Shown in pieces: positions 1 through 64,000 of a stretch of 64,000 nt of DNA. The stretch's first letter is position 1. The number at the start of each line of letters is the position of its first letter. The DNA is taken from positions 1 to 64,000 of IMG/VR virus record IMGVR_UViG_3300045131_002298; one strand, given 5' to 3'. The DNA is from a virus. A model generated the notes under the pieces. The model was not told where the DNA came from. It searched no databases and saw only the letters and a list, made by a program, of their open reading frames with translations. The position numbers were made by a program, and so were the translations under genes.

Positions 1-436
1 TATCTCCCGTCAAATACCCGGTGGCAGGATGCCCAGAGATAGTTCCAGCAGACAAGCAAAGGCAATGGAAACCACCTATCTTCCTAGAATTATACGCTGT
101 ATAGCCGGAGGGATATGTTGCGTTAGCACTCAATAATAATGTTGGTACAAGCGCAGAAGATTGACAGGCATACACATAGAAATCTTTACCCGCTCTAGCC
201 GCTGCAACAGAGTAATCCGTTCCTGAAACGGTGTCCCAGTGTGCATCGGTATCACAATCCAAGACAGTAGCGTTGCTCAATGCAAATGATTTATTACCCA
301 CGTCTAATTCAATAGCAGAGGGAGAAGCAATTGAAGTTCGATTAGTGCCTGTGTTTGCTGTCCACGCAGTGTTAGCCTCGTACCATGCTTGTGGAAACAA
401 TTGATTTGTAAGTGTTACTAATGGTTTTACAGCCAT
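1..436 (-). CDS. Tail receptor-binding protein, N-terminal part (cut by window edge)
   Basis: The frame opens with ATG at 436 (MAVKPLVTL) and stays open to the window edge, giving about 145 residues. It is the last gene seen in the tail-fibre cluster, 12 bp after the preceding fibre gene. The segment around residues 115-145 (GGFHCLC, then HPATGYLTGD) resembles, from memory, phage receptor-binding proteins whose missing C-terminal part has a C-type-lectin or formylglycine-generating-enzyme-like fold. Some of those are targets of diversity-generating retroelements. That fold and any variable region would lie outside the window, so the assignment is an inference from position and a short motif. 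Confidence 0.6.
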   Translation of the reverse strand, partial: MAVKPLVTLTNQLFPQAWYEANTAWTANTGTNRTSIASPSAIELDVGNKSFALSNATVLDCDTDAHWDTVSGTDYSVAAARAGKDFYVYACQSSALVPTLLLSANATYPSGYTAYNSRKIGGFHCLCLSAGTISGHPATGYLTGD

Positions 437-448
437 GTATAAATATCC

Positions 449-1555
449 TTATATTGAATGCGCATCCAAACGTGATTCATGATTAGCTAGTAATGCATCT
501 ATTGCAGCAATATGGCCCGCTAAAGTTGCCAATGCTGGAGTATAAGACACGGGGGAATATGATACCTCAAGTGCATCTGCAATAATTTCCACAATAGGGT
601 CGTTAACATTATATCCTAACTGAGGCGCAAAATTAATTTGTGTTGCTGTAATAGAATTACCTATTGATTTAATCCATTCTATGTCAGTTATATCTTCTGT
701 TATTGCTCCATCCGTTCCTAAATATAAGGGTTTTCCTGGTGTAAAGGACCACCCCACATTTGTAATAGACCCTACGCCAATTTGGACTAATCCCGTATTC
801 CCGGAGCTAATATTTGCTAATGCTATTGCTACTACATCATAGGTTAATTCATCCTCATTCGATGCTACATAATATTTACCTAAATCTGCATAATTAGCAT
901 AAAGAAGATCATATTGGGATATCGCCTCACCTGCTGTTATTGAAATAATAAACGACGCGGGGTTCTGAACTACTAGAGAATTGGCATCAAGTGACGCTAT
1001 TCCAGAAGCTTGCGCCTTTGACGCTGGCTCCTCTACCACTTTACTCGAACTGTTTAATGTCGCTAATGTGGAAGCTGCCCCTCCCCAACCAGCAGCCAAC
1101 TTCCCTGAGCCATCTGCTATGGGTATTTTTGAAGCAGTCGGCGTAGCAGTAGCATTGGCTGGATCTTCAACGACCTTAACTGAAGCATTGAGCGTAGCTA
1201 GTGTTGACGCAGATCCGCCCCAACCTGCTGCAAGCTTGCCAGAACCATCGGCTATCGGAATCTTGCTGGCAGTAGGTGTAGCCGTTGCGTCGATTACAAA
1301 ATCTAATGTATTATCAGCATCATCATAACTAACACTGATCATGGTTTCAGTGTTGGAACCTACCATAGAGCCTATAACGTCGCTAATAACTTCAGCTAGC
1401 TCTGTTGAATCAGCAGGAAGATATTGTTTTTTATTGGTGCCATCAAAAACCACCAACTTTTTTGTGTCATTTGTAAATGCAATCTCAAAATCTGCAAGAG
1501 TTGCAGCAAGCACTGCAGCCTCAGTTCCTCTTTTTAATTTTATAGCTACACTCAT
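449..1555 (-). CDS. Tail fibre protein with Mtd-N-like attachment module and PIADGSGKL repeats
   Basis: 368 residues. The N-terminus (MSVAIKLKRGT, then a KLVVFDG segment near residue 35) matches the short module used by major-tropism-determinant-type proteins to attach to the virion. Residues about 90-200 hold two near-identical repeats built on ATPTASKIPIADGSGKLAAGWGG, the same unit used many times in the large fibre at 4446-8006. The C-terminal part is Gly/Ser/Ala-rich beta-type sequence, ending in a short helix (LAGHIAAIDALLANHESRL) that may trimerise. It lies between an HNH-family gene upstream and the receptor-binding gene downstream. Role as a fibre or fibre tip is inferred from repeats and position. 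Confidence 0.7.
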   Translation of the reverse strand: MSVAIKLKRGTEAAVLAATLADFEIAFTNDTKKLVVFDGTNKKQYLPADSTELAEVISDVIGSMVGSNTETMISVSYDDADNTLDFVIDATATPTASKIPIADGSGKLAAGWGGSASTLATLNASVKVVEDPANATATPTASKIPIADGSGKLAAGWGGAASTLATLNSSSKVVEEPASKAQASGIASLDANSLVVQNPASFIISITAGEAISQYDLLYANYADLGKYYVASNEDELTYDVVAIALANISSGNTGLVQIGVGSITNVGWSFTPGKPLYLGTDGAITEDITDIEWIKSIGNSITATQINFAPQLGYNVNDPIVEIIADALEVSYSPVSYTPALATLAGHIAAIDALLANHESRLDAHSI

Positions 1556-1569
1556 ATTATATAACTTTC

Positions 1570-2226
1570 CTATGCCTGTCGTCTTCCACGTAAGGGGGTG
1601 TTTAATGCCTTTTCTTCAGACCATCCACACTTGTTAATCCTGGCAGACAGAGTACCAACGCTAATACCTATCTTTTGTGCTGCTTGTGTTACGGTTACAA
1701 TGTCTCCGCCTAGTGTCATTAGCCTGTTATTTCTTGTATTGTTTACCTGCTCTTGTTTTGCAATCCACAAACAATTCTCGGGCGAGTAGGGACCGTCATT
1801 GTCGACTCTTTCAATTGTGTATTGTTTAGGACAGGAGCCCATATCAATTAAGAAGCTTGAAAAACCATCTTTTCCGAGCCATTTGTCACAGACAGCAATA
1901 CCCCTACCTCCGTAATTTTTATAATCAGAAACAAGGGGGTTTAAACACCTTGCTTTCATGTTACACCAGGAAATATATTCTCTTGACTTACTCTCTCTTC
2001 TACTATTCCCATGTTTAAAATTTCGCTCAAACAACACTTCTTGTTTTAAACAACCACATGATTTTGTACGCCCATTTAATAATTGAGACCCCAGTATAGT
2101 GATATAATTACCACAGGCACATTTACATAACCATAATGACTTGCTGTATTTGTTTGTTCCTACAAATTCTATTACTTCTAGTCTATTACATTGCTGTCCC
2201 ACTAAGTTCAGTCTGTTATAACTCAT
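1570..2226 (-). CDS. HNH-family homing-endonuclease-like protein (zinc ribbon + HNH + DNA-binding tail)
   Basis: 218 residues in three modules. A zinc-ribbon-like module at about 34-60 has CxCxCG and SCGC. A nuclease-like module at about 84-165 contains YKNYGGRGIAVCDKWL and IERVDNDGPYSPENCLW, the hallmark of a phage HNH/AP2-associated family. A C-terminal helix-turn module (about 178-212, KIGISVGTLSARI) resembles NUMOD-type DNA-binding tails. The RBS is GGGAGG seven bases before ATG. The gene is wedged between two tail-fibre genes and is preceded by the structured leader at 2264-2322. It probably acts as a selfish DNA-cutting element; catalytic activity is not proven by sequence alone. Confidence 0.72.
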   Translation of the reverse strand: MSYNRLNLVGQQCNRLEVIEFVGTNKYSKSLWLCKCACGNYITILGSQLLNGRTKSCGCLKQEVLFERNFKHGNSRRESKSREYISWCNMKARCLNPLVSDYKNYGGRGIAVCDKWLGKDGFSSFLIDMGSCPKQYTIERVDNDGPYSPENCLWIAKQEQVNNTRNNRLMTLGGDIVTVTQAAQKIGISVGTLSARINKCGWSEEKALNTPLRGRRQA

Positions 2227-2263
2227 TTATACCTCCCAGGTAAGTTAATCTCAGTTTGTTTAT

Positions 2264-2322
2264 TAACGGGCAGACTGCGTCTGAGAGCCACAGCTTTTTG
2301 GATGGCCTATCCTAGCCCGTTA
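2264..2322 (-). ncRNA. Structured leader RNA, copy A (three-way junction)
   Basis: On the minus strand, TAACGGG and CCCGTTA close a junction. Inside are CTAG, a hairpin GGAT-AGGCC-ATCC, an A-rich linker, and a second hairpin GCTG/CAGT with a 13-nt loop containing GGCTCTC. It ends 37 nt before the HNH start codon. Copy B at 24001-24062 has the same plan with different but still pairing stems. Some pairs work only as G-U on the minus strand, so the minus-strand RNA is the likely functional molecule. No known class was recognised. Confidence 0.65.
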
Positions 2323-2332
2323 GTTTCACTTA

Positions 2333-3232
2333 CTAACTAATAAGTCCTCCGTCTATGGACGTTATCTCAAAATCTAATGTGTTGTCATCGTCTTGATAGG
2401 AAACACTTATGTTTGTTTCCGTATTTCCAGAAATCATCGCTCCCACAGCATCCGCTACGGCTTCTCCGAAGTCTGACACTGAAGACGCAGGTATTGTCCC
2501 AAACCCGTAAGTGGTTGCGCCCGTCGCTTTTAAGACATGATTAGTAGTTAGTCCTGTTACCGGATGATTTGTAGTATCTACTAAATTATGATTAACAGGC
2601 GTTCTTGCATCAGAGAGACGAGAATCATTGCCCTGACAGGCAGTGTTTGAGCCTGTGCCATATGTTACTGAACCAGTAATTTTCCCTGTGGTATCATCAT
2701 AACTTAAAGCTAGGCCAGTTTCAGTATTACTCTCAACCATACCTCCAGCAATATCCTGAACCATCTCTGTTCTGTTGGTTACTAAATCAGCATATTCATC
2801 TGAAGATAAATGCTTACAATTGCCATCATTGATACCTGCTAGTGAGTTGTGGTATGTGTTACTAGCCTCGGTTACCCATATGCTGCCATTATAAACATAA
2901 TTAATATTTTCGTCTTCAACTCTACAACAAAAGCCCTCATCTGGACTAATAAAAAGCCAATCGCCTTCTGTATATTCAGCTATATCATATTCATGCCCTG
3001 CCCAATCACCAGTTGCTGGAGTATAGACAATGTATCTGGCACCTTCAGAGGGTAACGCAGGGGGAGCAGTCAAATCTCTATCTAGACAGCTATTTTGCCA
3101 ATCACGCCCTGTGTAAACAGTAGTAAACTCGTCCTGTATTGCCTCAATATTTGTATTAACTTTAATCCAAGCGGAAAAATTTGAATCTTCACTGCCTGGA
3201 GTTACATTAATTAACGTTGGTTCATAAGTCAT
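2333..3232 (-). CDS. Tail fibre / fibre-associated protein
   Basis: 299 residues when started at ATG 3232 (MTYEPTL), which has AGGA at a suitable distance. A GTG 21 bp further upstream has no RBS, so I prefer the ATG. The opening (…FSAWIKVNTNIEAIQDEF) resembles the start of the large fibre at 4446-8006, suggesting a common attachment module. Residues about 55-130 contain a segment on which the text of other fibres does not align. The rest carries the NDSRLSDARTP and GHVL-KATGATTYGFG units shared with the 1186-residue fibre. A promoter sits at 3285-3313, so this gene may start its own fibre transcript. Confidence 0.68.
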   Translation of the reverse strand: MTYEPTLINVTPGSEDSNFSAWIKVNTNIEAIQDEFTTVYTGRDWQNSCLDRDLTAPPALPSEGARYIVYTPATGDWAGHEYDIAEYTEGDWLFISPDEGFCCRVEDENINYVYNGSIWVTEASNTYHNSLAGINDGNCKHLSSDEYADLVTNRTEMVQDIAGGMVESNTETGLALSYDDTTGKITGSVTYGTGSNTACQGNDSRLSDARTPVNHNLVDTTNHPVTGLTTNHVLKATGATTYGFGTIPASSVSDFGEAVADAVGAMISGNTETNISVSYQDDDNTLDFEITSIDGGLIS

Positions 3233-3284
3233 CTGATATTCCTGCACCTGCACTTAACGTTGTCAGCTATAATACATCTTTTAG

Positions 3285-3313
3285 AGTATACTACTATAAT
3301 TATTAAGAGTCAA
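3285..3313 (-). promoter_or_regulatory. Promoter for fibre genes
   Basis: Minus strand TTGACT (3313-3308), 17-bp spacer, TATACT (3290-3285). The site lies 50 bp before the start codon at 3232. Confidence 0.7.
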
Positions 3314-3362
3314 TAATTATATACATTAGAATATAAAAATCATGTTATACATATATAATTAT

Positions 3363-3536
3363 TTATGTTGCTTGGCTTTGAATTTCTGCACCAATTTGGT
3401 TGATGAAGTCACCTAATGCTAAAATTAAGTTATCAGGGTTAGTCCCTGATATAGGCTTTTCAGTAAACTGTTGCTTTAGATAAAGTAACTGAGTCATCAT
3501 TTGAAATAATGTAGGGTCGCTGTTTTCCCAATTCAT
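3363..3536 (-). CDS. Small helical protein, 57 aa
   Basis: An ATG at 3536 starts MNWENSDPTLF and the frame runs 57 residues to TAA. The RBS AGGGAG lies in the last codons of the preceding fibre-tip gene, so the two are translationally close. The product is hydrophilic and probably all-helical, with no recognised family. Its place directly after a receptor-binding protein would suit a fibre-assembly chaperone, as some phages encode there, but this is only positional inference. It is below 60 codons and easily missed. Confidence 0.62.
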   Translation of the reverse strand: MNWENSDPTLFQMMTQLLYLKQQFTEKPISGTNPDNLILALGDFINQIGAEIQSQAT

Positions 3537-3540
3537 ATTA

Positions 3541-4446
3541 TTAACTCCCTTGTCTTGTAAAAGTAACTGCGCCAGTAGCTGATACGCAGGTAAATATTGG
3601 ATAACTTAAAACACCACCATAAGGCTCAGGGTAATGCGCCATGGCTCCAGGTGGAATATGTATAGCCATTCCGTAATACGTTCCGCTGCTTGCTCCTGAT
3701 GGAGTAATCCCCACATTTGTTAAATTAAAAACACCATTTGTCATATCGTTATGGGTTTTATATACAGAGTATGTTCCTGAACCATCATAAGTACAATATG
3801 GAGACTGATTTGTGCTAGGAGCATTCCAGCTTCCAATTGTGACAGATCCGCTTTGGTTATAGCTATATTCTGGTCCATATCCATAATAATACCAAAGCGT
3901 GCAATATACATTGACAGAGGTAGATCCAGATCTTGTTATGGCCGCAGTCTTACCTGAAGGAACCACAAGCCCAGTCAACGATGCTACGGCGTAAAAACTT
4001 GACGAACAGTCAGTCACATTTGTAGACCACGTTAGAGCATCCTGCCCATAAAAACTAAAGACATTCCAATTACCTGCCATGGTATTCGGAGCAGACAGAC
4101 CAGCATAGCCTACCAATACTTTGTCTGTGGATAAGGTTTGTTGATTTGTATACGTTGTGTCCGGAGCAGATGTGCTAAATTCTAGTTCTCTACCAGTAGT
4201 TAAATAGACGTAGTAAAAGGTTGACATACTTCCCGTAAATGTGGTCGTAAAGCCAGTTGAGGTTATGGTGACTGCTTCTTGTAGGTTAGGAAGGATAACA
4301 TCTATCGAGGCAGCCGTGGACCTTAACTTAACATGGGTAGTATCCTCGTATGTTAAAATTAACTGGCAACCAGTATTATACTGAGCATTTCTTAATGCCT
4401 CAGAATAACCTCCTTGCGGTCTAAATAGAAAAGGGACACTAAACAT
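3541..4446 (-). CDS. Receptor-binding / fibre-tip protein
   Basis: 301 residues from ATG 4446 (MFSVPFLF). That start overlaps the upstream fibre's TAA as TAATG and has GAGGGC before it, so I chose it over an in-frame start 30 bp upstream. Residues about 25-140 form a module that recurs at the C-terminus of the 1542-residue protein at 8034-12662: LTYEDTTHVKL, GSMSTFYYVYL, KVLVGYAG and GNWNVFSFYG. The remainder is aromatic- and Ser/Thr-rich (many Y and W), typical of a binding tip. Receptor binding is inferred. Confidence 0.62.
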   Translation of the reverse strand: MFSVPFLFRPQGGYSEALRNAQYNTGCQLILTYEDTTHVKLRSTAASIDVILPNLQEAVTITSTGFTTTFTGSMSTFYYVYLTTGRELEFSTSAPDTTYTNQQTLSTDKVLVGYAGLSAPNTMAGNWNVFSFYGQDALTWSTNVTDCSSSFYAVASLTGLVVPSGKTAAITRSGSTSVNVYCTLWYYYGYGPEYSYNQSGSVTIGSWNAPSTNQSPYCTYDGSGTYSVYKTHNDMTNGVFNLTNVGITPSGASSGTYYGMAIHIPPGAMAHYPEPYGGVLSYPIFTCVSATGAVTFTRQGS

Positions 4447-7400
4447 TAGCTGAATGCCCTCACTAACTGACAACAAATTGATGTTGAAGTGCGAACGAAA
4501 TAAGAGAGAACATCCACAGAGTTAGCTGCTGTGGATAGCGCCGGAGCAGTTCCATCAGGAAAATCATAATATGTTCCATAAGATAATGTTCTATTTCCTG
4601 TCGCATCTTGAATCAAAAAGATTAAGCCACTCTGTCCCACAGTTTTATTCGTTGGATTTGCTAGAGTCCTGTTATCACCCAATGTCCAAGTGAAGTTATT
4701 CGAAGCTGCAAAGTTTGGAGTAACTGTGCTTGCGTCTGTCAGTGTTGACACGGCACAACTGCTAGACTTCGTTAGAGCTACCGTTTCAAAGGTGTAGGTT
4801 CCGGCAGCGAAGGTTCCAGCTGAGACATCAGAGGCACTATGAGAATGTGTTGTAGGTGTTCTGGGATCTGATAGTCGAGCATCATTTCCAGCACATGCAT
4901 CTGTGGCATTTGTTCCTGTTATGGGAGCGAAAGTTGTAGGTTTACCTGAAACTTGGCTCCATGTTGGAGCCGGGTCAGCCCATCCATAAGTATTAGTTCC
5001 TGTTCCTGTCAAGATCTTGCCTGTTGTAACAGTAGCTGTATGACTCTCTATTGTATGAGACGAGGGTGTCCTTGTATCGGAGAGACGAGAGTCATTTCCT
5101 TGACATGAAGTCCCAGAACTTGTCCCATAAGTAATCCAAGTGTCTAGTTTCCCACTTCCATCTGCTATCGGTATTTTTGAGGCAGTAGCTGTAGCAGTGG
5201 CATTAGCAGGATTCTGAACCACCTTTGAGTTTGAATCTAGCGTTGCTAGTGTGGATGCATTTCCACCCCAACCGGCAGCTAATTTGCCAGACCCATCTGC
5301 AAGGGGTATCTTCGATGCTGTAGGTGTTGCCGTAGCATTTGCTGGATCTTGGACTACCTTGGAACTAGAATCTAAAGAAGCAAGTCCAGAAGCTGCTGCC
5401 TTGGTGCCTATAAAGGTATCTATGTTTGCGTGAGTATTTGAGCCAATATCAGATAAAGCTGTGTGACTCTTAGTGGTTATATCTGCAAGGCTACTGGTAG
5501 TCTTATCTATATCAGCCCAGGCCACGGCCCCAAAACCGTAAGTGGTAGATCCAGTTGCTCTAATTACATGCCCAGACGTTAATCCAGTAACGGGATGTCC
5601 TGTGCCATCTATAAGATTATGTGCTGTAGGTGTCCTTGCGTTTGTAAGCCTGGAATCATTCCCCGCACAAGCATCAGTAGCTCCAGTCCCTGTTATTGGA
5701 GCAAAAGTGCTAGGCTTGCTAGTAACCTGCCCCCACGTAGGCGCAGGATCTTCCCAACCGAATTCTGTGGTTGAAGAGGCAGTTAGTATTTTTCCATCAC
5801 CTGCTCCAGATGTGGTGTGGCTCGCAATTGCATGAGAAGAAGGTGTCCTTGCATCTGACAGCCTAGAATCATTTCCGGCACATGCGTCAGCAGCCCCGGT
5901 CCCCACGATGGGAGCAAAAGTTGTTGGTTTACCAGAAACTTGGCCCCACGTCGGTGCGGGATCAGCCCAAGCAAACGTATTAACTCCAGTGCCTGAGAGA
6001 ACCTTTCCGCTGGTAACAGTTGCTGTATGACCCTCAATTGTATGAGATGACGGTGTTCTGGCGTCAGAAAGTCTACTATCATTCCCCTGGCACGATGTTC
6101 CAGTCCCTGTCCCATAAGTTATCCAACCATCTAGTTTTCCGGAACCGTCGGCTATAGGTATTTTGCTTGCCGTGGGTGTTGCCGTAGCATTTGCGGGATC
6201 TTGAACTACCTTTGAACTACTATCGAGAGAAGCTAACCCCGAGGCCCCTGCTTTTGTCCCTATAAAAGAGTCAATCTGCGAATGTGTATTGGTCCCTTTA
6301 TTGGCTAGGTCAGTGTGATCCAGCGTATACCATGAAGGATTTGCGTTGGCTCCGGCTGTTTTAAGGACTTGGCCCGCCGTCCCATAACCTAGCCTTGAAG
6401 GTGTTCCCACAGTTCCATAATAGAGGATATCTCCCTGAGTCCCATGCTGCATATTATCTAGAGAAATAGCATCGTCGCCAACGGCTCCAGGAGTTACCCA
6501 ATCATCTAGTTTACCATTCTCATCGGCTATAGGAATTCCAGCGGCAATCGGAGTTGTGGTTGCACTCGCTGGATTTTGTAATACCAAAGAACCGGCATTT
6601 AGCGAAGCTACCCCCCATGCGGCCCCCTTAGAAGCCACGAAAGAATCTAACTGAGAATGGGTCGTAGTCCCCTTATTAGATAGATCAGTATGATTTAAGG
6701 TATACCAACTCGGATTAGCTCCGGCCCCACCTGCCTTCAAAACCTGTCCTACTGTGCCTGTGGGTAGCCTGGAAGGTGTTCCAGTGGCACCATAATAAAG
6801 CACATCTCCCTGAGTTCCATGCTCTAACTTAGCTAAAGTTATCGTGTCATCTTCAACAACCACACCACCTGGAGTTATCCAAGCATCAAGCTTTCCATAT
6901 TCATCAGCTATAGGTATCTTGCTTGCTGTTGGTGTTACTGTAGCATTTTCAGGGTCTTGAACAACCTTTAAGTTGGATGTTAACGAAGCCAGCCCGGAAG
7001 CTTGAGCTTTAGAATTAATGAAGGTATCAATAATCGAATGAACATTGGTCCCTTTATTAGCTAAATCAGCATGATCCAAGGGATACCATCCGGGATCTAA
7101 GGCTCCACCGGATTTCAAAACATAACCAGAAGTTCCAGATGCTAGTCTAGCGGGGGCCCCGTCTAGGGTGTAATAGAGAAGGTCTCCCCTTGTTCCGTGC
7201 GACATCTTGGCTAGGCCAATCGTATCATCTTCAATTGTGACTGCACCACCAGGAGTGATCCAGTTGTCTAGCATTCCGTCTTCATCTGCTATAGGGATCT
7301 TTCCCGCAGTTGGGGTTGCCGTTGCGTTCGCCGGGTTTTCAACTACCTTCGAGTTTGCGTCCAAGGATGCCAACCCACTAGCACTAGCTTTAGATGATAT

Positions 7401-8006
7401 GAAACTGTCTATCTGAGCATGGGTATTAGTCCCTTTATTAGCCAAATTAACATGATCATTAACATCCCAGCTTGGATCTGCTCCAGCACCTTTCGTTGTT
7501 AAGACACGGCCAGTCGAACCAGCCGTAAGCCTAGCCGGAACCCCACTAGCACCATAATAAATAATATCACCACGAACTGCGTGTTCCATGTGATCCAAGG
7601 TTATAACGTTGTCCATTACATCAACTACCGTTGGAGCATCAGCAGTTCCCCCGAGGTGATTCGTTAGCTGAATACCACCTATTGTAGATGAACTACCGTC
7701 TGACACCCACGCATCCAAAAGGCCATCGTCATCAGCTATGGGTATTTTTAGTGGAGTAGGTGTTTCTGTGGCGTTAGCTGGGTTTTGGACCACAAGGTAA
7801 TTTCCGTCCAATGAAGCCAAGCCATTGGCTCCAGCTTTTGATCCGATAAATGTATCAATAGTAGAATGAGTATTATTTCCTTTGTGCAATAAATCAACAT
7901 GATCTATTGGAATAGCAAACTCATCCACTATAGCATCAAAGTTTGTATTTAACTTGCTCTCTAATTCAGAATCATCAACTATAATTACTTCTGGCTCAAA
8001 TGCCAT
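4446..8006 (-). CDS. Long repetitive tail fibre
   Basis: 1186 residues, starting MAFEPEVIIVDDSELESKL. Most of the chain is a chain of related units of roughly 70-100 residues: NKGTNTHAQIDSFI, ASGLASLDSSSKVV, then ATPTASKIPIADGSGKLD with W, then HGTRGDLLYY and GQVLKAGG. A second unit type with NDSRLSDARTP and PAPTWGQVSGKPTTFAP follows. The C-terminal 90 residues (ADASTVTPNFAASNNF-type, GQSGLIFLIQD) look like a separate beta domain. The repeats give a long shaft; the tip is probably supplied by the overlapping downstream gene. The repeat DNA uses different synonymous codons between copies. Confidence 0.78.
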   Translation of the reverse strand: MAFEPEVIIVDDSELESKLNTNFDAIVDEFAIPIDHVDLLHKGNNTHSTIDTFIGSKAGANGLASLDGNYLVVQNPANATETPTPLKIPIADDDGLLDAWVSDGSSSTIGGIQLTNHLGGTADAPTVVDVMDNVITLDHMEHAVRGDIIYYGASGVPARLTAGSTGRVLTTKGAGADPSWDVNDHVNLANKGTNTHAQIDSFISSKASASGLASLDANSKVVENPANATATPTAGKIPIADEDGMLDNWITPGGAVTIEDDTIGLAKMSHGTRGDLLYYTLDGAPARLASGTSGYVLKSGGALDPGWYPLDHADLANKGTNVHSIIDTFINSKAQASGLASLTSNLKVVQDPENATVTPTASKIPIADEYGKLDAWITPGGVVVEDDTITLAKLEHGTQGDVLYYGATGTPSRLPTGTVGQVLKAGGAGANPSWYTLNHTDLSNKGTTTHSQLDSFVASKGAAWGVASLNAGSLVLQNPASATTTPIAAGIPIADENGKLDDWVTPGAVGDDAISLDNMQHGTQGDILYYGTVGTPSRLGYGTAGQVLKTAGANANPSWYTLDHTDLANKGTNTHSQIDSFIGTKAGASGLASLDSSSKVVQDPANATATPTASKIPIADGSGKLDGWITYGTGTGTSCQGNDSRLSDARTPSSHTIEGHTATVTSGKVLSGTGVNTFAWADPAPTWGQVSGKPTTFAPIVGTGAADACAGNDSRLSDARTPSSHAIASHTTSGAGDGKILTASSTTEFGWEDPAPTWGQVTSKPSTFAPITGTGATDACAGNDSRLTNARTPTAHNLIDGTGHPVTGLTSGHVIRATGSTTYGFGAVAWADIDKTTSSLADITTKSHTALSDIGSNTHANIDTFIGTKAAASGLASLDSSSKVVQDPANATATPTASKIPLADGSGKLAAGWGGNASTLATLDSNSKVVQNPANATATATASKIPIADGSGKLDTWITYGTSSGTSCQGNDSRLSDTRTPSSHTIESHTATVTTGKILTGTGTNTYGWADPAPTWSQVSGKPTTFAPITGTNATDACAGNDARLSDPRTPTTHSHSASDVSAGTFAAGTYTFETVALTKSSSCAVSTLTDASTVTPNFAASNNFTWTLGDNRTLANPTNKTVGQSGLIFLIQDATGNRTLSYGTYYDFPDGTAPALSTAANSVDVLSYFVRTSTSICCQLVRAFS

Positions 8007-8033
8007 ATTAGTTATCTCCCCTAATTATATTTT

Positions 8034-11000
8034 CTACCAATCGCTGGCTGGTCTTGAAAGCATCATTTGTCCTGTACAAGTCCATGCGGTGTCATGCCAT
8101 CTATTGTTACCATAATTACCAGTATTAACTGCTGTATAATTATGATCCAAAGTAAGAGCTATATCCCCCACAGAACTTAATGTTCCGCTATGCGTTAAAG
8201 TTATAGACATGTTACAGTATGCAGTCAGTGTTTCCCAGTGTTGCTGATTCCATATATATACCGACCCACCAGGGCCTGTAACATAATATCCAGACCCATT
8301 CTCATCACTATCATACCACTCTACCTTTACTCCATTATAAGACCCTAAGGCAAAGTATACTGTGCTTAGTCCTGTAGACCACCATACACCTACGCCTCCT
8401 CCGTCCATATACCAAGCTACTGCTCCAAACCACGAGCTTCCTCCGGTCCTTGAATATGTATAATTTTTTGTAGGTCCGGTAACAGCCCCATACCAAGTAT
8501 TGGTGATATCGGCACCATTTGTGGGAATGTTAATTCCCCACTGTTTAGCCGTCTCTCCATACAGGCTAAATACATTCCATGTTCCAGCTATTTCATCAGT
8601 GTCTGAACACCCAATATATCCCACCAAAATCTTTGTGCTACCTTCTCCTCTAGTTATCATCTTAGCATAAGTTGTAACCGGAGCATCTGTAGACATAGTG
8701 ATATCTGTAGCAGATAACCATACATAGTAAAACGTGCCAGCACTTCCGCTAATTGTCATATCAAGCCCAGAATTTGGCAGTGTTCTGTTAGAGAGGTCTG
8801 GAAAGATTATATTAGGTGAATCTACTGTAGGGACAAGTCGCACATGGGTTGTATCAAGATACTCTAGGCGAACAGGAATGCCGGTCTGCTTTTGTTGGTC
8901 AAATGTTCCTGACGCCGCAATCATTGTTCTTAGGTTATTCAGTTCACTTTGTATTCTATTGCTACTCCAAGTAGTATTTGTGGCAACATTAGCATCCTCA
9001 ATCACTCCAGTAATGACGCCAATTCCGTCTCTTAAGTAAGTTCCAGAGAAGTCACCGCCATTAACTTTTCTTACTGAAATATTATCAACAGACACCGTAA
9101 ACCCCTGAGAAGGGACGAGTTCTATAAGAGAACCAGATCCAGCCACAAGGTTAGCCACAACGCTACCAGCTAAACTCTGTGAACTGCCGAGGGTATCTGC
9201 TAGTCTCGGAGCCACACTACCAGACGTGCATTCTACGAGAGAATACGAAACCTGATAGCAATCTCCTTCAGTGAGAGATATTGATTGCGATAGAGAGGCC
9301 GTTCCCGCAGTATGGACCATATATTTATTGTCAGAATCATATTCCCATCCAGTTCCTATTGTCCAATTTGCGTCTGTAGTAAAATCACCGTTAGTTACTA
9401 ATTCTGTTCCGAGAGCCACAGGAGTTAATTGAAGAGTGGCTACCCACCTTGCATTATTTCCAGGCCAGTTTTGTGAAATATATCCATTTACCTGGGGGGT
9501 GGTTGATACAAAAAGCTGACCAGCATAAGAACCCCAAAAGTCCTGCGAATTAGCCATATATACATACAAAAGCTGTCCAACAAGTGTTGAGACTTCTGGA
9601 CCGTCACTTAACGGAGACAGAAGGTTATCCTCATCATATATTTGCGAGGTATCATGGATATTAACCTTATGGACTAATTCTCTATTAGCTAATATTGGGT
9701 CCAGTGGATCATAGGTTAAGATACCCTCACCACCTACCATCAGTATTCCAGATGTCCCCTTCTTCTTTATCACCTTAAATTCATATATTGTATCTGGATA
9801 TATTGCTACTTCTGCTAACCCATCAAGGTGGGTAGCGTTCAGTGTGGTTTGTCTAATTGCCGATATCCCTGCCGAATAAATAAACTTACCATTAGCATCG
9901 GTTCTAACTTGTCCTATGTGCCTTGCCCAATAACCATAGTAAGATTCAGCTAACCTTCCATTATCGGGAGGTGTCTCTGACAGGAATAACCATAAGCGTA
10001 AGTCTTTATCGGCATTATATTCGTCATCCCCCGGCTGAAGAGGTCTTCCATCCTGTCCTTCAGGGTTACCATTATAAATATCAACATCCCCGCCTATGTA
10101 TACATAGTATAATGTGGACGGCAGAATGTTGGTATAAACGAAGCGCAAGGTTCCGTCAGGGTTTAGTTCAAGTCTAGTTGAGGTGGTTGTAACTTCTCTA
10201 CTCTGGCCTATATAGTATAAGCTTTCAGGTATGTATATCTGTCCATAACAACCATAATTTAGTTGTAATGTTAACGTGTCTTCACTTGTGAAGACCAGAT
10301 CAAAGTCGGAAAATTCTCTATAAACTTCTTTTAGATCTGATGTTCGAGATATTAGAGAAGCTGTAAGAATATTAACAAATTTAGCTTCATTATTAGTATC
10401 TATGGTCCCGACTAATACTGCATTACGACCAAGCCCCACATCACCTAAATAGTTATTCGACGGGGCAGTGTTTGAGCAGAACAGCCTCCCCCTATAATCA
10501 TAATCTCGCAACATAAATCCGCTGGATCTATCAGCCAGATAAACATAGTATGGGGACTGAACACGATCCGCCTGTAAAGTAGTTGTTGAAAGTGTCTGGG
10601 TAGATTCAGTCCAATCTAGGACCGGAGTAAATGAAAATACGCTGGTTTTTTTCGAGGCAGCTATATTTTGCTCATTAACTTTTAGGTAATCATACTCACC
10701 ATAATTAGGTCTTAGGCTCAGTTCATCTTCAGATACAAACGTAAGGATTAATTCTGTAGTAAAGCCTCTTATAAACCCGTCATAAGTAGTGCGGAACTGA
10801 CTTATATCAAAACCAATACCCTCGACAGCTACGGCTGCATTGGCTCCAGAAATGGCATTTATGATTGTAACTTTTGTATTCTGAACAGTTGTAAGGAGAC
10901 TGGTTATTGCTGCTCTATTTTCAGGAGTAATGGCTCTGGGGTATGGTGGGTTATCTACCCAACTCTCTAGGCCCTCTACTAATGCCTCCACGGCATTGCT

Positions 11001-12662
11001 ATACAACAAAGACTCATCGTCCAAGTCTAATGAATCTGCAATAACTATAAAATCTTCAGATTCCTGAACTACTGAGTCTCTCACCTGTTTTAGCGCATTG
11101 GCCTCTGCGAGAGTAATATAACCATCAGATGAAAATCTGTCTATTCCTTCGGAGAGAGCATCTAGAGCTACACCCACTTCATCTATCTGATCATTTACAT
11201 ATGTCGAAACTTTATTATCTTTTGCAGTAATTAGTGCTGTTTCTAGGATGGCTTTCTTACTCTTTACAGCTACAAACAGGGCTTTTATTGTCCCTCTATC
11301 GTCGGCTGTAATTGTTAACGGATATGTGGGTTGATCTATCCATAGAGATAGTTCGTCCTGTAGATCTATCAATGCGATAAGATAAGAATTACCATAGGCT
11401 GTTAAGCCTTCGGTAGCAGCTTCCGCTAATAATTCCTCTGACTCAGCGAAAAGTGTATTAAGTTGTAATTTTAGGGAATTAGCTTCTGGCAGAGTAAGGA
11501 TTAAATCCGACGAAATAGAATCGAATGAACTCGTAATATCATTGATCGCCGTAGTAACATCCGCAATTTCAGCCTTTACAAAATCCCTAACCCTATAAGT
11601 CTGTCTATTAGAAACCGCCTCTAGTAGTTTCCCTTTAGCTGCCTGAACTTCATTGATAAGGCGTTGGATTTCAGTCCTATCAGCTATAGTTATAGCAAGT
11701 GGGTATCTATCTTGATTAATCCAAGGAGCTATTCCGTTCCGTAGTGCCGTTAGTGCCGCCTGATATCCGGTGTCACCGGGGGCTATTCCAAGTTCCGCAG
11801 CTAAGGTGGTTAGTTCAACAGACTCCGCTATTAATTGCTCCACCGTGAGTCTTAGCGAATTTGATTCTGATAGAGATATAAAAAGGTCAGAAGAATAGCT
11901 AGATACATCACTAGAAAGACCCGAAAGTATGTCAGACACATCACCAAATTGTTCGTTAACATAATTAGTAGTGTCTATAAATTGGCTAGCTATGGTTTCT
12001 TGGTATCCAAAAAAATCTTCTAATAATTCATTATGGTCTTCTACCAAAACATTAGTAGTGTCTGTTAAAGAATGTAAGTCATCTAAAACATCCTGAAAGC
12101 CTTCAATCATGTCCCCGGAATATCTTTTCCAGAAATACCCGTTCCACATAAGCTTAATATCACGATAAGCCACTACATGTGCGGCTCCACGCTTCAAACC
12201 GGGATTAGGTAATTCATCATCTCCCTCACATGTAAAAAACCATTCTAAGGGCTTCCATGACTGAGTGTCTACATCCCACCACCAATAATCCTTTGATCTA
12301 CTATCATAATAAGGAATATCAGTAGGAGGCCAATTAGCTCTTGGTGTAGTCCACATCTCAAACGGCTGCCTTGAGCCATAAGGTTCTCCGGTTCTAGGGT
12401 TTATTTCTCCAGGGATAGGTAAATCGTTTACAGTATTGGCGGCTCCATCTTCCTCTATTATTCTATAATCAAGTCCATCCCAAAAAACAGCAGAGTACCA
12501 GTCTCTAACCCATCTTTCCTGTCCATAAAAATTACCTTCTGGTGACTGCCATCCTAATGCTCTAGAATAAGTTACACCATCTCCCAAAGAAGGAGCAGTA
12601 CCTCCCTCAGGAACATAATATAGCCAATTACCTTTATCTTCTATTGTGGAATCATAAGTCAT
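8034..12662 (-). CDS. Very large tail-tip / fibre protein with helical repeats
   Basis: 1542 residues, starting MTYDSTIEDKG. Residues about 190-620 contain three to four related alpha-helical units, each with a SSD-ITL-EANSLKLQ start, an ES-EL segment and a final WIDQ-YPLAIT-DR block. Such units are known in phage tail-tip and fibre proteins. Two beta modules follow (SEDELSLRPNYG and SEDTLTLQLNYG), then a carbohydrate-binding-like module (ELVTNGDFTTDANW…) at about 1090-1180. The C-terminus shares the module found in the 301-residue tip protein at 3541-4446. It probably projects from the baseplate and contacts the host surface. Exact position in the virion is unknown. Confidence 0.7.
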   Translation of the reverse strand: MTYDSTIEDKGNWLYYVPEGGTAPSLGDGVTYSRALGWQSPEGNFYGQERWVRDWYSAVFWDGLDYRIIEEDGAANTVNDLPIPGEINPRTGEPYGSRQPFEMWTTPRANWPPTDIPYYDSRSKDYWWWDVDTQSWKPLEWFFTCEGDDELPNPGLKRGAAHVVAYRDIKLMWNGYFWKRYSGDMIEGFQDVLDDLHSLTDTTNVLVEDHNELLEDFFGYQETIASQFIDTTNYVNEQFGDVSDILSGLSSDVSSYSSDLFISLSESNSLRLTVEQLIAESVELTTLAAELGIAPGDTGYQAALTALRNGIAPWINQDRYPLAITIADRTEIQRLINEVQAAKGKLLEAVSNRQTYRVRDFVKAEIADVTTAINDITSSFDSISSDLILTLPEANSLKLQLNTLFAESEELLAEAATEGLTAYGNSYLIALIDLQDELSLWIDQPTYPLTITADDRGTIKALFVAVKSKKAILETALITAKDNKVSTYVNDQIDEVGVALDALSEGIDRFSSDGYITLAEANALKQVRDSVVQESEDFIVIADSLDLDDESLLYSNAVEALVEGLESWVDNPPYPRAITPENRAAITSLLTTVQNTKVTIINAISGANAAVAVEGIGFDISQFRTTYDGFIRGFTTELILTFVSEDELSLRPNYGEYDYLKVNEQNIAASKKTSVFSFTPVLDWTESTQTLSTTTLQADRVQSPYYVYLADRSSGFMLRDYDYRGRLFCSNTAPSNNYLGDVGLGRNAVLVGTIDTNNEAKFVNILTASLISRTSDLKEVYREFSDFDLVFTSEDTLTLQLNYGCYGQIYIPESLYYIGQSREVTTTSTRLELNPDGTLRFVYTNILPSTLYYVYIGGDVDIYNGNPEGQDGRPLQPGDDEYNADKDLRLWLFLSETPPDNGRLAESYYGYWARHIGQVRTDANGKFIYSAGISAIRQTTLNATHLDGLAEVAIYPDTIYEFKVIKKKGTSGILMVGGEGILTYDPLDPILANRELVHKVNIHDTSQIYDEDNLLSPLSDGPEVSTLVGQLLYVYMANSQDFWGSYAGQLFVSTTPQVNGYISQNWPGNNARWVATLQLTPVALGTELVTNGDFTTDANWTIGTGWEYDSDNKYMVHTAGTASLSQSISLTEGDCYQVSYSLVECTSGSVAPRLADTLGSSQSLAGSVVANLVAGSGSLIELVPSQGFTVSVDNISVRKVNGGDFSGTYLRDGIGVITGVIEDANVATNTTWSSNRIQSELNNLRTMIAASGTFDQQKQTGIPVRLEYLDTTHVRLVPTVDSPNIIFPDLSNRTLPNSGLDMTISGSAGTFYYVWLSATDITMSTDAPVTTYAKMITRGEGSTKILVGYIGCSDTDEIAGTWNVFSLYGETAKQWGINIPTNGADITNTWYGAVTGPTKNYTYSRTGGSSWFGAVAWYMDGGGVGVWWSTGLSTVYFALGSYNGVKVEWYDSDENGSGYYVTGPGGSVYIWNQQHWETLTAYCNMSITLTHSGTLSSVGDIALTLDHNYTAVNTGNYGNNRWHDTAWTCTGQMMLSRPASDW

Positions 12663-12668
12663 ATTATT

Positions 12669-12962
12669 TTATGCTATATATCCTTCTATATCCAATTGAG
12701 TAGGAACCGCGGGTGAAGTTCCCATAGCCCTAACGTTAAAGTTAAACATTTCAAAACCTTGCATTACTGACATAGCTGAATCTCCTATTATTATAGGTTT
12801 CCCAGTTACTCTCCAGCAGGCTATCTTAGGATGTAGGTCAAAAGACCAAAGATCAAATGCTAACGCCCCTCCGTTTGCTATAACTGCTTCCTCTGAGCAT
12901 ACGGGAGGACCGGCCCCCCAAGTATCTCCAGGAGTTTCAGGTGGAAAATATTTGACTGACAT
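12669..12962 (-). CDS. Small virion-associated paralogue 3
   Basis: 97 residues (MSVKYFPPETPG). It is the third of three tandem related genes. The shared signature is a CWxVTGKxxII segment, then GFEMFNFNV, then a GTSPAVPT ending. Start overlaps the stop of the gene upstream by one base. Two cysteines (CSEE, ACWR) are conserved in position with its paralogues. No known family is recognised; location between baseplate and fibre genes suggests a baseplate decoration or fibre adaptor. Confidence 0.6.
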   Translation of the reverse strand: MSVKYFPPETPGDTWGAGPPVCSEEAVIANGGALAFDLWSFDLHPKIACWRVTGKPIIIGDSAMSVMQGFEMFNFNVRAMGTSPAVPTQLDIEGYIA

Positions 12963-13243
12963 TATGCTGCCCTACTATTACTATTATACAATCCAGGAAG
13001 TCCTGCTAGTGAAGGAACAGCAGGTTGTGTAGTACCTTGTGAGAAGTTAAAATTTATTACTTCCATGCCGTTATGTATTCCCATAGTATTACCTTGAATT
13101 TTAACCCTTAAACCAGTAATTGACCAACATGCCATAGCTATAGTATCTTCAATAACCATTCCTACGTAAGCGGCTCCTGCACATCCTGGACCTCCTAGTT
13201 TTTCCGCGCCCCCTGGAGCAGATCCTATATACTTAGCCCCCAT
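12962..13243 (-). CDS. Small virion-associated paralogue 2
   Basis: 93 residues (MGAKYIGSAPGG). It shares ACWSITGLRVKI, GMEVINFNFSQGTTQPAVP and a Gly-rich start with both neighbours. The family therefore appears to have arisen by tandem duplication. The gene overlaps the next one by a single base, so the three are probably translated together. Function is unknown. Confidence 0.6.
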   Translation of the reverse strand: MGAKYIGSAPGGAEKLGGPGCAGAAYVGMVIEDTIAMACWSITGLRVKIQGNTMGIHNGMEVINFNFSQGTTQPAVPSLAGLPGLYNSNSRAA

Positions 13244-13247
13244 TTTG

Positions 13248-13598
13248 TTATACTCCTACTGTTCCTACTATATTAGTATATGTAGATAATGCGGGTTGTG
13301 TTCCGCTTGTGTGAAAGTTAAAATTCACCATTTCAAAACCAGCCTGGACTGAAAATTCCTTATCATTTATTATTACTGCTCTGCCAGATACTTTCCAGCA
13401 CATCTTTTGAAAAGTATCTACTGGAACTCCGCCTTGAGGTATACCATAATTTCTGTAAACATGAGAAACTACTCCTTCTACGGTAGTGGGCCCATCAAAG
13501 GCAACAGCCCCTGACCCCGCAGCCGCTGTAGAACAAACCCCGGAATTATTAGAAAACACGCCCCCTGGCCCTACACCTGTTATATACTTACCACCCAT
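13248..13598 (-). CDS. Small virion-associated paralogue 1
   Basis: 116 residues (MGGKYITGVGPGG), the longest of the three. Relative to its paralogues it has an extra segment of about 25 residues (HVYRNYGIPQGGVPVDTFQ) before the conserved MCWKVSGRAVII and GFEMVNFNF block. Function is unknown. Its ATG directly follows the TAA that ends the open frame described at 13599-13697. Confidence 0.6.
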   Translation of the reverse strand: MGGKYITGVGPGGVFSNNSGVCSTAAAGSGAVAFDGPTTVEGVVSHVYRNYGIPQGGVPVDTFQKMCWKVSGRAVIINDKEFSVQAGFEMVNFNFHTSGTQPALSTYTNIVGTVGV

Positions 13599-13697
13599 TA
13601 CTTAAGCCTTTCGACAAACGTCTTTTTTACTTTGTCTCCATGCTTACTATCTTCCACATAAGCACAGTTTCTGCCTTGAATTAGATAATTTTTTAAA
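13599..13697 (-). other. Open frame without ATG, possible gene remnant
   Basis: Between 13,709 and 13,598 the minus strand is open for about 32 codons (…NYLIQGRNCAYVEDSKHG…TFVERLK), ending in TAA that touches the next ATG. No ATG lies in frame; a GTG would give only 19 residues. It may be the tail of a decayed gene or a product made from a rare start. Low confidence. Confidence 0.3.
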
Positions 13698-13708
13698 GTA
13701 AGCTATAT

Positions 13709-13906
13709 TTACTTCTTGCCTTTTTTAGTAGGAATTAACCCAGTTACAAGCTCCTCTAATTGTGTCAGCCTTTCTTTAAGTTCAATATTTTCTTGCTTTA
13801 CTTTGTTAGCCATTATAGCCTGTGGTGTTTTATCTACCTTTAGCCATCCTTTTTTCCCTCGTCTACTCATCCCCATGGGTGGGGTATCAAATACGTCTTT
13901 AGCCAT
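13709..13906 (-). CDS. Small coiled-coil protein, 65 aa
   Basis: 65 residues from ATG 13906 (MAKDVFDTPPMG), which overlaps the end of the 1719-residue gene; a longer in-frame start would overlap it more. The first half is Gly/Arg/Lys-rich, the second a coiled coil (NIELKERLTQLEELV) with a basic end (PTKKGKK). It could be a fibre or baseplate connector. No family recognised. Confidence 0.55.
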   Translation of the reverse strand: MAKDVFDTPPMGMSRRGKKGWLKVDKTPQAIMANKVKQENIELKERLTQLEELVTGLIPTKKGKK

Positions 13907-13907
13907 T

Positions 13908-16900
13908 TTACTCAACCCTCGATGCAATAAATCCAATATTGCGAACCTTGGGGGTTAACGCACGATTAGATGTTTCAAGATAAATTAGTGGTCTAAGCTG
14001 TGAAAACTCTTTCATTACAATAGTTCCACCAGTTGTATATGCATTATTTCCTACAGAGGCCACTCCAGCAGTTGTGTATAACTCAAATGTATTAGTGTCG
14101 GCATTAGTAACAACCCAATCACCGTTAGCATTACTATTTCCTCCTACACTATCAATAGTAACGATTGCCCCTTCTTTGTAACCGTGCGCTGCAGATGTGA
14201 TAACTATTGGTTCTGCATTAGTGGCATTTGTTATACTAGCTTCATCTGGTGTCTCAAACTGATATGAATACCATGGGTCATCTAAAGCTACAGGGGTATA
14301 GCCTTCTTTTAATCCTAATTCTACCCAGGTAACTCCATCATCCACTGAAAATTTAGGAGTCACACTTCTCACGCCCGTCCCGTTAGTCCCATCAGTATCC
14401 AAGTCCATAAAGGCTGATACCTTATTTGGGTAAGACAACGCATCACTAAATTCACTATCATTACCTATGTAGCTTGCACTAGCATTATGATATAATAGCA
14501 GTATACCAGCAAACTTATCTACAATTTGATAACTTCCGCCTAGACTTGTCACATCTACTCGTAATTGTAATTTAGTTATTATATCATCTAGCTCGGTGTT
14601 TATATATGGATGGAACGGTATCCATGTAACCCCACTATCTAAAGAATATGCCCACGTTACATTGGTGCCAGGAGCTATAAACTCCTCTACAGCCATTACC
14701 AAAATAGAAGCCTGAATACCAGTTAATTCAGTCCATACTATTTGACAATCATTTTCAAAATTAGACTTATATAGTTTGTATTTTAAATCTCGCTTTGTCC
14801 ATGGTTCCCATGTCCTGTTGTTAGGGCCATGGAATAGCACTCCTTCACAGGTATGAACAACAATGCGCTGACCTGTAAGAATATCAACAGTACCTAATTC
14901 AGAACTATACAAATTAAAATCAGTACTACCGCCACTAGGAATACCTACAAAACAATACTCTTGTCCTGGATTATATCCCAGCACATTATCAAATACAAAC
15001 CTAGTCTCTATACTACTGTCTGTTGACACATCTATGTCATCTGGTGTAAGAGTTTTAGAAGCATACACTAAAGGACCAGGGTAGCCATTAACAGTGTTCC
15101 TTATTTGCACAGTGTATGGCATTGTGGCTGATTTAGTTTTAAAAAACAACCCTAACTCAGATATATAAGTTAAATCGTTGTTTACCACAAACGTCTGAGC
15201 CAGGGGATCTCCTTGTACTATAACCTGTCCTGTCTCAGTAACCGTTTCTGTGGTTATTACTTTTTCTATAGAAGAAATTCCAACTACAGTGTTTTGATTA
15301 GTCTGCGTAAAACCAGCGGTATAATAATTTGCAGTTGCGGTTGATATATCCGGATCTGCATAATAAAATACCCTAATAATAGCGTTACCAATAGGGATTC
15401 CCTCTGGAACTAAAAATGTTGCAGTTAATGAACCAGTATTACTAGAAGTAACAGTAGTTTTTGATTGGTAGGTATGTGAACCTATCGCCCCACTGTGATT
15501 TACAGGAGAAGAGTCATAAGTCAAATCACAGGCTATCCCATTCATAGTTACAGCGTGATCCACATTAGGAAGAAGCCCAATAACATCACACGCTATAGTC
15601 ACTCCTGACCGCATCATACCTTGAAGAGTAAAATCAACCACCCTGTCACCCATCTCTTGTGTGACCTTATTAGGAACTAAGGATTCAACCTGTTGTGTTC
15701 CTGTTCTAGTTGTATCAAATACTCCTGTCCAAGTAGGAGCTGACCAAACCCCTGCGTATTGGTGCCAGTTTGTGGTACGAGGTAAGCCATTTGACCATCC
15801 ACCCCAATCAACTTCAGATACAACGGTTGGATTAATTGTATCTAATAATGGCTGTAAATTACTATCAAAGTCAATATTAAGTTGAGGTAATTGTGCGGAA
15901 TCTACAAACACATCTATCTCTGGGGTTATTAGCATATGACCGTAGTAATTTTCATATGTAAAATCTGAAGCTCCGTTTACTGTAATACCTGCTTGAGTCT
16001 GCTCATCAAACACCTCTGGTTGGTAGTCTAGCATAATGCTATTTCCGGCCTGTCGTACATGCACAGAATTATCTAAATCTACTTCTATAACCTGCATATC
16101 TTGAGACGCAGGAAGCCTAATACATCTCTCATTTCTATCTATTGCTGCGGTATGAGCTAGGCCCCCAGTAGAAAAATTTAGATCTATTTTACCAAATCCT
16201 GTGAGAGCATCTGTAAACACACCTTGCTTTTCAGCAGTAGTAGCCACGCCTCCCACTAACCCATACAGATCCTTATTAGATACCTCTTTTTCTAAGTCAT
16301 TAACTGTATTCCAATATTCTAATCTCTCTATACGTTCCTGCAGTCTTTGTATACCTCTTTGCGTAATTCTTTTAGGCTCTACAGAAACAACTGCAACGTC
16401 AGATATGGAATATGTGTATGCCGGTACATGTATAACAGCTAAAGTTAGCACCCCACTTTGATCAGGAGGAGCAGGGGGAGCTAAAGCAGGAGCACCAGTT
16501 ATTAGTCTAAAATTCCCAAAATCATCAATAGTCAATTTATCAATTCTTCCCAAGTAATACTCATAATCAAATCCAGGATCTTCCCCTGATCCTGGCATTG
16601 TGCCGGTTGTTCTAAAGTCTAAACAGTCACGTAAATATAACCCGCCATACATTTCTATATCGGTGTAGCTATCATAAGAAGCAGCAGTTACAACATCTCC
16701 CTCTAAAATATGAGCCCATGCATAAAAAGTAACATAATAGGTTGCAGATGAAATAGGCTGTCCTGTAACTCCGGTCCCGTGCTCTCCGGCTGCAGACCAG
16801 TCAATTTGTGATGTGTCGTGCGATAAAGCCCCACTATTCTTTAATAGAGAGTATGATGTATATTGTGTGGCGGACTGCCCCGCACTATTATTAATACGAA

Positions 16901-19067
16901 CTATTGAAATAACATCTTTAGCTGCGCCTGTTAATGAAACAGACGTTCCATAAGGCTCTCCAGTAGCTGGATCAATTGCTGCTCTTGTAATAGAGGTTGC
17001 ACTAGTAAAGGATAAACTATCTTGTCCATACTCTGCACCTTTAATTATAGGAGCATCTATAACTAGTACTTTTCTTCTCGTACCTATTATAGGTTCATAC
17101 GTCTTCTTAATCTTAGCGTAATATGTGGCTCCATCTATCGGCTGACTTCCACCTAAGGACCAATCTATACAAGGACCAGCTCCTTCAATTACACTTCTTT
17201 GATAATCTACAGATACGCTATAGTCAAACTTTTCATCGTGGCATTCAGTAAGTGAATCAGATATGCCAATTATAGATGATAAATCCTCTACCTCATCATA
17301 AGTATGAAGATTACTACGTGTCATCGTAACAACTGACTCAGTCTTATACGACATATCAGTAACTTCTTTAATATAATAATGATTCAGTTGGTATAATCTC
17401 GTCCCTTGGGGAAGATAGGTTCCTGCTGCAAGCCCCAAAATAGGTGCCGCATCATTCGAGGTGGGAGCCGATATTGTTAGGCTATTTCCTTCCCTTGCTC
17501 TAAGCTGTAAAACCGTAGTCGCAACATAAGTCATTAAATCAGCAGGATAGCCGTCTGAGACTATCTTGGCTGCGATAGCTGCCCCTACTTGTGCAGCAGT
17601 AGACTCAGATGTAAAAGCGACCTCATGGAAGTCACCACTACCTACCTTAAACTTTAGTGTCTTCCCATTTAAACTATAGGTTTGAGCAATTGTGCCTGTG
17701 CACACACCCCCATCATAATCAAACACGTCGCAGGCTGATTCGTTTTCGCTCGCAGTTACTCTGGCTTTATTAAACTCTATAAATCTAGTCCCGTCAAATT
17801 GAACTTTAAATCCTTTAGGATAAGCAACCCCTCTTCCTATTTTAAGCTGTAACTTCTCAGCGTCATCCTCGTGGTCCACAATCTGATAACTAAAGTTCTC
17901 AGTAACAAAGTGACCAGATACGTCATAAATACCTTCAGCAATTCTCTTCTGGAGTTCAGTTCTCTCCATCGGTAGTGTAGTTGTCTTTTCTATACCATCC
18001 ACAAATCGCTGTATTTCAATTGAACCAACAGTATCTAATACATATGTATATACATAAACTAATCTATCAGCCCCCGTCTGCTCATATCTATGGTCTATTA
18101 ATTCATCTATATTTCTAATATAATCGTCATCAAGATAGGTCTGAACCGTAGGTGTAACAGTTATACCAACAACTTCTTCGCCAAAGCCTGTAAGCGTAAC
18201 TAAAGCCTCTGGAACCGTTACAAATTGACCGTCTAAATAAATTACTCCCTCTGTAAAAGTATACTTCCATGAAGCAGTAATATCTACCTTGCAGCCAGTG
18301 CCTCCCCCAGCAGAAGTTGTGGTTAACCCAGTGCCATCATAATATCCACTTCCGGCTGTAGTAACCGTCAAAGTAGCCACAGCAGTTCCACTTAAAGTAG
18401 CAACGGTAGCGATAGCTCCACTTCCCTCTGTGCTATATATTGTAAGAGTATCTCCTACCTCATATCCTGTCCCGGCATTACCAGCAGTAACTGTAGCTGT
18501 TAAAACTGTACCCCTTGCGTAAGGGACAGGCTTGCAACCTTCTCTAATATCACCATTTCTAAATGTGGTGTCACCTAGGTTTTTTGTGTCCCGCATGTGT
18601 AACCATTGCTGGTCCATGCCCTCTGGTCTTTGCCAATACTTCCCATTGTTCCACAATAACGCCTGCCAGTTGTCCCTACCAGATGTATTTGTTGTAGGTG
18701 GCTCTTCACCTAAATCTAGTGATAACCCCGTATCATCTAGCACGTTAGCAGAAGGTGTTGATGTTCCTATTAAATAATATTCATTATCGGTGTGTTTCCT
18801 AAAGAACTTTATACTACGTGCTGCTGCTGAAACACTTTCACAACTAAGCCTAATAAAATTATTGGCAGTTAATGTTGCATTACCATTAGTTACTGTAGTT
18901 ACGGAACTTTGTATAGTCTCGCCTACATTTGTAGTAAACGTAGCTACATAACTATATGAGGTTGAGCCCGTAGTCCCGTGAACATCTGCTTCAACTGTAG
19001 GAGCAGAAATAGACTCCCCGGCACGGAGTTTATAATCGTACATTGCGGAATCAAGTATACCTGACAT
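13908..19067 (-). CDS. Giant baseplate-associated protein, DUF4815-like
   Basis: 1719 residues (MSGILDSAMYDYKL). The region about 250-440, with EGVIYLDGQFVTV, YEQTGADRLVYVY and the segment NFSYQIVDH, resembles DUF4815 proteins of T4-like phages, which are virion components near the baseplate. Residues about 455-550 (YSLNGKTLKFKVGSG … ILGLAAGTYLPQG) are a copy of the domain also inserted in the sheath and in the 44531-43584 connector. The C-terminal half (from about 1050) is beta-rich, with segments like QTFVVNNDLTYISELGLFF. It follows directly on the wedge genes and precedes the fibres, so it probably links fibres to the baseplate. Confidence 0.65.
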   Translation of the reverse strand: MSGILDSAMYDYKLRAGESISAPTVEADVHGTTGSTSYSYVATFTTNVGETIQSSVTTVTNGNATLTANNFIRLSCESVSAAARSIKFFRKHTDNEYYLIGTSTPSANVLDDTGLSLDLGEEPPTTNTSGRDNWQALLWNNGKYWQRPEGMDQQWLHMRDTKNLGDTTFRNGDIREGCKPVPYARGTVLTATVTAGNAGTGYEVGDTLTIYSTEGSGAIATVATLSGTAVATLTVTTAGSGYYDGTGLTTTSAGGGTGCKVDITASWKYTFTEGVIYLDGQFVTVPEALVTLTGFGEEVVGITVTPTVQTYLDDDYIRNIDELIDHRYEQTGADRLVYVYTYVLDTVGSIEIQRFVDGIEKTTTLPMERTELQKRIAEGIYDVSGHFVTENFSYQIVDHEDDAEKLQLKIGRGVAYPKGFKVQFDGTRFIEFNKARVTASENESACDVFDYDGGVCTGTIAQTYSLNGKTLKFKVGSGDFHEVAFTSESTAAQVGAAIAAKIVSDGYPADLMTYVATTVLQLRAREGNSLTISAPTSNDAAPILGLAAGTYLPQGTRLYQLNHYYIKEVTDMSYKTESVVTMTRSNLHTYDEVEDLSSIIGISDSLTECHDEKFDYSVSVDYQRSVIEGAGPCIDWSLGGSQPIDGATYYAKIKKTYEPIIGTRRKVLVIDAPIIKGAEYGQDSLSFTSATSITRAAIDPATGEPYGTSVSLTGAAKDVISIVRINNSAGQSATQYTSYSLLKNSGALSHDTSQIDWSAAGEHGTGVTGQPISSATYYVTFYAWAHILEGDVVTAASYDSYTDIEMYGGLYLRDCLDFRTTGTMPGSGEDPGFDYEYYLGRIDKLTIDDFGNFRLITGAPALAPPAPPDQSGVLTLAVIHVPAYTYSISDVAVVSVEPKRITQRGIQRLQERIERLEYWNTVNDLEKEVSNKDLYGLVGGVATTAEKQGVFTDALTGFGKIDLNFSTGGLAHTAAIDRNERCIRLPASQDMQVIEVDLDNSVHVRQAGNSIMLDYQPEVFDEQTQAGITVNGASDFTYENYYGHMLITPEIDVFVDSAQLPQLNIDFDSNLQPLLDTINPTVVSEVDWGGWSNGLPRTTNWHQYAGVWSAPTWTGVFDTTRTGTQQVESLVPNKVTQEMGDRVVDFTLQGMMRSGVTIACDVIGLLPNVDHAVTMNGIACDLTYDSSPVNHSGAIGSHTYQSKTTVTSSNTGSLTATFLVPEGIPIGNAIIRVFYYADPDISTATANYYTAGFTQTNQNTVVGISSIEKVITTETVTETGQVIVQGDPLAQTFVVNNDLTYISELGLFFKTKSATMPYTVQIRNTVNGYPGPLVYASKTLTPDDIDVSTDSSIETRFVFDNVLGYNPGQEYCFVGIPSGGSTDFNLYSSELGTVDILTGQRIVVHTCEGVLFHGPNNRTWEPWTKRDLKYKLYKSNFENDCQIVWTELTGIQASILVMAVEEFIAPGTNVTWAYSLDSGVTWIPFHPYINTELDDIITKLQLRVDVTSLGGSYQIVDKFAGILLLYHNASASYIGNDSEFSDALSYPNKVSAFMDLDTDGTNGTGVRSVTPKFSVDDGVTWVELGLKEGYTPVALDDPWYSYQFETPDEASITNATNAEPIVITSAAHGYKEGAIVTIDSVGGNSNANGDWVVTNADTNTFELYTTAGVASVGNNAYTTGGTIVMKEFSQLRPLIYLETSNRALTPKVRNIGFIASRVE

Positions 19068-19085
19068 CTAATTTTGCTCCTATGT

Positions 19086-19598
19086 TTATCTAAATTCTAA
19101 AGCTATTTTTACTTCTTCTTGTCTGTCTGCCGCCATTGTTGTAACTGTATCGTTATGCACATAAACCAACACACCTTCGTCACTGACATCAGCAGGTATT
19201 AAAAAATCATCACTTTCATGTCCAGTTGTAGGAGTAAGATTAGCAAATAGACCTATCTGTCTAAAATTTCCGTATACTTGCTCAACTACTGGGTCAAACA
19301 TTACGTCTACAATTAGAAATCTAGCGTCCTCATCATATGCATCCTCATCATCAACATAAGCGTATCCCTGACTATTGATAATAATATGTGCATCAGTAGA
19401 CACTATCTTAGATAATGTAACTAAAGCAGCCTTAACATAAACTATTGGCTCTTCAATTGTAGTTGCAGATACTGGATCATCCGGAGGATCAGCCTCATTA
19501 TCCCAAGCTGTGGTCCTTCCTATTGCTCCCCACAATTCATTATTAGTCTTAAACTGTAAGGCTCTTAGTACTCTACCTGTATAAGTAGTTGCTCCCAT
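19086..19598 (-). CDS. Probable baseplate wedge component
   Basis: 170 residues (MGATTYTGRVLRALQF). The start, with an NNELWGAIGRTTAW segment, and the later VEQVYGNFRQIGLFANL segment are typical, from memory, of a family found beside gpI- and gpJ-like genes in myoviruses. It sits between the gpI-like gene and the DUF4815-like protein. A specific T4 counterpart cannot be assigned by eye. Confidence 0.5.
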   Translation of the reverse strand: MGATTYTGRVLRALQFKTNNELWGAIGRTTAWDNEADPPDDPVSATTIEEPIVYVKAALVTLSKIVSTDAHIIINSQGYAYVDDEDAYDEDARFLIVDVMFDPVVEQVYGNFRQIGLFANLTPTTGHESDDFLIPADVSDEGVLVYVHNDTVTTMAADRQEEVKIALEFR

Positions 19599-19611
19599 TT
19601 ATACGTCCTTA

Positions 19612-20577
19612 TTAATTTGGTATTATTTCTGTAATTTCTGGTGGATCTTGTAATAATGCGTGCTCCACGGTAAGTGGGTTACTTACAGTACCCTCGCTTA
19701 TAGGAATAGTATTAGATACTCTTAAATTACTATTTACTGTTAGGTATCCGCCCATAACATTAGAATCTCCCAACTCAAATATCTCTACTCGCTGAATTGA
19801 GCCCAGCCGCTCAAAACCAATCCAGAAGGATTGCCCTATAATTCCTCTTCCTATCGCTATATCATCAAGATCGTTATCTTCGAAGATGCCCTTACGACCA
19901 AAATTGCAATCAATTGCAAATATAACTTCTGGAGAATGAACAGTTTTAATCCACCATAATTCACCGGCGGCATTTGTCTCCGCCATTCCAGTAGTTAATT
20001 CGTACCAATCTACGGTATGGTCTACTGTAAGCTCAAAGCTACCATCGTGCCAGTAATTATTATCCATGATTACACAATCAGTGCAACCAATACGACCCTG
20101 CTTACCAACTATCATAAGCCTAGAAGCATTATCCTGTATTTCACAGAAATCGCTCCCAGCTAATTTTACTTCATCCCTAAGCCTTAATTCTGTACCTTTG
20201 TAGGAATGACGTGTAATAGCACTTTGTATTCGTTCTCTATTAAATCTTCGGCTCTTGTCATCACGCCAATTATGCCCAACAAGATCAGTAAGGAAAGGCA
20301 AAAATCTATCTTGGATCACCTGAACATTATGAGTCCGCAGCAGCTCCCCAACAAAATTCTCAATGCGCTCAAAAGCACTATCTGGAACCTTAAGAAAACG
20401 TTCCAGCATGCCCTCCACACCAATTAGTTTGCTGCATTGAGGGCACCTAGTATCAGTATGATCCTCAGGGATAGCATAACCACAAGACTGACATTCATCT
20501 TTCAAGACGACATCAGTGACTCGTAAGTCTAATGCTTTCCAGATTTCAGGTAAACGATCAAATAAATTACTAGGCAT
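19612..20577 (-). CDS. Baseplate protein, P2 gpI-like, with zinc ribbon
   Basis: 321 residues (MPSNLFDRLPEIWKAL). The N-terminal LFDRLPEIW and the ERIENFVGELLRTHNVQ … FLPFLTDLVGHNW segments match the tail protein I (baseplate wedge) family. Two CxxC pairs at about 29-50 (CQSCG, CPQC) form an extra zinc ribbon not usual in gpI. The C-terminal part is beta-rich. One copy of the 16-bp dyad (19904-19919) is in this gene and is read as AIDCN. The gene follows the gpJ-like gene by 7 bp. Confidence 0.72.
   Translation of the reverse strand: MPSNLFDRLPEIWKALDLRVTDVVLKDECQSCGYAIPEDHTDTRCPQCSKLIGVEGMLERFLKVPDSAFERIENFVGELLRTHNVQVIQDRFLPFLTDLVGHNWRDDKSRRFNRERIQSAITRHSYKGTELRLRDEVKLAGSDFCEIQDNASRLMIVGKQGRIGCTDCVIMDNNYWHDGSFELTVDHTVDWYELTTGMAETNAAGELWWIKTVHSPEVIFAIDCNFGRKGIFEDNDLDDIAIGRGIIGQSFWIGFERLGSIQRVEIFELGDSNVMGGYLTVNSNLRVSNTIPISEGTVSNPLTVEHALLQDPPEITEIIPN
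19904..19919 (+). repeat. 16-bp dyad, copy 1 (inside gpI-like gene)
   Basis: TTGCAATCAATTGCAA, 7-bp arms with central CA. It lies within coding sequence, in frame as AIDCN on the minus strand. Confidence 0.85.
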
Positions 20578-20584
20578 TTAATCC

Positions 20585-22027
20585 TTATGTTGCTACAGTG
20601 ATTGTTATAGTTCCGATGGTTGTTATCTGCCCATGATCAGGATAAACATTAACTACTGCGTCGTCAAATTCTACCCACGAAACACCTGTAACTGCCATGA
20701 TGGTTGTGTGTAGACTACCTAGAGAGAATACCATGTTCACGTCATTGTTGTCAACGTGAAAATACGAATTGATTGCAGTAGTTACAGAAGAAATTACAGA
20801 CTCACTTGAATATCCGTAGTTAACTCCAATGCTACACGTAATATCTACTGGAACTTCTTCGGCATCCAGCAAAATATATCTACCAGACCATCCGCCCAGA
20901 CAAGCAATACTCGTGAGTTGCGCCATAATGGTATCATAAAGTGTGGAGCTCATTTCTCCTCCACCCTCTGGTACCACATAAATAACTACATACAAATGAG
21001 GCCACCTGTCAACGTCATTACGATCAATACACTCACAACGCTTCACCCCAGGAATACTCAATACAAGCGCTTCATAATCTTCTTTTGTAACAGCGCGTCT
21101 TTGAGTGCGCACAACTTTAGGAATACGTGTCCTAAAATCTTCAATGCTCTCTACACCAGCCCCACCAGTAGCAGAGGTTGTATTAGTTACAGTAACTAAA
21201 ACATCATATTCACCGTCAATACTTGTAATTGTGCCCGAACCTGTGTTTCCAGATGCTCCATCACACTTTATATATGACAACACATAAGAGGTGCCAGATA
21301 CCAAGCTCTTACCAACAGTGCCATTACCAATAGTAAAAAATACTGTGTCAGAAATCCCATTATAAAGATCAGCATAAACTTCAAGAGCAAAATGTTCATC
21401 ATCACTAAAAGATCTATAGAAACTTTCAACCTCTTCCCAAGTAATCAAGCTATTCTCTACAAAAGTAACACTATCAGCAGCCACCCCTGTTCCCATATTA
21501 TAATAGTAACGCCCTGTTTTCTGATCCAGTGTAAAGTCACTAATAGTAAGGGTCCTAGTGATACGCTCTCCCTGCGTAACAGTAATATCTTTATATGAAT
21601 CAGACACCTGCATTGTAACAGCGGTATTTAAGAGATAACCTGTTCCATCTGCTTTATAAAAACGCGCATCTGCAGGAATACTAATAACTCCAGTGTCGCC
21701 TACATTTCCAATGTTAACACTCTTCCTAGTTAATCTAACGGTAGCAATTGCTGCGTTTGGTAGTTTAGGAAGAAGATCAACAGACCGCGCAATATCAATA
21801 AGCGATTGCTTAAATTTTGCTGAGTGAATGAAAGACTCGGCAAACGCCTCATCTACATATAAAGACATGCTGTCTGTAGCACGAGAAATAAGACGAATCA
21901 AAGCCTGACCGGGATCGCTATAATTTTTATCAGTTAATTCAGGTACTTCCTGCTCTAATATAGATATAAGCCATTCAAACACGGCAGTGTAATCTCTTGC
22001 GGTAAAGGATGTGTAATAACTGGGCAT
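20585..22027 (-). CDS. Baseplate J-like wedge protein
   Basis: 480 residues (MPSYYTSFTARDYTAVFEWL). The layout, with a helical start, a central ADARFY/GTGYLLNTAV beta region, the segment GAGVESIEDFRTRIPKVVRTQ, the VTKEDYEALVLSIPGVKR block and a VVIYVVPEGGG block, is typical of the P2 gpJ / T4 gp6 baseplate wedge family. It forms the inner ring of the baseplate with gp25-like and gpI-like partners. Both partners are adjacent (4 bp and 7 bp away). Confidence is high on family, lower on precise T4 equivalence. Confidence 0.85.
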   Translation of the reverse strand: MPSYYTSFTARDYTAVFEWLISILEQEVPELTDKNYSDPGQALIRLISRATDSMSLYVDEAFAESFIHSAKFKQSLIDIARSVDLLPKLPNAAIATVRLTRKSVNIGNVGDTGVISIPADARFYKADGTGYLLNTAVTMQVSDSYKDITVTQGERITRTLTISDFTLDQKTGRYYYNMGTGVAADSVTFVENSLITWEEVESFYRSFSDDEHFALEVYADLYNGISDTVFFTIGNGTVGKSLVSGTSYVLSYIKCDGASGNTGSGTITSIDGEYDVLVTVTNTTSATGGAGVESIEDFRTRIPKVVRTQRRAVTKEDYEALVLSIPGVKRCECIDRNDVDRWPHLYVVIYVVPEGGGEMSSTLYDTIMAQLTSIACLGGWSGRYILLDAEEVPVDITCSIGVNYGYSSESVISSVTTAINSYFHVDNNDVNMVFSLGSLHTTIMAVTGVSWVEFDDAVVNVYPDHGQITTIGTITITVAT

Positions 22028-22030
22028 AAA

Positions 22031-22894
22031 TTATCTCCTAGTATTAATAAGAAGAATCCGCTCTTTAGACGGAACTCTAAGTAATGTTCCTGTTTCAGGG
22101 AAATTATTAGGATTTAAGATATCTCTAGTTCCGCCCTCAATAGCTTTATCCTGGATATAACAGAGGTAGGGATAAAACCAATACCTAACTTCTCCAAGTA
22201 ATGCGTAAGAAATTAACATCCATGTATCAGCTGGCTTTATCATATAAAAAATATCATCAGGAGCAGGAGGAATATTTATGTTTCGTAGTATTCTAAGATA
22301 CTTTAAATCATTATTATAATATGCTGTTCTTTTATAATATCTACTTATTAAATCATGACCATTGTCGTCTATTACACTAGCAGGATATTCCTGAACACGA
22401 ACTTGTCTAACTGTAACAAAAGGAGTAACTAGATTCTTAGGGTGTTGCTGTGTTGCATACTCTATAGAAGCTACAACTGGCAATTCTCCCCTATCTGTTT
22501 GTAAGCCAGTTGGATACCACTGTACCCCATTTTCAGGATACTTTGCTCTTTTGTCCCATCTCTCAGTGGAAAATTTTAAGTAGGAGCTAAAAAGTAATTG
22601 AAATTCTACTGTATTGGGCTCAAATATTGCGAGAGCTGTTCGTGAGCCATACCAAGGAAGATTCGACCATTCTTTTTCATGCGTTAAAAGTATATTATAA
22701 ATAGACTCTGCTACATGATTAGTAGTGTCTTCTACATCACCTCTAATAGTCCATCGCTCTTGAATATATGCAACAGCCACTGATACAGAATCATAAAATC
22801 CCTCAGAAGTAGATATTCCATTTGTATTTCTATTAAGACGAAAAGGCCAAGATATGCCTTTCCCTAGAAAAGAGCCCGTACGACCTGTAGTCAT
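22031..22894 (-). CDS. gp25-like baseplate wedge protein with LysM-like tail
   Basis: 287 residues (MTTGRTGSFLGKGISWPF). Residues about 12-110 carry the gp25 signature: GISWPFRL, VAYIQERW, IRGDVEDTTNHVAESIYNIL and LPWYGSR, with EFQ at the end. The C-terminal 70 residues (PADTWMLISYALLG … YWFYPYLCYIQDK … PNNFPETGTLLRVPS) look like a LysM-type domain, which in tails holds proteins together. gp25-like proteins start sheath assembly at the baseplate. Its start overlaps the HNH gene's end (ATGA-type). Confidence 0.8.
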   Translation of the reverse strand: MTTGRTGSFLGKGISWPFRLNRNTNGISTSEGFYDSVSVAVAYIQERWTIRGDVEDTTNHVAESIYNILLTHEKEWSNLPWYGSRTALAIFEPNTVEFQLLFSSYLKFSTERWDKRAKYPENGVQWYPTGLQTDRGELPVVASIEYATQQHPKNLVTPFVTVRQVRVQEYPASVIDDNGHDLISRYYKRTAYYNNDLKYLRILRNINIPPAPDDIFYMIKPADTWMLISYALLGEVRYWFYPYLCYIQDKAIEGGTRDILNPNNFPETGTLLRVPSKERILLINTRR

Positions 22895-23958
22895 TTACTA
22901 CACCTTTTTCCACTATTATTTAATTTACCTACATGAAATATTCTATCTTCTGTCATATTATTTTCTATCCTATATGCTAGAGCCTTAGCAGATATACCCA
23001 ATGCTCTAGACCATGCTTCGCGTGTCATAGTAATGTCATTGTGTGTAAGTAATACACTATTTTGTTTATTTGAATTCTGCTCTTTTATTGTTACCCACCT
23101 ACAATTATCAGGAGAATAGCCGCTGTTATTATTAATACGATCTAAAGTTAAACTATCCTTATAGCCAGAAACAAACGCCCACTCAACAAAACACTCATTA
23201 TTATTAAGCCATGCATCACATACAACAATACCCCGTCCTCCGTAGTTTTTGTACCCAACGCTACTACTATTATAGCATCTCTTTATTACACTAGATAAAA
23301 TATCTAGTAATCTAGCTCTTCCTTTGCGCGGATTTTTACTCTTTTGGACCGGATTAAATATATCAGCATGAGACCACCCAGCATCATACCTATACTTAAT
23401 TGTATTGCTTTTTATTCCAGAAATATTAGACCACTCCGATAAAGTTTTTTCTTCCCCTCCTATTGTTAAAAATGTATTTCTACTTGTATTTCTATTTTGC
23501 TGAGTAGAAGAACTCCATCTACAATTTTTGGGGGAATAATCTCCTTTATTATTAATTCTATCTATAGTTAATTCATTAGTATAACCATTATCTGAAGCCC
23601 AATTATAAAATACAACAAAATCTTCAAGCCATTCTTTACATACCTTTATTCCGCTGCCACCATACTTAAGATAATTTACACTTTTACGATCGTAACACCT
23701 TCTAATCATCCCACTATATATTGAATAACGTCTAGTGTGTGCTAGACCGTGCTTAAAATTTCTAGCAGTAGTTAACTCTCTATTTAAACAACCACACGAT
23801 CTAGAAATTTCTTTTAATAAACTCTGTTTAGCTACATTCTTCTCGTTGCCACAGTCACATTTACAGCGGTAATAATGAGCAGATCCTCTGTTTTCTACAC
23901 GTTCTATTACAATCCATCTACCAAATCTCTGCCCTGTTAAATCAACAAATTTTCCCAT
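22891..23958 (-). CDS. HNH-family protein with two HNH modules
   Basis: 355 residues (MGKFVDLTGQRFGRW). The order is: zinc ribbon at about 32-57 (CKCDCG, SCGC); HNH 1 at about 77-160 (YGGSGIKVCKEW, IDRINNKGDYSPKNCRW); DNA-binding module at about 172-205 (ISGIKSNTIKYRYDAGW); HNH 2 at about 216-300 (YGGRGIVVCDAW, LDRINNNSGYSPDNCRW); DNA-binding module at about 310-340. Two nuclease modules in one chain is unusual. It overlaps the gp25-like gene by 4 bp, so it is embedded in the baseplate operon. It has its own promoter and leader RNA (24001-24124). Confidence 0.72.
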   Translation of the reverse strand: MGKFVDLTGQRFGRWIVIERVENRGSAHYYRCKCDCGNEKNVAKQSLLKEISRSCGCLNRELTTARNFKHGLAHTRRYSIYSGMIRRCYDRKSVNYLKYGGSGIKVCKEWLEDFVVFYNWASDNGYTNELTIDRINNKGDYSPKNCRWSSSTQQNRNTSRNTFLTIGGEEKTLSEWSNISGIKSNTIKYRYDAGWSHADIFNPVQKSKNPRKGRARLLDILSSVIKRCYNSSSVGYKNYGGRGIVVCDAWLNNNECFVEWAFVSGYKDSLTLDRINNNSGYSPDNCRWVTIKEQNSNKQNSVLLTHNDITMTREAWSRALGISAKALAYRIENNMTEDRIFHVGKLNNSGKRCSK

Positions 23959-24000
23959 AATTATTGTCTCCTACAATATGTTGCTCCTGTGTTTTGTTTT

Positions 24001-24062
24001 AATTGCTGGCAGGCGGTTCAGGAGAATCCCCGCTTTCGAGTGGCCTACCCTAGCCAGCAATT
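24001..24062 (-). ncRNA. Structured leader RNA, copy B (three-way junction)
   Basis: Minus strand: AATTGCTGG pairs with CCAGCAATT. Inside are CTAG, a hairpin GGGT-AGGCC-ACTC, GAAA, and a hairpin GCGG/CCGC with a 13-nt loop containing GGATTCTC. All three stems differ from copy A at 2264-2322 by changes that keep pairing. It ends 43 nt before the HNH gene. Confidence 0.65.
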
Positions 24063-24063
24063 T

Positions 24064-24079
24064 TTGCAATCAATTGCAA
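24064..24079 (+). repeat. 16-bp dyad, copy 2
   Basis: TTGCAATCAATTGCAA, just upstream of leader RNA B and downstream of the promoter at 24096-24124. Confidence 0.85.
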
Positions 24080-24095
24080 ATCATTCTATGTTTCC

Positions 24096-24124
24096 AGTAT
24101 AAACCTATTGTTCACTTTATGCAA
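24096..24124 (-). promoter_or_regulatory. Promoter for leader RNA B and the HNH gene
   Basis: Minus strand TTGCAT (24124-24119), 17 bp, TATACT (24101-24096). Predicted start is about 24089, so the transcript would begin with the dyad then the three-way junction. Confidence 0.65.
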
Positions 24125-24165
24125 GTATATTCGTGTTATTATCATATCTTTTGGGCGGCAAAAAT

Positions 24166-24181
24166 TTGCAATCAATTGCAA
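24166..24181 (+). repeat. 16-bp dyad, copy 3
   Basis: TTGCAATCAATTGCAA, one base past the stop of the Cys-rich gene and 86 bp from copy 2. Both are followed by ATCA. Confidence 0.85.
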
Positions 24182-24182
24182 A

Positions 24183-24998
24183 TCAAGAAGGCTGCACAAT
24201 ACCATAGATGTCTATATTAGTGACGCCTGCATACCCAGCTGATCCGTTGTAAACTGCCATGATAACACCTTCTAATCCTCCACCACTTCCCTCTAAACCA
24301 GTGCCCCCACAATCAGGACATGGAGTTACCACTGTAGCTCCGGCAGGTATCTTTATCACATTCCTAGAGCAATCAAACACTGCAATATCATTTGCAGCAA
24401 AGGTCCCCAAACTAGAAATATACTCAACTGTGAAAGTCCTGTTGTTTCCATTATCTACCTGTGAGAGCAATTTGAAGAAAACAAAAACATCTGCATCGGT
24501 ATCCTTAGTAAAAGCGATATTATCGCCTCCACCCAAGACATTGAAAACAGGTGTTGCATCGTCTCCCGTACTATCAGTCTCACTGACGAAGATAGAGGTC
24601 ACTAATTCTGGATTAGTGTTGTTCATACGAAACAGGCTGTTGGATGCAAAAGCTATAGCTGTAACTGACCCATCTGGATTAGTAGTTGAAGAAGAGGCGA
24701 CAAAATCTACAATAGTAGCATCATACTTAAATGTTAGTTCATAAGGAGCTGCCTCATATACTGTTCCACTTCCTGAAGCATCACTCCGAGAACCGCCCCC
24801 ACCTCCGCCAGAACCACCACCGGCAGCGCCAGAGCCGCCACAAGAAGAGCAACTGTCAGAATAAGGGGTCATTGCTTGTTGACACGATGCATTACATTCA
24901 GATTGATAACTACAGCACTGTCCTGTAATTTCTTTTTGATTTCCGCCCCCACAACCAGAAGATACCGCCGCTGAACATGCGGCTGCTGAACATCCCAT
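24183..24998 (-). CDS. Cys-rich virion-associated protein
   Basis: 271 residues. The first 60 hold about 12 cysteines (MGCSAAACSAAV, CCSYQSECNASC, CSSCGG), followed by a Gly/Ser linker. A beta domain occupies about 85-225 (YELTFKYDATIVDFV … AFTKDTDADVFVFFK), and a CPDCGGTG knuckle precedes the Gly-rich end. No family recognised. It lies between the gp25-like and hub genes, so a baseplate role is likely. The cysteines may bind metal or cross-link. Confidence 0.55.
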   Translation of the reverse strand: MGCSAAACSAAVSSGCGGGNQKEITGQCCSYQSECNASCQQAMTPYSDSCSSCGGSGAAGGGSGGGGGGSRSDASGSGTVYEAAPYELTFKYDATIVDFVASSSTTNPDGSVTAIAFASNSLFRMNNTNPELVTSIFVSETDSTGDDATPVFNVLGGGDNIAFTKDTDADVFVFFKLLSQVDNGNNRTFTVEYISSLGTFAANDIAVFDCSRNVIKIPAGATVVTPCPDCGGTGLEGSGGGLEGVIMAVYNGSAGYAGVTNIDIYGIVQPS

Positions 24999-25013
24999 TA
25001 TCTATTCTCCTGC

Positions 25014-25556
25014 CTAGGCCCCATAAGTTTTGACACTAACACTACCGCCGCCTTTATTGGTTTCCTGTATCAAATGATATGTAGAAGTAATTTTAGCTGC
25101 ATTTCCGTGAACAATTAATTCAGTGCCTTTACTATAGAGAGCTACAAAGCCATCAGTAATAAGTATACCATTTTGACCATCACCAGTAGCCATAAGTATT
25201 GTAGGTTTTCTGCCGCCTCCGCTATCAAAAGACATACCAGTCCCATCTGGATTACTTACCTTGATAAAAGAAGGCTTACTAACATCTGCAGTACCAGAAG
25301 CAAAATGCTTTGTACCTCGTTCCTCACTTGGGGGACTCTTACCGTTACCTAAACCACTTTTAGAGGGAGAAGATATAAATAGACCCTGACCTAAATTTCC
25401 TACAAGTGTAGTAATACAATTTTTCTCCCCACGTATAGAGACTAAACCTGCTCCACCTGTATCTGTAAATGCTATCATATTAGGAGGTCCTAGTGGTCCT
25501 TCTTTTTGAAATGCATTTCCTACTTCATGATGAGTATTTAATTTTTTTACAGCCAT
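25014..25556 (-). CDS. Baseplate-hub region protein, unknown
   Basis: 180 residues (MAVKKLNTHHEVGNAFQ). The chain is Gly- and Ser-rich with short beta strands (IAFTDTGGAGLVSIRG, ELIVHGNAAKITSTYHLIQ), the pattern of a beta-helix such as spike proteins have. It lies directly downstream of the OB-fold hub protein (2-bp gap). A spike or spike-cap role is plausible by analogy with gp5/gpV neighbours. No specific match recognised. Confidence 0.5.
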   Translation of the reverse strand: MAVKKLNTHHEVGNAFQKEGPLGPPNMIAFTDTGGAGLVSIRGEKNCITTLVGNLGQGLFISSPSKSGLGNGKSPPSEERGTKHFASGTADVSKPSFIKVSNPDGTGMSFDSGGGRKPTILMATGDGQNGILITDGFVALYSKGTELIVHGNAAKITSTYHLIQETNKGGGSVSVKTYGA

Positions 25557-25558
25557 GT

Positions 25559-25897
25559 CTATTCCGTAGCTTTCTCATTCATAGTAGCATGGCTAGCCAT
25601 AAATACTGGCTTATCCATATTACCCCCAGGGAAAAAAATATATCCATACGTTCCTGGTTTAGCAGGATTATGGAGTCCTGTTTGTTTTCTACTCTTTTCA
25701 TCGTTACCTATATTACTGTTAGCACACGGTATCCAATTAGTAGATGCTTTTTTTCCAAACAATGCTGGACACTTACATTTTACTTTACCATCCCCATCCG
25801 GGGCTTCTACATCCTCTACTTTTGTAGGATGCATAGTACACGCCTGAATAATATGTAACGTAGTATTAGGCATACCCATATATCTATCTATACTCAT
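25559..25897 (-). CDS. Baseplate hub protein, OB-fold (gp5/gpV-like)
   Basis: 112 residues (MSIDRYMGMPNTTLHII). The core KVKCKCPALFGKK … NWIPCAN … KPGTYGYIFFPGGNMDKPVFM is the OB-fold of the contractile-tail hub and spike-base family. That family normally forms a trimer under the tail tube and carries the spike. The chain is short, with neither lysozyme nor spike domain, so the spike is likely a separate protein, perhaps the 25014-25556 product. Confidence 0.7.
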   Translation of the reverse strand: MSIDRYMGMPNTTLHIIQACTMHPTKVEDVEAPDGDGKVKCKCPALFGKKASTNWIPCANSNIGNDEKSRKQTGLHNPAKPGTYGYIFFPGGNMDKPVFMASHATMNEKATE

Positions 25898-25900
25898 ATT

Positions 25901-26200
25901 CTAATCTCCTGTAACAATACTTCCCCCTCCGTCTATACTTGGTTCTCTATTTCCAGTGGCATACTTCATTTTTAGAACATCTTTTTTATCCTCGGGATAT
26001 TCACTCTCTCCAGTGCTAGCCGCTCTTTCTCCCACTTTTCCGTCTTTCTTATAAAGAAATTTAATCACATATTTCCCGTCCCCATAATTAAAAGTGGCCT
26101 GAGGAGGATCGTCTAATTTTCGTGGCCCCAGATATACAGTATTTGGCTTAGTCAATTCCGAATATACTACAGTAGGGCCTGTATCACTTGCTTCTCCCAT
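25901..26200 (-). CDS. Hub-associated protein, unknown
   Basis: 99 residues (MGEASDTGPTVVYSELTKPN). It contains a YGDGKYVIKFLYKKDG beta hairpin and a Gly-rich end (GGGSIVTGD). It sits between the gpD-like C-terminal piece and the OB-fold hub protein. No family recognised; its location makes it part of the hub set. Confidence 0.5.
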   Translation of the reverse strand: MGEASDTGPTVVYSELTKPNTVYLGPRKLDDPPQATFNYGDGKYVIKFLYKKDGKVGERAASTGESEYPEDKKDVLKMKYATGNREPSIDGGGSIVTGD

Positions 26201-26218
26201 ATCTATTTTCCTTATGTT

Positions 26219-26608
26219 CTAGGGTTGTCCTGTATCGTCATTGTCACCCGCTCCCCCTCCTCCTTGTCCTCCACCCCCGCCTCCTTTTCCTTTCATTAAC
26301 TGTGCGTTAGTTAGATAACCGTGCTCAACATGCCATTGTTGAACTACTGTCTTACAGTACCATACACCTGAACCTTTACCTACTCCTGTTACCTCCACTG
26401 TAGTTTTAGCCTTTAAAAGAGGGTATCCTCTAAGAACTAGCACTGCGGTTTCCTTACAATTTCCTGCCGCTTTGCCTGCATTTCCCAGGGCTTGTGCATC
26501 CGCCGCTTTTTCCGGAGTATGATCATTATGAGCATCACTCTTGGTGCCTAATGCTACGTTAATGTCTTCAGTATTTAAATTTACATTTGTATTACTGGCA
26601 TCTGGCAT
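26219..26608 (-). CDS. gpD-like hub protein, C-terminal piece
   Basis: 129 residues (MPDASNTNVNLNTED). The block ETAVLVLRGYPLLKAKTTVEVTGV … GVWYCKTVVQQWHVEHGYLTN is the C-terminal part of the late control D / baseplate hub family, which normally is one chain of 300-400 residues. Here the N-terminal part is the separate gene at 26823-27185. A long Gly run ends in DNDDTGQP, an ending shared with that other piece. Together with 26617-26802 it probably assembles into one hub ring. Confidence 0.62.
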   Translation of the reverse strand: MPDASNTNVNLNTEDINVALGTKSDAHNDHTPEKAADAQALGNAGKAAGNCKETAVLVLRGYPLLKAKTTVEVTGVGKGSGVWYCKTVVQQWHVEHGYLTNAQLMKGKGGGGGGQGGGGAGDNDDTGQP

Positions 26609-26616
26609 TATACATC

Positions 26617-26802
26617 TTACCCATTACCTGTTCTGTTAGCTAAATATTCTATCCATTGTCTTGAACTATAATTTGCAGCCGTAAAACCGCCTGTTTTCAT
26701 TTTAGTGGGCTTTAGTCCCTTGCCTTTTTCTAAAGTAAGCCCCTTCTTTTTAAGAATTTCCTCTATTAATTGTACTGTATCTTTACCTTTAGGATTAGCC
26801 AT
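26617..26802 (-). CDS. Short hub-region protein, 61 aa
   Basis: 61 residues (MANPKGKDTVQLIEEIL). It sits between the two gpD-like pieces. DTVQLIEEILKKKGLTL and a SSRQWIEYLANR end fit the helical middle section that in single-chain gpD proteins links the two beta domains. It is therefore probably the third piece of a split hub protein. This rests on gene order and pattern only. Confidence 0.5.
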   Translation of the reverse strand: MANPKGKDTVQLIEEILKKKGLTLEKGKGLKPTKMKTGGFTAANYSSRQWIEYLANRTGNG

Positions 26803-26822
26803 TAATGTTCTCCTTGATACTT

Positions 26823-27185
26823 TTATGGCTGTCCAGTATCATCACTGTCGCCATCTCCCCCACTTTTATGATTGTCGCCCTCTGTTTTCGTAGATAGATC
26901 ATCTTGTCCTATAACTTTTATATAATCGTGTTCTCCTTCTACACAATAAGACTCCTCCATTTTTACTATTTCCATAGCAATCTTCTCACCCATATTACCT
27001 ACATAACCAAATATAATTTCTACTTTCTGCCCCGTATCAAATTTACTTGATAATTTCTGATCGGGATTTCTCATACTTACTTCTAATATAGATTTTTTTT
27101 CAGAATCAGTAAGTTTCCACTCCCAAACGTATTTAGTTACTTGCTCTCCATTAACTGTAATAATAAAATCTGGATCTATACTCAT
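26823..27185 (-). CDS. gpD-like hub protein, N-terminal piece
   Basis: 120 residues (MSIDPDFIITVNGEQVTKYV). The segment FIITVNGEQVT … LEVSMRNPDQKL … FDTGQKVEIIFGYVGNM … KVIGQDDL matches the first beta domain of gpD-like hub proteins. The C-terminus (GGDGDSDDTGQP) matches the ending of the 26219-26608 gene in sequence but with different codons. It follows the CIS-tube-like protein by 3 bp. Confidence 0.6.
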   Translation of the reverse strand: MSIDPDFIITVNGEQVTKYVWEWKLTDSEKKSILEVSMRNPDQKLSSKFDTGQKVEIIFGYVGNMGEKIAMEIVKMEESYCVEGEHDYIKVIGQDDLSTKTEGDNHKSGGDGDSDDTGQP

Positions 27186-27188
27186 AGT

Positions 27189-27650
27189 TTACTCTTCATC
27201 TAAATATTCTTCTACAGTCACCAAAGCCTCTGAAGAGGTGGGGAGAAGATTTATTGGATCATAGAACTCAATATTTTGGAACTTAACATCCCTCACAATA
27301 CATTTCAAATTTAAATAAGCTCCTAATATTAATTGAGCTAGAGGAGGTCTCTTCACCGTTCCCCCTGCAGTAGGCTTTGTATACTCCATTATCTGGTCCT
27401 GAACCATCATCACAAAATTAGGGGCATTATTAGAGCGTGATATAGTAAAGGGAAACATATAAATTTTAGCTTCCCCACATCCATACTGCTGAAAAGGCTG
27501 TTCTCTTCCTGCAACCTTCAAATGATTCCACTTTATCTTCTTGTCCTGCACCACAGAACTGGGATTCCATTGAAAAGTTATTACTGATGCCTCTCCATCC
27601 AGAGGAATTAACATGCCCCTAGTAAAAATAGTATCTGCTGAATCATACAT
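27189..27650 (-). CDS. Tail-tube/hub adaptor, CIS-tube-like
   Basis: 153 residues (MYDSADTIFTRGMLIPLDG). The block FQWNPSSVVQDKKIKW … GREQPFQQYGCGE … MFPFTISR resembles the N-terminal domain of contractile-injection-system tube/adaptor proteins (also phage gp53/XkdP-like proteins, which carry a C-terminal LysM). Here no LysM follows. It sits between tape measure and hub genes, the expected place of a tube-to-hub adaptor. Confidence 0.65.
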   Translation of the reverse strand: MYDSADTIFTRGMLIPLDGEASVITFQWNPSSVVQDKKIKWNHLKVAGREQPFQQYGCGEAKIYMFPFTISRSNNAPNFVMMVQDQIMEYTKPTAGGTVKRPPLAQLILGAYLNLKCIVRDVKFQNIEFYDPINLLPTSSEALVTVEEYLDEE

Positions 27651-27663
27651 TATTTATATATTC

Positions 27664-30600
27664 CTACATCTGGATTTGTGGCACAGCGCCCGGTGCGTTA
27701 GTAGGACTAGCCCCTCCAGGATCTAATGTTGTTCTCTTAACATACCCATCTGCATTATGTATCTCTATATTAATAGGACTACCCCCAGTATTACTAGGAG
27801 ACATTGAGGTAGCTTCTGTAAAAGCATCCTTGACTCCTTGTTTTATAGCCTGGACAAAAGAATCCATACCTTGTAGCGCCCCATATAATCCTCCACCTAC
27901 ATCTGCCGCTATTCCTCCTGGTCCTTTCTCATTAGCAGTATTAACCCAGTCATACCCGCCTTTTACTTTCTTATCATAAGGATTATAGGGATAAGCTTTT
28001 TGATCCCAAGGATCGTAAGACATTCCAGATAGATCATCTTTATGAGGGGAGGGGGCGGCTGGAGATTCTCCTACTTTTTGCTGCTCCCCATATCCAACTG
28101 GACCCGGTCCTTTTTCTACCGGCTTCTTGCCTTGCATTTTATCTACGGTTGTTTGAGAAGGAATACCATGAGCAGAAGACCCTTGGATATTAGGGTATAA
28201 ATCTTTTGACGAAAAATAGTCTTTTGGAAGATCAGGGTAAAAGTCTTGTAATTTTTGAACATCCGTCCATCCCGCGCTATACTTACCACTAGGTATCCTA
28301 CCTAATAACCCCTCAACTATTTTATCTTTAGCACCATATACAGTACTACCTAGGGGACCACCTGTAAACAATCCATCCTTAGTTACCTTTCCTAGTCGCG
28401 CATAATCCTCCATTAATTTTATTGTTTTTAATATCTCGGCTTTATCCCCAGATTTCACAGCACTTCCTAGATTAGATGCGACAGTTTTTGTCAAAAGTCT
28501 TTTAGCGGCCCAAGCAAAAAACTTATCCGCCCCTATCTCTTTAGAAAGAACGCTCATGTAAGCGGTACCAGCAGAGGCCATCTCACTCAATCTACCAGAA
28601 GGGGTATCAAGTCCTTTTTTACTTTCATCTAAAGCCTTATTAACTAACGTAGGATTGAGCTCTTCAGCGTGTACTGCCGCCATCTCTCTCTGTCTATTAT
28701 TTATCATATCCTGTCTAGAATCAGAAGCAATCATTTGTCTCATGACAACATCTGCTTCTTTTCCTACCATAGCCCCGCCACGTCCTGATTTCTGTATCCA
28801 CAAAGACTGCTTAGAAAGATCACTAATGAGTCCTAATTGTTCAGCCTTATCCCCCGAGTGCAAAATTCTTGATATTCTATTTTTCTCAGATGCCAACATC
28901 TCATACCCAGGACTGGGAACAGCTACTTTTGTTCCATTGGGGCCTTTCTTAGTTTTCTGAGTCCAGAAACCCCTAGCAAACATCTCTTTTGGCATAGCCT
29001 TACCTTTAAAGCCCATGGTCTCAGCATTCTTCATGTATTGTCTGGTGATCAGGCTAAGCTTAGCCATTTTTGTCAAATTCTCACCAGCGAAAAAGTTACG
29101 CATATAAGAGCCCGCTTGTTCTGGCGTTGCACCTCTACTTATATAATGAGCCCCAAAAGCCTCAGATTCACCTGGAGACCATCTCAAACCATCCTGATTG
29201 GTTGGTCCTGCATATCTATTGTATGTAGCTAAATCATGGCCCTGTACACTAGACTGTTGCGTTATAGTTGCTCTTGCCCCCATAACAGAAGGCAAAACCT
29301 CAAAAAAGTCTTTACCTTTATATTGAGCATAGTTCTGCATAGCCATCATGGTAGCTCTAGGTATATCTACAGCAGCCTTTTTAGGGTCTTCCATAGCTAT
29401 ACCGGAGTATGCCTGCAGCTGTTCTGTGGCTTGCTCAAATTTGTAAGCATTTGCGTTGTTATAAGGAACTTCCGCAGAACTTATCAACATCTTATGTGTA
29501 TCGATAAGTTCTTGAGTTCTTAAAAAAGGCTGCGCTCCAGCAGCGGTATAAGCCCACCTACTAGTAGACGCCTTCTGCTCTTGTCCTAGGCCAACTCCAG
29601 TTAAAGCATGTATAGACCTATCAGTATAAGGATCACCTCCTACTAATCTAGCTGCAGTGTATGCTACACCACCTATAACAGGGGCCACTACTCCCCAAGT
29701 ACCAGCATGCCAGAATTGTTGGCCTACTTGCTTTCTTGCTTCTGTCGCTTTAGTTCTAGCCCATCCTTTTTTCTGCTGCCCCTCCCCATGAGTTGCGCCT
29801 GAAGAACCAGGAGAGACACTAGAAGCCCCGCGCGCTCCTCTACTACCAGGAGGCGGCTCCCCTCCTCCTCCCCCTTCAATATTATGTCCACCGCCTATTC
29901 CACCAACAGAAACACCCCCGCTACCTACTCCTGCTCCACTAAATCCTGAAGATGCCGCTGAGCCAGACATAGAGGAACCAGCCGTATGAAAATTAGTCCA
30001 GGGGGCAGCTGCTTTTATAATAGGAGCAAAAGCTTGAGAAGCTACTTTAGATATATCAGTAAAAGTCTTTTTAATATCTTCAAGAGCATGGGCTAGAGGC
30101 CCGCTCTTCATGTTAGCTATGCCCTGCTCTAATATTCTCTTATTTTCAAATTTTTGTGCGGCGCTCACACTAGTATGTGTAGTGTTTACATTAGGAACAA
30201 CGTTACTTGTAGGAAAAGAAGGACCCATTGAAGGCTCAGGGGGCTTCTGAATAAAACCTCGTCTATCCCTAAAATGACCTGAGTCATAAGGATGTTGCGC
30301 TCCTGACGTAAACGACCTTCCTGTATAATGAGGATTTATATGAGAAGACGCTGCCGGGGTAAACTGAGAAGACCCTATCTGTGTAACAGATGCGGGATAT
30401 TCCTCTGCCCGCCATCCCTGATTAGCTGCTTTTCCTTGTTTCACCCTCAGTGCTAAAGCGTCTACGCTTTTAGTGCCTATACTTTTTACTCGTATATTAT
30501 CATTGTGACTAGGTCTTACATTATTTTTTATAGAAGTAGAATCAGTATAAAGATCATCACCAGTAAGAGACGCGGTAGTTTTTCTGAGAGGAGGAACTAT

Positions 30601-30921
30601 GTTGTTACCTGTTAAAGCATTTTGATGCTTGCTCCGCTGATCCTCATATATTTCTCGCAATTGTGATTTTGTTTTATTACGAAGAGAAGAAAATTCATCA
30701 GGTAAATCTTTAGGTGATAGGAAAGTAGTGCCCTTTGCAGTGAGGGCCTGAATATGCCCGCCGGAAGTAAGGGCTAATCCATCGTTAAGAAAGCCCCATA
30801 ATGATTTACTTGTATTCTGCCCAGCAAATTTAGAGAAATCTAAATTTATATTAGCATTTACTTCATTTAAATCATCTACAGTTAAGGGGACTTTTTTATC
30901 AGAACGATTTTTACGGGCCAT
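27664..30921 (-). CDS. Tail tape measure protein
   Basis: 1085 residues (MARKNRSDKKVPLTVDDL). It is the longest protein upstream of the hub genes. A hydrophobic segment near residues 405-430 (WGVVAPVIGGVAYTAARLVGG) is typical of tape measures. The rest alternates Gly/Ser-rich low-complexity stretches (about 310-385) with helical segments. Length in this class sets tail length, so about 1085 residues predicts a long tail. No muralytic domain is recognisable. Confidence 0.72.
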   Translation of the reverse strand: MARKNRSDKKVPLTVDDLNEVNANINLDFSKFAGQNTSKSLWGFLNDGLALTSGGHIQALTAKGTTFLSPKDLPDEFSSLRNKTKSQLREIYEDQRSKHQNALTGNNIVPPLRKTTASLTGDDLYTDSTSIKNNVRPSHNDNIRVKSIGTKSVDALALRVKQGKAANQGWRAEEYPASVTQIGSSQFTPAASSHINPHYTGRSFTSGAQHPYDSGHFRDRRGFIQKPPEPSMGPSFPTSNVVPNVNTTHTSVSAAQKFENKRILEQGIANMKSGPLAHALEDIKKTFTDISKVASQAFAPIIKAAAPWTNFHTAGSSMSGSAASSGFSGAGVGSGGVSVGGIGGGHNIEGGGGGEPPPGSRGARGASSVSPGSSGATHGEGQQKKGWARTKATEARKQVGQQFWHAGTWGVVAPVIGGVAYTAARLVGGDPYTDRSIHALTGVGLGQEQKASTSRWAYTAAGAQPFLRTQELIDTHKMLISSAEVPYNNANAYKFEQATEQLQAYSGIAMEDPKKAAVDIPRATMMAMQNYAQYKGKDFFEVLPSVMGARATITQQSSVQGHDLATYNRYAGPTNQDGLRWSPGESEAFGAHYISRGATPEQAGSYMRNFFAGENLTKMAKLSLITRQYMKNAETMGFKGKAMPKEMFARGFWTQKTKKGPNGTKVAVPSPGYEMLASEKNRISRILHSGDKAEQLGLISDLSKQSLWIQKSGRGGAMVGKEADVVMRQMIASDSRQDMINNRQREMAAVHAEELNPTLVNKALDESKKGLDTPSGRLSEMASAGTAYMSVLSKEIGADKFFAWAAKRLLTKTVASNLGSAVKSGDKAEILKTIKLMEDYARLGKVTKDGLFTGGPLGSTVYGAKDKIVEGLLGRIPSGKYSAGWTDVQKLQDFYPDLPKDYFSSKDLYPNIQGSSAHGIPSQTTVDKMQGKKPVEKGPGPVGYGEQQKVGESPAAPSPHKDDLSGMSYDPWDQKAYPYNPYDKKVKGGYDWVNTANEKGPGGIAADVGGGLYGALQGMDSFVQAIKQGVKDAFTEATSMSPSNTGGSPINIEIHNADGYVKRTTLDPGGASPTNAPGAVPQIQM

Positions 30922-30925
30922 CTAT

Positions 30926-31129
30926 TTATTCTCCACTCGAGGGACGCTTGTTGCGCTCAAGATAGAAGTCCCACATCATGCGCCTCCAGCTTGAAGGCCA
31001 AGACATCACTTCAGAAATTGGATTGTTTTCGGTATAAGCAGACACTATAGAGACTTCCTTCATGAATTCTTTTTCCGACTCGTAATGGGAATTAGGAACT
31101 AAGCAAATACGATCGGCTAAACCCAGCAT
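30926..31129 (-). CDS. Tail assembly protein, 67 aa
   Basis: 67 residues (MLGLADRICLVPNSHYESEK). It contains PISEVMSWPSSWRRMMWDFYLERNK, a pattern seen in short phage tail proteins next to tape measures. It starts 11 bp after the baseplate hub assembly gene and ends 4 bp before the tape measure. I could not recognise slippery sequences that would fuse it to its neighbour, so it is called as a separate gene. Confidence 0.6.
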   Translation of the reverse strand: MLGLADRICLVPNSHYESEKEFMKEVSIVSAYTENNPISEVMSWPSSWRRMMWDFYLERNKRPSSGE

Positions 31130-31140
31130 GTGCTGGCGTC

Positions 31141-31848
31141 CTAGCCGCTCGGAAATAAAAAATCACGCAAACCAAGAATGTTCGTTACGTCGTAGTTTCC
31201 ACAGGATTCACATACAAGAGATACGAGAGGATCATAGCCAGCCACCAATTCTCTTCTTGCTTTTCTAATGGCTTTATGGTCCATCAAGGGCAACTTTACC
31301 ACGTCTTCATAAGATACTGGATCACATCCTTCAAGCATACGCAGTGAAAGATAATCACCCTGGTTTAGGTCCACAGAACCCTGTGAGCTCATTTGCTCAT
31401 TCAGAATCATATCATTCTGAACAGTAAGAAAGCCCACTCTAGCCCGTAATTTAGTCCTAGGCAGAACCAAATCTATAACCGGGTCTGTGCCGCCTGTGCA
31501 ATTCTCAGGAAGAGAAATCATGGGTAATTCCGATAGGTTAACAGTGTGTGAATTCATCTGTCCGCAAGAACTGCACACATTTACGAAGGAAAGTTCGTCA
31601 AGAAAATTTACCCGATAAGCTTCTATCAAAAGAAACTCATAATCAGGTACTAAAAATTGCATAACATCTGCTGTCTTACATGGCTTACCGTCATACTCCA
31701 CTATAATACTAGCTAAATAATCAGGGATAACCTGATGTAATCGTTTACCTTTTTTCAACAAAAGCCGTTCTGAGTAACCGTCTGTTTCGCGCACTTTTGC
31801 CAAAAGCTGAGAAACAGGAGTGGTTACCTCGTTAGTTATAAGTTCCAT
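31141..31848 (-). CDS. Baseplate hub assembly protein, T4 gp26/gp51-like
   Basis: 235 residues (MELITNEVTTPVSQLL). The pattern FLVPDYEFLLIEAYRVNF followed by a CSSCGQMN pair and a second CESCGNYDV pair fits T4-type baseplate hub proteins (family of gp26/gp51), which have paired CxxC zinc sites. The order (hub assembly, then small gene, then tape measure) is usual. Its 5' region has the large dyad at 31865-31906. Confidence 0.65.
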   Translation of the reverse strand: MELITNEVTTPVSQLLAKVRETDGYSERLLLKKGKRLHQVIPDYLASIIVEYDGKPCKTADVMQFLVPDYEFLLIEAYRVNFLDELSFVNVCSSCGQMNSHTVNLSELPMISLPENCTGGTDPVIDLVLPRTKLRARVGFLTVQNDMILNEQMSSQGSVDLNQGDYLSLRMLEGCDPVSYEDVVKLPLMDHKAIRKARRELVAGYDPLVSLVCESCGNYDVTNILGLRDFLFPSG

Positions 31849-31864
31849 ACTATATAATTACTCC

Positions 31865-31906
31865 ACAATTAAACTTAAATCTCTTTAAAGAGATAAGTCC
31901 AATTGT
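31865..31906. promoter_or_regulatory. Large dyad upstream of hub/tape-measure operon
   Basis: ATCTCTTT-AAAGAGAT (31879-31894) is a perfect 16-bp palindrome. It is flanked by ACTT/AAGT and ACAATT/AATTGT, giving about 18 paired positions. It lies 17 bp upstream of the start at 31848. It could be an operator or an RNA hairpin in the leader. Confidence 0.5.
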
Positions 31907-31972
31907 AAAGCAAAAAAATTAGAATGTCATCTAAAATGTTGAGATGATACATGAAATGTATGTGCGACATGA

Positions 31973-32008
31973 AAACAAAAAAAAAGAGCGCCCATTTAGG
32001 AGCGCTCT
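31973..32008 (-). terminator. Terminator of the HNH gene at 32035-32997
   Basis: Minus strand: AGAGCGC, 10-nt loop, GCGCTCT followed by a T-run of nine. Confidence 0.85.
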
Positions 32009-32012
32009 GGAT

Positions 32013-32028
32013 TTGCAATCAATTGCAA
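32013..32028 (+). repeat. 16-bp dyad, copy 4
   Basis: TTGCAATCAATTGCAA between an HNH-family stop codon and its terminator. Confidence 0.85.
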
Positions 32029-32034
32029 AAAATA

Positions 32035-32997
32035 TTATTTTTTCTTAGGTCTATACTGTTCTGCCAAGGGTTCCGTCAATGCTCTTTCTACAGACCAATT
32101 TCTATTAAGTCTGCCCCTGATAGTTCCCTTATTAAAATTCAATTCTTCTGTCCACTGCGCTACACACTTAGTTTCACCGTTGAATGTAAGATATCTATTC
32201 CCTCTAGTATTTCTGCAATTCTCCTTACGAGTAACCCATCTACAATTCTCAGGGCTATAACCTCTTCCATTATCTATACGATCTATCTCTAATCCCTCTG
32301 GCCTTGGGCCCATGTCTTCTGCAAAATTAGCAAACGTGTGCCATCTTTCACATACTATTATGCCTCTTCCGCCATAATCTCGGTATCCTCCGTCATTTAC
32401 ATTATAGCATCTTTGCATCATATTATCCCATACTCCGTATATAGGAGTTCCTGTGAGCCCATGAGATATAGCCCAAGTCTTTCTATGACAGCCACACGAG
32501 ATAGTATTCCCAGTTAAAAGATTATTAGACTCCACAGAAGTTATCTTCCCACAATCGCATAAACATACCCACCTCACCCTCTTCTTCTTTGCTTTCTGGG
32601 GCGTTAAATCCTTCCCTAAAACTAGTAATCTACCGAAGCGCATACCTGTATAATCATCCCTATGACCACAAGTTTTTGAATCACCACACTTAAGAGAAGA
32701 AGCTCTAATTATCTTTTCTTTTCCACAATCGCACTTACAAAGCCACCAAGAACCAAAATCATCTACATGATCTAATTTTAAAACCTCTAATTCTCCAAAG
32801 TGTTTTCCTGCCAAATCGACTATACGCCCACAGCCACAAGAAGAAGTATTTCCACTTTTAAGGTTTTCTACTCTAACCTCGATCTCTTTACCACAATTAC
32901 ACACACATTTTACGTAAAATCTGTAAGATCCTTCTCTTTTATAAGTAGATCCTATTGTGGTTAGCTTTCCAAATTTTGTTCCTGATTCTATTTCCAA
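32035..32997 (-). CDS. HNH-family protein with three zinc modules
   Basis: 320 residues, beginning at a TTG codon (MEIESGTKFGKL) with TTTAGGAGG before it. Three consecutive modules each read GxxFGxLxVL then CxCxCG then SCGC or TCG (about 31-56, 88-111, 145-170). They are followed by one HNH module (about 185-262; YGGRGIIVCERW, EIDRIDNGRGYSPENCRW) and a DNA-binding tail (about 272-310). It is an independent unit: own promoter (33031-33059) and own terminator. It interrupts the tail tube-hub order and so may be a mobile insertion. Confidence 0.73.
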   Translation of the reverse strand: MEIESGTKFGKLTTIGSTYKREGSYRFYVKCVCNCGKEIEVRVENLKSGNTSSCGCGRIVDLAGKHFGELEVLKLDHVDDFGSWWLCKCDCGKEKIIRASSLKCGDSKTCGHRDDYTGMRFGRLLVLGKDLTPQKAKKKRVRWVCLCDCGKITSVESNNLLTGNTISCGCHRKTWAISHGLTGTPIYGVWDNMMQRCYNVNDGGYRDYGGRGIIVCERWHTFANFAEDMGPRPEGLEIDRIDNGRGYSPENCRWVTRKENCRNTRGNRYLTFNGETKCVAQWTEELNFNKGTIRGRLNRNWSVERALTEPLAEQYRPKKK

Positions 32998-33030
32998 AAT
33001 AAAATCCTCCTAAATTTTTTATTTAGGAAG

Positions 33031-33059
33031 ATTCTACCACAAACCAGACTTAATGTCAA
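33031..33059 (-). promoter_or_regulatory. Promoter of HNH gene 32035-32997
   Basis: Minus strand TTGACA (33059-33054), 17 bp ending TTTGTGG, TAGAAT (33036-33031). Between it and the RBS is a CCTAAAT…ATTTAGG hairpin. Confidence 0.78.
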
Positions 33060-33166
33060 GAAAAAACGTACGCTCCGAAAAAATAATTTAAAAAATAAAT
33101 TAACTCAGCGTACGTTTAAACGTAATCAAAATTATTTACAATGCACGAAGCTAATCTATATAAACC

Positions 33167-33646
33167 TTACAGAGCACGTACATTCCTCTTGTTGTAAGCT
33201 ATCTCAACGAATTCTAAAACATCGGTACTGTCATCTAAAGATGACTTAGCATTTACCTTGTAAGATACTGGGAATCCCCGATAATATTCCCAGCAACGCA
33301 CTGGATCCCCTGCCGGTCCTAGTTCAAACACACTAAAATTCCTCTGGTACTTAGCGGGCATGCCACCGTTGCCTGTATCAGGGTTCTGCGCCGTATTCAA
33401 CCATTCCTCGAAATACAAACGTTGGTCAGACCCAATTGGTACTACCGTACGCATAACGCAGTTAGAGAAGCCGATCATTCCGACTTCCTTACATACGTGA
33501 TTCTGGCCCGCGCCACTATGAACGGTGACCCCATGCGTCCTTGTTCCAGGCTCAAACTCTTGTACAAGAGCTGCCTCGAGTCCATTAATTTCAACACGAT
33601 ATTTAAAATCTTTTAACCGCGGTATCGCACAAGCTGTCGTAGGCAT
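33167..33646 (-). CDS. Tail tube protein
   Basis: 159 residues (MPTTACAIPRLKDFKYRVE). The pattern of a beta-rich T4 gp19-like tube protein is clear: YRVEINGLEAALVQEF early, a FEEWLN segment in the middle, and an RCWEYYRGFPVSYKV … VLEFVEIAYNK C-terminus. It stacks in hexameric rings inside the sheath. RBS AGGAGG. It has a long leader with two hairpins and a promoter at 33776-33805, and is about 5 kb from the sheath gene, with accessory genes in between, which is unusual. Confidence 0.8.
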   Translation of the reverse strand: MPTTACAIPRLKDFKYRVEINGLEAALVQEFEPGTRTHGVTVHSGAGQNHVCKEVGMIGFSNCVMRTVVPIGSDQRLYFEEWLNTAQNPDTGNGGMPAKYQRNFSVFELGPAGDPVRCWEYYRGFPVSYKVNAKSSLDDSTDVLEFVEIAYNKRNVRAL

Positions 33647-33659
33647 ATATTCCTACCTC

Positions 33660-33769
33660 CTATACTAATTATTTCGAGATGTGCACTTTCTCGATGGAAA
33701 ACTAATTTACTAATTAAATTAACAATTTAAATATAGACGGAGATGTATAAATTCCGCCAATAATAATTA
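33660..33769 (-). promoter_or_regulatory. Structured 5' leader of tail tube gene
   Basis: The leader from about 33769 to 33647 folds into GGCGGA…TCCGTC (with one G-U) near 33737-33757 and CGAGA…TCTCG near 33677-33695, minus strand. Possible mRNA stabilisation for an abundant protein. Confidence 0.4.
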
Positions 33770-33775
33770 ATCTTT

Positions 33776-33805
33776 ATTATAAATGTATATGTTTATTTAA
33801 TGCAA
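33776..33805 (-). promoter_or_regulatory. Promoter of tail tube gene
   Basis: Minus strand TTGCAT (33805-33800), 18 bp, TATAAT (33781-33776). The TTGCAT -35 box is shared with the promoter at 24096-24124. Confidence 0.62.
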
Positions 33806-33865
33806 GCTAATTGTTTGTATTGATTAGATTTTTGGGAGGAAATTATTGGAAGAGTTAGGAAATAA

Positions 33866-33899
33866 AATAAAAAAAGAGCGCGGGTTTTAAGCGCGCTCT
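33866..33899 (-). terminator. Terminator of multi-hairpin RNA
   Basis: Minus strand AGAGCGCG, 9-nt loop, CGCGCTCT, then T-rich tract. Confidence 0.85.
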
Positions 33900-34222
33900 C
33901 CTCGACGACCAAGGATTTCCTTTTTGTTAAATGAAATATTTGCGAAATTTGGTCGTCTAAGTCGAATAAAGTGGCTATTGCTTTTATCCTAATTATTCAA
34001 AAGGATCTCAAAATGGATGATGAAGTATACGCAATAGCCAAACTGTTATATAAGAAATAAATTGGCTACTAGGTTTAACAATAAAAGCTCTTTAAAAGGA
34101 GGTAAAAAACAATAGTAGCCAAACTGCAATTTCAAATAAGGGGCGCTGGGTTAATAGTAGAAGGAGATTTTATGCTATAGAAGAATTAGTTGTGGGCGCG
34201 CCCTTTACCCCTTGACTAATTT
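33866..34222 (-). ncRNA. Multi-hairpin RNA with antisense-RBS loops
   Basis: There is no long ORF from 33647 to 34280. A promoter at 34229-34257 and a strong terminator at 33866-33899 on the minus strand define an RNA of about 357 nt. It has four hairpins, each a 6-10 bp stem closing a 36-51 nt loop. In 5' to 3' order of the RNA the arms are 34198-34203/34141-34146, 34113-34122/34062-34071, 34031-34040/33972-33981 and 33949-33957/33904-33912. Loops 1 and 3 are complementary to SD-plus-ATG sequences (AAGGAGATTTTATG and AAGGATCTCAAAATG); loop 2 is complementary to AAGGAGGT. Hairpins 2 and 3 share stem and flanking sequence. It may be a trans-acting translational regulator. Confidence 0.6.
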
Positions 34223-34228
34223 AAACCT

Positions 34229-34257
34229 AGTCTACCACAGACTTTAACAAAAGTCAA
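34229..34257 (-). promoter_or_regulatory. Promoter of multi-hairpin RNA
   Basis: Minus strand TTGACT (34257-34252), 17 bp ending CTGTGG, TAGACT (34234-34229). The upstream 16-bp dyad is 7 bp away. Confidence 0.75.
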
Positions 34258-34264
34258 GCTTTTT

Positions 34265-34280
34265 TTGCAATTGATTGCAA
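34265..34280 (-). repeat. 16-bp dyad, copy 5
   Basis: TTGCAATCAATTGCAA on the minus strand, directly abutting the stop codon at 34281 and the promoter at 34257. Confidence 0.85.
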
Positions 34281-34703
34281 TTATTTTTTATCACGCCATG
34301 TGACGTAAGAAAGAGCAAATTCCATATCAATATAGTCCTGCCCTTCTTCGCTATATAAATGCATTCTAATCATTATACTTTGAGTAAACATATACTCACC
34401 CAGCGAAATATTATACCTCAAACCCACATTATCTTCTGGAAAAATAGGATTTCCTTCAAATTGCATTTTACGTAAAGTGAGATTACCCGAATGCTCAGAC
34501 TTTTCTTCAAAATATTTTATAAGGTCTTTAGGTATTTTTTTACGACCAGGAGTAAGAGCGAACAAAGACACTACTTCATTGCGTTTCCACTCTTTTCTTA
34601 TGGCGCGCATCTCATTGTCAATATCAAAGTATTCACATGTTCCATTGACATCAAATCCCTGAGTGGATCCTGTGCCGTAAATATAAAAATCCATCCTCTC
34701 CAT
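34281..34703 (-). CDS. Unknown protein, 140 aa
   Basis: 140 residues (MERMDFYIYGTGSTQGFDV), with CGGAGAAA before the ATG. The sequence alternates beta strands and acidic loops (GRKKIPKDLIKYFEEK, QDYIDMEFALSYV). Family not recognised. It is in a block of accessory genes between sheath and tube and is read from the promoter at 35161-35188. It may be a tail accessory or a host-interaction protein. Confidence 0.5.
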   Translation of the reverse strand: MERMDFYIYGTGSTQGFDVNGTCEYFDIDNEMRAIRKEWKRNEVVSLFALTPGRKKIPKDLIKYFEEKSEHSGNLTLRKMQFEGNPIFPEDNVGLRYNISLGEYMFTQSIMIRMHLYSEEGQDYIDMEFALSYVTWRDKK

Positions 34704-34728
34704 TTTAATTTCTCCGTTCCCTATTAAA

Positions 34729-35121
34729 CTATTCCTTCATTTTTTTAATAGACGCTTCTAATCGCGTCATTGATATTTTAATATTATTTAATTCTGCTTC
34801 AATCATACTCAATTCCGACAGCTTTTGCTGAGAAAGGCTAGGATAGGGCTGAGAGGGCTGTGAGGAAGCCTGAACATTTGATGCCTGACTTGATGTCTGA
34901 TTTGGTACCTGTTGCTGTGGTTGATTCTGGGCCGGTTTTTGGGCCTGTGCATTATTTACTTGCTGTTGAAGATTATTTATTTGAGCAATCAACTGATTGC
35001 GCGCTGTAGGTCAAGTAGTATTCTGTAACTGATTTTGAAGAGCGCTCAACATGCTTTGATTTATATCCTGTTGCATGCTCTGTTGACTACTGTTTAAGCT
35101 GAAAAAATTAAAGAGTCCCAT
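34729..35121 (-). CDS. Gln/Asn-rich coiled-coil protein with in-frame TGA
   Basis: The frame opens at ATG 35121 (MGLFNFFSLNSSQQ) after GGAGGAAACC. It runs 36 codons to TGA (35013-35011), then continues open in the same frame for 93 more codons: a Q/N/A/P-rich middle and a coiled coil (ELSMIEAELNNIKISMTRLEASI). The upstream and downstream parts are similar in composition, as if one protein is interrupted. The sequence after the TGA (C C T) is a moderately leaky context. It may be read through, be a recent nonsense mutation, or be a sequencing error; 36 residues could also be the whole product. Confidence 0.5.
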
Positions 35122-35160
35122 GGTTTCCTCCTGAGGGATTACACGTATTACTTTAATAGT

Positions 35161-35188
35161 ATTATACATTATATTTGCTGATTGTCAA
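35161..35188 (-). promoter_or_regulatory. Promoter for genes 35121 to 34281
   Basis: Minus strand TTGACA (35188-35183), 16 bp, TATAAT (35166-35161), giving TG before the -10 (TG-TATAAT). Good match to consensus. Confidence 0.75.
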
Positions 35189-35208
35189 GTTTTATTTTGA
35201 AGAAGAGT

Positions 35209-35245
35209 AAAGAAAAACAAAAGCCCGAAGGAGAACCCCTCGGGC
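35209..35245 (-). terminator. Terminator of the small RNA
   Basis: Minus strand GCCCGAGGGG…TTCGGGC followed by TTTTGTTTTT. Confidence 0.8.
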
Positions 35246-35288
35246 ATCGGGAAAGAAAGGAGAAAAAAATGAACCTTCTAGGGAAGGT
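35209..35288 (-). ncRNA. Putative small RNA, about 80 nt, with antisense-RBS segment
   Basis: Promoter at 35295-35323 and terminator at 35209-35245 bracket about 80 nt on the minus strand. The 5' part folds as ACCTTC-CCTA-GAAGGT. It is followed by an unpaired stretch complementary to AAAGGAGAAAAAAATGAA, that is, SD plus ATG, and then the terminator hairpin. This is the usual order for a trans-acting sRNA. On the plus strand the same DNA has an SD and a 14-codon ORF, but no promoter there was seen. Confidence 0.5.
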
Positions 35289-35294
35289 GAATAC

Positions 35295-35323
35295 AGTATA
35301 CTTCCCTCTATAATACATGTCAA
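35295..35323 (-). promoter_or_regulatory. Promoter of the small RNA
   Basis: Minus strand TTGACA (35323-35318), 17 bp, TATACT (35300-35295). Confidence 0.72.
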
Positions 35324-35386
35324 GTAAAAAGATCAAAAGGTTGCATTTTTTTCTTGAAGTAACACTTGATAATTAGGTGCAATTAA

Positions 35387-35812
35387 TTACCAGTCTCCTC
35401 CCCCGAATAGCAGCGAGAGCACGTCGAAGGGAAAAACGCACACCCGCTGCACAGCAGAAACGCATATAGGAAGTTGACGCTGAGAAGTACTAACCCATGG
35501 ATATTGCTGCTGACAATAACTATAAGAGCAAGTATCATACATAGGCTGTGAATAATTCTGATAGTAATAAACCTGCTGGGGTCTATATGTTTTTCTTATT
35601 TGTTTTCTAGGCGCGAAATCTCGCTGCTGAGGAAGCCTGTTAACTGATACCTTCTTTTCAGGTTCCTGAGCGCGTCTAATCTTACTCTGATATGCTGAAT
35701 TATTAGGAAATTTAAAGGCAGGAAAATTCAAAGTTTCACCTTGAGGCTTCACCTGCGCGTATGAAAAGCCAGACATCATCAACACTACAAACAATACTAA
35801 AAACTTTTTCAT
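35387..35812 (-). CDS. Exported protein with signal peptide, 141 aa
   Basis: 141 residues. The first 20 residues (MKKFLVLFVVLMMSGFSYAQ) are a clear Sec signal peptide: basic start, hydrophobic core, and an SYA cleavage site. The mature part is rich in Gln, Tyr, Arg and Cys (RKQIRKTYRPQQVYYYQNY, CSYSYCQQQYPW, ICVSAVQRVCVF), so it is likely cross-linked outside the cytoplasm. The gene overlaps the upstream one by 4 bp (ATGA). A phage-encoded exported protein could alter the cell envelope, for example in superinfection exclusion; this is inference. Confidence 0.6.
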   Translation of the reverse strand: MKKFLVLFVVLMMSGFSYAQVKPQGETLNFPAFKFPNNSAYQSKIRRAQEPEKKVSVNRLPQQRDFAPRKQIRKTYRPQQVYYYQNYSQPMYDTCSYSYCQQQYPWVSTSQRQLPICVSAVQRVCVFPFDVLSLLFGGGDW

Positions 35813-36444
35813 TCCATTACTCCTTCTTCCATTTTAACTTGGGGTGCCTTTTGAGGTAACGCACTCTCTCGTTCTCTAAGTAGAATCCATATAGCTTGTT
35901 CTAAATATGAAATATCCTCAAGATAATTATATTTAAAGAGCGCCTCCACTGCAGTCCCTACTCTATAATTAAGAAACCAATCCTCTATTACTTCTATAGG
36001 TTGAAATTCTACCTCATCATAAAAAACAGGGCCGTTAAGTTCATGGCGCGAAAAATTCCGCCCTTCTCCTTCACCAATATTCCCGTTAGTGAACTCATTC
36101 TGCATGTCATCTTTTGTAGGATCATAATCATCCATTTCTTTTTTGAGGCGCGAATTTATGCTCTTCTCCAATGACTCCTCTGTAGTATAATAAAGAAAGC
36201 GATGCACTCCGTCTTCCTCATAACAAAGCACATTATAATTAACAACTAGTTGAGGAGAAGTCTCTCCCTTTTTTGCGCCAATACCCGTGATACCAAAAAT
36301 GATAAGAGAATTTTCCTGAAACAAAGCCTTATTAATCCAATGCTCTAAAAGACGATCCTCTAAAATCTCCCTAACCAGTTTGGGATTTTTGTTGATAAGA
36401 GCGCTCTTTATATCAGTAGTCGGAATATTTTCTACAAGATCCAT
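35809..36444 (-). CDS. Unknown acidic protein, 211 aa
   Basis: 211 residues (MDLVENIPTTDIKSALINK) with GGGAGAT before ATG. It is acidic and mostly helical, with a mid-section EMDDYDPTKDDMQNEF. No family recognised. It is translationally coupled to the exported protein downstream (ATGA) and to the small frame upstream that overlaps its start. It therefore probably belongs to the same accessory transcript. Confidence 0.55.
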   Translation of the reverse strand: MDLVENIPTTDIKSALINKNPKLVREILEDRLLEHWINKALFQENSLIIFGITGIGAKKGETSPQLVVNYNVLCYEEDGVHRFLYYTTEESLEKSINSRLKKEMDDYDPTKDDMQNEFTNGNIGEGEGRNFSRHELNGPVFYDEVEFQPIEVIEDWFLNYRVGTAVEALFKYNYLEDISYLEQAIWILLRERESALPQKAPQVKMEEGVME

Positions 36445-36551
36445 ATATCTCCCTTATAAAAAAAGTGCTGTTCTATTATTTGAAAAGGCGGAACAGCTAC
36501 ACCTTTTGACCCCGCGGGGGGATTGGGGCCAAGCTGCTTTGCGAGCAGCAT
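36432..36551 (-). CDS. Putative leaderless ORF, 39 aa
   Basis: The ATG at 36551 lies 6 bases after the promoter's -10 box, at the expected transcription start, and there is no SD. The frame encodes MLLAKQLGPNPPAGSKGVA… and ends at TAG, overlapping the next gene's start. The first part is a TTGGCCCC…GGGGTCAA hairpin (about 36479-36530). It may be a short coding leader that couples to the next gene, or a structured leader without coding role. Confidence 0.4.
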   Translation of the reverse strand: MLLAKQLGPNPPAGSKGVAVPPFQIIEQHFFYKGDIWIL

Positions 36552-36557
36552 GATTTT

Positions 36558-36586
36558 AATATACCACAAATTTAAAAGTATGTCAA
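36558..36586 (-). promoter_or_regulatory. Promoter for leaderless ORF and gene 36444-35809
   Basis: Minus strand TTGACA (36586-36581), 17 bp ending TTTGTGG, TATATT (36563-36558). The -35 box overlaps the stop codon (TGA) of the HNH gene 36583-38475. Confidence 0.85.
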
Positions 36587-38475
36587 GCTTTTTTTGCAAT
36601 TGATTGCAAATTAAATTTTCTACTTAAATGATCTACACGAATTTCTTTCTCTCCCCCGCTCTCTACATCGCATATAGCATAAATATTATTTTTCCTCTTA
36701 TAAATCTCCCTTACCTTAAAATCCCCAAATACATCCCCCACTTTACAAAATTTTGTGCCTGCTACTTCTAATGAATTATTCTTACTCATAGTATTGGCAA
36801 CTTCCTTTTTAATACAACCACAAGATTTAATTTTACCTGAAGTTACATCATATAATTTTTTAATATCCTCCTTTCCGCAGTCACATAAACATTTAGCATA
36901 TTTTCGCGCCCCTCCCTCAGTATTCTTTATTCTTACCTCCTTAATTATAAGCTTATTAAATTTTTCTCCTACATGCGTTGAATTTTCGTCAATAGGCCAA
37001 AATGGAAATTCCTTTTCTTTACTTTCTTTAACCTCTTTCAATCTCTCACTAGTAACAGTCATTCTATGCTCTTTAATAGATTCCTTATGATAACAACCAC
37101 AGGATTTAATTACATTAAGATGGGAAAGATTTATAGTGGTTTCATTTCCACAATCACAAGCACACCTCAGTCTATAAATATAATTACCTTTCTCTGTTTT
37201 ACCTTTTATAACTTCTAACACGGTAAGCCTATCAAACTTCTTCCCTACTATTCCTTTAATACTATATTTTTTTTCTGAACTTCCTTCAGTGGTTTCTACT
37301 TTTCCGCCTCTTCCACACCCACAAGATTTCTGACGATCATGAATCAAATCAGAAAGTAATATCTCTTTTTCTGTTACCCCACAATCACAGTCACAAATAG
37401 CATAGCTCCTATTCCCTCTGCCTCTATCTCTAGTAACAATATCTTTTATTATAACTTTCCCAAAACGCTCTCCTATATGCTTCTGATCCTCTCCTCTAAG
37501 ATTATTTCTTCCCGGTGAATACACCTCATCACTAAGAATCTGCTCTACACTCATACCGCTTATATATCTATTTTTCAACGTATCATAATTCTTACCTAAA
37601 AATTCTGCCCACTGCCCAATAGTAAGAGACTTTCCGTCATAAGTTAAAATAATATTCTTAATTGCTCCTGCATCCCTTCTTTCAACTAAAGGAGTAGTAA
37701 GAATATCTTCCGGAGACCATCCTGCGTCATACCTCCAAACTAAAGCTCTAGTTTCTATTCCAGTATACAAGGACCATTCTGGTATAGATCTAACCTCTCC
37801 TTTATACTCAACAGTAATATCCTTTAAATTGCGTTCAGTTTTTCTTTCTCTAGGAGGTGCTAATAACTCATTTCCTCTTTTATGCTCCGTATGATATCTA
37901 GTTTTTAAAGTAGATAATTTTATACCCTTTTCTTCTGCCCACGCTCTAAGGGTCTGATTTTTTCCTTCCCATTCGTAATAGATTATATTGTCCCTATTTT
38001 CGGATTGTTCCTCATGCGTAACCCACCTACAATTCTCTGGAGAGTAATCTCCGTCATTACTTATTCTATCTATCTCATAATCATTTTTAGGCTCTGGCTT
38101 TTCCCCCATATCTAATAAAAAGTTTTCGAATCCTCTTTCCTCCAGCCACCTATCACATACCTTTGTACCTTTTAGCCCATAAAAGGGATAGCCATCACTA
38201 TTAGGATTATAGCAGCGATCTTTAGCATGGTTCCAAGCATTATACTCAGAAGGAAAATTTCTACTAGTTACATTAGGGTCTACAGAATTACGCTTATTAC
38301 ATCCACAGGAAGTGGATCTTCCCTTTTTAACACTATATAATTCCATGTCTACCACAGCCCCGCACTCACACAAGCACCTACAAAATCTTCTCCTGCCCTG
38401 CTTGTCTGGTGTTTCCTTCTTAAAAACCTCAAGGATAGTAAGCTTTCCGAAAACCATTCCTACTAAATTTTCCAT
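36583..38475 (-). CDS. Large HNH-family protein with four zinc modules, 630 aa
   Basis: 630 residues (MENLVGMVFGKLTILEVF), about two to three times the size of its relatives. Order: zinc module 1 at about 33-60; one HNH module at about 77-165 (YNAWNHAKDRCYNPNSD, YEIDRISNDGDYSPENCRW); three DNA-binding modules at about 165-312 (EKGIKLSTLKTRY, TGIETRALVWRYDAGW, LGKNYDTLKNRY); then zinc modules 2-4 at about 355-555, each with CxCxCG and SCGC. Thus it looks built by shuffling modules. The HNH module lacks the YGGRGI run (here YGLKGTKVCDRW), so activity may be altered. Own promoter at 38508-38536. The 16-bp dyad encodes its last residues (NLQSIA). Confidence 0.7.
   Translation of the reverse strand: MENLVGMVFGKLTILEVFKKETPDKQGRRRFCRCLCECGAVVDMELYSVKKGRSTSCGCNKRNSVDPNVTSRNFPSEYNAWNHAKDRCYNPNSDGYPFYGLKGTKVCDRWLEERGFENFLLDMGEKPEPKNDYEIDRISNDGDYSPENCRWVTHEEQSENRDNIIYYEWEGKNQTLRAWAEEKGIKLSTLKTRYHTEHKRGNELLAPPRERKTERNLKDITVEYKGEVRSIPEWSLYTGIETRALVWRYDAGWSPEDILTTPLVERRDAGAIKNIILTYDGKSLTIGQWAEFLGKNYDTLKNRYISGMSVEQILSDEVYSPGRNNLRGEDQKHIGERFGKVIIKDIVTRDRGRGNRSYAICDCDCGVTEKEILLSDLIHDRQKSCGCGRGGKVETTEGSSEKKYSIKGIVGKKFDRLTVLEVIKGKTEKGNYIYRLRCACDCGNETTINLSHLNVIKSCGCYHKESIKEHRMTVTSERLKEVKESKEKEFPFWPIDENSTHVGEKFNKLIIKEVRIKNTEGGARKYAKCLCDCGKEDIKKLYDVTSGKIKSCGCIKKEVANTMSKNNSLEVAGTKFCKVGDVFGDFKVREIYKRKNNIYAICDVESGGEKEIRVDHLSRKFNLQSIAKKA
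36594..36609 (-). repeat. 16-bp dyad, copy 6 (3' end of HNH gene)
   Basis: TTGCAATCAATTGCAA on the minus strand, in frame as LQSIA, 8 bases before the promoter's -35 box. Confidence 0.85.
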
Positions 38476-38507
38476 AATATTTTCCTTCCTTCTTTTTATT
38501 TAAAAGC

Positions 38508-38536
38508 AGTATACCACAAGCTATCGAAGATGTCAA
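38508..38536 (-). promoter_or_regulatory. Promoter of 630-aa HNH gene
   Basis: Minus strand TTGACA (38536-38531), 17 bp ending CTTGTGG, TATACT (38513-38508). Excellent match. Confidence 0.85.
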
Positions 38537-38691
38537 GCTTTTTTTTCATTAATTTGAAAATAAATTATCGAACTTCGATAAAAAAGCAGAGTTTTACATT
38601 CATATTTTTACATAAATTATTATAGACAAATTCGCAGTGGCGCTGACCTTCCTAGCCTGTAAAAGCTTCCATAAATTTAATATATTTTGAC

Positions 38692-38720
38692 AAAAAAAAA
38701 GCGACGCATTTAGCGTCGCT
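38692..38720 (-). terminator. Terminator after tail sheath gene
   Basis: Minus strand AGCGACGC, 5-nt loop, GCGTCGCT then nine T. Lies 22 bp after the sheath stop. Confidence 0.88.
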
Positions 38721-38741
38721 TTCGTCGAACAAAGTATTAAA

Positions 38742-41357
38742 TTATGAGCGTACCCACCCTGGCAAGTACTTCATGCTTTTATAGTTCTCAAAAGACTCTC
38801 CCGTACGCATGACTCCAAGTTCGAATTCGAGATAGTATATAGCGCGGGTTGGTTGTATCAAAGCACGACACCTATAAAGGCCCCTATCTATATCCAAACC
38901 TGAATTCAAAACTGCGTTTTTTAGCTCGCCTCCGTCAAAAAAAGCGTCCCGGTCCGTTTGAAGGCAGTAGTCATAGATGGCATATTTGTTTTTCCATGAG
39001 TCGAATGCAGGTTCAAGTACCCTATGAATTTCTCTCCATGTAACTGGATGGTTAGGTTCAAATAGAAAGGTTCTTAGTACTGGCATAAGTGTTCTATTAA
39101 CAACCGTTATGAATCTCATAACGTTTAGTTCACGAGTAGCAGAAGGGGCTCTTTGTGTAGTCCTCTGCTCCCAGAACATAGCTCCCTCTATTCCAGGCAT
39201 CTTTGATATCATCAAATAATTAATGCCATACTCTGCAAAAAGATCTGCATAACCAGTTGATCTATAATCCTGGATATTAAAGTCAATTCCTTCTACCAGC
39301 TGAACAGCGCCTCTTCTTGGGCCTACTGGCGCATAATGTGAACCATAGTCATTATCAGTTCTACACAAGCAGGAAGCTAAATGTCCTAGATTAGGTATAT
39401 ATCGTTTAGCAGAATCCCTATCATCAAAGACAAGAGGGCGACCAAACCACAAGGAAAATCTATGTGAATTAAAAGCAGGATGTGTGTAATTACCAGTACC
39501 CATTCTCCAGGCTACTGTATCCTCAGGATCATTACCAGGAGGAGTTGCTCCATAACCCATCATATCGCCACGATTCTCGCAATAAGTAATCATTGCATTA
39601 TATACTGTTGCTGATACTGTGCCAGGAACCATAAGATCCATACTCATGTATGTAGTATCTGCAGCATAAATGCCAGTTTGCGCAGCGGCATCCCCAATCC
39701 AGTCAGCATCATCGAACCCATCATTTGCTAAATAAGTATCAGCTGTAAGCCCCAATACTGTATAAGCATCATGTGTAACTGCCTGTAAGTGAATGTTTTC
39801 TGTATCATCGTTTGCTTGTATTTTGAGTTTATTATTATAGGAAGTAGCTGTAGCATCTGACAAACTATCATTAATTTGTATAACAACTTCAGCTAGAGTT
39901 TTAGCTGCTCCTGAAAGAGTAATGGTTTGAGGGGCGTCGGCTCCAACCTGAATCAGTAACGTATCATCAGTACCGGTAACAAAGGTAAATGGCCCGAGTT
40001 CTGAGCCCACAAAATAACCACCCTCTTCATCAATACCATTAGAACCACCATGCAAATAATCACCAGTACCATTAGCAACTGGCATATTAAGAGGCGAAGC
40101 CGTGGCAGAATGAAGATCTACAACATCCACGAGAAAAGACTGCTCGGCAACAAAGTTTACAACATATCTTTCACTCTCTGAATCCATAGACATATCTGGA
40201 TAATATTCTTCCATATCACCTTGTCTATCATTTATAATTCTGAGATTAAAATAAAGATCTTCATGTAAGAGCGAATCGGTTATAATAACCTTAAGATCGT
40301 CTCCCCAATCACCTTCATTAAGAGCGTCAATTCTAAGGGTTGCCTGCGAAGAACCAGCAGCAGTCCCAGCTACCTCGTCTGTGTCAAAACCAAGAGGAGT
40401 AAGAGCGGTACTTGACGAGAACTGAAGAGTAGCGCTTGTACCAGAAGTTAAAGTTTCAATTCTTACTTTGCCTTCATTTGCATAGACATATACATCTTCG
40501 AAAGCCTGCATTCTTTGTACAACTTGGCCTGTAGTAAGAGTAAAGTCGCCTTCTTCTCCGGCTATAGGAGCAAGAGTTAATGATTGTGTAGCTTCTCCGT
40601 CAACAGAAAGAATAAGGTTATCTGTTCCGGCTTCTGCGGCATCGGTCGTAGTAGTAAGTGGGAGGCCCAAAAGTGCATAGGCTGAATCAGTTATAGTGAT
40701 TACACCTAAAGAGTGGGTTATTGTGTTGGCCCAAACTTTAAGAACATATGCGCCACTTCCTTCGTCATAAACAGCACTGGCAGTCATACCCGTAGTATGC
40801 GCATTTATATAATCAGCAACACCCTGCGTGGTAAGAGTTCCTGTGAGCGTTAACTCCTGAGCTGTTCCAGCATTTACAGTAAAAGAAAGTTTATCTGATT
40901 CGCCTGTAACAAAAGTAAAGGGGCCAACTTCTGTTCCCAGAAATCTACCCGAGAGCTTTTGGGTAAGAGCGAAAGGACCTACTTCACTCTCAATCACAGC
41001 CACCCCTGCAGTGTCTGCTCTATCATAAAGAGTCAATTGTGCTTTAGTTGCTGTTAATGTAGTAGGATCGGCAGGATCATCGTAATGTGCGGTTCTGATC
41101 AGATTCAGTCTTGCGCCTTGTCTAAGCGCCATTTCAACTACTAGTGGATCAGTTGTCCAAGATACTTTCTTACCGTATCTTTTCCTATACTCTTCCATGG
41201 TAGAGATAATACGGGCAACACCCATCTCACCTCTTTCTGCCTTGATGACCATGGTTACATACCCACGAACCACTTCATCAACAAATAACGATAAGTCATT
41301 TATCCGCCATATAACTCTAGCTGCGCCAAGCGTCATATCAGTAACCTCCAATATCAA
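38742..41357 (-). CDS. Tail sheath protein with inserted repeated domains
   Basis: 871 residues (MILEVTDMTLGAARVIWRI). The C-terminal block (RELNVMRFITVVNRTL … PNHPVTWREIHRVLEPAFDSW) is the conserved sheath core that contracts around the tube. The chain is longer than the about 660 residues of T4 gp18. The extra length is three copies of one domain at about 143-240, 246-330 and 453-545, each with a GPFTFVTG-DDTLxFxV start, a helix and a LGL/LGF-TADTY end. These domains probably face outward and may bind surfaces. A terminator follows directly. Confidence 0.82.
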   Translation of the reverse strand: MILEVTDMTLGAARVIWRINDLSLFVDEVVRGYVTMVIKAERGEMGVARIISTMEEYRKRYGKKVSWTTDPLVVEMALRQGARLNLIRTAHYDDPADPTTLTATKAQLTLYDRADTAGVAVIESEVGPFALTQKLSGRFLGTEVGPFTFVTGESDKLSFTVNAGTAQELTLTGTLTTQGVADYINAHTTGMTASAVYDEGSGAYVLKVWANTITHSLGVITITDSAYALLGLPLTTTTDAAEAGTDNLILSVDGEATQSLTLAPIAGEEGDFTLTTGQVVQRMQAFEDVYVYANEGKVRIETLTSGTSATLQFSSSTALTPLGFDTDEVAGTAAGSSQATLRIDALNEGDWGDDLKVIITDSLLHEDLYFNLRIINDRQGDMEEYYPDMSMDSESERYVVNFVAEQSFLVDVVDLHSATASPLNMPVANGTGDYLHGGSNGIDEEGGYFVGSELGPFTFVTGTDDTLLIQVGADAPQTITLSGAAKTLAEVVIQINDSLSDATATSYNNKLKIQANDDTENIHLQAVTHDAYTVLGLTADTYLANDGFDDADWIGDAAAQTGIYAADTTYMSMDLMVPGTVSATVYNAMITYCENRGDMMGYGATPPGNDPEDTVAWRMGTGNYTHPAFNSHRFSLWFGRPLVFDDRDSAKRYIPNLGHLASCLCRTDNDYGSHYAPVGPRRGAVQLVEGIDFNIQDYRSTGYADLFAEYGINYLMISKMPGIEGAMFWEQRTTQRAPSATRELNVMRFITVVNRTLMPVLRTFLFEPNHPVTWREIHRVLEPAFDSWKNKYAIYDYCLQTDRDAFFDGGELKNAVLNSGLDIDRGLYRCRALIQPTRAIYYLEFELGVMRTGESFENYKSMKYLPGWVRS

Positions 41358-41370
41358 TTATAAATTTGGT

Positions 41371-41419
41371 CTAAGCCTCTAAAAAATTATTAATTAGTTT
41401 TTTAGTATTAGGAGCTTAG
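41371..41419. promoter_or_regulatory. Leader hairpin of sheath gene
   Basis: CTAAGC…GCTTAG outer arms and CTAAAAAA…TTTTTTAG inner arms fold in one long hairpin just upstream of the sheath start. It could regulate translation or end transcription from the upstream HNH-like gene. Confidence 0.4.
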
Positions 41420-41454
41420 GTAAATGAAAACATTAATTTTTAAGACATAATAAA

Positions 41455-41847
41455 TTATTTCTCTTTTTTCTTTTTAATAGGTACAGTAGGAGTAGTAAGG
41501 GCTTTCTCTAAATTCCATCCTTCTTCTAGTCTACTTATTACAGCCTTAATTCCTATCTTATTATCTTTAGCATGTGCAGAAAGTGTCTTCACTTTCCCAT
41601 TAAACTCAACTTTGTCTTTAGGATTTGGTGTTAAGACGGCAAAATCTTTGTCCATATTCTGCTCTTGCTGCTCTTCTTTATAGCAACCACAAGATTTTAC
41701 GTTGCCATCTCTTAAGACATACTCAGTGATCTGGCACTCACTGCCACAATCACATTGACAATTCCAAAGAGGCTCTCCGGGCTTGATGCTTTCTGCTCGA
41801 GAATTTACTGTCAACTTGCCAAATTTTCTACCAACAAGTGTGCCCAT
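41455..41847 (-). CDS. HNH-family relative lacking the nuclease module
   Basis: 130 residues (MGTLVGRKFGKLTVN). It has only the zinc module (about 30-56; CQCDCG, SCGCYK) and a C-terminal DNA-binding module (about 80-118; FNGKVKTLSAHAKDNKIG). The HNH part is missing. It may bind DNA without cutting, or be a remnant. It is coupled to the 69-aa gene upstream and precedes the sheath. No RBS is evident at its start. Confidence 0.62.
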   Translation of the reverse strand: MGTLVGRKFGKLTVNSRAESIKPGEPLWNCQCDCGSECQITEYVLRDGNVKSCGCYKEEQQEQNMDKDFAVLTPNPKDKVEFNGKVKTLSAHAKDNKIGIKAVISRLEEGWNLEKALTTPTVPIKKKKEK

Positions 41848-41849
41848 AA

Positions 41850-42059
41850 TTATGCGTCTATCACGCTCACCATTTTTCTAGCGAGCATACCATTCTTTTT
41901 TGTAACACTTTCCGGGAGATCATCGAACTGGACAGCCTTAGATATATGCGAAGTTTTTCCGGTTCTAAATTGTGTAAGACTAATATAAGTCCCACTATTA
42001 AGTTGTATGCCTAATTCACCATTGGTGTTATTCATTACTTTTACTAATCTATCGGCCAT
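41850..42059 (-). CDS. Small protein, 69 aa
   Basis: 69 residues (MADRLVKVMNNTNGELGIQL). SGTYISLTQFRTGKTSHISK suggests a small beta protein. It sits between tail-terminator genes and sheath and may be a neck or sheath accessory protein. Family not recognised. AGGCAAAA lies before its ATG. Confidence 0.5.
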   Translation of the reverse strand: MADRLVKVMNNTNGELGIQLNSGTYISLTQFRTGKTSHISKAVQFDDLPESVTKKNGMLARKMVSVIDA

Positions 42060-42091
42060 TTATTTTTGCCTCCAAAAATTTATATTAGGAT

Positions 42092-42107
42092 TTGCAATTG
42101 ATTGCAA
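42092..42107 (-). repeat. 16-bp dyad, copy 7
   Basis: TTGCAATCAATTGCAA on the minus strand, 3 bp after the stop of 42111-42728 and 32 bp before the 69-aa gene. Confidence 0.85.
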
Positions 42108-42110
42108 ATT

Positions 42111-42728
42111 TTATTCCGCTGGACGTTCCCACAAGCCCATTTGAGTGGGAGTATTATCTATTTCTTTATCAAATAGTAGCTCTGACATAGGAACTACTGT
42201 ATACGATTCTAGCTTCTCTATATGAACACCATAAACATCAAAAAGATATGATACTTTAAATAATGGTTTATGAAGTACATCCTTATTTATTGGGGCTGTA
42301 AAATCAAAGAGCAAATACTGTCCTGATATATTAGGCTCAAAACCAAAGGGAAAAGCCTGATCCATCATCACAAGAAGCGTATCTGCATGCTCTTTTATAA
42401 CCGCTTCTGTATCTATTATATACCTTAATATATAAACCCCTGGATATTGTTTAACATCATAACCAGTCGGTACTACTCTAACATTACCATTAGCTAATTG
42501 TATAGTCTTTTTTGTAGTCTTTGGTACTAAAGTTTCTATACCGTACCTACGTCTTACTTTATCTTCTTCAAAGCCTACCCTTGATACACTAGCAAAAGGG
42601 TACTCATTATTGTCCCTTTCTCTAGCAGGCTCATAAGGAAGTACTGGTAATGTAACCCCATCAATAGCTATAAGCCTTAATCTATTTACTATAAACTCGT
42701 CTACGTCTGGGATTATATTATTGGACAC
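42111..42728 (-). CDS. Probable tail terminator/completion protein
   Basis: 205 residues (MSNNIIPDVDEFIVNRL). Position (last connector gene before the sheath) and the helix-beta pattern (VLRYIIDTEAV, FKVSYLFDVYGVHIE) fit a gp15/terminator-like protein that ends the tail and joins it to the head. No decisive motif. A run of conserved basic and proline residues (LPVLPYEPARERD) near the start is typical of this position. Confidence 0.5.
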   Translation of the reverse strand: MSNNIIPDVDEFIVNRLRLIAIDGVTLPVLPYEPARERDNNEYPFASVSRVGFEEDKVRRRYGIETLVPKTTKKTIQLANGNVRVVPTGYDVKQYPGVYILRYIIDTEAVIKEHADTLLVMMDQAFPFGFEPNISGQYLLFDFTAPINKDVLHKPLFKVSYLFDVYGVHIEKLESYTVVPMSELLFDKEIDNTPTQMGLWERPAE

Positions 42729-42731
42729 GTA

Positions 42732-43121
42732 TTAGCCTTTTACCTTAACTGTAACTGCGTCACCCATCCACTGGGTAGACTCTGTTTTTTCTGGATCCAT
42801 TGCACGAAGAGCAGATTTTAAATCTGTGTCATTTATAGTACACTTAATAGCCGCTCCCACATACGCTTTTAAATAATTTTTTTTAGCCTTTAGGAATTTC
42901 CCTAATTTAGCTTTAAAATCCTCAGGTATACCTTCTTTACCTACCCCTGGTTTAAATCTTAATTTCATACCACCCATAGATCTATTTATAAAACTATGTC
43001 GTACTGGTATTCCTGTTTCAGCTTGAAAATCCTTAGATAACCTAGCGCCATATACATCCATAGCTTCTAACATATTTCTATGAAATAATAATCCTTCTTT
43101 TCCTGAAAACGCCAGTGTCAT
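42732..43121 (-). CDS. Probable neck/connector protein
   Basis: 129 residues (MTLAFSGKEGLLFHRNM). It is basic with a HSFINRSMGGMKLRFKPG block and a helix (FLKAKKNYLKAYVGAAIK). It occupies the slot of a head-tail joining protein between the adaptor and the tail terminator. Family not recognised. Confidence 0.45.
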   Translation of the reverse strand: MTLAFSGKEGLLFHRNMLEAMDVYGARLSKDFQAETGIPVRHSFINRSMGGMKLRFKPGVGKEGIPEDFKAKLGKFLKAKKNYLKAYVGAAIKCTINDTDLKSALRAMDPEKTESTQWMGDAVTVKVKG

Positions 43122-43124
43122 GCT

Positions 43125-43583
43125 TTATTGAGTAAGAGCCCAAGAATCAAAAGAAAATTCGCCTGTTCCGCCCGGAACGGGAGAGATTTGTGATTCTAGC
43201 TCTTCTGCTCTCCTTACATAAAATACTGAAAAAACTTGATCGGCATCTGCAAAAGGTGTAGTATCTACATCGCAAAAAGGCTCATTCGTAGAGAAATCAT
43301 ACCTCTTTCCTGCTATCAAAAAATACCATGAAGAATCTAAAGCTTCTAAACCTGAAGCCAATATATCTCTTGTGAGTAGAATGACTCTCTTTGAATTCTG
43401 ATTTAAAATACCAGCGTCATTGTCTATTTCTAACTTTTCTCTACGCGCCCTAACTACTTCGTCATGTACTATAGCCTTATAATTAATAATCGTAGTATCA
43501 GTTACACAAGATATAGTTTTATTAGCTACAGAGTCAAACGTAGATTCCAATAAATATTTTGCCTGTGCGCCACGAGAGGCCAT
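43125..43583 (-). CDS. Probable head closure/connector protein
   Basis: 152 residues (MASRGAQAKYLLESTFDSV). Segments LTRDILASGLEALD and SVFYVRRAEELES are typical of small connector proteins, but no specific match is seen. It follows the adaptor by one base, consistent with a head-closure role. Confidence 0.45.
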   Translation of the reverse strand: MASRGAQAKYLLESTFDSVANKTISCVTDTTIINYKAIVHDEVVRARREKLEIDNDAGILNQNSKRVILLTRDILASGLEALDSSWYFLIAGKRYDFSTNEPFCDVDTTPFADADQVFSVFYVRRAEELESQISPVPGGTGEFSFDSWALTQ

Positions 43584-44531
43584 TTAAGCTTCCTCTACTA
43601 CTTCATCTAAAAGGGGATACACAAAATCTTCTGGGGAAATAAGAGTGCCGCCACGAATTTGGGAAATATAAGGTTTCATACGAAGATAAGCAGGAAGGGC
43701 GAATGCGCTCGTCATTGCTTGCATCATATTATATGTCGTAGTAGAAGATGTCGAACCGCCACTAGATGAGCTAGTAGAAGTAGTACTCACGTCCATAATT
43801 CCAGCTACCTTTACTTTGTCTACTATTGCATTTTGCAACGATGTAGGAAGTAACGCTTCATCGGACATCGATATCTGCTCTAAAAGATTAGGCAATACTA
43901 CCAACGAAGCCAATATAGCCTGAGCCTCTTTTATGGGAACGGGTATCATTGTAGTATCTCTTTGCACCGTTCTAGGGAAATCCAGCGCCTGATACTCATA
44001 AACCCGTTCACCTCTAATAGGCATAAATCCAATAAGCTCAGCAGCCAGTTTTAATATGTATTCTTTTGAATAACTAATATGATCTTCATACGTACCTGCT
44101 ACAAAACCGAATACTGTGTATGCTGAAGTGTCTACTGGTTTTATATATAATGTATCTGTTGCTACTGTAGTAGTTATAACTATGCGTGAATCTGCTGTTG
44201 TTGTAAATGTAAATCCTGATACTTGTGCATTTAATGCAACACATACTTGTGTTGATGTTAAAGGTATAGGATTATCATCGTCATCTAAGCTGCATGCTAT
44301 AGTTATCTCTTGATCTGTACCTTCTCCTACAGCAAATAATAGTGTATCTGAGATTCCAGTAAGAGGCAAAAAAGGACCACTTACACGACCAGTATATCTT
44401 AATCCCTGATTGTCAGAAAGAGCGGACCACGATTCAGTAACTAAACCAGTATTAGCTAATATTATTTCTGCTTCTTCTACTGTTATGTAGCTATCAGCGC
44501 TTGATCCACCAGGAGTTATTATTAAAGCCAT
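43584..44531 (-). CDS. Head-tail adaptor with inserted virion domain
   Basis: 315 residues (MALIITPGGSSADSYITVEE). The start (ADSYITVEEAEIIL … WSALSD) and the later YILKLAAELIGFMPIRGERVYEYQALDFPR … IPVPIKEAQAIL fit the gp6-like / DnaT-like head-tail adaptor family. Between them, at about 45-150, a domain of the sheath type is inserted (GPFLPLTGISDTLLFAVG … YTVFGFVAGTY). A long Ser/Thr stretch follows. The adaptor should form a ring below the portal. The insertion may expose a decoration domain at the neck. Confidence 0.65.
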   Translation of the reverse strand: MALIITPGGSSADSYITVEEAEIILANTGLVTESWSALSDNQGLRYTGRVSGPFLPLTGISDTLLFAVGEGTDQEITIACSLDDDDNPIPLTSTQVCVALNAQVSGFTFTTTADSRIVITTTVATDTLYIKPVDTSAYTVFGFVAGTYEDHISYSKEYILKLAAELIGFMPIRGERVYEYQALDFPRTVQRDTTMIPVPIKEAQAILASLVVLPNLLEQISMSDEALLPTSLQNAIVDKVKVAGIMDVSTTSTSSSSGGSTSSTTTYNMMQAMTSAFALPAYLRMKPYISQIRGGTLISPEDFVYPLLDEVVEEA

Positions 44532-44537
44532 ATTTTA

Positions 44538-44864
44538 TTAAACCAATTTATCTTGCTTTTTATTATTAATAGGCGGCTTAATTGTGTTAGTTTTTACTGG
44601 AGTTATTTTCTTTTCTACTTCAGCCTCTTCTACTGCTTTTTGCAATGCGTCTTCTGCTTTTTCTTTTACAATTTTTTCTTGAATATTTTTTTCAATTCTA
44701 AATATTGACTTACCTGAAGAAAATTTCTGCTTAATTAAGAATTTTGCTATACTTTCATCTACGGTTTTTACTGCGCCGCCTACAAAAGTTATATCTGCTT
44801 TATCGAAAATATAGTTATAAGTCGATCCAGGTCTACCCTGACATGTGACTTTATATTCGCTCAT
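44538..44864 (-). CDS. Head-region protein, 108 aa
   Basis: 108 residues (MSEYKVTCQGRPGSTYNYI). N-terminal half is a small beta fold (DKADITFVGGAVKT), the second half basic and helical (KAEDALQKAVEEAEVEKK). It follows the capsid gene, where head decoration or maturation proteins are frequent. Family not recognised. Confidence 0.5.
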   Translation of the reverse strand: MSEYKVTCQGRPGSTYNYIFDKADITFVGGAVKTVDESIAKFLIKQKFSSGKSIFRIEKNIQEKIVKEKAEDALQKAVEEAEVEKKITPVKTNTIKPPINNKKQDKLV

Positions 44865-44895
44865 AAATCATTACCCCAAAAATTAAATTGAAAGG

Positions 44896-44920
44896 AAAAA
44901 AGGCCGCCGATTTGGCGGCC
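44896..44920 (-). terminator. Terminator after major capsid gene
   Basis: Minus strand GGCCGCC, 5-nt loop, GGCGGCC then T-run. Lies 9 bp after the capsid stop. Confidence 0.86.
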
Positions 44921-44928
44921 CTTGTTGT

Positions 44929-45885
44929 TTAGTAAGTTGTGGTACCCGTTGCTGTCAAGCCAGTGGCCTTAACTACTGCATCGGTTTCCTCGATAGCGAA
45001 CGCGAGACGCATCGTCAAGACGATGACATGCGCACGTTCCCTAACCAACCTATCGGTTTCGATCTGAATTTTACGCTGAATTCCAAGAATCAAATTCTGA
45101 GGAAGCGTAAAAATATAATTAGCATCAGGCATCATAGCACACGGAACTACCGGCACCCCAAAAGCCTTCAACATAGAAGCATAATCATTAGTGATTCTAA
45201 CATCACCCATTGCGGTCTCTCTGAAAGACATCTGAGCCGCAAATTCTGACTCTAGGTAATGAGACACATAAAACTTCATCTGCCCTCTATTTCTGAGGTA
45301 CTTTGTAGGCATAGCCTGAAGACCACGCTTAAAAATATCAACATCAATATCAGACGGCGGGCTGGTATAATTTACCAAATGATCGTTGGCAGTTACCAAT
45401 AGACCATTCATGAGCCCAATGTAAGGATCAGTCGCTGAGGTAAAGCCCAATATAATAAGCTCTTCCAGATCAATAGAGGCTCTCTCGGTGATCATAGACA
45501 TGATCGTCGATTCCAACGTCCCGCGCTCAATGTTGTCTTCCAACACATCATAAGGCAGCCAGACTTCTGCTATGATTTCTTTAGTCAGAAGCTCTACCTT
45601 ATCAGTAGAAGCAGCCGCTCTGGTCTGATAACCAGTTCCACTAAGAGCCGTCCCAGATGCAGGAGCCGCCCTAAGAATTCTACTAGAAAAACCAATTTTA
45701 TTGATTTCCATCGTAGGCGCATTCATAGGGACAACACGCATTTCATTAAGGATGGTAGGTTGATCCACCAGCATACGAATAAAAGTATTTGCCTGTATCG
45801 GGTTCAAATAACCACCATTGTCAATAAGGTTCTGTACGGCTATATCAGCCTTTTCTACTATAGTTTTTGGACTAAGTTTTCCCAT
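44929..45885 (-). CDS. Major capsid protein, HK97 fold
   Basis: 318 residues (MGKLSPKTIVEKADIAVQN). Helix-rich start, a long E-loop-type segment (GYQTRAAASTDKVELLTKEI), AEVWLPYDVLEDNIERGTLES and a P-domain-like end (DYASMLKAFGVPVVPCAMMPD … MRLAFAIEETDAV) fit HK97-fold capsids of the myovirus type. It is encoded just after a protease and a scaffold-like gene and just before a strong terminator. RBS AGGAGG. Confidence 0.82.
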   Translation of the reverse strand: MGKLSPKTIVEKADIAVQNLIDNGGYLNPIQANTFIRMLVDQPTILNEMRVVPMNAPTMEINKIGFSSRILRAAPASGTALSGTGYQTRAAASTDKVELLTKEIIAEVWLPYDVLEDNIERGTLESTIMSMITERASIDLEELIILGFTSATDPYIGLMNGLLVTANDHLVNYTSPPSDIDVDIFKRGLQAMPTKYLRNRGQMKFYVSHYLESEFAAQMSFRETAMGDVRITNDYASMLKAFGVPVVPCAMMPDANYIFTLPQNLILGIQRKIQIETDRLVRERAHVIVLTMRLAFAIEETDAVVKATGLTATGTTTY

Positions 45886-45916
45886 CTAAATAAATCCTCC
45901 TAAATTTTTTTTATAA

Positions 45917-47008
45917 TTACCTTCGAAGATTTCCAAAAATCCCAGAAAAAGGACTTTCGCTCTTAACAGTAGGCTCTTCTTTAATCACGGGCTCCTGAAC
46001 TGAGGGTTCCGGTACATCCGCATCAATCTTTTCTACAAGTTGCTCGAGTTTCTCTAATTTAACCTTCATGGTGTCAAGAGTTTCCTCAAACTTAGCAAAA
46101 GGAACCACGGGGACTTCTTCCGCCTTAGCAACTTCTACCTGAACTTCTTCAACTTTTTCTACGACTTCTGGCTCTTCTTTCTTAACCATAGAATCCGTCT
46201 TCGCAGACAAATCTTCAATTTTCTGAGTAAGAACCGCAAGCATCTCCAAAAGTTTTTCTTCGCTCTTATTTACAGTCTCGGCCACAACGGGCTCAGCTAC
46301 AGGAGCAGGCACAGAAGCCTCCACCTTTTCAACGATAACCTCTGTTACCTTTTCATCCTTTACATCCATATTAACCTCACTTTTTTGTTCTTGTTTTGCA
46401 AATATAATATTATCTGCGCTTATATCTAAACCAGCAGAAATAAAACTCTTAAATGCATCAAGAGATTTACCAATAATATCCCTCTTCTTCTTATTATCCA
46501 TTTCATTCAATTCCATCGTACCATTTACGATAGACATCAAATTATTAATCTCACTATAGAAGGTATCTCTAAAAGTTGTAATCCCCCTATCATCCAATTT
46601 TATCGGTCTATCCATAATTATAGATTTGTAAACAATATTGGATCCTTCCATTTTTAAAGGGACGCCCACCACGGCAAAAACATGCTCATCCTCACTAAGT
46701 CTAACCAATTTAACTGAAGCTGGCTCCAGTTCATCAATAGGTATGCTAATGAATTTGCTATACTCACCATGGTTTTCAGTCTTCAATATTTTAAATTCTT
46801 TAGACCATTCATGCAACTCCTTATATTTATCAAAATCTTTAGCTAATGGAGTTATAATACTCTGAATAACTTCTTCCATCGCGTCCTCCGTTTTTATAAT
46901 TTTAAAGGGTGTTCTGTTTGCTCCTTTATTTACTAAAGAAATCCATTGAACATCCACATCATTCATATACTGAACCTCAGTCTCTACTTCTTCAACTATA
47001 TTGGGCAT
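45917..47008 (-). CDS. Scaffold-like / protease-associated protein
   Basis: 363 residues (MPNIVEEVETEVQYMNDVDV). The first 140 residues resemble the C-terminal part of XkdF-type proteins (DVQWISLVNKGANRTPFK …). The middle is acidic, and the last 130 residues are strongly acidic with heptad-like repeats (KLLEMLAVLTQKIEDLSAKTD, LEKLEQLVEKIDAD). A coiled-coil acidic C-terminus between protease and capsid is the pattern of a scaffolding protein. Cleavage by the protease upstream is expected. Confidence 0.65.
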   Translation of the reverse strand: MPNIVEEVETEVQYMNDVDVQWISLVNKGANRTPFKIIKTEDAMEEVIQSIITPLAKDFDKYKELHEWSKEFKILKTENHGEYSKFISIPIDELEPASVKLVRLSEDEHVFAVVGVPLKMEGSNIVYKSIIMDRPIKLDDRGITTFRDTFYSEINNLMSIVNGTMELNEMDNKKKRDIIGKSLDAFKSFISAGLDISADNIIFAKQEQKSEVNMDVKDEKVTEVIVEKVEASVPAPVAEPVVAETVNKSEEKLLEMLAVLTQKIEDLSAKTDSMVKKEEPEVVEKVEEVQVEVAKAEEVPVVPFAKFEETLDTMKVKLEKLEQLVEKIDADVPEPSVQEPVIKEEPTVKSESPFSGIFGNLRR

Positions 47009-47662
47009 TTACTGTACCACCTCATTAAAGGAATAACGATGAGCATGACCAAACCTAACCTCAGTGGTTGAAGCTGACCTTATAATATGATTATGTCCCT
47101 GCGACATTCCAGTATTCGCTACTATTATTTTATTTTCATCATCAAATTTTATTTTAAAGGTGTGCGTATGAGGCGGGATTAATTCATCCAAATTTTCCTG
47201 GGTATCTCCCTCTGCCTCCACTACTCGTTGAACCGTCTCAATCTTCTGGTCTAAATTAGTAAGGCCCTCAAGAGAATAACAATTTATTTCACCCTTAAGA
47301 ATTTTACCCCAAACTTCATCTGATTCTATTTTAGTAGCGCCAACCCATGCGCCTTCTACGAAGCCATCTGGATCCGACGAACGCGCTATAAAAGTTTCAA
47401 CTAAATAATCCCCCGTGGGTTCGTTATTATGCATTAGGTCAATATTATGAGTGCGCTGATTTTTCATAAAACCATAAGCGGCTTTTTTTATTTCTTCCGC
47501 TGTCATAATGTCACCGTGAGCATCTTCCTGCCCCGGAACATATATCTCACCAAAAACAACACGTTCATACTCTTTGTCGTCTTTTATCACTAATTTTCTA
47601 GGAATCATGCTTGCTTTAGGCCACCCTTTGAGGTATAATATTTTATGAAAATCATAACCCAT
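47009..47662 (-). CDS. Prohead protease, XkdF-like
   Basis: 217 residues from ATG 47662 (MGYDFHKILYLKGWPKAS). An in-frame TTG at 47701 would give 230 residues, but it is the TTGACA -35 box and has no RBS. VVFGEIYVPGQEDAHGDIMTAEE … IDLMHNNEPTGDYLVETFIARSSDPDGF … WVGATKIESDEVW … INCYSLEG is the XkdF serine-protease signature. An added C-terminal His-rich block (HTHTFKIKF, QGHNHII, GHAHRYSF) may bind metal. It should mature the head. The gene begins the late arm. Confidence 0.75.
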   Translation of the reverse strand: MGYDFHKILYLKGWPKASMIPRKLVIKDDKEYERVVFGEIYVPGQEDAHGDIMTAEEIKKAAYGFMKNQRTHNIDLMHNNEPTGDYLVETFIARSSDPDGFVEGAWVGATKIESDEVWGKILKGEINCYSLEGLTNLDQKIETVQRVVEAEGDTQENLDELIPPHTHTFKIKFDDENKIIVANTGMSQGHNHIIRSASTTEVRFGHAHRYSFNEVVQ

Positions 47663-47672
47663 TGATTCTTTA

Positions 47673-47701
47673 AAATAATCTGTCGGCGTACCTAATGTCA
47701 A
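47673..47701 (-). promoter_or_regulatory. Possible late-arm promoter
   Basis: Minus strand TTGACA (47701-47696) with TTATTT at 17 bp (47678-47673). Weak -10, but the location at the start of the late arm is right. ATG 47662 lies close to the predicted start. Confidence 0.4.
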
Positions 47702-47791
47702 GAAAAAAGTGCTATTAATTTTAAATTAATGTTAAAAAGACTGCGTTTCATAAGAAATAAAATTTATTTTTAGAAGCGTGCATTTTTTTCT

Positions 47792-47820
47792 TGACAAGAT
47801 TTAAAAAATATGATATAACT
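47792..47820 (+). promoter_or_regulatory. Promoter inside control region
   Basis: TTGACA (47792-47797), 17 bp ending ATGA, TATAAC (47815-47820). The predicted RNA starts near 47827, exactly where the closing stem AGTATTGG begins. No ORF follows for over 400 bp. Confidence 0.7.
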
Positions 47821-48228
47821 GTTTGCAGTATTGGAGCGAAGAATTTTTTTTAGGATAGTATTAAGAATAGTAATATATAGTATATATATAGTAAAAGAAA
47901 AGAATAGTAAATATAGTCATTACACGCGCGCGGACGCGCGCGTGATATACAGACCAATACTCTACCCCATAAGAGAAGAGAAAAATTTTTTCTCTGGAAA
48001 ATCGTAAGAAAATTTTTCTTTTTCTTTCCTTAATCAGCCAGGGTGAAAAGAGAAAATTTTTTTGCACCTTCAGCCTCTAGGAGAAAAAGAAAGAAAAAAT
48101 TTCCTTAATCATTGAAAGTAAGAAGAAAAAAATTTTTTATCTTTTAATTTTTACACCTATCCCGAAGGGATAAGAAAGAAAAGACCCCTCACCCATTGCG
48201 CTCGCCCCTCTCCCCGTGAAAATAAAGC

Positions 48229-48257
48229 TTGACAAACATTTTTTTTTATGGTAAAGA
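48229..48257 (+). promoter_or_regulatory. Early promoter P-early
   Basis: TTGACA (48229-48234), 17 bp ending ATGG, TAAAGA (48252-48257). ATG 48264 is 6 bases later, so the first early mRNA should be leaderless. Confidence 0.78.
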
Positions 48258-48263
48258 CTACTC

Positions 48264-48671
48264 ATGTTGCTGAAAGATTTACAAAAGCCTGAACCCAAAA
48301 AAACGCCCTCGAAAGTGTCGCTATCTTTCTTAAAGACCTTATGCGATAAATATTATTTAGAACTGGAAGAAATTCCTACGGAACATAAGCGAGCATGGAA
48401 CGGAGCTTATAAGGGAATTTTAATAAAATTTAATCAGGATTACAAAAAATTTGAACAACTAATTGAATACTACATTTTAATAGGTAGAGTATTAAGATTG
48501 AAGGGAGTAAAGATATGGAACTTACAGGTTTTCAATATTTTCGTTATAAAAAATAATCTAGACTTATTTCTATCTGCGTTGCGTATTATTAATTCAACTC
48601 ATGAGCATTTAAACCATATTGAACTTATGTTCAAGATACAGGAGGACTTAGATGGAAGGTGCAAATTATAA
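48264..48671 (+). CDS. First early gene, unknown, 135 aa
   Basis: 135 residues (MLLKDLQKPEPKKTPSKVS). It is basic and helical with no recognised family. It begins at the predicted transcription start and lacks an SD. It overlaps the next gene by 20 bp. Its position before a helicase-loader-like gene suggests it helps start replication, but this is inference. Confidence 0.6.
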   Translation: MLLKDLQKPEPKKTPSKVSLSFLKTLCDKYYLELEEIPTEHKRAWNGAYKGILIKFNQDYKKFEQLIEYYILIGRVLRLKGVKIWNLQVFNIFVIKNNLDLFLSALRIINSTHEHLNHIELMFKIQEDLDGRCKL

Positions 48672-49317
48672 AAGTATCTTAGAATTAGATACCTGTTACC
48701 CAGAATGGGATGATTCATCTTCTGCTTCTCTATATAGAAGCATAAAATGTAAATTAAATGAACATGGTTTTGGAAGAGATATGGAATCTCTTTCTCCTTT
48801 TTTAATGAAACATCCAAAATTCTTAAGTCATTGCAATTATATTCAGGACGGATTAGATAGACATAACGCGGTTATAGTATTAATCGACGATGCTGAGTTA
48901 CTGTGGGATATTCATAGATTTTTTCCTATACTGTACGCTCTTAATAATACAGGACAGTCTGTGTATAAAGTAGCTATAAAATTCCTTTTAGATAGAATAG
49001 TAGATAGGGAACAAAATGAAGAAATATCAAAATCCCTAGATAAAAATTTAATTGTAATTAGTAACATGTTTCATGGAGATAATAGATTATCTGCTTTTTC
49101 TGCTTCCCTTGAGGGCCTATTTGACCCCCTAATATTTAAACGTAAAGTAGTTTTTACTTCTCATACTATAAAGAGTGACTTCTTTGATGCCGCTGAAGAT
49201 GCAATGTATAAGTTACGAACTTTTTATTCTCCTTCTTTTGCACAAACTTTTGAAACAAACGTTGCACCTCTCTTTATAAAAGTAAGAGAAAGCAAAAAAT
49301 CACTATGGGAGAGATAG
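48652..49317 (+). CDS. Possible helicase loader / accessory ATPase-like protein
   Basis: 221 residues (MEGANYKSILELDTC). NAVIVLIDDAELLWDIHRFF resembles a Walker B strand, and KVVFTSHTIKSD resembles the sensor strand of AAA-type loaders. No GxxxxGKT Walker A is visible, so it may bind but not hydrolyse nucleotide. It lies immediately upstream of the DnaB-like helicase (2 bp gap). Role as loader is inferred from this position. Confidence 0.45.
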   Translation: MEGANYKSILELDTCYPEWDDSSSASLYRSIKCKLNEHGFGRDMESLSPFLMKHPKFLSHCNYIQDGLDRHNAVIVLIDDAELLWDIHRFFPILYALNNTGQSVYKVAIKFLLDRIVDREQNEEISKSLDKNLIVISNMFHGDNRLSAFSASLEGLFDPLIFKRKVVFTSHTIKSDFFDAAEDAMYKLRTFYSPSFAQTFETNVAPLFIKVRESKKSLWER

Positions 49318-49318
49318 G

Positions 49319-50599
49319 TTGAAACAACTAGAGCCAACTACCGGATTATTGTTTTCGCTAGCTGTAATTGATAATAAAGGACCTTTATCTTTTTTATCCG
49401 CTTTTAGATTAATGCGCGAGTTTTTCACTAAAGAGGAGCAGCGTGTTCTAGACGTAATGTCGAAGCACGTAGAACTTTATAAAGAAATACCTACTAAGTC
49501 TCTAATAGAAATAGAAACAGGGTATACGCTTCCCGCAATTCCAGTAGAAAGTAATATTCAATTTTGGGCGGATGAAGTAAGAAAAAGATATGCGGTAGAG
49601 AATTCCTTTTCTCTCTGCAAAGAAGCCATGTCTAAAATATCAGATGGAGATATTGATAGTGCCGCTAATATTGCTTCTACTCTTACTAGAATCCTAATAG
49701 AGGGTCAAACAAAAACTAAGGTATATTCTTTAGAAGACACCATTGATAATATTTTGGACATGTCTAGAAAAGCTAGATTAAACATTAGAGAATTTGGAGT
49801 ACCCTTTGGTTTAAGTTTTTTAGATAATAGATCCGGGGGAGCGCAGGGCGGAGATTTAGTGACTCTGGCCGGAAGACCAGGGGCAGCAAAGACTTTTTTA
49901 TTAATGCATATGGCATTGGCAGCGCATGCTCAGGGAAGTTCTATTCTATTTATTCCTACAGAAATGTCTGAAGTTCAATATCATAGAAGAGCAATAGCAT
50001 TAAGGAATAATATTAGCGTAAATAGAATAAAATTTGGGGGGCTCTCTACTCTAATTGGAGAAGAAGTAATAAAATATGATAAGCAACTTTTGTCTGAAAT
50101 GCCTAACAAATTTTATATGACAGATTCTTCCATGAGTTTAGGAATATTGGATGTTAAATCTTCTGCTTATGTATATAAGCCTGACGCAATTTATATCGAC
50201 GGTGCATATTTATTAAAACCTGAGTTCTACGCTAAATCTAGATATGAAATAGTATCTTCTGTAGCTGAGTCATTAAAAACACTAGCTAAGGAATTAAATA
50301 TTCCAATATTTGCAACTTATCAATTAAATAAAAAGACTGAAGATATATATCAAAGTGATGTAGTTAGGCAATTATCTAGTATAGTCATAGAATTATCGGA
50401 CTACGAGGATAATTCAGGGCAAACCTGGGATACAAGCCAGAAAGCTAAATTACTAAATATTACAAAGGGAAGAGACGGAGAAGAAGGTAGCACGATAATA
50501 GTTTTAGACACAGAACATACTAGAATTATTCAGGCTTCAGATACAGAACAGGTACAAAATGCAGATACGGGTCATATAGCTTTAGATCCTATAGAATAG
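49319..50599 (+). CDS. dnaB: Replicative DNA helicase, DnaB-like
   Basis: 426 residues, beginning at TTG (MKQLEPTTGLLFS) with GGGAGAG before it. Walker A is at about 184 (AGRPGAAKTF), followed by a Walker B (AIYIDGAYL). FGVPFGLSFLDNRSGGAQGGDLVTLAG, FIPTEMSE and FATYQLNK are typical of DnaB-family replicative helicases. The Walker A has AAK in place of the usual x-GK, an uncommon change that may alter hydrolysis. It should unwind the fork with the primase encoded just downstream. Confidence 0.85.
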   Translation: MKQLEPTTGLLFSLAVIDNKGPLSFLSAFRLMREFFTKEEQRVLDVMSKHVELYKEIPTKSLIEIETGYTLPAIPVESNIQFWADEVRKRYAVENSFSLCKEAMSKISDGDIDSAANIASTLTRILIEGQTKTKVYSLEDTIDNILDMSRKARLNIREFGVPFGLSFLDNRSGGAQGGDLVTLAGRPGAAKTFLLMHMALAAHAQGSSILFIPTEMSEVQYHRRAIALRNNISVNRIKFGGLSTLIGEEVIKYDKQLLSEMPNKFYMTDSSMSLGILDVKSSAYVYKPDAIYIDGAYLLKPEFYAKSRYEIVSSVAESLKTLAKELNIPIFATYQLNKKTEDIYQSDVVRQLSSIVIELSDYEDNSGQTWDTSQKAKLLNITKGRDGEEGSTIIVLDTEHTRIIQASDTEQVQNADTGHIALDPIE

Positions 50600-50609
50600 C
50601 AGGCTTTAA

Positions 50610-51710
50610 TTGAAAGAGATTAATATTATAAAGCTTTTACGTCTTATGGGATATGATGATACTGCTATGGTTGTCAGGGATGATTGGGTTAATGTACCTT
50701 GTCCTCTGGCATCTCATAAGCATTCATCAGGACAGGATCACCATCCTAGCGCAGGAATTTCTATAAATCCCTCCGGAAATTCTGTGTTTAAATGTTTTTC
50801 TTGTACTCCTACTCCTGTTAAGCTTTTAAGCTTAATTATTCAAAAGTCTATGTATAATGAGTATAAGGATAAAAGACTAGCCGCTCATTATCAAGCGTAT
50901 GAAATATCTGCCCTCAATGAAGATGAGAGGGAAAACGATGCGCTTTTTGAAGAAGATGCAAAAGAGGGGACGTTAAAATTTAATAAATGGGTTGTTCCTA
51001 AAGTATCAGAGCAACAACAGAAGGAAGATATACCTCCTATTTTTCCACTACAATTATTAAAAAAGTTTCCATTATTAGTGGAAAATAATGATAGCGTGGC
51101 AATGAACATGAAGGACTATCTTGTTAATGTTAGGGGTATCTCATTATCAACTATTGCAGAGATGGAAATAAGATATAATAAGCAACGAAATTTAATAATA
51201 TTTCCTCTTACTGATATAAAAGGAAATATTCAAGTATTAAGGGCACGAGTATGTGATGTCAACGCTAAAATTATGTTTACTATTTCCCCAAAACAATTTG
51301 GAAATAAATATGCGCTCCCTACTATAAGGGACAGTGGGGCTTGCTTTGGCCTTAATAGAGTTACTGCAGCCAAGCCTACTATTATAGTAGAATCCGAAAC
51401 AGATTGTCTATTGTTAAAAACATATGGATTCAACAACGTAATTGCCACTACTTCTGCTAGTTTTTCTAAAACGCAGATTTATAGTATACCCTCTCCAAAT
51501 CTCTGGGTGGGTTTCGATAACGATGATGCCGGAAGGAGGGCCACAAAAAAGTTAATAGATATATCTAATGGAAAGTTAGTTCACGTTATAAACTGGGAAA
51601 ATGCAGGAGGAAAGGACCCAGGAGATGCAGATAATCGCTTGGACATAGTCCGAGCAATCAATAAAAAAGTTCTAGTGGATAAGAAAGCGAGACAACGGAA
51701 ATATTTTTAA
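50610..51710 (+). CDS. DNA primase, DnaG-like
   Basis: 366 residues, begun at TTG (MKEINIIKLLRLMGYDDTA). The start is uncertain; an ATG at 50649 (MGYDD) has better sense but a weaker RBS. A CHC2-type zinc site lies at about 31-66 (CPLASHKH … FKCFSC), and TOPRIM at about 250-330 (IIVESETDCLLL … VGFDNDDAGRRATKKLI). It makes primers for the fork. The next promoter and dyad copy 8 lie directly after the stop. Confidence 0.78.
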   Translation: MKEINIIKLLRLMGYDDTAMVVRDDWVNVPCPLASHKHSSGQDHHPSAGISINPSGNSVFKCFSCTPTPVKLLSLIIQKSMYNEYKDKRLAAHYQAYEISALNEDERENDALFEEDAKEGTLKFNKWVVPKVSEQQQKEDIPPIFPLQLLKKFPLLVENNDSVAMNMKDYLVNVRGISLSTIAEMEIRYNKQRNLIIFPLTDIKGNIQVLRARVCDVNAKIMFTISPKQFGNKYALPTIRDSGACFGLNRVTAAKPTIIVESETDCLLLKTYGFNNVIATTSASFSKTQIYSIPSPNLWVGFDNDDAGRRATKKLIDISNGKLVHVINWENAGGKDPGDADNRLDIVRAINKKVLVDKKARQRKYF

Positions 51711-51715
51711 ATTAT

Positions 51716-51731
51716 TTGCAATCAATTGCAA
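51716..51731 (+). repeat. 16-bp dyad, copy 8
   Basis: TTGCAATCAATTGCAA, 5 bp after the primase stop and 7 bp before the TTGACA box at 51739. Confidence 0.85.
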
Positions 51732-51738
51732 AAAAAGC

Positions 51739-51767
51739 TTGACACATAATAAAAAATGTGATAAGCT
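51739..51767 (+). promoter_or_regulatory. Promoter of ssDNA-binding gene
   Basis: TTGACA (51739-51744), 17 bp ending TGTGA, TAAGCT (51762-51767). The dyad adjoins it upstream, as at 34257 and 36586. Confidence 0.68.
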
Positions 51768-51801
51768 ATTATTCAAATACTACTTGAAAGGTAAGCCAAT
51801 T

Positions 51802-52620
51802 ATGTCAAACTGGTACAGCACCGGCCTAGCAGGCCAACAAAAATTCAAAGAAATGGAAGCTCTTAGAGCAATTACAACAAAACAAACAAACATTCGTCGC
51901 TTTAGACTAAAGCCAACTGAGAAGGCTAAAGTTATTTTTCTGGAAAATCCTACAACGTGGCTCTATGAGCATAGTGTTCAGGTAGATGGCAGATGGGAAA
52001 CCTTTACTTGTACTTCTGACACTGAGACTTGTCCTCTTTGTATGATTAATAATAAGCGTAGTCCTATCCTTGTTTCTACGGTTATTGATACTCGTAAAAC
52101 TATTAGCCAGAAAACTGGTAAAGAATATCAGTTTCAGAAAGTTTTGCTAGTTTTGAAGGGTAAAGGTATTAGGGCGGTTATGCGTCAATTCTTAGAGGGT
52201 AATAAAGTAGATCTCACACACTACTCTATGGAGATTGAACGTGATACTGATAAACAGTCTGTAGCTTGTGGGGAATATTTCTCCTTGGGTAAAAAAGTTA
52301 CTATATCGGCCCTTGAAGCTATAGCCAAAAAGATCGAAGCCGATCCTAAGGAATTTCTTAAACCTATTGATTACTTTACAGTATTGGCACCTAAGTCTGA
52401 TAAAGAACTTAGAGTTATTGCCGGTATAGGCGATCCAATGGGAGCGGACGAGTCCACAGAGCTTGAGGATGAGTTTGGTTTGGGACTTGAAGAAAAAGCC
52501 CCCGTATCTGAAACTACAGAGGACTTCTTTGAAGATACTGATGAAACTATGGATGATGAAGAAGTCTCGTCAGAATCGACTACAGACCCCAAAAAAGACG
52601 ATCTCAATGATCTGCTTTAA
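51802..52620 (+). CDS. Single-stranded DNA-binding protein
   Basis: 272 residues from ATG 51802 (MSNWYSTGLAGQQKF). A longer frame begins in the promoter and is rejected. It has a central zinc-like site (CTSDTETCPLCMINN) and a beta-rich middle. The C-terminal tail is strongly acidic, ending DDLNDLL, as in T4 gp32-like proteins, where the acidic tail binds replication partners. It has its own promoter, fitting the high amounts such proteins need. Confidence 0.75.
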   Translation: MSNWYSTGLAGQQKFKEMEALRAITTKQTNIRRFRLKPTEKAKVIFLENPTTWLYEHSVQVDGRWETFTCTSDTETCPLCMINNKRSPILVSTVIDTRKTISQKTGKEYQFQKVLLVLKGKGIRAVMRQFLEGNKVDLTHYSMEIERDTDKQSVACGEYFSLGKKVTISALEAIAKKIEADPKEFLKPIDYFTVLAPKSDKELRVIAGIGDPMGADESTELEDEFGLGLEEKAPVSETTEDFFEDTDETMDDEEVSSESTTDPKKDDLNDLL

Positions 52621-52647
52621 TTAGCAGATTGTAGTTAGGGCTTTCTT

Positions 52648-54009
52648 ATGTTTAAAAAAGTGATCTTATCAGAGTATTTATATATACCTAAGTCAGAGAT
52701 AAATGTATCTGACTATAAACAGAGATATACGATTACAGGTAAATATAAGAATAGCCCTACTATCCCTTATTATAAAGAGACATCTGACTATATAGGAATC
52801 CCGCGCCATGCTTTGCGTTTAAGCAAGGAAATGGCCGAAACCATTATAGATAATAGAACTATAGGTAGTAAAGTAGACTTTAGATTTAAAGGAAATTTAT
52901 GGGATTATCAAACTAAAGCTATAAATGAATTTACCGCGCTGTTGGATAAAGGAGCTACCGGATTTTTTTTAGAAGCAGCCCCGGGGTCAGGTAAAACAGT
53001 AATGGGCTTAAAAATGCTTTCATTGCTTCATACTAATGCTTTAATAGTAGTTCCTAAAAGCGATCTTGTAAAGCAGTGGAAAGATAGAATTTTACAATTT
53101 ACAGATTTGAAAGAAGAAGATATTGGAATAGTAGAAGGTGGTAAAGCTGAGTATGAGAATAAAAAAGTAGTAATTGGACTAATTCATTCCATAGTAATTC
53201 CTAGAATAGCTACTAGTGAATTCAAAAATAGTTTTGGAGTTATATTCTTTGATGAATGCGATAGTTCACTTCCCCCTAAAACTTTTTCTTCTGCTTCTGG
53301 TATGTTTCCGGCTAAGTGGAGAATAGGCGTAACTGCTTCTGCCACGCGCATGGATGGACTACATGTTATATTCGAAGAAAGTTTAGCCCAATTTCGCATT
53401 AAATGTAAGAACACTAAAACTATGGCACCTATGGTTGTGCTTCACAGATTCTACGGATCCTCAGGTCTTATCCCTTCTTACTTAAAAGACATTCAACGTA
53501 GAGGAGTATTAATATCTAATCTTGCTAAAAATGCGGTAAGAAATGATCTTATTGCCAGTTATGCCTCTAAAAGCTTTAGTTCTGGTAGAGTGACTCTTAT
53601 AATGTCAGACCGTAAAGAACAATTACAAAATATTAAAGAACTTTTAGTAAAGGTATATAATATAAGTCCAAAAAGAATTGGATACTTTGTGCGCTCTTTA
53701 AATGGTAAAATGTTAAAACAGGAAGAAAAGGATAAGTCTGCAGAAGAATCATCAATAATATTAGCTAGTTATGGTATGATGAGTCGTGGTACGGATATAC
53801 CTAGAATGGATACTTTAATACTTGCTACTATTAGAACCGATATGAGACAGACATTAGGTAGGATAGAAAGATACCTAGTAGGTAAAAAAACCCCAGTAGT
53901 AATAGACGTTATTGATATGTTTTACAAGGAAACTAAAAATAGTGCACAGTCCAGAATAAAGTTTTATCAAGAACGTGGATTACAAATAAAGGAAGTTCGT
54001 AATAAATGA
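52648..54009 (+). CDS. SF2 helicase, UvsW-like
   Basis: 453 residues (MFKKVILSEYLYIPKSE). Motif I is AAPGSGKT (about 112) and motif II DECD (about 202). KWRIGVTASATRMD is motif III-like, and RMDTLILATIRTDMRQTLGRIERY has motif VI. These place it in SF2 helicases like T4 UvsW, which handles D-loops and forks during recombination-dependent replication. It overlaps the next gene by 4 bp. Confidence 0.78.
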   Translation: MFKKVILSEYLYIPKSEINVSDYKQRYTITGKYKNSPTIPYYKETSDYIGIPRHALRLSKEMAETIIDNRTIGSKVDFRFKGNLWDYQTKAINEFTALLDKGATGFFLEAAPGSGKTVMGLKMLSLLHTNALIVVPKSDLVKQWKDRILQFTDLKEEDIGIVEGGKAEYENKKVVIGLIHSIVIPRIATSEFKNSFGVIFFDECDSSLPPKTFSSASGMFPAKWRIGVTASATRMDGLHVIFEESLAQFRIKCKNTKTMAPMVVLHRFYGSSGLIPSYLKDIQRRGVLISNLAKNAVRNDLIASYASKSFSSGRVTLIMSDRKEQLQNIKELLVKVYNISPKRIGYFVRSLNGKMLKQEEKDKSAEESSIILASYGMMSRGTDIPRMDTLILATIRTDMRQTLGRIERYLVGKKTPVVIDVIDMFYKETKNSAQSRIKFYQERGLQIKEVRNK

Positions 54010-54398
54010 AAAAAGCAAAGCCAGCAATTAAAAAAATTGACAAAGAAGTCGCTGCACCAGAAGAAAAGGTAGTAGCTATAGACCAAATCCCCCCTGCCTC
54101 CGAAAGTATTTCTGAAGAAGGATACTTGGAAGTAACTCAAACTGTGGTAGGTAAACAAACACAAGAACCTAAAATAATTAAGATAAGGCCCTTTGTAACA
54201 ACCCCCGCCAGGGTTACAGTTCATGCTAAGAGACATATACCATTAGGACCAAATGAAGGTAACATTACTGTAGCAATAGACCTCAGCATACCATGTTATA
54301 CTGAGGAAATAGGAAGCGTTTATAAGCAAACTAGCGATCTTGTTGATAAAATAATGGAAAGAAAATTAACACATATGGGATTGGTGAATAATGGCTGA
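54006..54398 (+). CDS. Unknown protein, 130 aa
   Basis: 130 residues (MKKAKPAIKKIDKEVAAPEEK). The first 60 are basic and Pro/Glu-rich, the second half a small beta-helical fold (TVAIDLSIPCYTEEIGSVYK). The gene overlaps both neighbours (ATGA and 8 bp), so it is probably made with UvsX-like and UvsW-like proteins. No family recognised. Confidence 0.6.
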   Translation: MKKAKPAIKKIDKEVAAPEEKVVAIDQIPPASESISEEGYLEVTQTVVGKQTQEPKIIKIRPFVTTPARVTVHAKRHIPLGPNEGNITVAIDLSIPCYTEEIGSVYKQTSDLVDKIMERKLTHMGLVNNG

Positions 54399-55584
54399 GC
54401 TAAAAGATCTAGCTAAAGTAGCTAACCTCGGAAGCATATCGCAAAAGCTCAACGAAAGGTATGGGGACAGGTCCTGTATACAAGGAACCGAAGCTTTAGA
54501 CGATGCCCAGAGACTACCTACGGGCATTTTTACATTTGATTATGCTACGGGAGGCGGGTTTCCTATACATCAGTACTCTCTAGTTAAAGGCCCGGAACAC
54601 GGGGGCAAGACTTCTTTACTTATGTCTGCTATGGCAAAAGTAGCAAAAATATGCTGGAGATGTTTTAAGCCCTTAAGTCAATGTGAGTGTTCTCTTCCAT
54701 CAATAAGGATGAAATCTGTATGGTGTGATGTAGAAGGCACCTTCAATAAGTTTTGGGCACAGAGTATTGGGTGTAATCCTGAAGATTACTATTTAAATGT
54801 GAGTGATGCCGGTAACCAGTATGGAGACATCATAGATTATTCATTAAGAGCAGATGATTGTGGTTTAGTCATATTAGATTCAGTAGCAGCTCTATTTCCG
54901 TCTGATATGATGGACTCTTCTCTTGATGACAAAGTTATAGGGAACCAAGCAAAACTTGTAACCAACCTAATTAATAAGGTTAATAGTAGGCTAAGTAAAG
55001 AATACAAAAGAGGCCACCCTTGTTTAGTGCTTCTTACTAATCAACTCCGTGCTAATATAGGAGTGTTCTATGGTCCGTCTACAACACAGCCAGGGGGCTA
55101 CGCTATACGCTTTTTTTCTGCTCTTACTATCCATATCTCAAAAAAAGCACTCCAGGATAAAGAGAAGTATTACGATAAAGAAAAAGATCTGCATATGGCG
55201 CAGAAGCATTCCTTTTATATTGAAAAATTTAAATCCTTAAAACTCTCTGAATCAGGAGAATTTATAAGAGTAACCGCAGATATCCCTGAGTTAGAGTTTT
55301 CTAGGGGGGATATTATAGATCATAAGCTAGTTATAACAGAACTTCTTAATCATGGTTTAATGACAAAGGGCACTACTAAATATACAATGGGTAAAAGTAG
55401 TGGATCTCAGAAAGACTTTGTTGAAATGTGGAAGAAAAACAAGGATTTATATTTTGAAACACAAATACAGCTGATAAACCATATAAAAGATAAAATTATT
55501 AAAAAAGAAGGTGCGATTAAATCCGTGCCTAAAGAGGTAAAGGCGTGCCCAGAAGACTCTGCGCCAGTTGCAAAAAAACAATAG
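54391..55584 (+). CDS. RecA/UvsX-like recombinase with zinc insertion
   Basis: 397 residues (MAELKDLAKVANLGSIS). Walker A GPEHGGKTS at about 68; a CWRCFKPLSQCEC insertion at about 88-101 that may bind zinc; Walker B-type LVILDSVAAL near 160; LLTNQLRAN; and YAIRFFSALTIHISKK. It should form filaments for strand exchange, with the UvsW-like and nuclease partners next to it. The cysteine-rich insertion is unusual. It overlaps the next gene by 40 bp. Confidence 0.85.
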   Translation: MAELKDLAKVANLGSISQKLNERYGDRSCIQGTEALDDAQRLPTGIFTFDYATGGGFPIHQYSLVKGPEHGGKTSLLMSAMAKVAKICWRCFKPLSQCECSLPSIRMKSVWCDVEGTFNKFWAQSIGCNPEDYYLNVSDAGNQYGDIIDYSLRADDCGLVILDSVAALFPSDMMDSSLDDKVIGNQAKLVTNLINKVNSRLSKEYKRGHPCLVLLTNQLRANIGVFYGPSTTQPGGYAIRFFSALTIHISKKALQDKEKYYDKEKDLHMAQKHSFYIEKFKSLKLSESGEFIRVTADIPELEFSRGDIIDHKLVITELLNHGLMTKGTTKYTMGKSSGSQKDFVEMWKKNKDLYFETQIQLINHIKDKIIKKEGAIKSVPKEVKACPEDSAPVAKKQ

Positions 55585-56063
55585 TAGTAGCACAGAAAGA
55601 TTGGAAATACCAGCATAGTGGTCTAGATTTTTTCTGTAGTAAAAAATGTTTAGTAAATAAAATAAAAAGTTGCTATAAAGATGAGGGCGTTATAAATCCT
55701 GACTGGAGATATGACGTCCCTGAAATATCTGATGTAAATTGTTCTGCCTGTATGTTTTATTCAAACAAACTTGATAAATATTTTAGGTCTGAGTTTGAGG
55801 GAAGAGTGGCGGAATATTTGCAATCAATTGCAATTGATTTTTTATATGAACCTTATTGTTTTTCCATAGGCAAGTACACCTATACGCCTGATTTTTATAT
55901 TCCTCCCCCTTATGACTGTTTTTTAGAGGTCAAGGGGGAGTTTGCTATTAGAGGTAAAACTAAATTGACAGAATTTAAATTAGCATATCCTGACGTAAAT
56001 TTTATATTTATACCGTGGACGATGCGAAGTGAGTTTGAATACAGTGACCCTCACTTCGAATGA
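55545..56063 (+). CDS. PD-(D/E)XK nuclease with zinc ribbon, T7 endonuclease I-like topology
   Basis: 172 residues, started at GTG (MPRRLCASCKK) with GAGGTAAAGG before it. Zinc-binding cysteines lie at 6/9 and 31/35 (CASC, FCSKKC). The nuclease core is at about 85-140: SEFEGRVAEYLQS, then YTPDFYIPPPYDCFLEVKGEF, giving D-ExK. This fits endonuclease-I/VSR-type enzymes that cut branched or mismatched DNA. The ninth dyad copy is read in frame as LQSIA. Confidence 0.68.
   Translation: MPRRLCASCKKTIVVAQKDWKYQHSGLDFFCSKKCLVNKIKSCYKDEGVINPDWRYDVPEISDVNCSACMFYSNKLDKYFRSEFEGRVAEYLQSIAIDFLYEPYCFSIGKYTYTPDFYIPPPYDCFLEVKGEFAIRGKTKLTEFKLAYPDVNFIFIPWTMRSEFEYSDPHFE
55818..55833 (+). repeat. 16-bp dyad, copy 9 (inside nuclease gene)
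   Basis: TTGCAATCAATTGCAA, in frame as LQSIA; the following bases add a further ATTGATT. Confidence 0.85.
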
Positions 56064-56901
56064 AAAATCAGGGGATCCCGAGCTAATAACACGAGATTTT
56101 GTATCAGTAAAAAGTAAGTTACATACTAAGATACTACCTAGATATCCTCGCGCTTCTTCTCTATACAAAGATTGTATGAGGCAGCTTGTTTTAATTAATA
56201 AATGTAAAATAGAAGAAAAGGAATATGTAAAATTTTCTAACACAGTAGTCTTTGATATAGGAAATTCCGTACATTTTTGGGCCCAAAATACTAAATCTTT
56301 TATATCTGATGATTTAAGAAGTGGTTTCTGGAGGTGTAGAGCATGCGATTATATGACACCTTTTACAAAGAAAGTTAAAGAAAAGTGTCCAGTGTGCGGC
56401 GCAAATCCTAAAGCCTTTGAGTATACCGAGTATTCATTAAAAATGGAAAAGCCATTATTTGTTACGGGCCATCCCGATATGTTCGTAGAAAAGCCAGAAA
56501 ACAACTTTAGAGTGTTAGAATTAAAAACAATAGATACGGTTGGGTTCGATAAATTAAAGGCTCCTCTTATTGAACACCTCTGGCAAATACAGACATATAT
56601 GTGGGGGATAGGAAAAGATCGTTTAGCTAAACATATTTCTTTTGATCCTAAATATGGGTATATAATGTATATTTCTAAGGGATTCAAAATGAAAACCTCT
56701 CCAGTTAAAACCTTTCTAGTAAAACATGACAAAGTTATACTTAGAGATATTTTCAACAAGTTAACGGAGTTTAAAAAGGGATACACAGAGAACATACTCC
56801 CCCCTAGATTAACGTCCTGTTATGATTCTGGTTACTCCACATATCTTGCAAAAAATTGTCCAGTACTAAATTTTTGTAAGATGCAGAAAGAAAAAGCTTG
56901 A
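56029..56901 (+). CDS. PD-(D/E)XK exonuclease, Cas4/RecB-like
   Basis: 290 residues, started at GTG (MSLNTVTLTSNEKS). A zinc site (CRACDY … CPVCG) is at about 103-126. The nuclease core GHPDMFV (about 146) with FRVLELKTID (about 163) and EHLWQIQTYMW is the typical D…ExK plus Q-x-x-x-Y motif of RecB/Cas4-type exonucleases. A CNNNFC-type ending (CPVLNFCKMQ) completes it. It overlaps the previous gene and ends inside the next promoter's -35 box. Confidence 0.72.
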   Translation: MSLNTVTLTSNEKSGDPELITRDFVSVKSKLHTKILPRYPRASSLYKDCMRQLVLINKCKIEEKEYVKFSNTVVFDIGNSVHFWAQNTKSFISDDLRSGFWRCRACDYMTPFTKKVKEKCPVCGANPKAFEYTEYSLKMEKPLFVTGHPDMFVEKPENNFRVLELKTIDTVGFDKLKAPLIEHLWQIQTYMWGIGKDRLAKHISFDPKYGYIMYISKGFKMKTSPVKTFLVKHDKVILRDIFNKLTEFKKGYTENILPPRLTSCYDSGYSTYLAKNCPVLNFCKMQKEKA

Positions 56902-56926
56902 CAAGCTTTTAAATTTGTGGTATAGA
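56898..56926 (+). promoter_or_regulatory. Promoter of RuvC-like gene
   Basis: TTGACA (56898-56903), 17 bp ending TTTGTGG, TATAGA (56921-56926). ATG is 6 bases later. The TGA stop of the previous gene is part of TTGACA. Confidence 0.85.
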
Positions 56927-56932
56927 TAGAAA

Positions 56933-57484
56933 ATGATAACAGAAGACACGCAACTAATAATAGGTTTGGACCTTTCGCTTACTTCTACTGGAGTTAGCGT
57001 ATATTCTATTTCAGAGGATACTATAGTCACTGAGAGTATAAAAACTTCTAATAAGAATTCCTATATGCAGAGATATAGAATTATACTTGATAGAATAACT
57101 GAGATAGATCATTTTATAGTCCCGGGCGCAATCTACTTTATAGAGGGATATTCATTTGGTTCCTTCGGAAAGTCCAGTTCAATGTCTAATTTAATAGAAT
57201 TAGGAGGAATAATCAAATATGATCTAACTAACAGGGAAAGGTTTTATATTGATGTTCCTCCTACTGTATTAAAAAAGTTTGTTACAGGAAAGGGCAATGC
57301 TAAAAAGGAGGACATTAAATTAGCTCTTTATAAAAAATATCATAAGGAATTTAAGAATTCTGATGAGGCTGACGCTTATGCCCTAACCATGTTTGGGCTT
57401 AAGTATTTAGCTTTAGCCTCTAACTTTAATAATAACACCACTGCGGCGGAAAAAGAATGTATCCTAAAGGTAAGAGGCATGTAA
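56933..57484 (+). CDS. RuvC-like Holliday junction resolvase
   Basis: 183 residues (MITEDTQLIIGLDLSLTSTG), starting at the predicted transcription start with no SD. Catalytic acids: D13 (GLDLSLTSTG), E71 (FIEGYSFG) and the DEADAYAL block near 144, as in RuvC family enzymes. It should resolve four-way junctions made by the UvsX-like recombinase. Its TAA overlaps the next ATG (TAATG). Confidence 0.78.
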   Translation: MITEDTQLIIGLDLSLTSTGVSVYSISEDTIVTESIKTSNKNSYMQRYRIILDRITEIDHFIVPGAIYFIEGYSFGSFGKSSSMSNLIELGGIIKYDLTNRERFYIDVPPTVLKKFVTGKGNAKKEDIKLALYKKYHKEFKNSDEADAYALTMFGLKYLALASNFNNNTTAAEKECILKVRGM

Positions 57485-59061
57485 TGACACCCAAGCTTAA
57501 AAACTATCTTGCTAGTTCTAATCCCTGTTTATTTATGCCCACTGTAGAAGATGTTAAAGCAGAAAAACATATTATATCTACTATGGTTGACTTAAATTTT
57601 ATAGATAGAGAGTTATGTATCTGGAAAGTTACCTCAGGTGCACAGAGATATGAAAGAGGAGCGTGGATAAAAGAATTAGTCCCGTCTACTAAAGATAGGC
57701 CTATAAAAGATTTTATACCTGCTCTAAATCATGTTGCAGAGAATTCCAAGACTATAGGAATCTTTTATCATATAAGAGGCTTGCTAAAAGAAGCTAATGT
57801 TATACAGTCTATAATTGACGCCGCATATAAGGCTAAACGTAATTTTTCCACTATTATTTTTGTAGGTGCTTATTTAGACTTACCCCCAGAACTTTATAAT
57901 ATAATTACGTATTGTGATTTCCCTCTTCCTACTAAAGAAGAAATTGAAGAACTTTATGATAAATTAATGAAGGAATGGGAGCCTCATATTCTTTTCTCTA
58001 AAAAGAAGAAAAAAGAAAAAAAAGAATTGATAAGTAAGGCGGCTACTTCCGCTCTGGGGTTAGACCTATTTTCAGCTGAAAACGCAATAGCACTTGCAGT
58101 TAGTCTTACCGAAGAGCCTAATTATAAAATTATACAATCACAAAAAGAACAACATGTTAAAAAATCTGAAGTTCTAGAGTGTATAGATACAGATATTACT
58201 TTAGATGATGTAGGAGGTTTTGGCTCTTTAAAAGAATGGCTTGATAAAAGAAAAACGGCTTTTGGGGACACTGCTAAAGAATATGGATTAAATTCTCCTA
58301 AAGGTATATTACTACTCGGCTTGCCCGGAACAGGAAAGTCTCATATAGGGAAATCTATAGCTTCTTTTTTAGAGTTGCCACTACTAAGACTGGATATCAG
58401 TAGTGTATTCTCTAAATTCGTAGGAGACAGCGAATCTAAAATAAGAAGAGCATTAGATGTTATAGAGGCCATAGCACCCGCCGTTGTACTCCTAGATGAA
58501 GCGGATAAAGCTTTTGCTGGTATGGAGTCTAGTGGAAAAACAGACTCTGGGGTTACTGCTAGGGTGTTATCTACCTTACTTACTTGGAGACAAGAAACTA
58601 AGAGTCCTGTATTTATGATCTTCACAGCTAATGATCCAGACATGATGCCCTCTATGGTATACAGAAAAGGCCGCCTGGATGAGATATGGGCAGTAGAACT
58701 TCCTACCTTTGAAGAAAGGCAGTCTATATATAAAATACATATAGAAAGAAGAAAAAGAGACGCGTCTAATTATGATTTAGCTTTGCTTTCAAAAAATTCA
58801 GAAAATTTTACTGGAGCAGAGATAGAAGCTACCATAGAAGATGCACTGTTTAATTCTTTTTATGAAGGAGTAGAATTAGAGAATAGACATATACTAAAGT
58901 CTATTTCTGAGACAAACCCACAAAACAATATAGAAAGCGAGGATATGGTTAGGATAAAAGACTGGATGAAGAATAGGGCCAGACCTGTATCAAACAGTGA
59001 GGAGAGTTCAGGAGAACCCACTAAGAAAAAAACAAATTTAAGTTTAATTAGGAAAGATTAA
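57484..59061 (+). CDS. AAA ATPase, Ycf46/FtsH-like
   Basis: 525 residues from ATG 57484 (MTPKLKNYLASSNPC), coupled by TAATG; a start 27 bp upstream is less likely. N-terminal 200 residues unfamiliar. AAA core: Walker A LGLPGTGKS (about 278), Walker B VVLLDEADKAFAG (about 335), MIFTANDPDMM sensor, and arginine-finger region RKGRLDEIW. It is close to Ycf46-like AAA proteins. Function in phages of this type is unknown; it may remodel replication complexes. Confidence 0.75.
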   Translation: MTPKLKNYLASSNPCLFMPTVEDVKAEKHIISTMVDLNFIDRELCIWKVTSGAQRYERGAWIKELVPSTKDRPIKDFIPALNHVAENSKTIGIFYHIRGLLKEANVIQSIIDAAYKAKRNFSTIIFVGAYLDLPPELYNIITYCDFPLPTKEEIEELYDKLMKEWEPHILFSKKKKKEKKELISKAATSALGLDLFSAENAIALAVSLTEEPNYKIIQSQKEQHVKKSEVLECIDTDITLDDVGGFGSLKEWLDKRKTAFGDTAKEYGLNSPKGILLLGLPGTGKSHIGKSIASFLELPLLRLDISSVFSKFVGDSESKIRRALDVIEAIAPAVVLLDEADKAFAGMESSGKTDSGVTARVLSTLLTWRQETKSPVFMIFTANDPDMMPSMVYRKGRLDEIWAVELPTFEERQSIYKIHIERRKRDASNYDLALLSKNSENFTGAEIEATIEDALFNSFYEGVELENRHILKSISETNPQNNIESEDMVRIKDWMKNRARPVSNSEESSGEPTKKKTNLSLIRKD

Positions 59062-59067
59062 GGGTGA

Positions 59068-60207
59068 TTACTCCCCAGTGGCCTTCTGCCAAGGGGCTTC
59101 CATGGGTTTTAACCCAACAGCTTGTAACCCCAAGCTGCGTATGTTCAATGCAGCATTCTCGTCTCTGTCGAGCGATAGCTCGCAACAAGGGCATTTGTAA
59201 TGACGGTTCGACAACTTAAGTTTCTGCCGATAACCGCACCTGGAGCAGGTTTGACTGGTGTAGGCTGGGTTCACTCGAACGAAAGTCCTACCGGCGCATT
59301 CTGCCTTGTAGGCCAACATGTTCGAGAAGCTATTCCAAGCCGCATCTGCTATGCTCTTGTTAAGACAAGTAAAATTGTCCTGCTGCATGTTATTGATGTT
59401 CAAATCTTCCACGGCTATACCGCCGAAGTTTTTGACAATTTTATGAGAAAGCTTGTGAGCGAAATCTTTACGTTTGTTTGCTATGCGTTCGTGAACACGG
59501 GCTACCGCTTTGCGTTTGCGCCTACGCTCTCTAGAGTCCCTCTCGTGTTTAGACATTCCGCGCTGCACTTTACCAAGAGCTTTCTCTTCCGATTTGAAGA
59601 ACCTTGGGTTAGCTACGTGTGTTCCGTCAGACAGAGTTACAAAAGAAATGACTCCGGCATCTATACCAACGAAGTTTTCCAACGAGGGCAGTATGCTTTT
59701 TTCAATCTCGCACGAAAAAGAAACGAACCATTTACCTGTAGCGGTCTTCTTAACTGTGCAAGTTTTGATCTTTCCTTCGGTAGGTCGATGAATTACAGCG
59801 CGTACTTTACCAATTTTAGAGAGGCCTACGCTCGCCTCGCCTACTTTAAATCCACTTTGCGGATAAGTAAAAGAAGTATAACGCCCGCGTCCATGAAATC
59901 TAGGATATCCTGGCTTTTCGCCGTGTTTCACACGACGAAAAAAAGCTTGATAAGCAAGTTCTATACGCCTTGCAACGTCCTGGAAAACTTGAGAATACAC
60001 TGCATTCAAATCTGGTATGCGTTGCTTCAACGCTCTAAATGTTCCTATCTGGTCGTAAAGAGAAAGTCCTTTCTTTTCAAGTTCCCAGCTTTCTTTGCGC
60101 ATTTCAAGCAAATGGTTATACATAAGCCTGCATTGCTCAAGCGTATTTTCAAGCAGCGTGAGCTGTTTCTTTGTGGGGTAGATGCGGTATTGAAAAGTCT
60201 TTCTCAT
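59068..60207 (-). CDS. tnpB: TnpB nuclease of an IS605/IS1341-type element
   Basis: 379 residues from ATG 60207 (MRKTFQYRIYPTKKQ). RuvC acids are visible as GIDAGV (about 184), VEDLNI (about 266) and DRDENAALNI (about 347). Zinc ribbon: CSRCG … CPCC (about 319-340). All catalytic residues are present. No TnpA is nearby, so it is a non-autonomous element. Visibly higher GC than its neighbours indicates recent transfer. It is convergent with the AAA gene. A guide RNA (omega/reRNA) would be expected at its 3' end, around 59068. Confidence 0.85.
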   Translation of the reverse strand: MRKTFQYRIYPTKKQLTLLENTLEQCRLMYNHLLEMRKESWELEKKGLSLYDQIGTFRALKQRIPDLNAVYSQVFQDVARRIELAYQAFFRRVKHGEKPGYPRFHGRGRYTSFTYPQSGFKVGEASVGLSKIGKVRAVIHRPTEGKIKTCTVKKTATGKWFVSFSCEIEKSILPSLENFVGIDAGVISFVTLSDGTHVANPRFFKSEEKALGKVQRGMSKHERDSRERRRKRKAVARVHERIANKRKDFAHKLSHKIVKNFGGIAVEDLNINNMQQDNFTCLNKSIADAAWNSFSNMLAYKAECAGRTFVRVNPAYTSQTCSRCGYRQKLKLSNRHYKCPCCELSLDRDENAALNIRSLGLQAVGLKPMEAPWQKATGE

Positions 60208-60214
60208 GTTTTTT

Positions 60215-60244
60215 ATTATAAGGCTACACCTATACAAAAGTCAA
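60215..60244 (-). promoter_or_regulatory. Promoter of tnpB
   Basis: Minus strand TTGACT (60244-60239), 18 bp, TATAAT (60220-60215). ATG 60207 is 7 bases later, predicting a leaderless or nearly leaderless mRNA. Confidence 0.65.
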
Positions 60245-60265
60245 TAAAAATCTTTCACAAAATGC

Positions 60266-60294
60266 TTGACAAGAAAGGAAAATTATGTTACAAT
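60266..60294 (+). promoter_or_regulatory. Promoter of 60356 gene
   Basis: TTGACA (60266-60271), 17 bp ending ATGT, TACAAT (60289-60294). A long SD leader with AGGAG follows. Confidence 0.72.
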
Positions 60295-60355
60295 TAGAAA
60301 ATAAAAAACCACATCTAAACGTGGATGTATTAAACCGCAAAAAGGAGAAATAAAA

Positions 60356-61144
60356 ATGCCAAAGACTACATTGATTGAGAGAAGCAGTAATGAAGTATCT
60401 TCAATAATAGCTAATTCCGCTGCTATTAGACAGGAAACATTGCAGGCTAGAGATATGGTAGAAATAGGTTATATGAAACTAGCTAAATGTTTATATGATA
60501 TTTATACTCAAAACATTTACCAAACTTGGGATTTCCCTAATTTTGAAAACTACGTAGACTCAGAACTTCAGTTCAACTATCGTAAAGCTATGTATCTTGT
60601 GGAAATCTATAACAAAGCCCTCCTACTTAATATGGATATGGAAAGGCTGGAACGTATAGGATGGACTAAAGCTAAAGAATTAATTAGAGTAGTTGACCAG
60701 AATAACGCTGATGAGTGGATGGATGTGGCGGAGAAGTCTACAACTAAAGAACTTAATTTTAAAATTAAGACGGAGAAAGAATCTCAACTAGACCACACTT
60801 CTATAGTAGAGGAAGTCCCTACTGTAACAACTATTACTTTTAAACTAGGCATGGCTGAGAAAACACTAGTTAGTGAAGCACTGGAAGAGAGTGCACGGCT
60901 TATTAATTCTGATGATTTTGCTCTAGCTCTGGCTAATATCGCTTCTGAGTGGTTAGAAATGAAAGGAGTAGTTCCTCTACAGACAACACTAGAAGACCAT
61001 ATAGAGCATCTAGAACGTATCTACGGAAGGAAGTTGATAGTATCCGGGCCTATCATTGTTGAAGACGAGAACGACGAGGAGGACGATGAAGAACCCGTAA
61101 CTAAGAGTAAAGAAGATACCGATGAGTTTGAGGAACTTTTTTGA
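60356..61144 (+). CDS. Unknown protein with helical core and acidic tail, 262 aa
   Basis: 262 residues (MPKTTLIERSSNEVSSII) with AAAGGAG before it. The central pattern FPNFENYVDSELQFNYRKAMYLVEIYNK and IGWTKAKELI is like phage DNA-binding/replication proteins that carry a helical core. The C-terminal 40 residues are strongly acidic (DENDEEDDEEP…). It could bind protein partners such as the SSB does. No family assigned. Confidence 0.55.
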   Translation: MPKTTLIERSSNEVSSIIANSAAIRQETLQARDMVEIGYMKLAKCLYDIYTQNIYQTWDFPNFENYVDSELQFNYRKAMYLVEIYNKALLLNMDMERLERIGWTKAKELIRVVDQNNADEWMDVAEKSTTKELNFKIKTEKESQLDHTSIVEEVPTVTTITFKLGMAEKTLVSEALEESARLINSDDFALALANIASEWLEMKGVVPLQTTLEDHIEHLERIYGRKLIVSGPIIVEDENDEEDDEEPVTKSKEDTDEFEELF

Positions 61145-61926
61145 TCTTCACTCGAGTACCAGAAGAGTTAGGTGTATATAAATCAATACTTTATATTAGT
61201 GTATGCAGAGGAGATTTGTCCTCTGCATACCTAGCTTATAAATATATTTCTCTTTATAATAACTCTTATAATATTTTTTCCTCCCTACTGTGGAAGGCAG
61301 CTGCCTTCCACTTTTCCGCTCTTCCTTCTGAAATAATTCATTTAGAAGAAAATAGTATATGGAAGGTTATCTCGGGGATGTGTAATTCTTGTTTAGATAA
61401 GAGAGCGCTTTCTTTATTCTTAATGCTTTCTAATCAAGGTAACACTAAAAGTGTAAGATTATTTAAAAAGTGGTTAGAGACTAATAGAGAAATTGCTCAA
61501 AATTTTAGTTCAGTAGAAGATAGAACTATACATTCAGCTATCACATATTTACAGGCGGATGAGCTAGATATTTCAGAAGATTATTTTTCCTATAATGCCT
61601 CAACAGAGAATAATCCCGCGCTTCCTACTAAAATAAATCCCATGTACCTCTTGGGAAAAGATTCATGGTTTTACAAATATATTGACAATTCTTTAGGAAT
61701 TATTTATAATTCAAGTAACATATCAAATATAATTTATTTGTTTGAAATAAATAAAATAGTAAGAAAAATGGAACATGAAAACTACTGGGAAGATGCAAAA
61801 TTATCAGTGCTTGGGGCACAAAATGAATACATAGAAGAACTTTGGGTTGAAACATTACAGCCTTATACTGAGGCTTTATTAAAAGATATATCGGAAATAA
61901 GGATGCCCTATGGCAAAAACCCCTAA
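61141..61926 (+). CDS. Unknown protein, 261 aa
   Basis: 261 residues, begun at TTG that overlaps the previous stop, with GAGGA nearby. Helical throughout (YKSILYISVCRGDLSSAYL, SLFLMLSNQG). The pattern of short repeated helices suggests a TPR-like or armadillo-like scaffold. No family recognised. It overlaps the next gene by 17 bp. Confidence 0.5.
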   Translation: MIFTRVPEELGVYKSILYISVCRGDLSSAYLAYKYISLYNNSYNIFSSLLWKAAAFHFSALPSEIIHLEENSIWKVISGMCNSCLDKRALSLFLMLSNQGNTKSVRLFKKWLETNREIAQNFSSVEDRTIHSAITYLQADELDISEDYFSYNASTENNPALPTKINPMYLLGKDSWFYKYIDNSLGIIYNSSNISNIIYLFEINKIVRKMEHENYWEDAKLSVLGAQNEYIEELWVETLQPYTEALLKDISEIRMPYGKNP

Positions 61927-62230
61927 GCCGGATTATAAATATAAGCATATTAAAACACAGAATCCGGAAGATTGGTTAAAACAAGTAGATACTGATGGAG
62001 AATTAGTATATTGTAAAAAAAGATCAGCACGTATGCATACTCGTTTCTGCGATATTCTAAGAAAGGCAATACCTATTGCTCCTGAAAGTGGCTATATAGA
62101 TAAAGGGCTAAAAGCTGTAAATATTTGTAATGACTGTGAAGTTACGCGAAATAAATTATCTGTAAGGCGTTTCATAGAATATCAGACTCAGATTAAAAAA
62201 GATGAAAAAACTAACGGAGACAATATATAA
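61910..62230 (+). CDS. Small Cys-containing protein, 106 aa
   Basis: 106 residues (MAKTPKPDYKYKHIKTQ). YCKKRSARMHTRFC … ICNDCEVTRNKLS gives four cysteines in two pairs, plausible as a zinc site. Basic C-terminus. No family recognised. The ATG of the ParB-domain gene overlaps its TAA (TAATG). Confidence 0.5.
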   Translation: MAKTPKPDYKYKHIKTQNPEDWLKQVDTDGELVYCKKRSARMHTRFCDILRKAIPIAPESGYIDKGLKAVNICNDCEVTRNKLSVRRFIEYQTQIKKDEKTNGDNI

Positions 62231-63111
62231 TGCAAGAGATTAGTAAGATAATACTATACGATGGAAGAGAGATAAATCATGGGGAGTGTATTAATATTCC
62301 TATGGATAGGGTGGAGCCTAACATGTTCAACCCTAATGAAATGGATGATCTATCTTTCACTCTACTTGAAAATAATGTTGATTCTATAGGCTTTGTTGAT
62401 CCTATAGTTGTAGTTCCTACTGAAGATGGAAGATTTATTATTGCAGACGGTGAGCACAGATGGGAGCAACGTCGTATATCAGGGGAAAAAGAAATACCAT
62501 GCATCGTAGTGTCTCCTGAAATATTTGATGAAAAAATGCTCATGCTTCAAACAGTTAAATTAAATAAAATTAGAGGTTCTCTCAACGCAGAAAAGTTTAA
62601 TGCACTCATAGACCAGCTTGTAAATAAACATGATATTCCTTTTGAAGATTTAGCAGAGGAACTTGGTTTTGCAGATGAAGATGAATTCGACGCTCTAGTA
62701 AAACAAGGAAGAGCGCAGCTGCCCAAAGAGGCACGTAAGGAATATGATAAAGCAGTTAAGAATGTGCAGGGAAGTGTGAGTCAGTTGGCTAAGATTATTG
62801 AGAAGCTATGGCTCAAGTACTCCAATACAGTTCCTGCAAACTTCTTTATTCTTGATTACGGGAGCCAGCGGCACTTGTGGGTAACTATGGATAAAGAATA
62901 TCTTGCGTTAACCACGGATAAATTTAGAGACATTTTTGCATCCGGGTATAAAGTTAGTTCAGTGCTACAACACATGCTAGCAGATCTGGATGTCATTTCT
63001 TATATAGAGGAGCACATAACTACGCTCGAGAAAATAGATGATGGAGAGCAGGATCTTGACAGTCTTTTAGATCTTCCTTCTGCAAATCCAGTAGAGGAAC
63101 TTTCTGAGTAA
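62230..63111 (+). CDS. ParB N-terminal-domain protein
   Basis: 293 residues (MQEISKIILYDGREINH). Residues about 15-100 match the ParB/Spo0J nuclease-like domain: IPMDRVEPNMFNPNEM, VDSIGFVDPIVVVP, FIIADGEHRWEQRRISGE, IPCIVV. The second half is helical (LNKIRGSLNAEKFNALIDQLV). In phages such proteins often occur next to terminase and may be nucleases or DNA-binding. Whether it binds the 16-bp dyad is untested. Confidence 0.65.
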   Translation: MQEISKIILYDGREINHGECINIPMDRVEPNMFNPNEMDDLSFTLLENNVDSIGFVDPIVVVPTEDGRFIIADGEHRWEQRRISGEKEIPCIVVSPEIFDEKMLMLQTVKLNKIRGSLNAEKFNALIDQLVNKHDIPFEDLAEELGFADEDEFDALVKQGRAQLPKEARKEYDKAVKNVQGSVSQLAKIIEKLWLKYSNTVPANFFILDYGSQRHLWVTMDKEYLALTTDKFRDIFASGYKVSSVLQHMLADLDVISYIEEHITTLEKIDDGEQDLDSLLDLPSANPVEELSE

Positions 63112-63115
63112 TATT

Positions 63116-63817
63116 ATGGCTGAAGATAAATTTCTTATAGCAAAAATAAAAGAAGCAGTGCCTACTAATAGCTGGCTATCTATATTAGATGATAAGCAGT
63201 TGGTAAAGCTTCATGAAATGTTAAAAAGAGGTGTTACTAATAGTGAGATAATTAGAACCTGCCAGACTATTTTTAATGTAAAGAAGAAAGCTACTCTTCA
63301 GGATTTGTTGCCTGATCTGGTCAGGTTTAGAACGAAAGTTCTAGATGATAAAGCTTTAATGGTCCTTGAGGAAGCGCAGAAGAATAAAGTTGCATCTCAA
63401 TTAGCAACTAAACTGCGAGGACTTACCTCGAAAGTAGATGCCTTCGGTAGGCTCAGTTGGTTAGTAGATCAACAGACACAGCGTGTCCTAAAACTCATGG
63501 ACATAGAAGCTAAAACTCTACCTATGGATAAGACCACCGATAATATTGCTATATTAGATAAAATGCTGCACAGCTTACTAAAAGCACAACAAGAACTAAA
63601 GCTAGATGATAGTAATGTGATAACTGCCGAAACCACTGAAAAATTAAAGGGATTGGTAGAAGGCTTCAAAGATGATGGGGAGACCATGATTCAGGCTACC
63701 CATAAATTACTATCCCTAGCAGAAGAACGTTCCTTAATATTAAAGTTAGACGAGGACGGCAGTTATTCTATAACTACCAAAGAGGAAGAAAAAGAAGTAA
63801 TTGAAGTTACTTCTTAA
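63116..63817 (+). CDS. Unknown helical protein; candidate small terminase subunit
   Basis: 233 residues (MAEDKFLIAKIKEAVPTN). It is helix-rich with KLHEMLKRGVTNSEIIRTCQ early, which could be a DNA-binding helix pair, and ends acidic (TTKEEEKEVIEVTS). It lies just after the ParB-domain gene, where small terminase subunits often are. This is a positional guess; the large subunit is not in the window. Confidence 0.35.
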   Translation: MAEDKFLIAKIKEAVPTNSWLSILDDKQLVKLHEMLKRGVTNSEIIRTCQTIFNVKKKATLQDLLPDLVRFRTKVLDDKALMVLEEAQKNKVASQLATKLRGLTSKVDAFGRLSWLVDQQTQRVLKLMDIEAKTLPMDKTTDNIAILDKMLHSLLKAQQELKLDDSNVITAETTEKLKGLVEGFKDDGETMIQATHKLLSLAEERSLILKLDEDGSYSITTKEEEKEVIEVTS

Positions 63818-63823
63818 ATATTC

Positions 63824-64000
63824 ATGGCACTAGAAAATTTACAGGTAATTCCTCTTAATACGGCATTTGAATTAGTATTTGATGTATTAAGGGAAAATAA
63901 GCTCTCTACTAGAGACGAGTCTATGTTAGAGGCGCTGGTATTAGCTTGTCCTCAGATCTCTGATGGTGCAGATGCTTATATTTTAAAAGATGATCTTAAT
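63824..64000 (+). CDS. Partial CDS at right edge
   Basis: ATG 63824 begins MALENLQVIPLNTAFELVF and the frame is open to the window edge (59 codons). No family recognised. Confidence 0.55.
   Translation, partial: MALENLQVIPLNTAFELVFDVLRENKLSTRDESMLEALVLACPQISDGADAYILKDDLN

What the first reader, a model, noticed from the sequence alone, without database searches (positions are those of the whole stretch)
33866..34222. A 357-nt RNA of four hairpins whose loops are antisense to ribosome binding sites
The minus-strand transcript is bounded by a good promoter and terminator and has no long ORF. Four stem-loops (stems 6-10 bp, loops 36-51 nt) follow each other. Three loops hold the complement of an SD sequence, two of them with an ATG at proper distance (AAGGAGATTTTATG and AAGGATCTCAAAATG). 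Hairpins 2 and 3 share stem core (TTGGCTA) and the flank TAGCCAAACTG but differ in loops, as if the loops were variable payloads in one scaffold. It may be a multi-target translational repressor against host or rival-phage mRNAs. I found no exact target in this window. An alternative is that the plus strand carries tiny ORFs (loop 3 would encode MDDEVYAIAKLLYKK), but the terminator faces only the minus strand.
Basis: partly seen in the sequence, partly recalled or inferred. Interest (0 to 1): 0.8.

Follow-up and report, generated by a model that had tools for sequence, protein, structure and literature searches.

The report
Phage RNA of ribosome-site-antisense hairpins
A virus of bacteria carries what looks like a small non-coding RNA built of four hairpins whose exposed loops are complementary to the start signals of messenger RNAs, so it probably switches off translation of a set of genes, possibly the virus's own early genes.

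Summary
On the minus strand, a promoter (TTGACT-17-TAGACT, extended -10) and a strong intrinsic terminator bound a ~355-nt non-coding stretch that folds into four large-loop hairpins (z -4.9). Relatives keep promoter, H1, one H2/H3-type hairpin, H4 and terminator. H1's stem shows two double compensatory changes while its loop stayed 43/44 identical. The tiny plus-strand ORFs are not conserved. The promoter belongs to a phage-wide family that also drives a Ro60/Y-RNA-like locus.

No convincing target lies in the window's own record. The relative's genome carries ~18 small genes whose initiation regions share AAAAAAGGAGAT. Its variable loop pairs with these as a class (p = 3e-5; 1 of 276 control sequences does as well). 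The window's loops 2 and 3 do so more weakly, loop 1 only marginally.

Best reading: a modular anti-initiation-region sRNA of a phage, working like streptococcal csRNAs, Listeria LhrC and P1/P7 c4 RNA, possibly aimed at its own early genes. Transcription, host and targets remain unshown.

The parts
34265..34280 (.). 16-bp palindrome TTGCAATTGATTGCAA next to the promoter, centred near -53; one of 13 copies in the genome, possible regulator site
   Evidence: also upstream of the Y-RNA-like array promoter, and kept in the relative
34229..34257 (-). promoter TTGACT-N17-TAGACT with extended -10 (TGTGG), start near 34222
   Evidence: conserved in G001, G002 and G003
33869..34222 (-). whole predicted non-coding RNA, about 355 nt
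34137..34207 (-). hairpin 1; stem with two double compensatory changes in the relative, loop conserved 43/44
34160..34174 (-). anti-initiation segment of loop 1 (RNA CAUAAAAUCUCCUUC; target GAAGGAG-ATTTT-ATG), predicted unpaired 0.95
34062..34122 (-). hairpin 2, a module with the same flanks as hairpin 3; absent from the relative
34094..34103 (-). anti-SD segment of loop 2 (RNA ACCUCCUUUU), predicted unpaired 0.79
33972..34040 (-). hairpin 3, scaffold kept but loop changed in the relative
33999..34015 (-). anti-initiation segment of loop 3 (RNA CAUUUUGAGAUCCUUUU), about half paired in the predicted ensemble
33904..33957 (-). hairpin 4, identical in the relative; no SD complement
33869..33899 (-). 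intrinsic terminator, 8-bp GC-rich stem and U tract, identical in the relative

Best explanation
A phage-encoded, trans-acting, non-coding RNA represses translation by antisense pairing. Three of its four large loops display a stretch complementary to a Shine-Dalgarno sequence and, in loops 1 and 3, also to the start codon. Pairing would hide the initiation region from the ribosome. The hairpins are modules: a scaffold (CAG-TTTGGCTA ... TAGCCA-MTTTATT) is duplicated or lost and its loop replaced, which would change targets. The likeliest targets are the phage's own cluster of small, promoter-bearing, early-type genes, which in the relative share the leader AAAAAAGGAGAT; one RNA could then turn down many genes at once, or shut down those of a superinfecting sibling phage. 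Shown by sequence: promoter, terminator, predicted fold, conservation pattern, loop content, and class preference of the relative's loop. Inferred: transcription, repression, identity and timing of the targets.
For: Fold well beyond shuffles. Relatives keep promoter, hairpins and terminator. H1 has 2 pairs changed on both sides and none broken, and slid registers give none. H1 loop has 1/44 changes against 12/37 in stem and flanks (Fisher p 4e-4). The orthologous H3 hairpin kept its stem and an SD+ATG complement while the rest of the loop changed. Anti-SD stretches in loops 1 and 2 are predicted open. The relative's early-type initiation regions carry AGGAGAT in 12/21 against 1/120 elsewhere. 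The relative's variable loop pairs better with early-type than with other GGAG-bearing initiation regions: p 3.3e-5, top 5 of 74 all early-type, 4e-7 at the best window; 0 of 220 genomic anti-SD control windows and 1 of 56 pseudo-loops reach 3.3e-5. Own loops 3 and 2: p 0.001 and 0.002. Signals sit mainly on loops 1-3, not on H4 or most linkers.
Against: No transcript data. Only two distinct complete versions of the RNA exist in the collections searched, so covariation rests on two pairs. The early-type cluster lies in the relative; the window's record ends without any such cluster, so its own loops were tested on another phage's genes. Loop 1 does not fit the early-type profile and its class preference is weak (p 0.016 relative, 0.06 own). 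Counting five loops, the empirical support for the class preference is only about 0.02-0.04. The loop 3 segment is half paired in the predicted ensemble. One stretch near the terminator also gives p 0.002. The early nature of the cluster is inferred from its layout.
Confidence: 0.45

Rival explanations
1. The same kind of antisense repressor, but aimed at host mRNAs (for example defence or housekeeping genes with strong initiation regions).
For: Loops 1 and 4 are conserved between two phages that differ elsewhere, as a constant host target would predict. No exact complement longer than 15 nt lies elsewhere in either phage genome.
Against: An extended loop 1 complement gives only 4 scattered genomic hits. 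The host is unknown: the capsid protein has no close relative in genome contigs, so this could not be tested properly.
Confidence: 0.27
2. The RNA is a structural or protein-binding RNA (for example a client of the phage's Ro60-like protein, or a decoy) and the SD complements are incidental to pyrimidine-rich loops.
For: The same promoter type and palindrome precede the Ro60/Y-RNA-like locus. Individually, loop SD+ATG complements are only p 0.01-0.09 against shuffles.
Against: It lacks the motifs shared by the Y-RNA-like units. The relative's changed loop again holds an SD+ATG complement, and the conserved part of loop 1 includes it.
Confidence: 0.18
3. It is an untranslated leader or insulator of the downstream tail tube gene, with hairpins and terminator acting in cis.
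For: The tail tube gene starts 220 nt downstream on the same strand; the gap between them is well conserved.
Against: A strong terminator lies before the gene; hairpin loops vary and one hairpin is gained or lost between relatives; a leader does not need anti-SD loops.
Confidence: 0.07
4. The plus strand carries tiny ORFs with their own Shine-Dalgarno sequences.
For: SD-ATG spacing is good in loops 1 and 3.
Against: Peptides are not conserved (MDDEVYAIAKLLYKK against MKYIRF-stop; loop 1 reads ATG CTA TAG); promoter and terminator face the minus strand.
Confidence: 0.02

Closest known systems
Streptococcal csRNAs (CiaRH regulon; PMC3091779)
   Same: Small RNAs from strong promoters with unpaired stretches complementary to both SD and AUG (CAU in 53 of 61), thought to block initiation
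   Different: 51-202 nt, usually two stem-loops with the antisense stretch between them; CiaR-controlled bacterial genes; no series of large-loop hairpins
Listeria LhrC and other UCCC-motif sRNAs such as S. aureus RNAIII (PMC4132741)
   Same: Several anti-SD sites, some in loops, within one RNA, each able to bind an SD region
   Different: Redundant, near-identical UCCC motifs; here loops of 36-51 nt differ from one another and include anti-start sequences; not phage RNAs
P1/P7 c4 antisense RNA (as described in PMC12197685)
   Same: Phage-encoded RNA whose loop sequences pair around a phage ribosome binding site and block translation, giving immunity
   Different: c4 silences one known gene (ant); here the neighbours are unrelated genes, there are several different loops, and the targets may be a whole set
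Bacterial and phage Y RNAs
   Same: Phage non-coding RNA under the same promoter type as this phage's Y-RNA-like array
   Different: None of the shared motifs of the array units, no tRNA-like part

Membership tests
trans-acting anti-initiation-region sRNA (functional class) | independent transcription unit with promoter and intrinsic terminator, no long ORF | tested here: met
   (sequence only)
trans-acting anti-initiation-region sRNA (functional class) | exposed segments complementary to SD and start codon | tested here: met
   loops 1 and 3 (loop 3 half paired), SD only in loop 2
trans-acting anti-initiation-region sRNA (functional class) | identified target mRNAs | tested here: inconclusive
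   no single target significant in the own genome; class preference in the relative
trans-acting anti-initiation-region sRNA (functional class) | repression of target translation | not testable with these tools
   needs an experiment
streptococcal csRNA | CiaR-regulated promoter and the conserved csRNA nonamer | not tested
   no csRNA model was used; the promoter belongs to a phage family with a TTGCAAT palindrome
LhrC | match to the described RNA family with redundant UCCC motifs | tested here: not met
   no Rfam match at gathering score, none relevant at relaxed threshold; SD complements here are UCUCC, CCUCC and AUCC rather than a repeated UCCC
P1/P7 c4 RNA | encoded next to the ant gene it silences | tested here: not met
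   neighbours are a tail tube gene and an uncharacterised gene; no Rfam match
Y RNA | motifs shared by the Ro60-associated units of this phage | tested here: not met
   motifs present in the array, absent from this RNA in both phages

The most novel reading that the evidence does not exclude
A phage carries an exchangeable antisense array: one RNA with a series of scaffold hairpins whose loops are swapped to match the common leader of a whole set of early genes, giving one-step translational shut-off of that set, or immunity against siblings.
Probability: 0.22. Interest if true: 0.75.

Novelty: new variant of a known kind. Interest (0 to 1): 0.5.

Why it matters
Few trans-acting antisense RNAs are described for phages. 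A modular RNA that silences a whole early gene set through a shared ribosome-site leader would be a new way for a phage to time its programme. The predicted set of targets makes it directly testable.

Tried and rejected
Exact-complement search in both phage genomes: nothing beyond 15 nt and no in-register start site in the own genome. Loop 3 against the initiation region of gene 13248-13598 (-31.2 kcal/mol, with SD, ATG and first codons paired in register) looked striking and is the best site in the own genome, but 27% of pseudo-loops do as well, so it was dropped. Target of loop 1 in bacterial genomes: chance or coding hits. Host identification through the capsid protein: nothing. More relatives by promoter motif, scaffold motif, loop 1 and H4 patterns: only the same few contigs; other hits are unrelated or coding. 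Continuation of the own record's right end, or of the relative's small-gene cluster, in other contigs: none. Rfam: no relevant match. A profile of early-type initiation regions supports the relative's variable loop (top 1.8%) and weakly own loops 2 and 3, not loop 1.

Full report
What is there. The window is part of a 102,741-bp virus record, a tailed phage with a contractile-type tail (sheath and tube families), a UvsX-like recombinase, a DnaB-like helicase and its own sigma factor. The host is unknown. In the structural gene region, between the tail tube gene (33646-33167, minus) and an uncharacterised gene (34703-34281, minus), lies a 634-nt gap without ORFs of 60 aa or more. The minus strand of the gap carries a promoter at 34257-34229 and a strong terminator at 33899-33869. 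The transcript between them would be about 355 nt. It folds much better than shuffles (z -4.9) into four hairpins with loops of 51, 41, 49 and 36 nt. No other intergenic stretch of the genome has such a run of hairpins with anti-SD loops.

Is it transcribed? There are no expression data. The promoter alone would be unconvincing, but its form, AAAAAAAGCTTGAC-N13-TGTGGTAnAnT, recurs in this phage: before the Y-RNA-like array, before an HNH endonuclease gene (36583-38475) and before gene 35809-36444, with a variant before gene 51802. At three of these sites and here it is preceded by the palindrome TTGCAAT(CA/TG)ATTGCAA. Promoter and palindrome are kept in the relatives.

Relatives. Only three other contigs carry the RNA: G002 (98 kb), G001 (36.9 kb, identical in this region) and G003, which is cut off inside hairpin 1. 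In G002 the promoter, hairpin 1, one hairpin of the H2/H3 type, hairpin 4 and the terminator are all present. In hairpin 1 the stem changed from GGGCGC/GCGCCC to GGCUGC/GCAGCC: two double compensatory changes with none broken, and slid registers show none. The loop changed at 1 of 44 positions against 12 of 37 in stem and flank (p 4e-4). Pairing kept in the stem and sequence kept in the loop is what a displayed loop predicts. With only two distinct sequences, the shuffle control cannot add significance.

Modules. Own H2, own H3 and the relative's single hairpin share CAGTTTGGCTA on the 5' side and TAGCCA[A/C]TTTATT on the 3' side. The relative's loop shares with own loop 3 mainly the part that is antisense to SD-spacer-ATG (own AAAAGGA-TCTCAAA-ATG, relative AAAAAAGGAG-TTTCAAC-ATG). 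The side that would pair downstream of the ATG is different.

Targets. No strong target appears in the own genome. The best single candidate (loop 3 with gene 13248-13598, -31.2 kcal/mol) is not beyond what antisense sequences of random initiation regions achieve (27%). The relative's record, unlike the window's, continues into a 10-kb cluster of about 18 small genes on one strand. Many of these genes have an individual promoter, and they share a uniform initiation region, close to AAAAAAGGAGAT-N4-ATG. AGGAGAT occurs in 12 of 21 initiation regions there and in 1 of 120 elsewhere. Compared with all other GGAG-bearing initiation regions of that genome, the relative's variable loop pairs preferentially with this cluster (p 3.3e-5; the five best of 74 are all in it; 4e-7 at the best window). 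Of 220 genomic anti-SD windows none reaches 3.3e-5, and of 56 pseudo-loops made from other initiation regions one does. Own loops 3 and 2 show the same direction (p 0.001, 0.002) although the genes are from the other phage. Loop 1 is weak (0.016 and 0.06) and H4 shows nothing. Along the RNA the preference peaks on the loops, with one further weak peak near the terminator. The window's record stops without any corresponding cluster, so the direct test is missing.

Mechanism. I conclude that this is most likely a trans-acting RNA that hides ribosome binding sites, with the phage's own early-type genes as the best-supported class of targets (0.45 for that whole statement; about 0.7 for anti-initiation antisense action on some target, phage or host). 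Transcription, repression, timing and target identity are inferred, not shown.

Comparison. It works like streptococcal csRNAs, whose unpaired regions hold anti-SD and anti-AUG sequences (PMC3091779), like LhrC with several anti-SD sites in one RNA (PMC4132741), and like the P1/P7 c4 RNA, a phage antisense RNA acting on a ribosome binding site (PMC12197685). It could not be filed as a member of any of them, and no Rfam family matches. The large, distinct, exchangeable loops in a repeated scaffold are the new element.

Noticed in passing
G000:69506-71831 (+), i.e. L014:5506-7831; relative G002 about 37,900-38,700 (-): A TROVE (Ro60/Rsr) gene (Pfam E 3e-23) preceded by about six tandem Y-RNA-like units (GGCGTAGA..AGAG[A/T]TACTTC ... 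CGTTTTTTCC), the last with a tRNA-like insert (Rfam tRNA hit). Units are conserved in the relative while inserts differ. An array of this size in a phage looks unusual; Ro60-like genes themselves occur in 91 phage records.
   Followed up: partly
G000:74897-76072 (+), L014:10897-12072: An RtcB RNA ligase gene 3 kb downstream of the Ro60 gene: with the Y-RNA-like array this resembles the bacterial rsr-yrl-rtcB RNA repair operon on a phage.
   Followed up: no
13 sites, e.g. 19904, 24064, 24166, 32013, 34265, 36594, 42092, 51716, 55818 in the window; 10 in G002: A 16-bp palindrome TTGCAAT(CA or TG)ATTGCAA, many copies between genes, four of them just upstream of promoters of one type; possible site of a phage regulator.
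   Followed up: partly
G002:2,200-10,200 (-); L016: Cluster of about 18 small genes in repeated units (GGACCCCGGCTCCGCCACCCCG, then promoter TTGACTATAAAA..TATGnTATACT, then AAAAAAGGAGAT), 46% G+C in a 38% genome; the repeat was found in no other viral contig.
   Followed up: partly
35323-35223 (-): A second promoter-bounded short stretch: promoter TTGACA-17-TATACT, hairpin ACCTTCCCTAGAAGGT and a terminator hairpin whose loop GGGTTCTCC is conserved while its stem changes in the relative.
   Followed up: no
12669-13598 (-): Three small adjacent genes with similar starts (MSVKYF, MGAKYI, MGGKYI), without family match; the relative has a diverged set.
   Followed up: no
G000:99880-101098; L015: 1.2 kb without ORFs, with repeats around GTCGACTTCTCAG, at the right end of the record where the relative instead has its small-gene cluster.
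   Followed up: no
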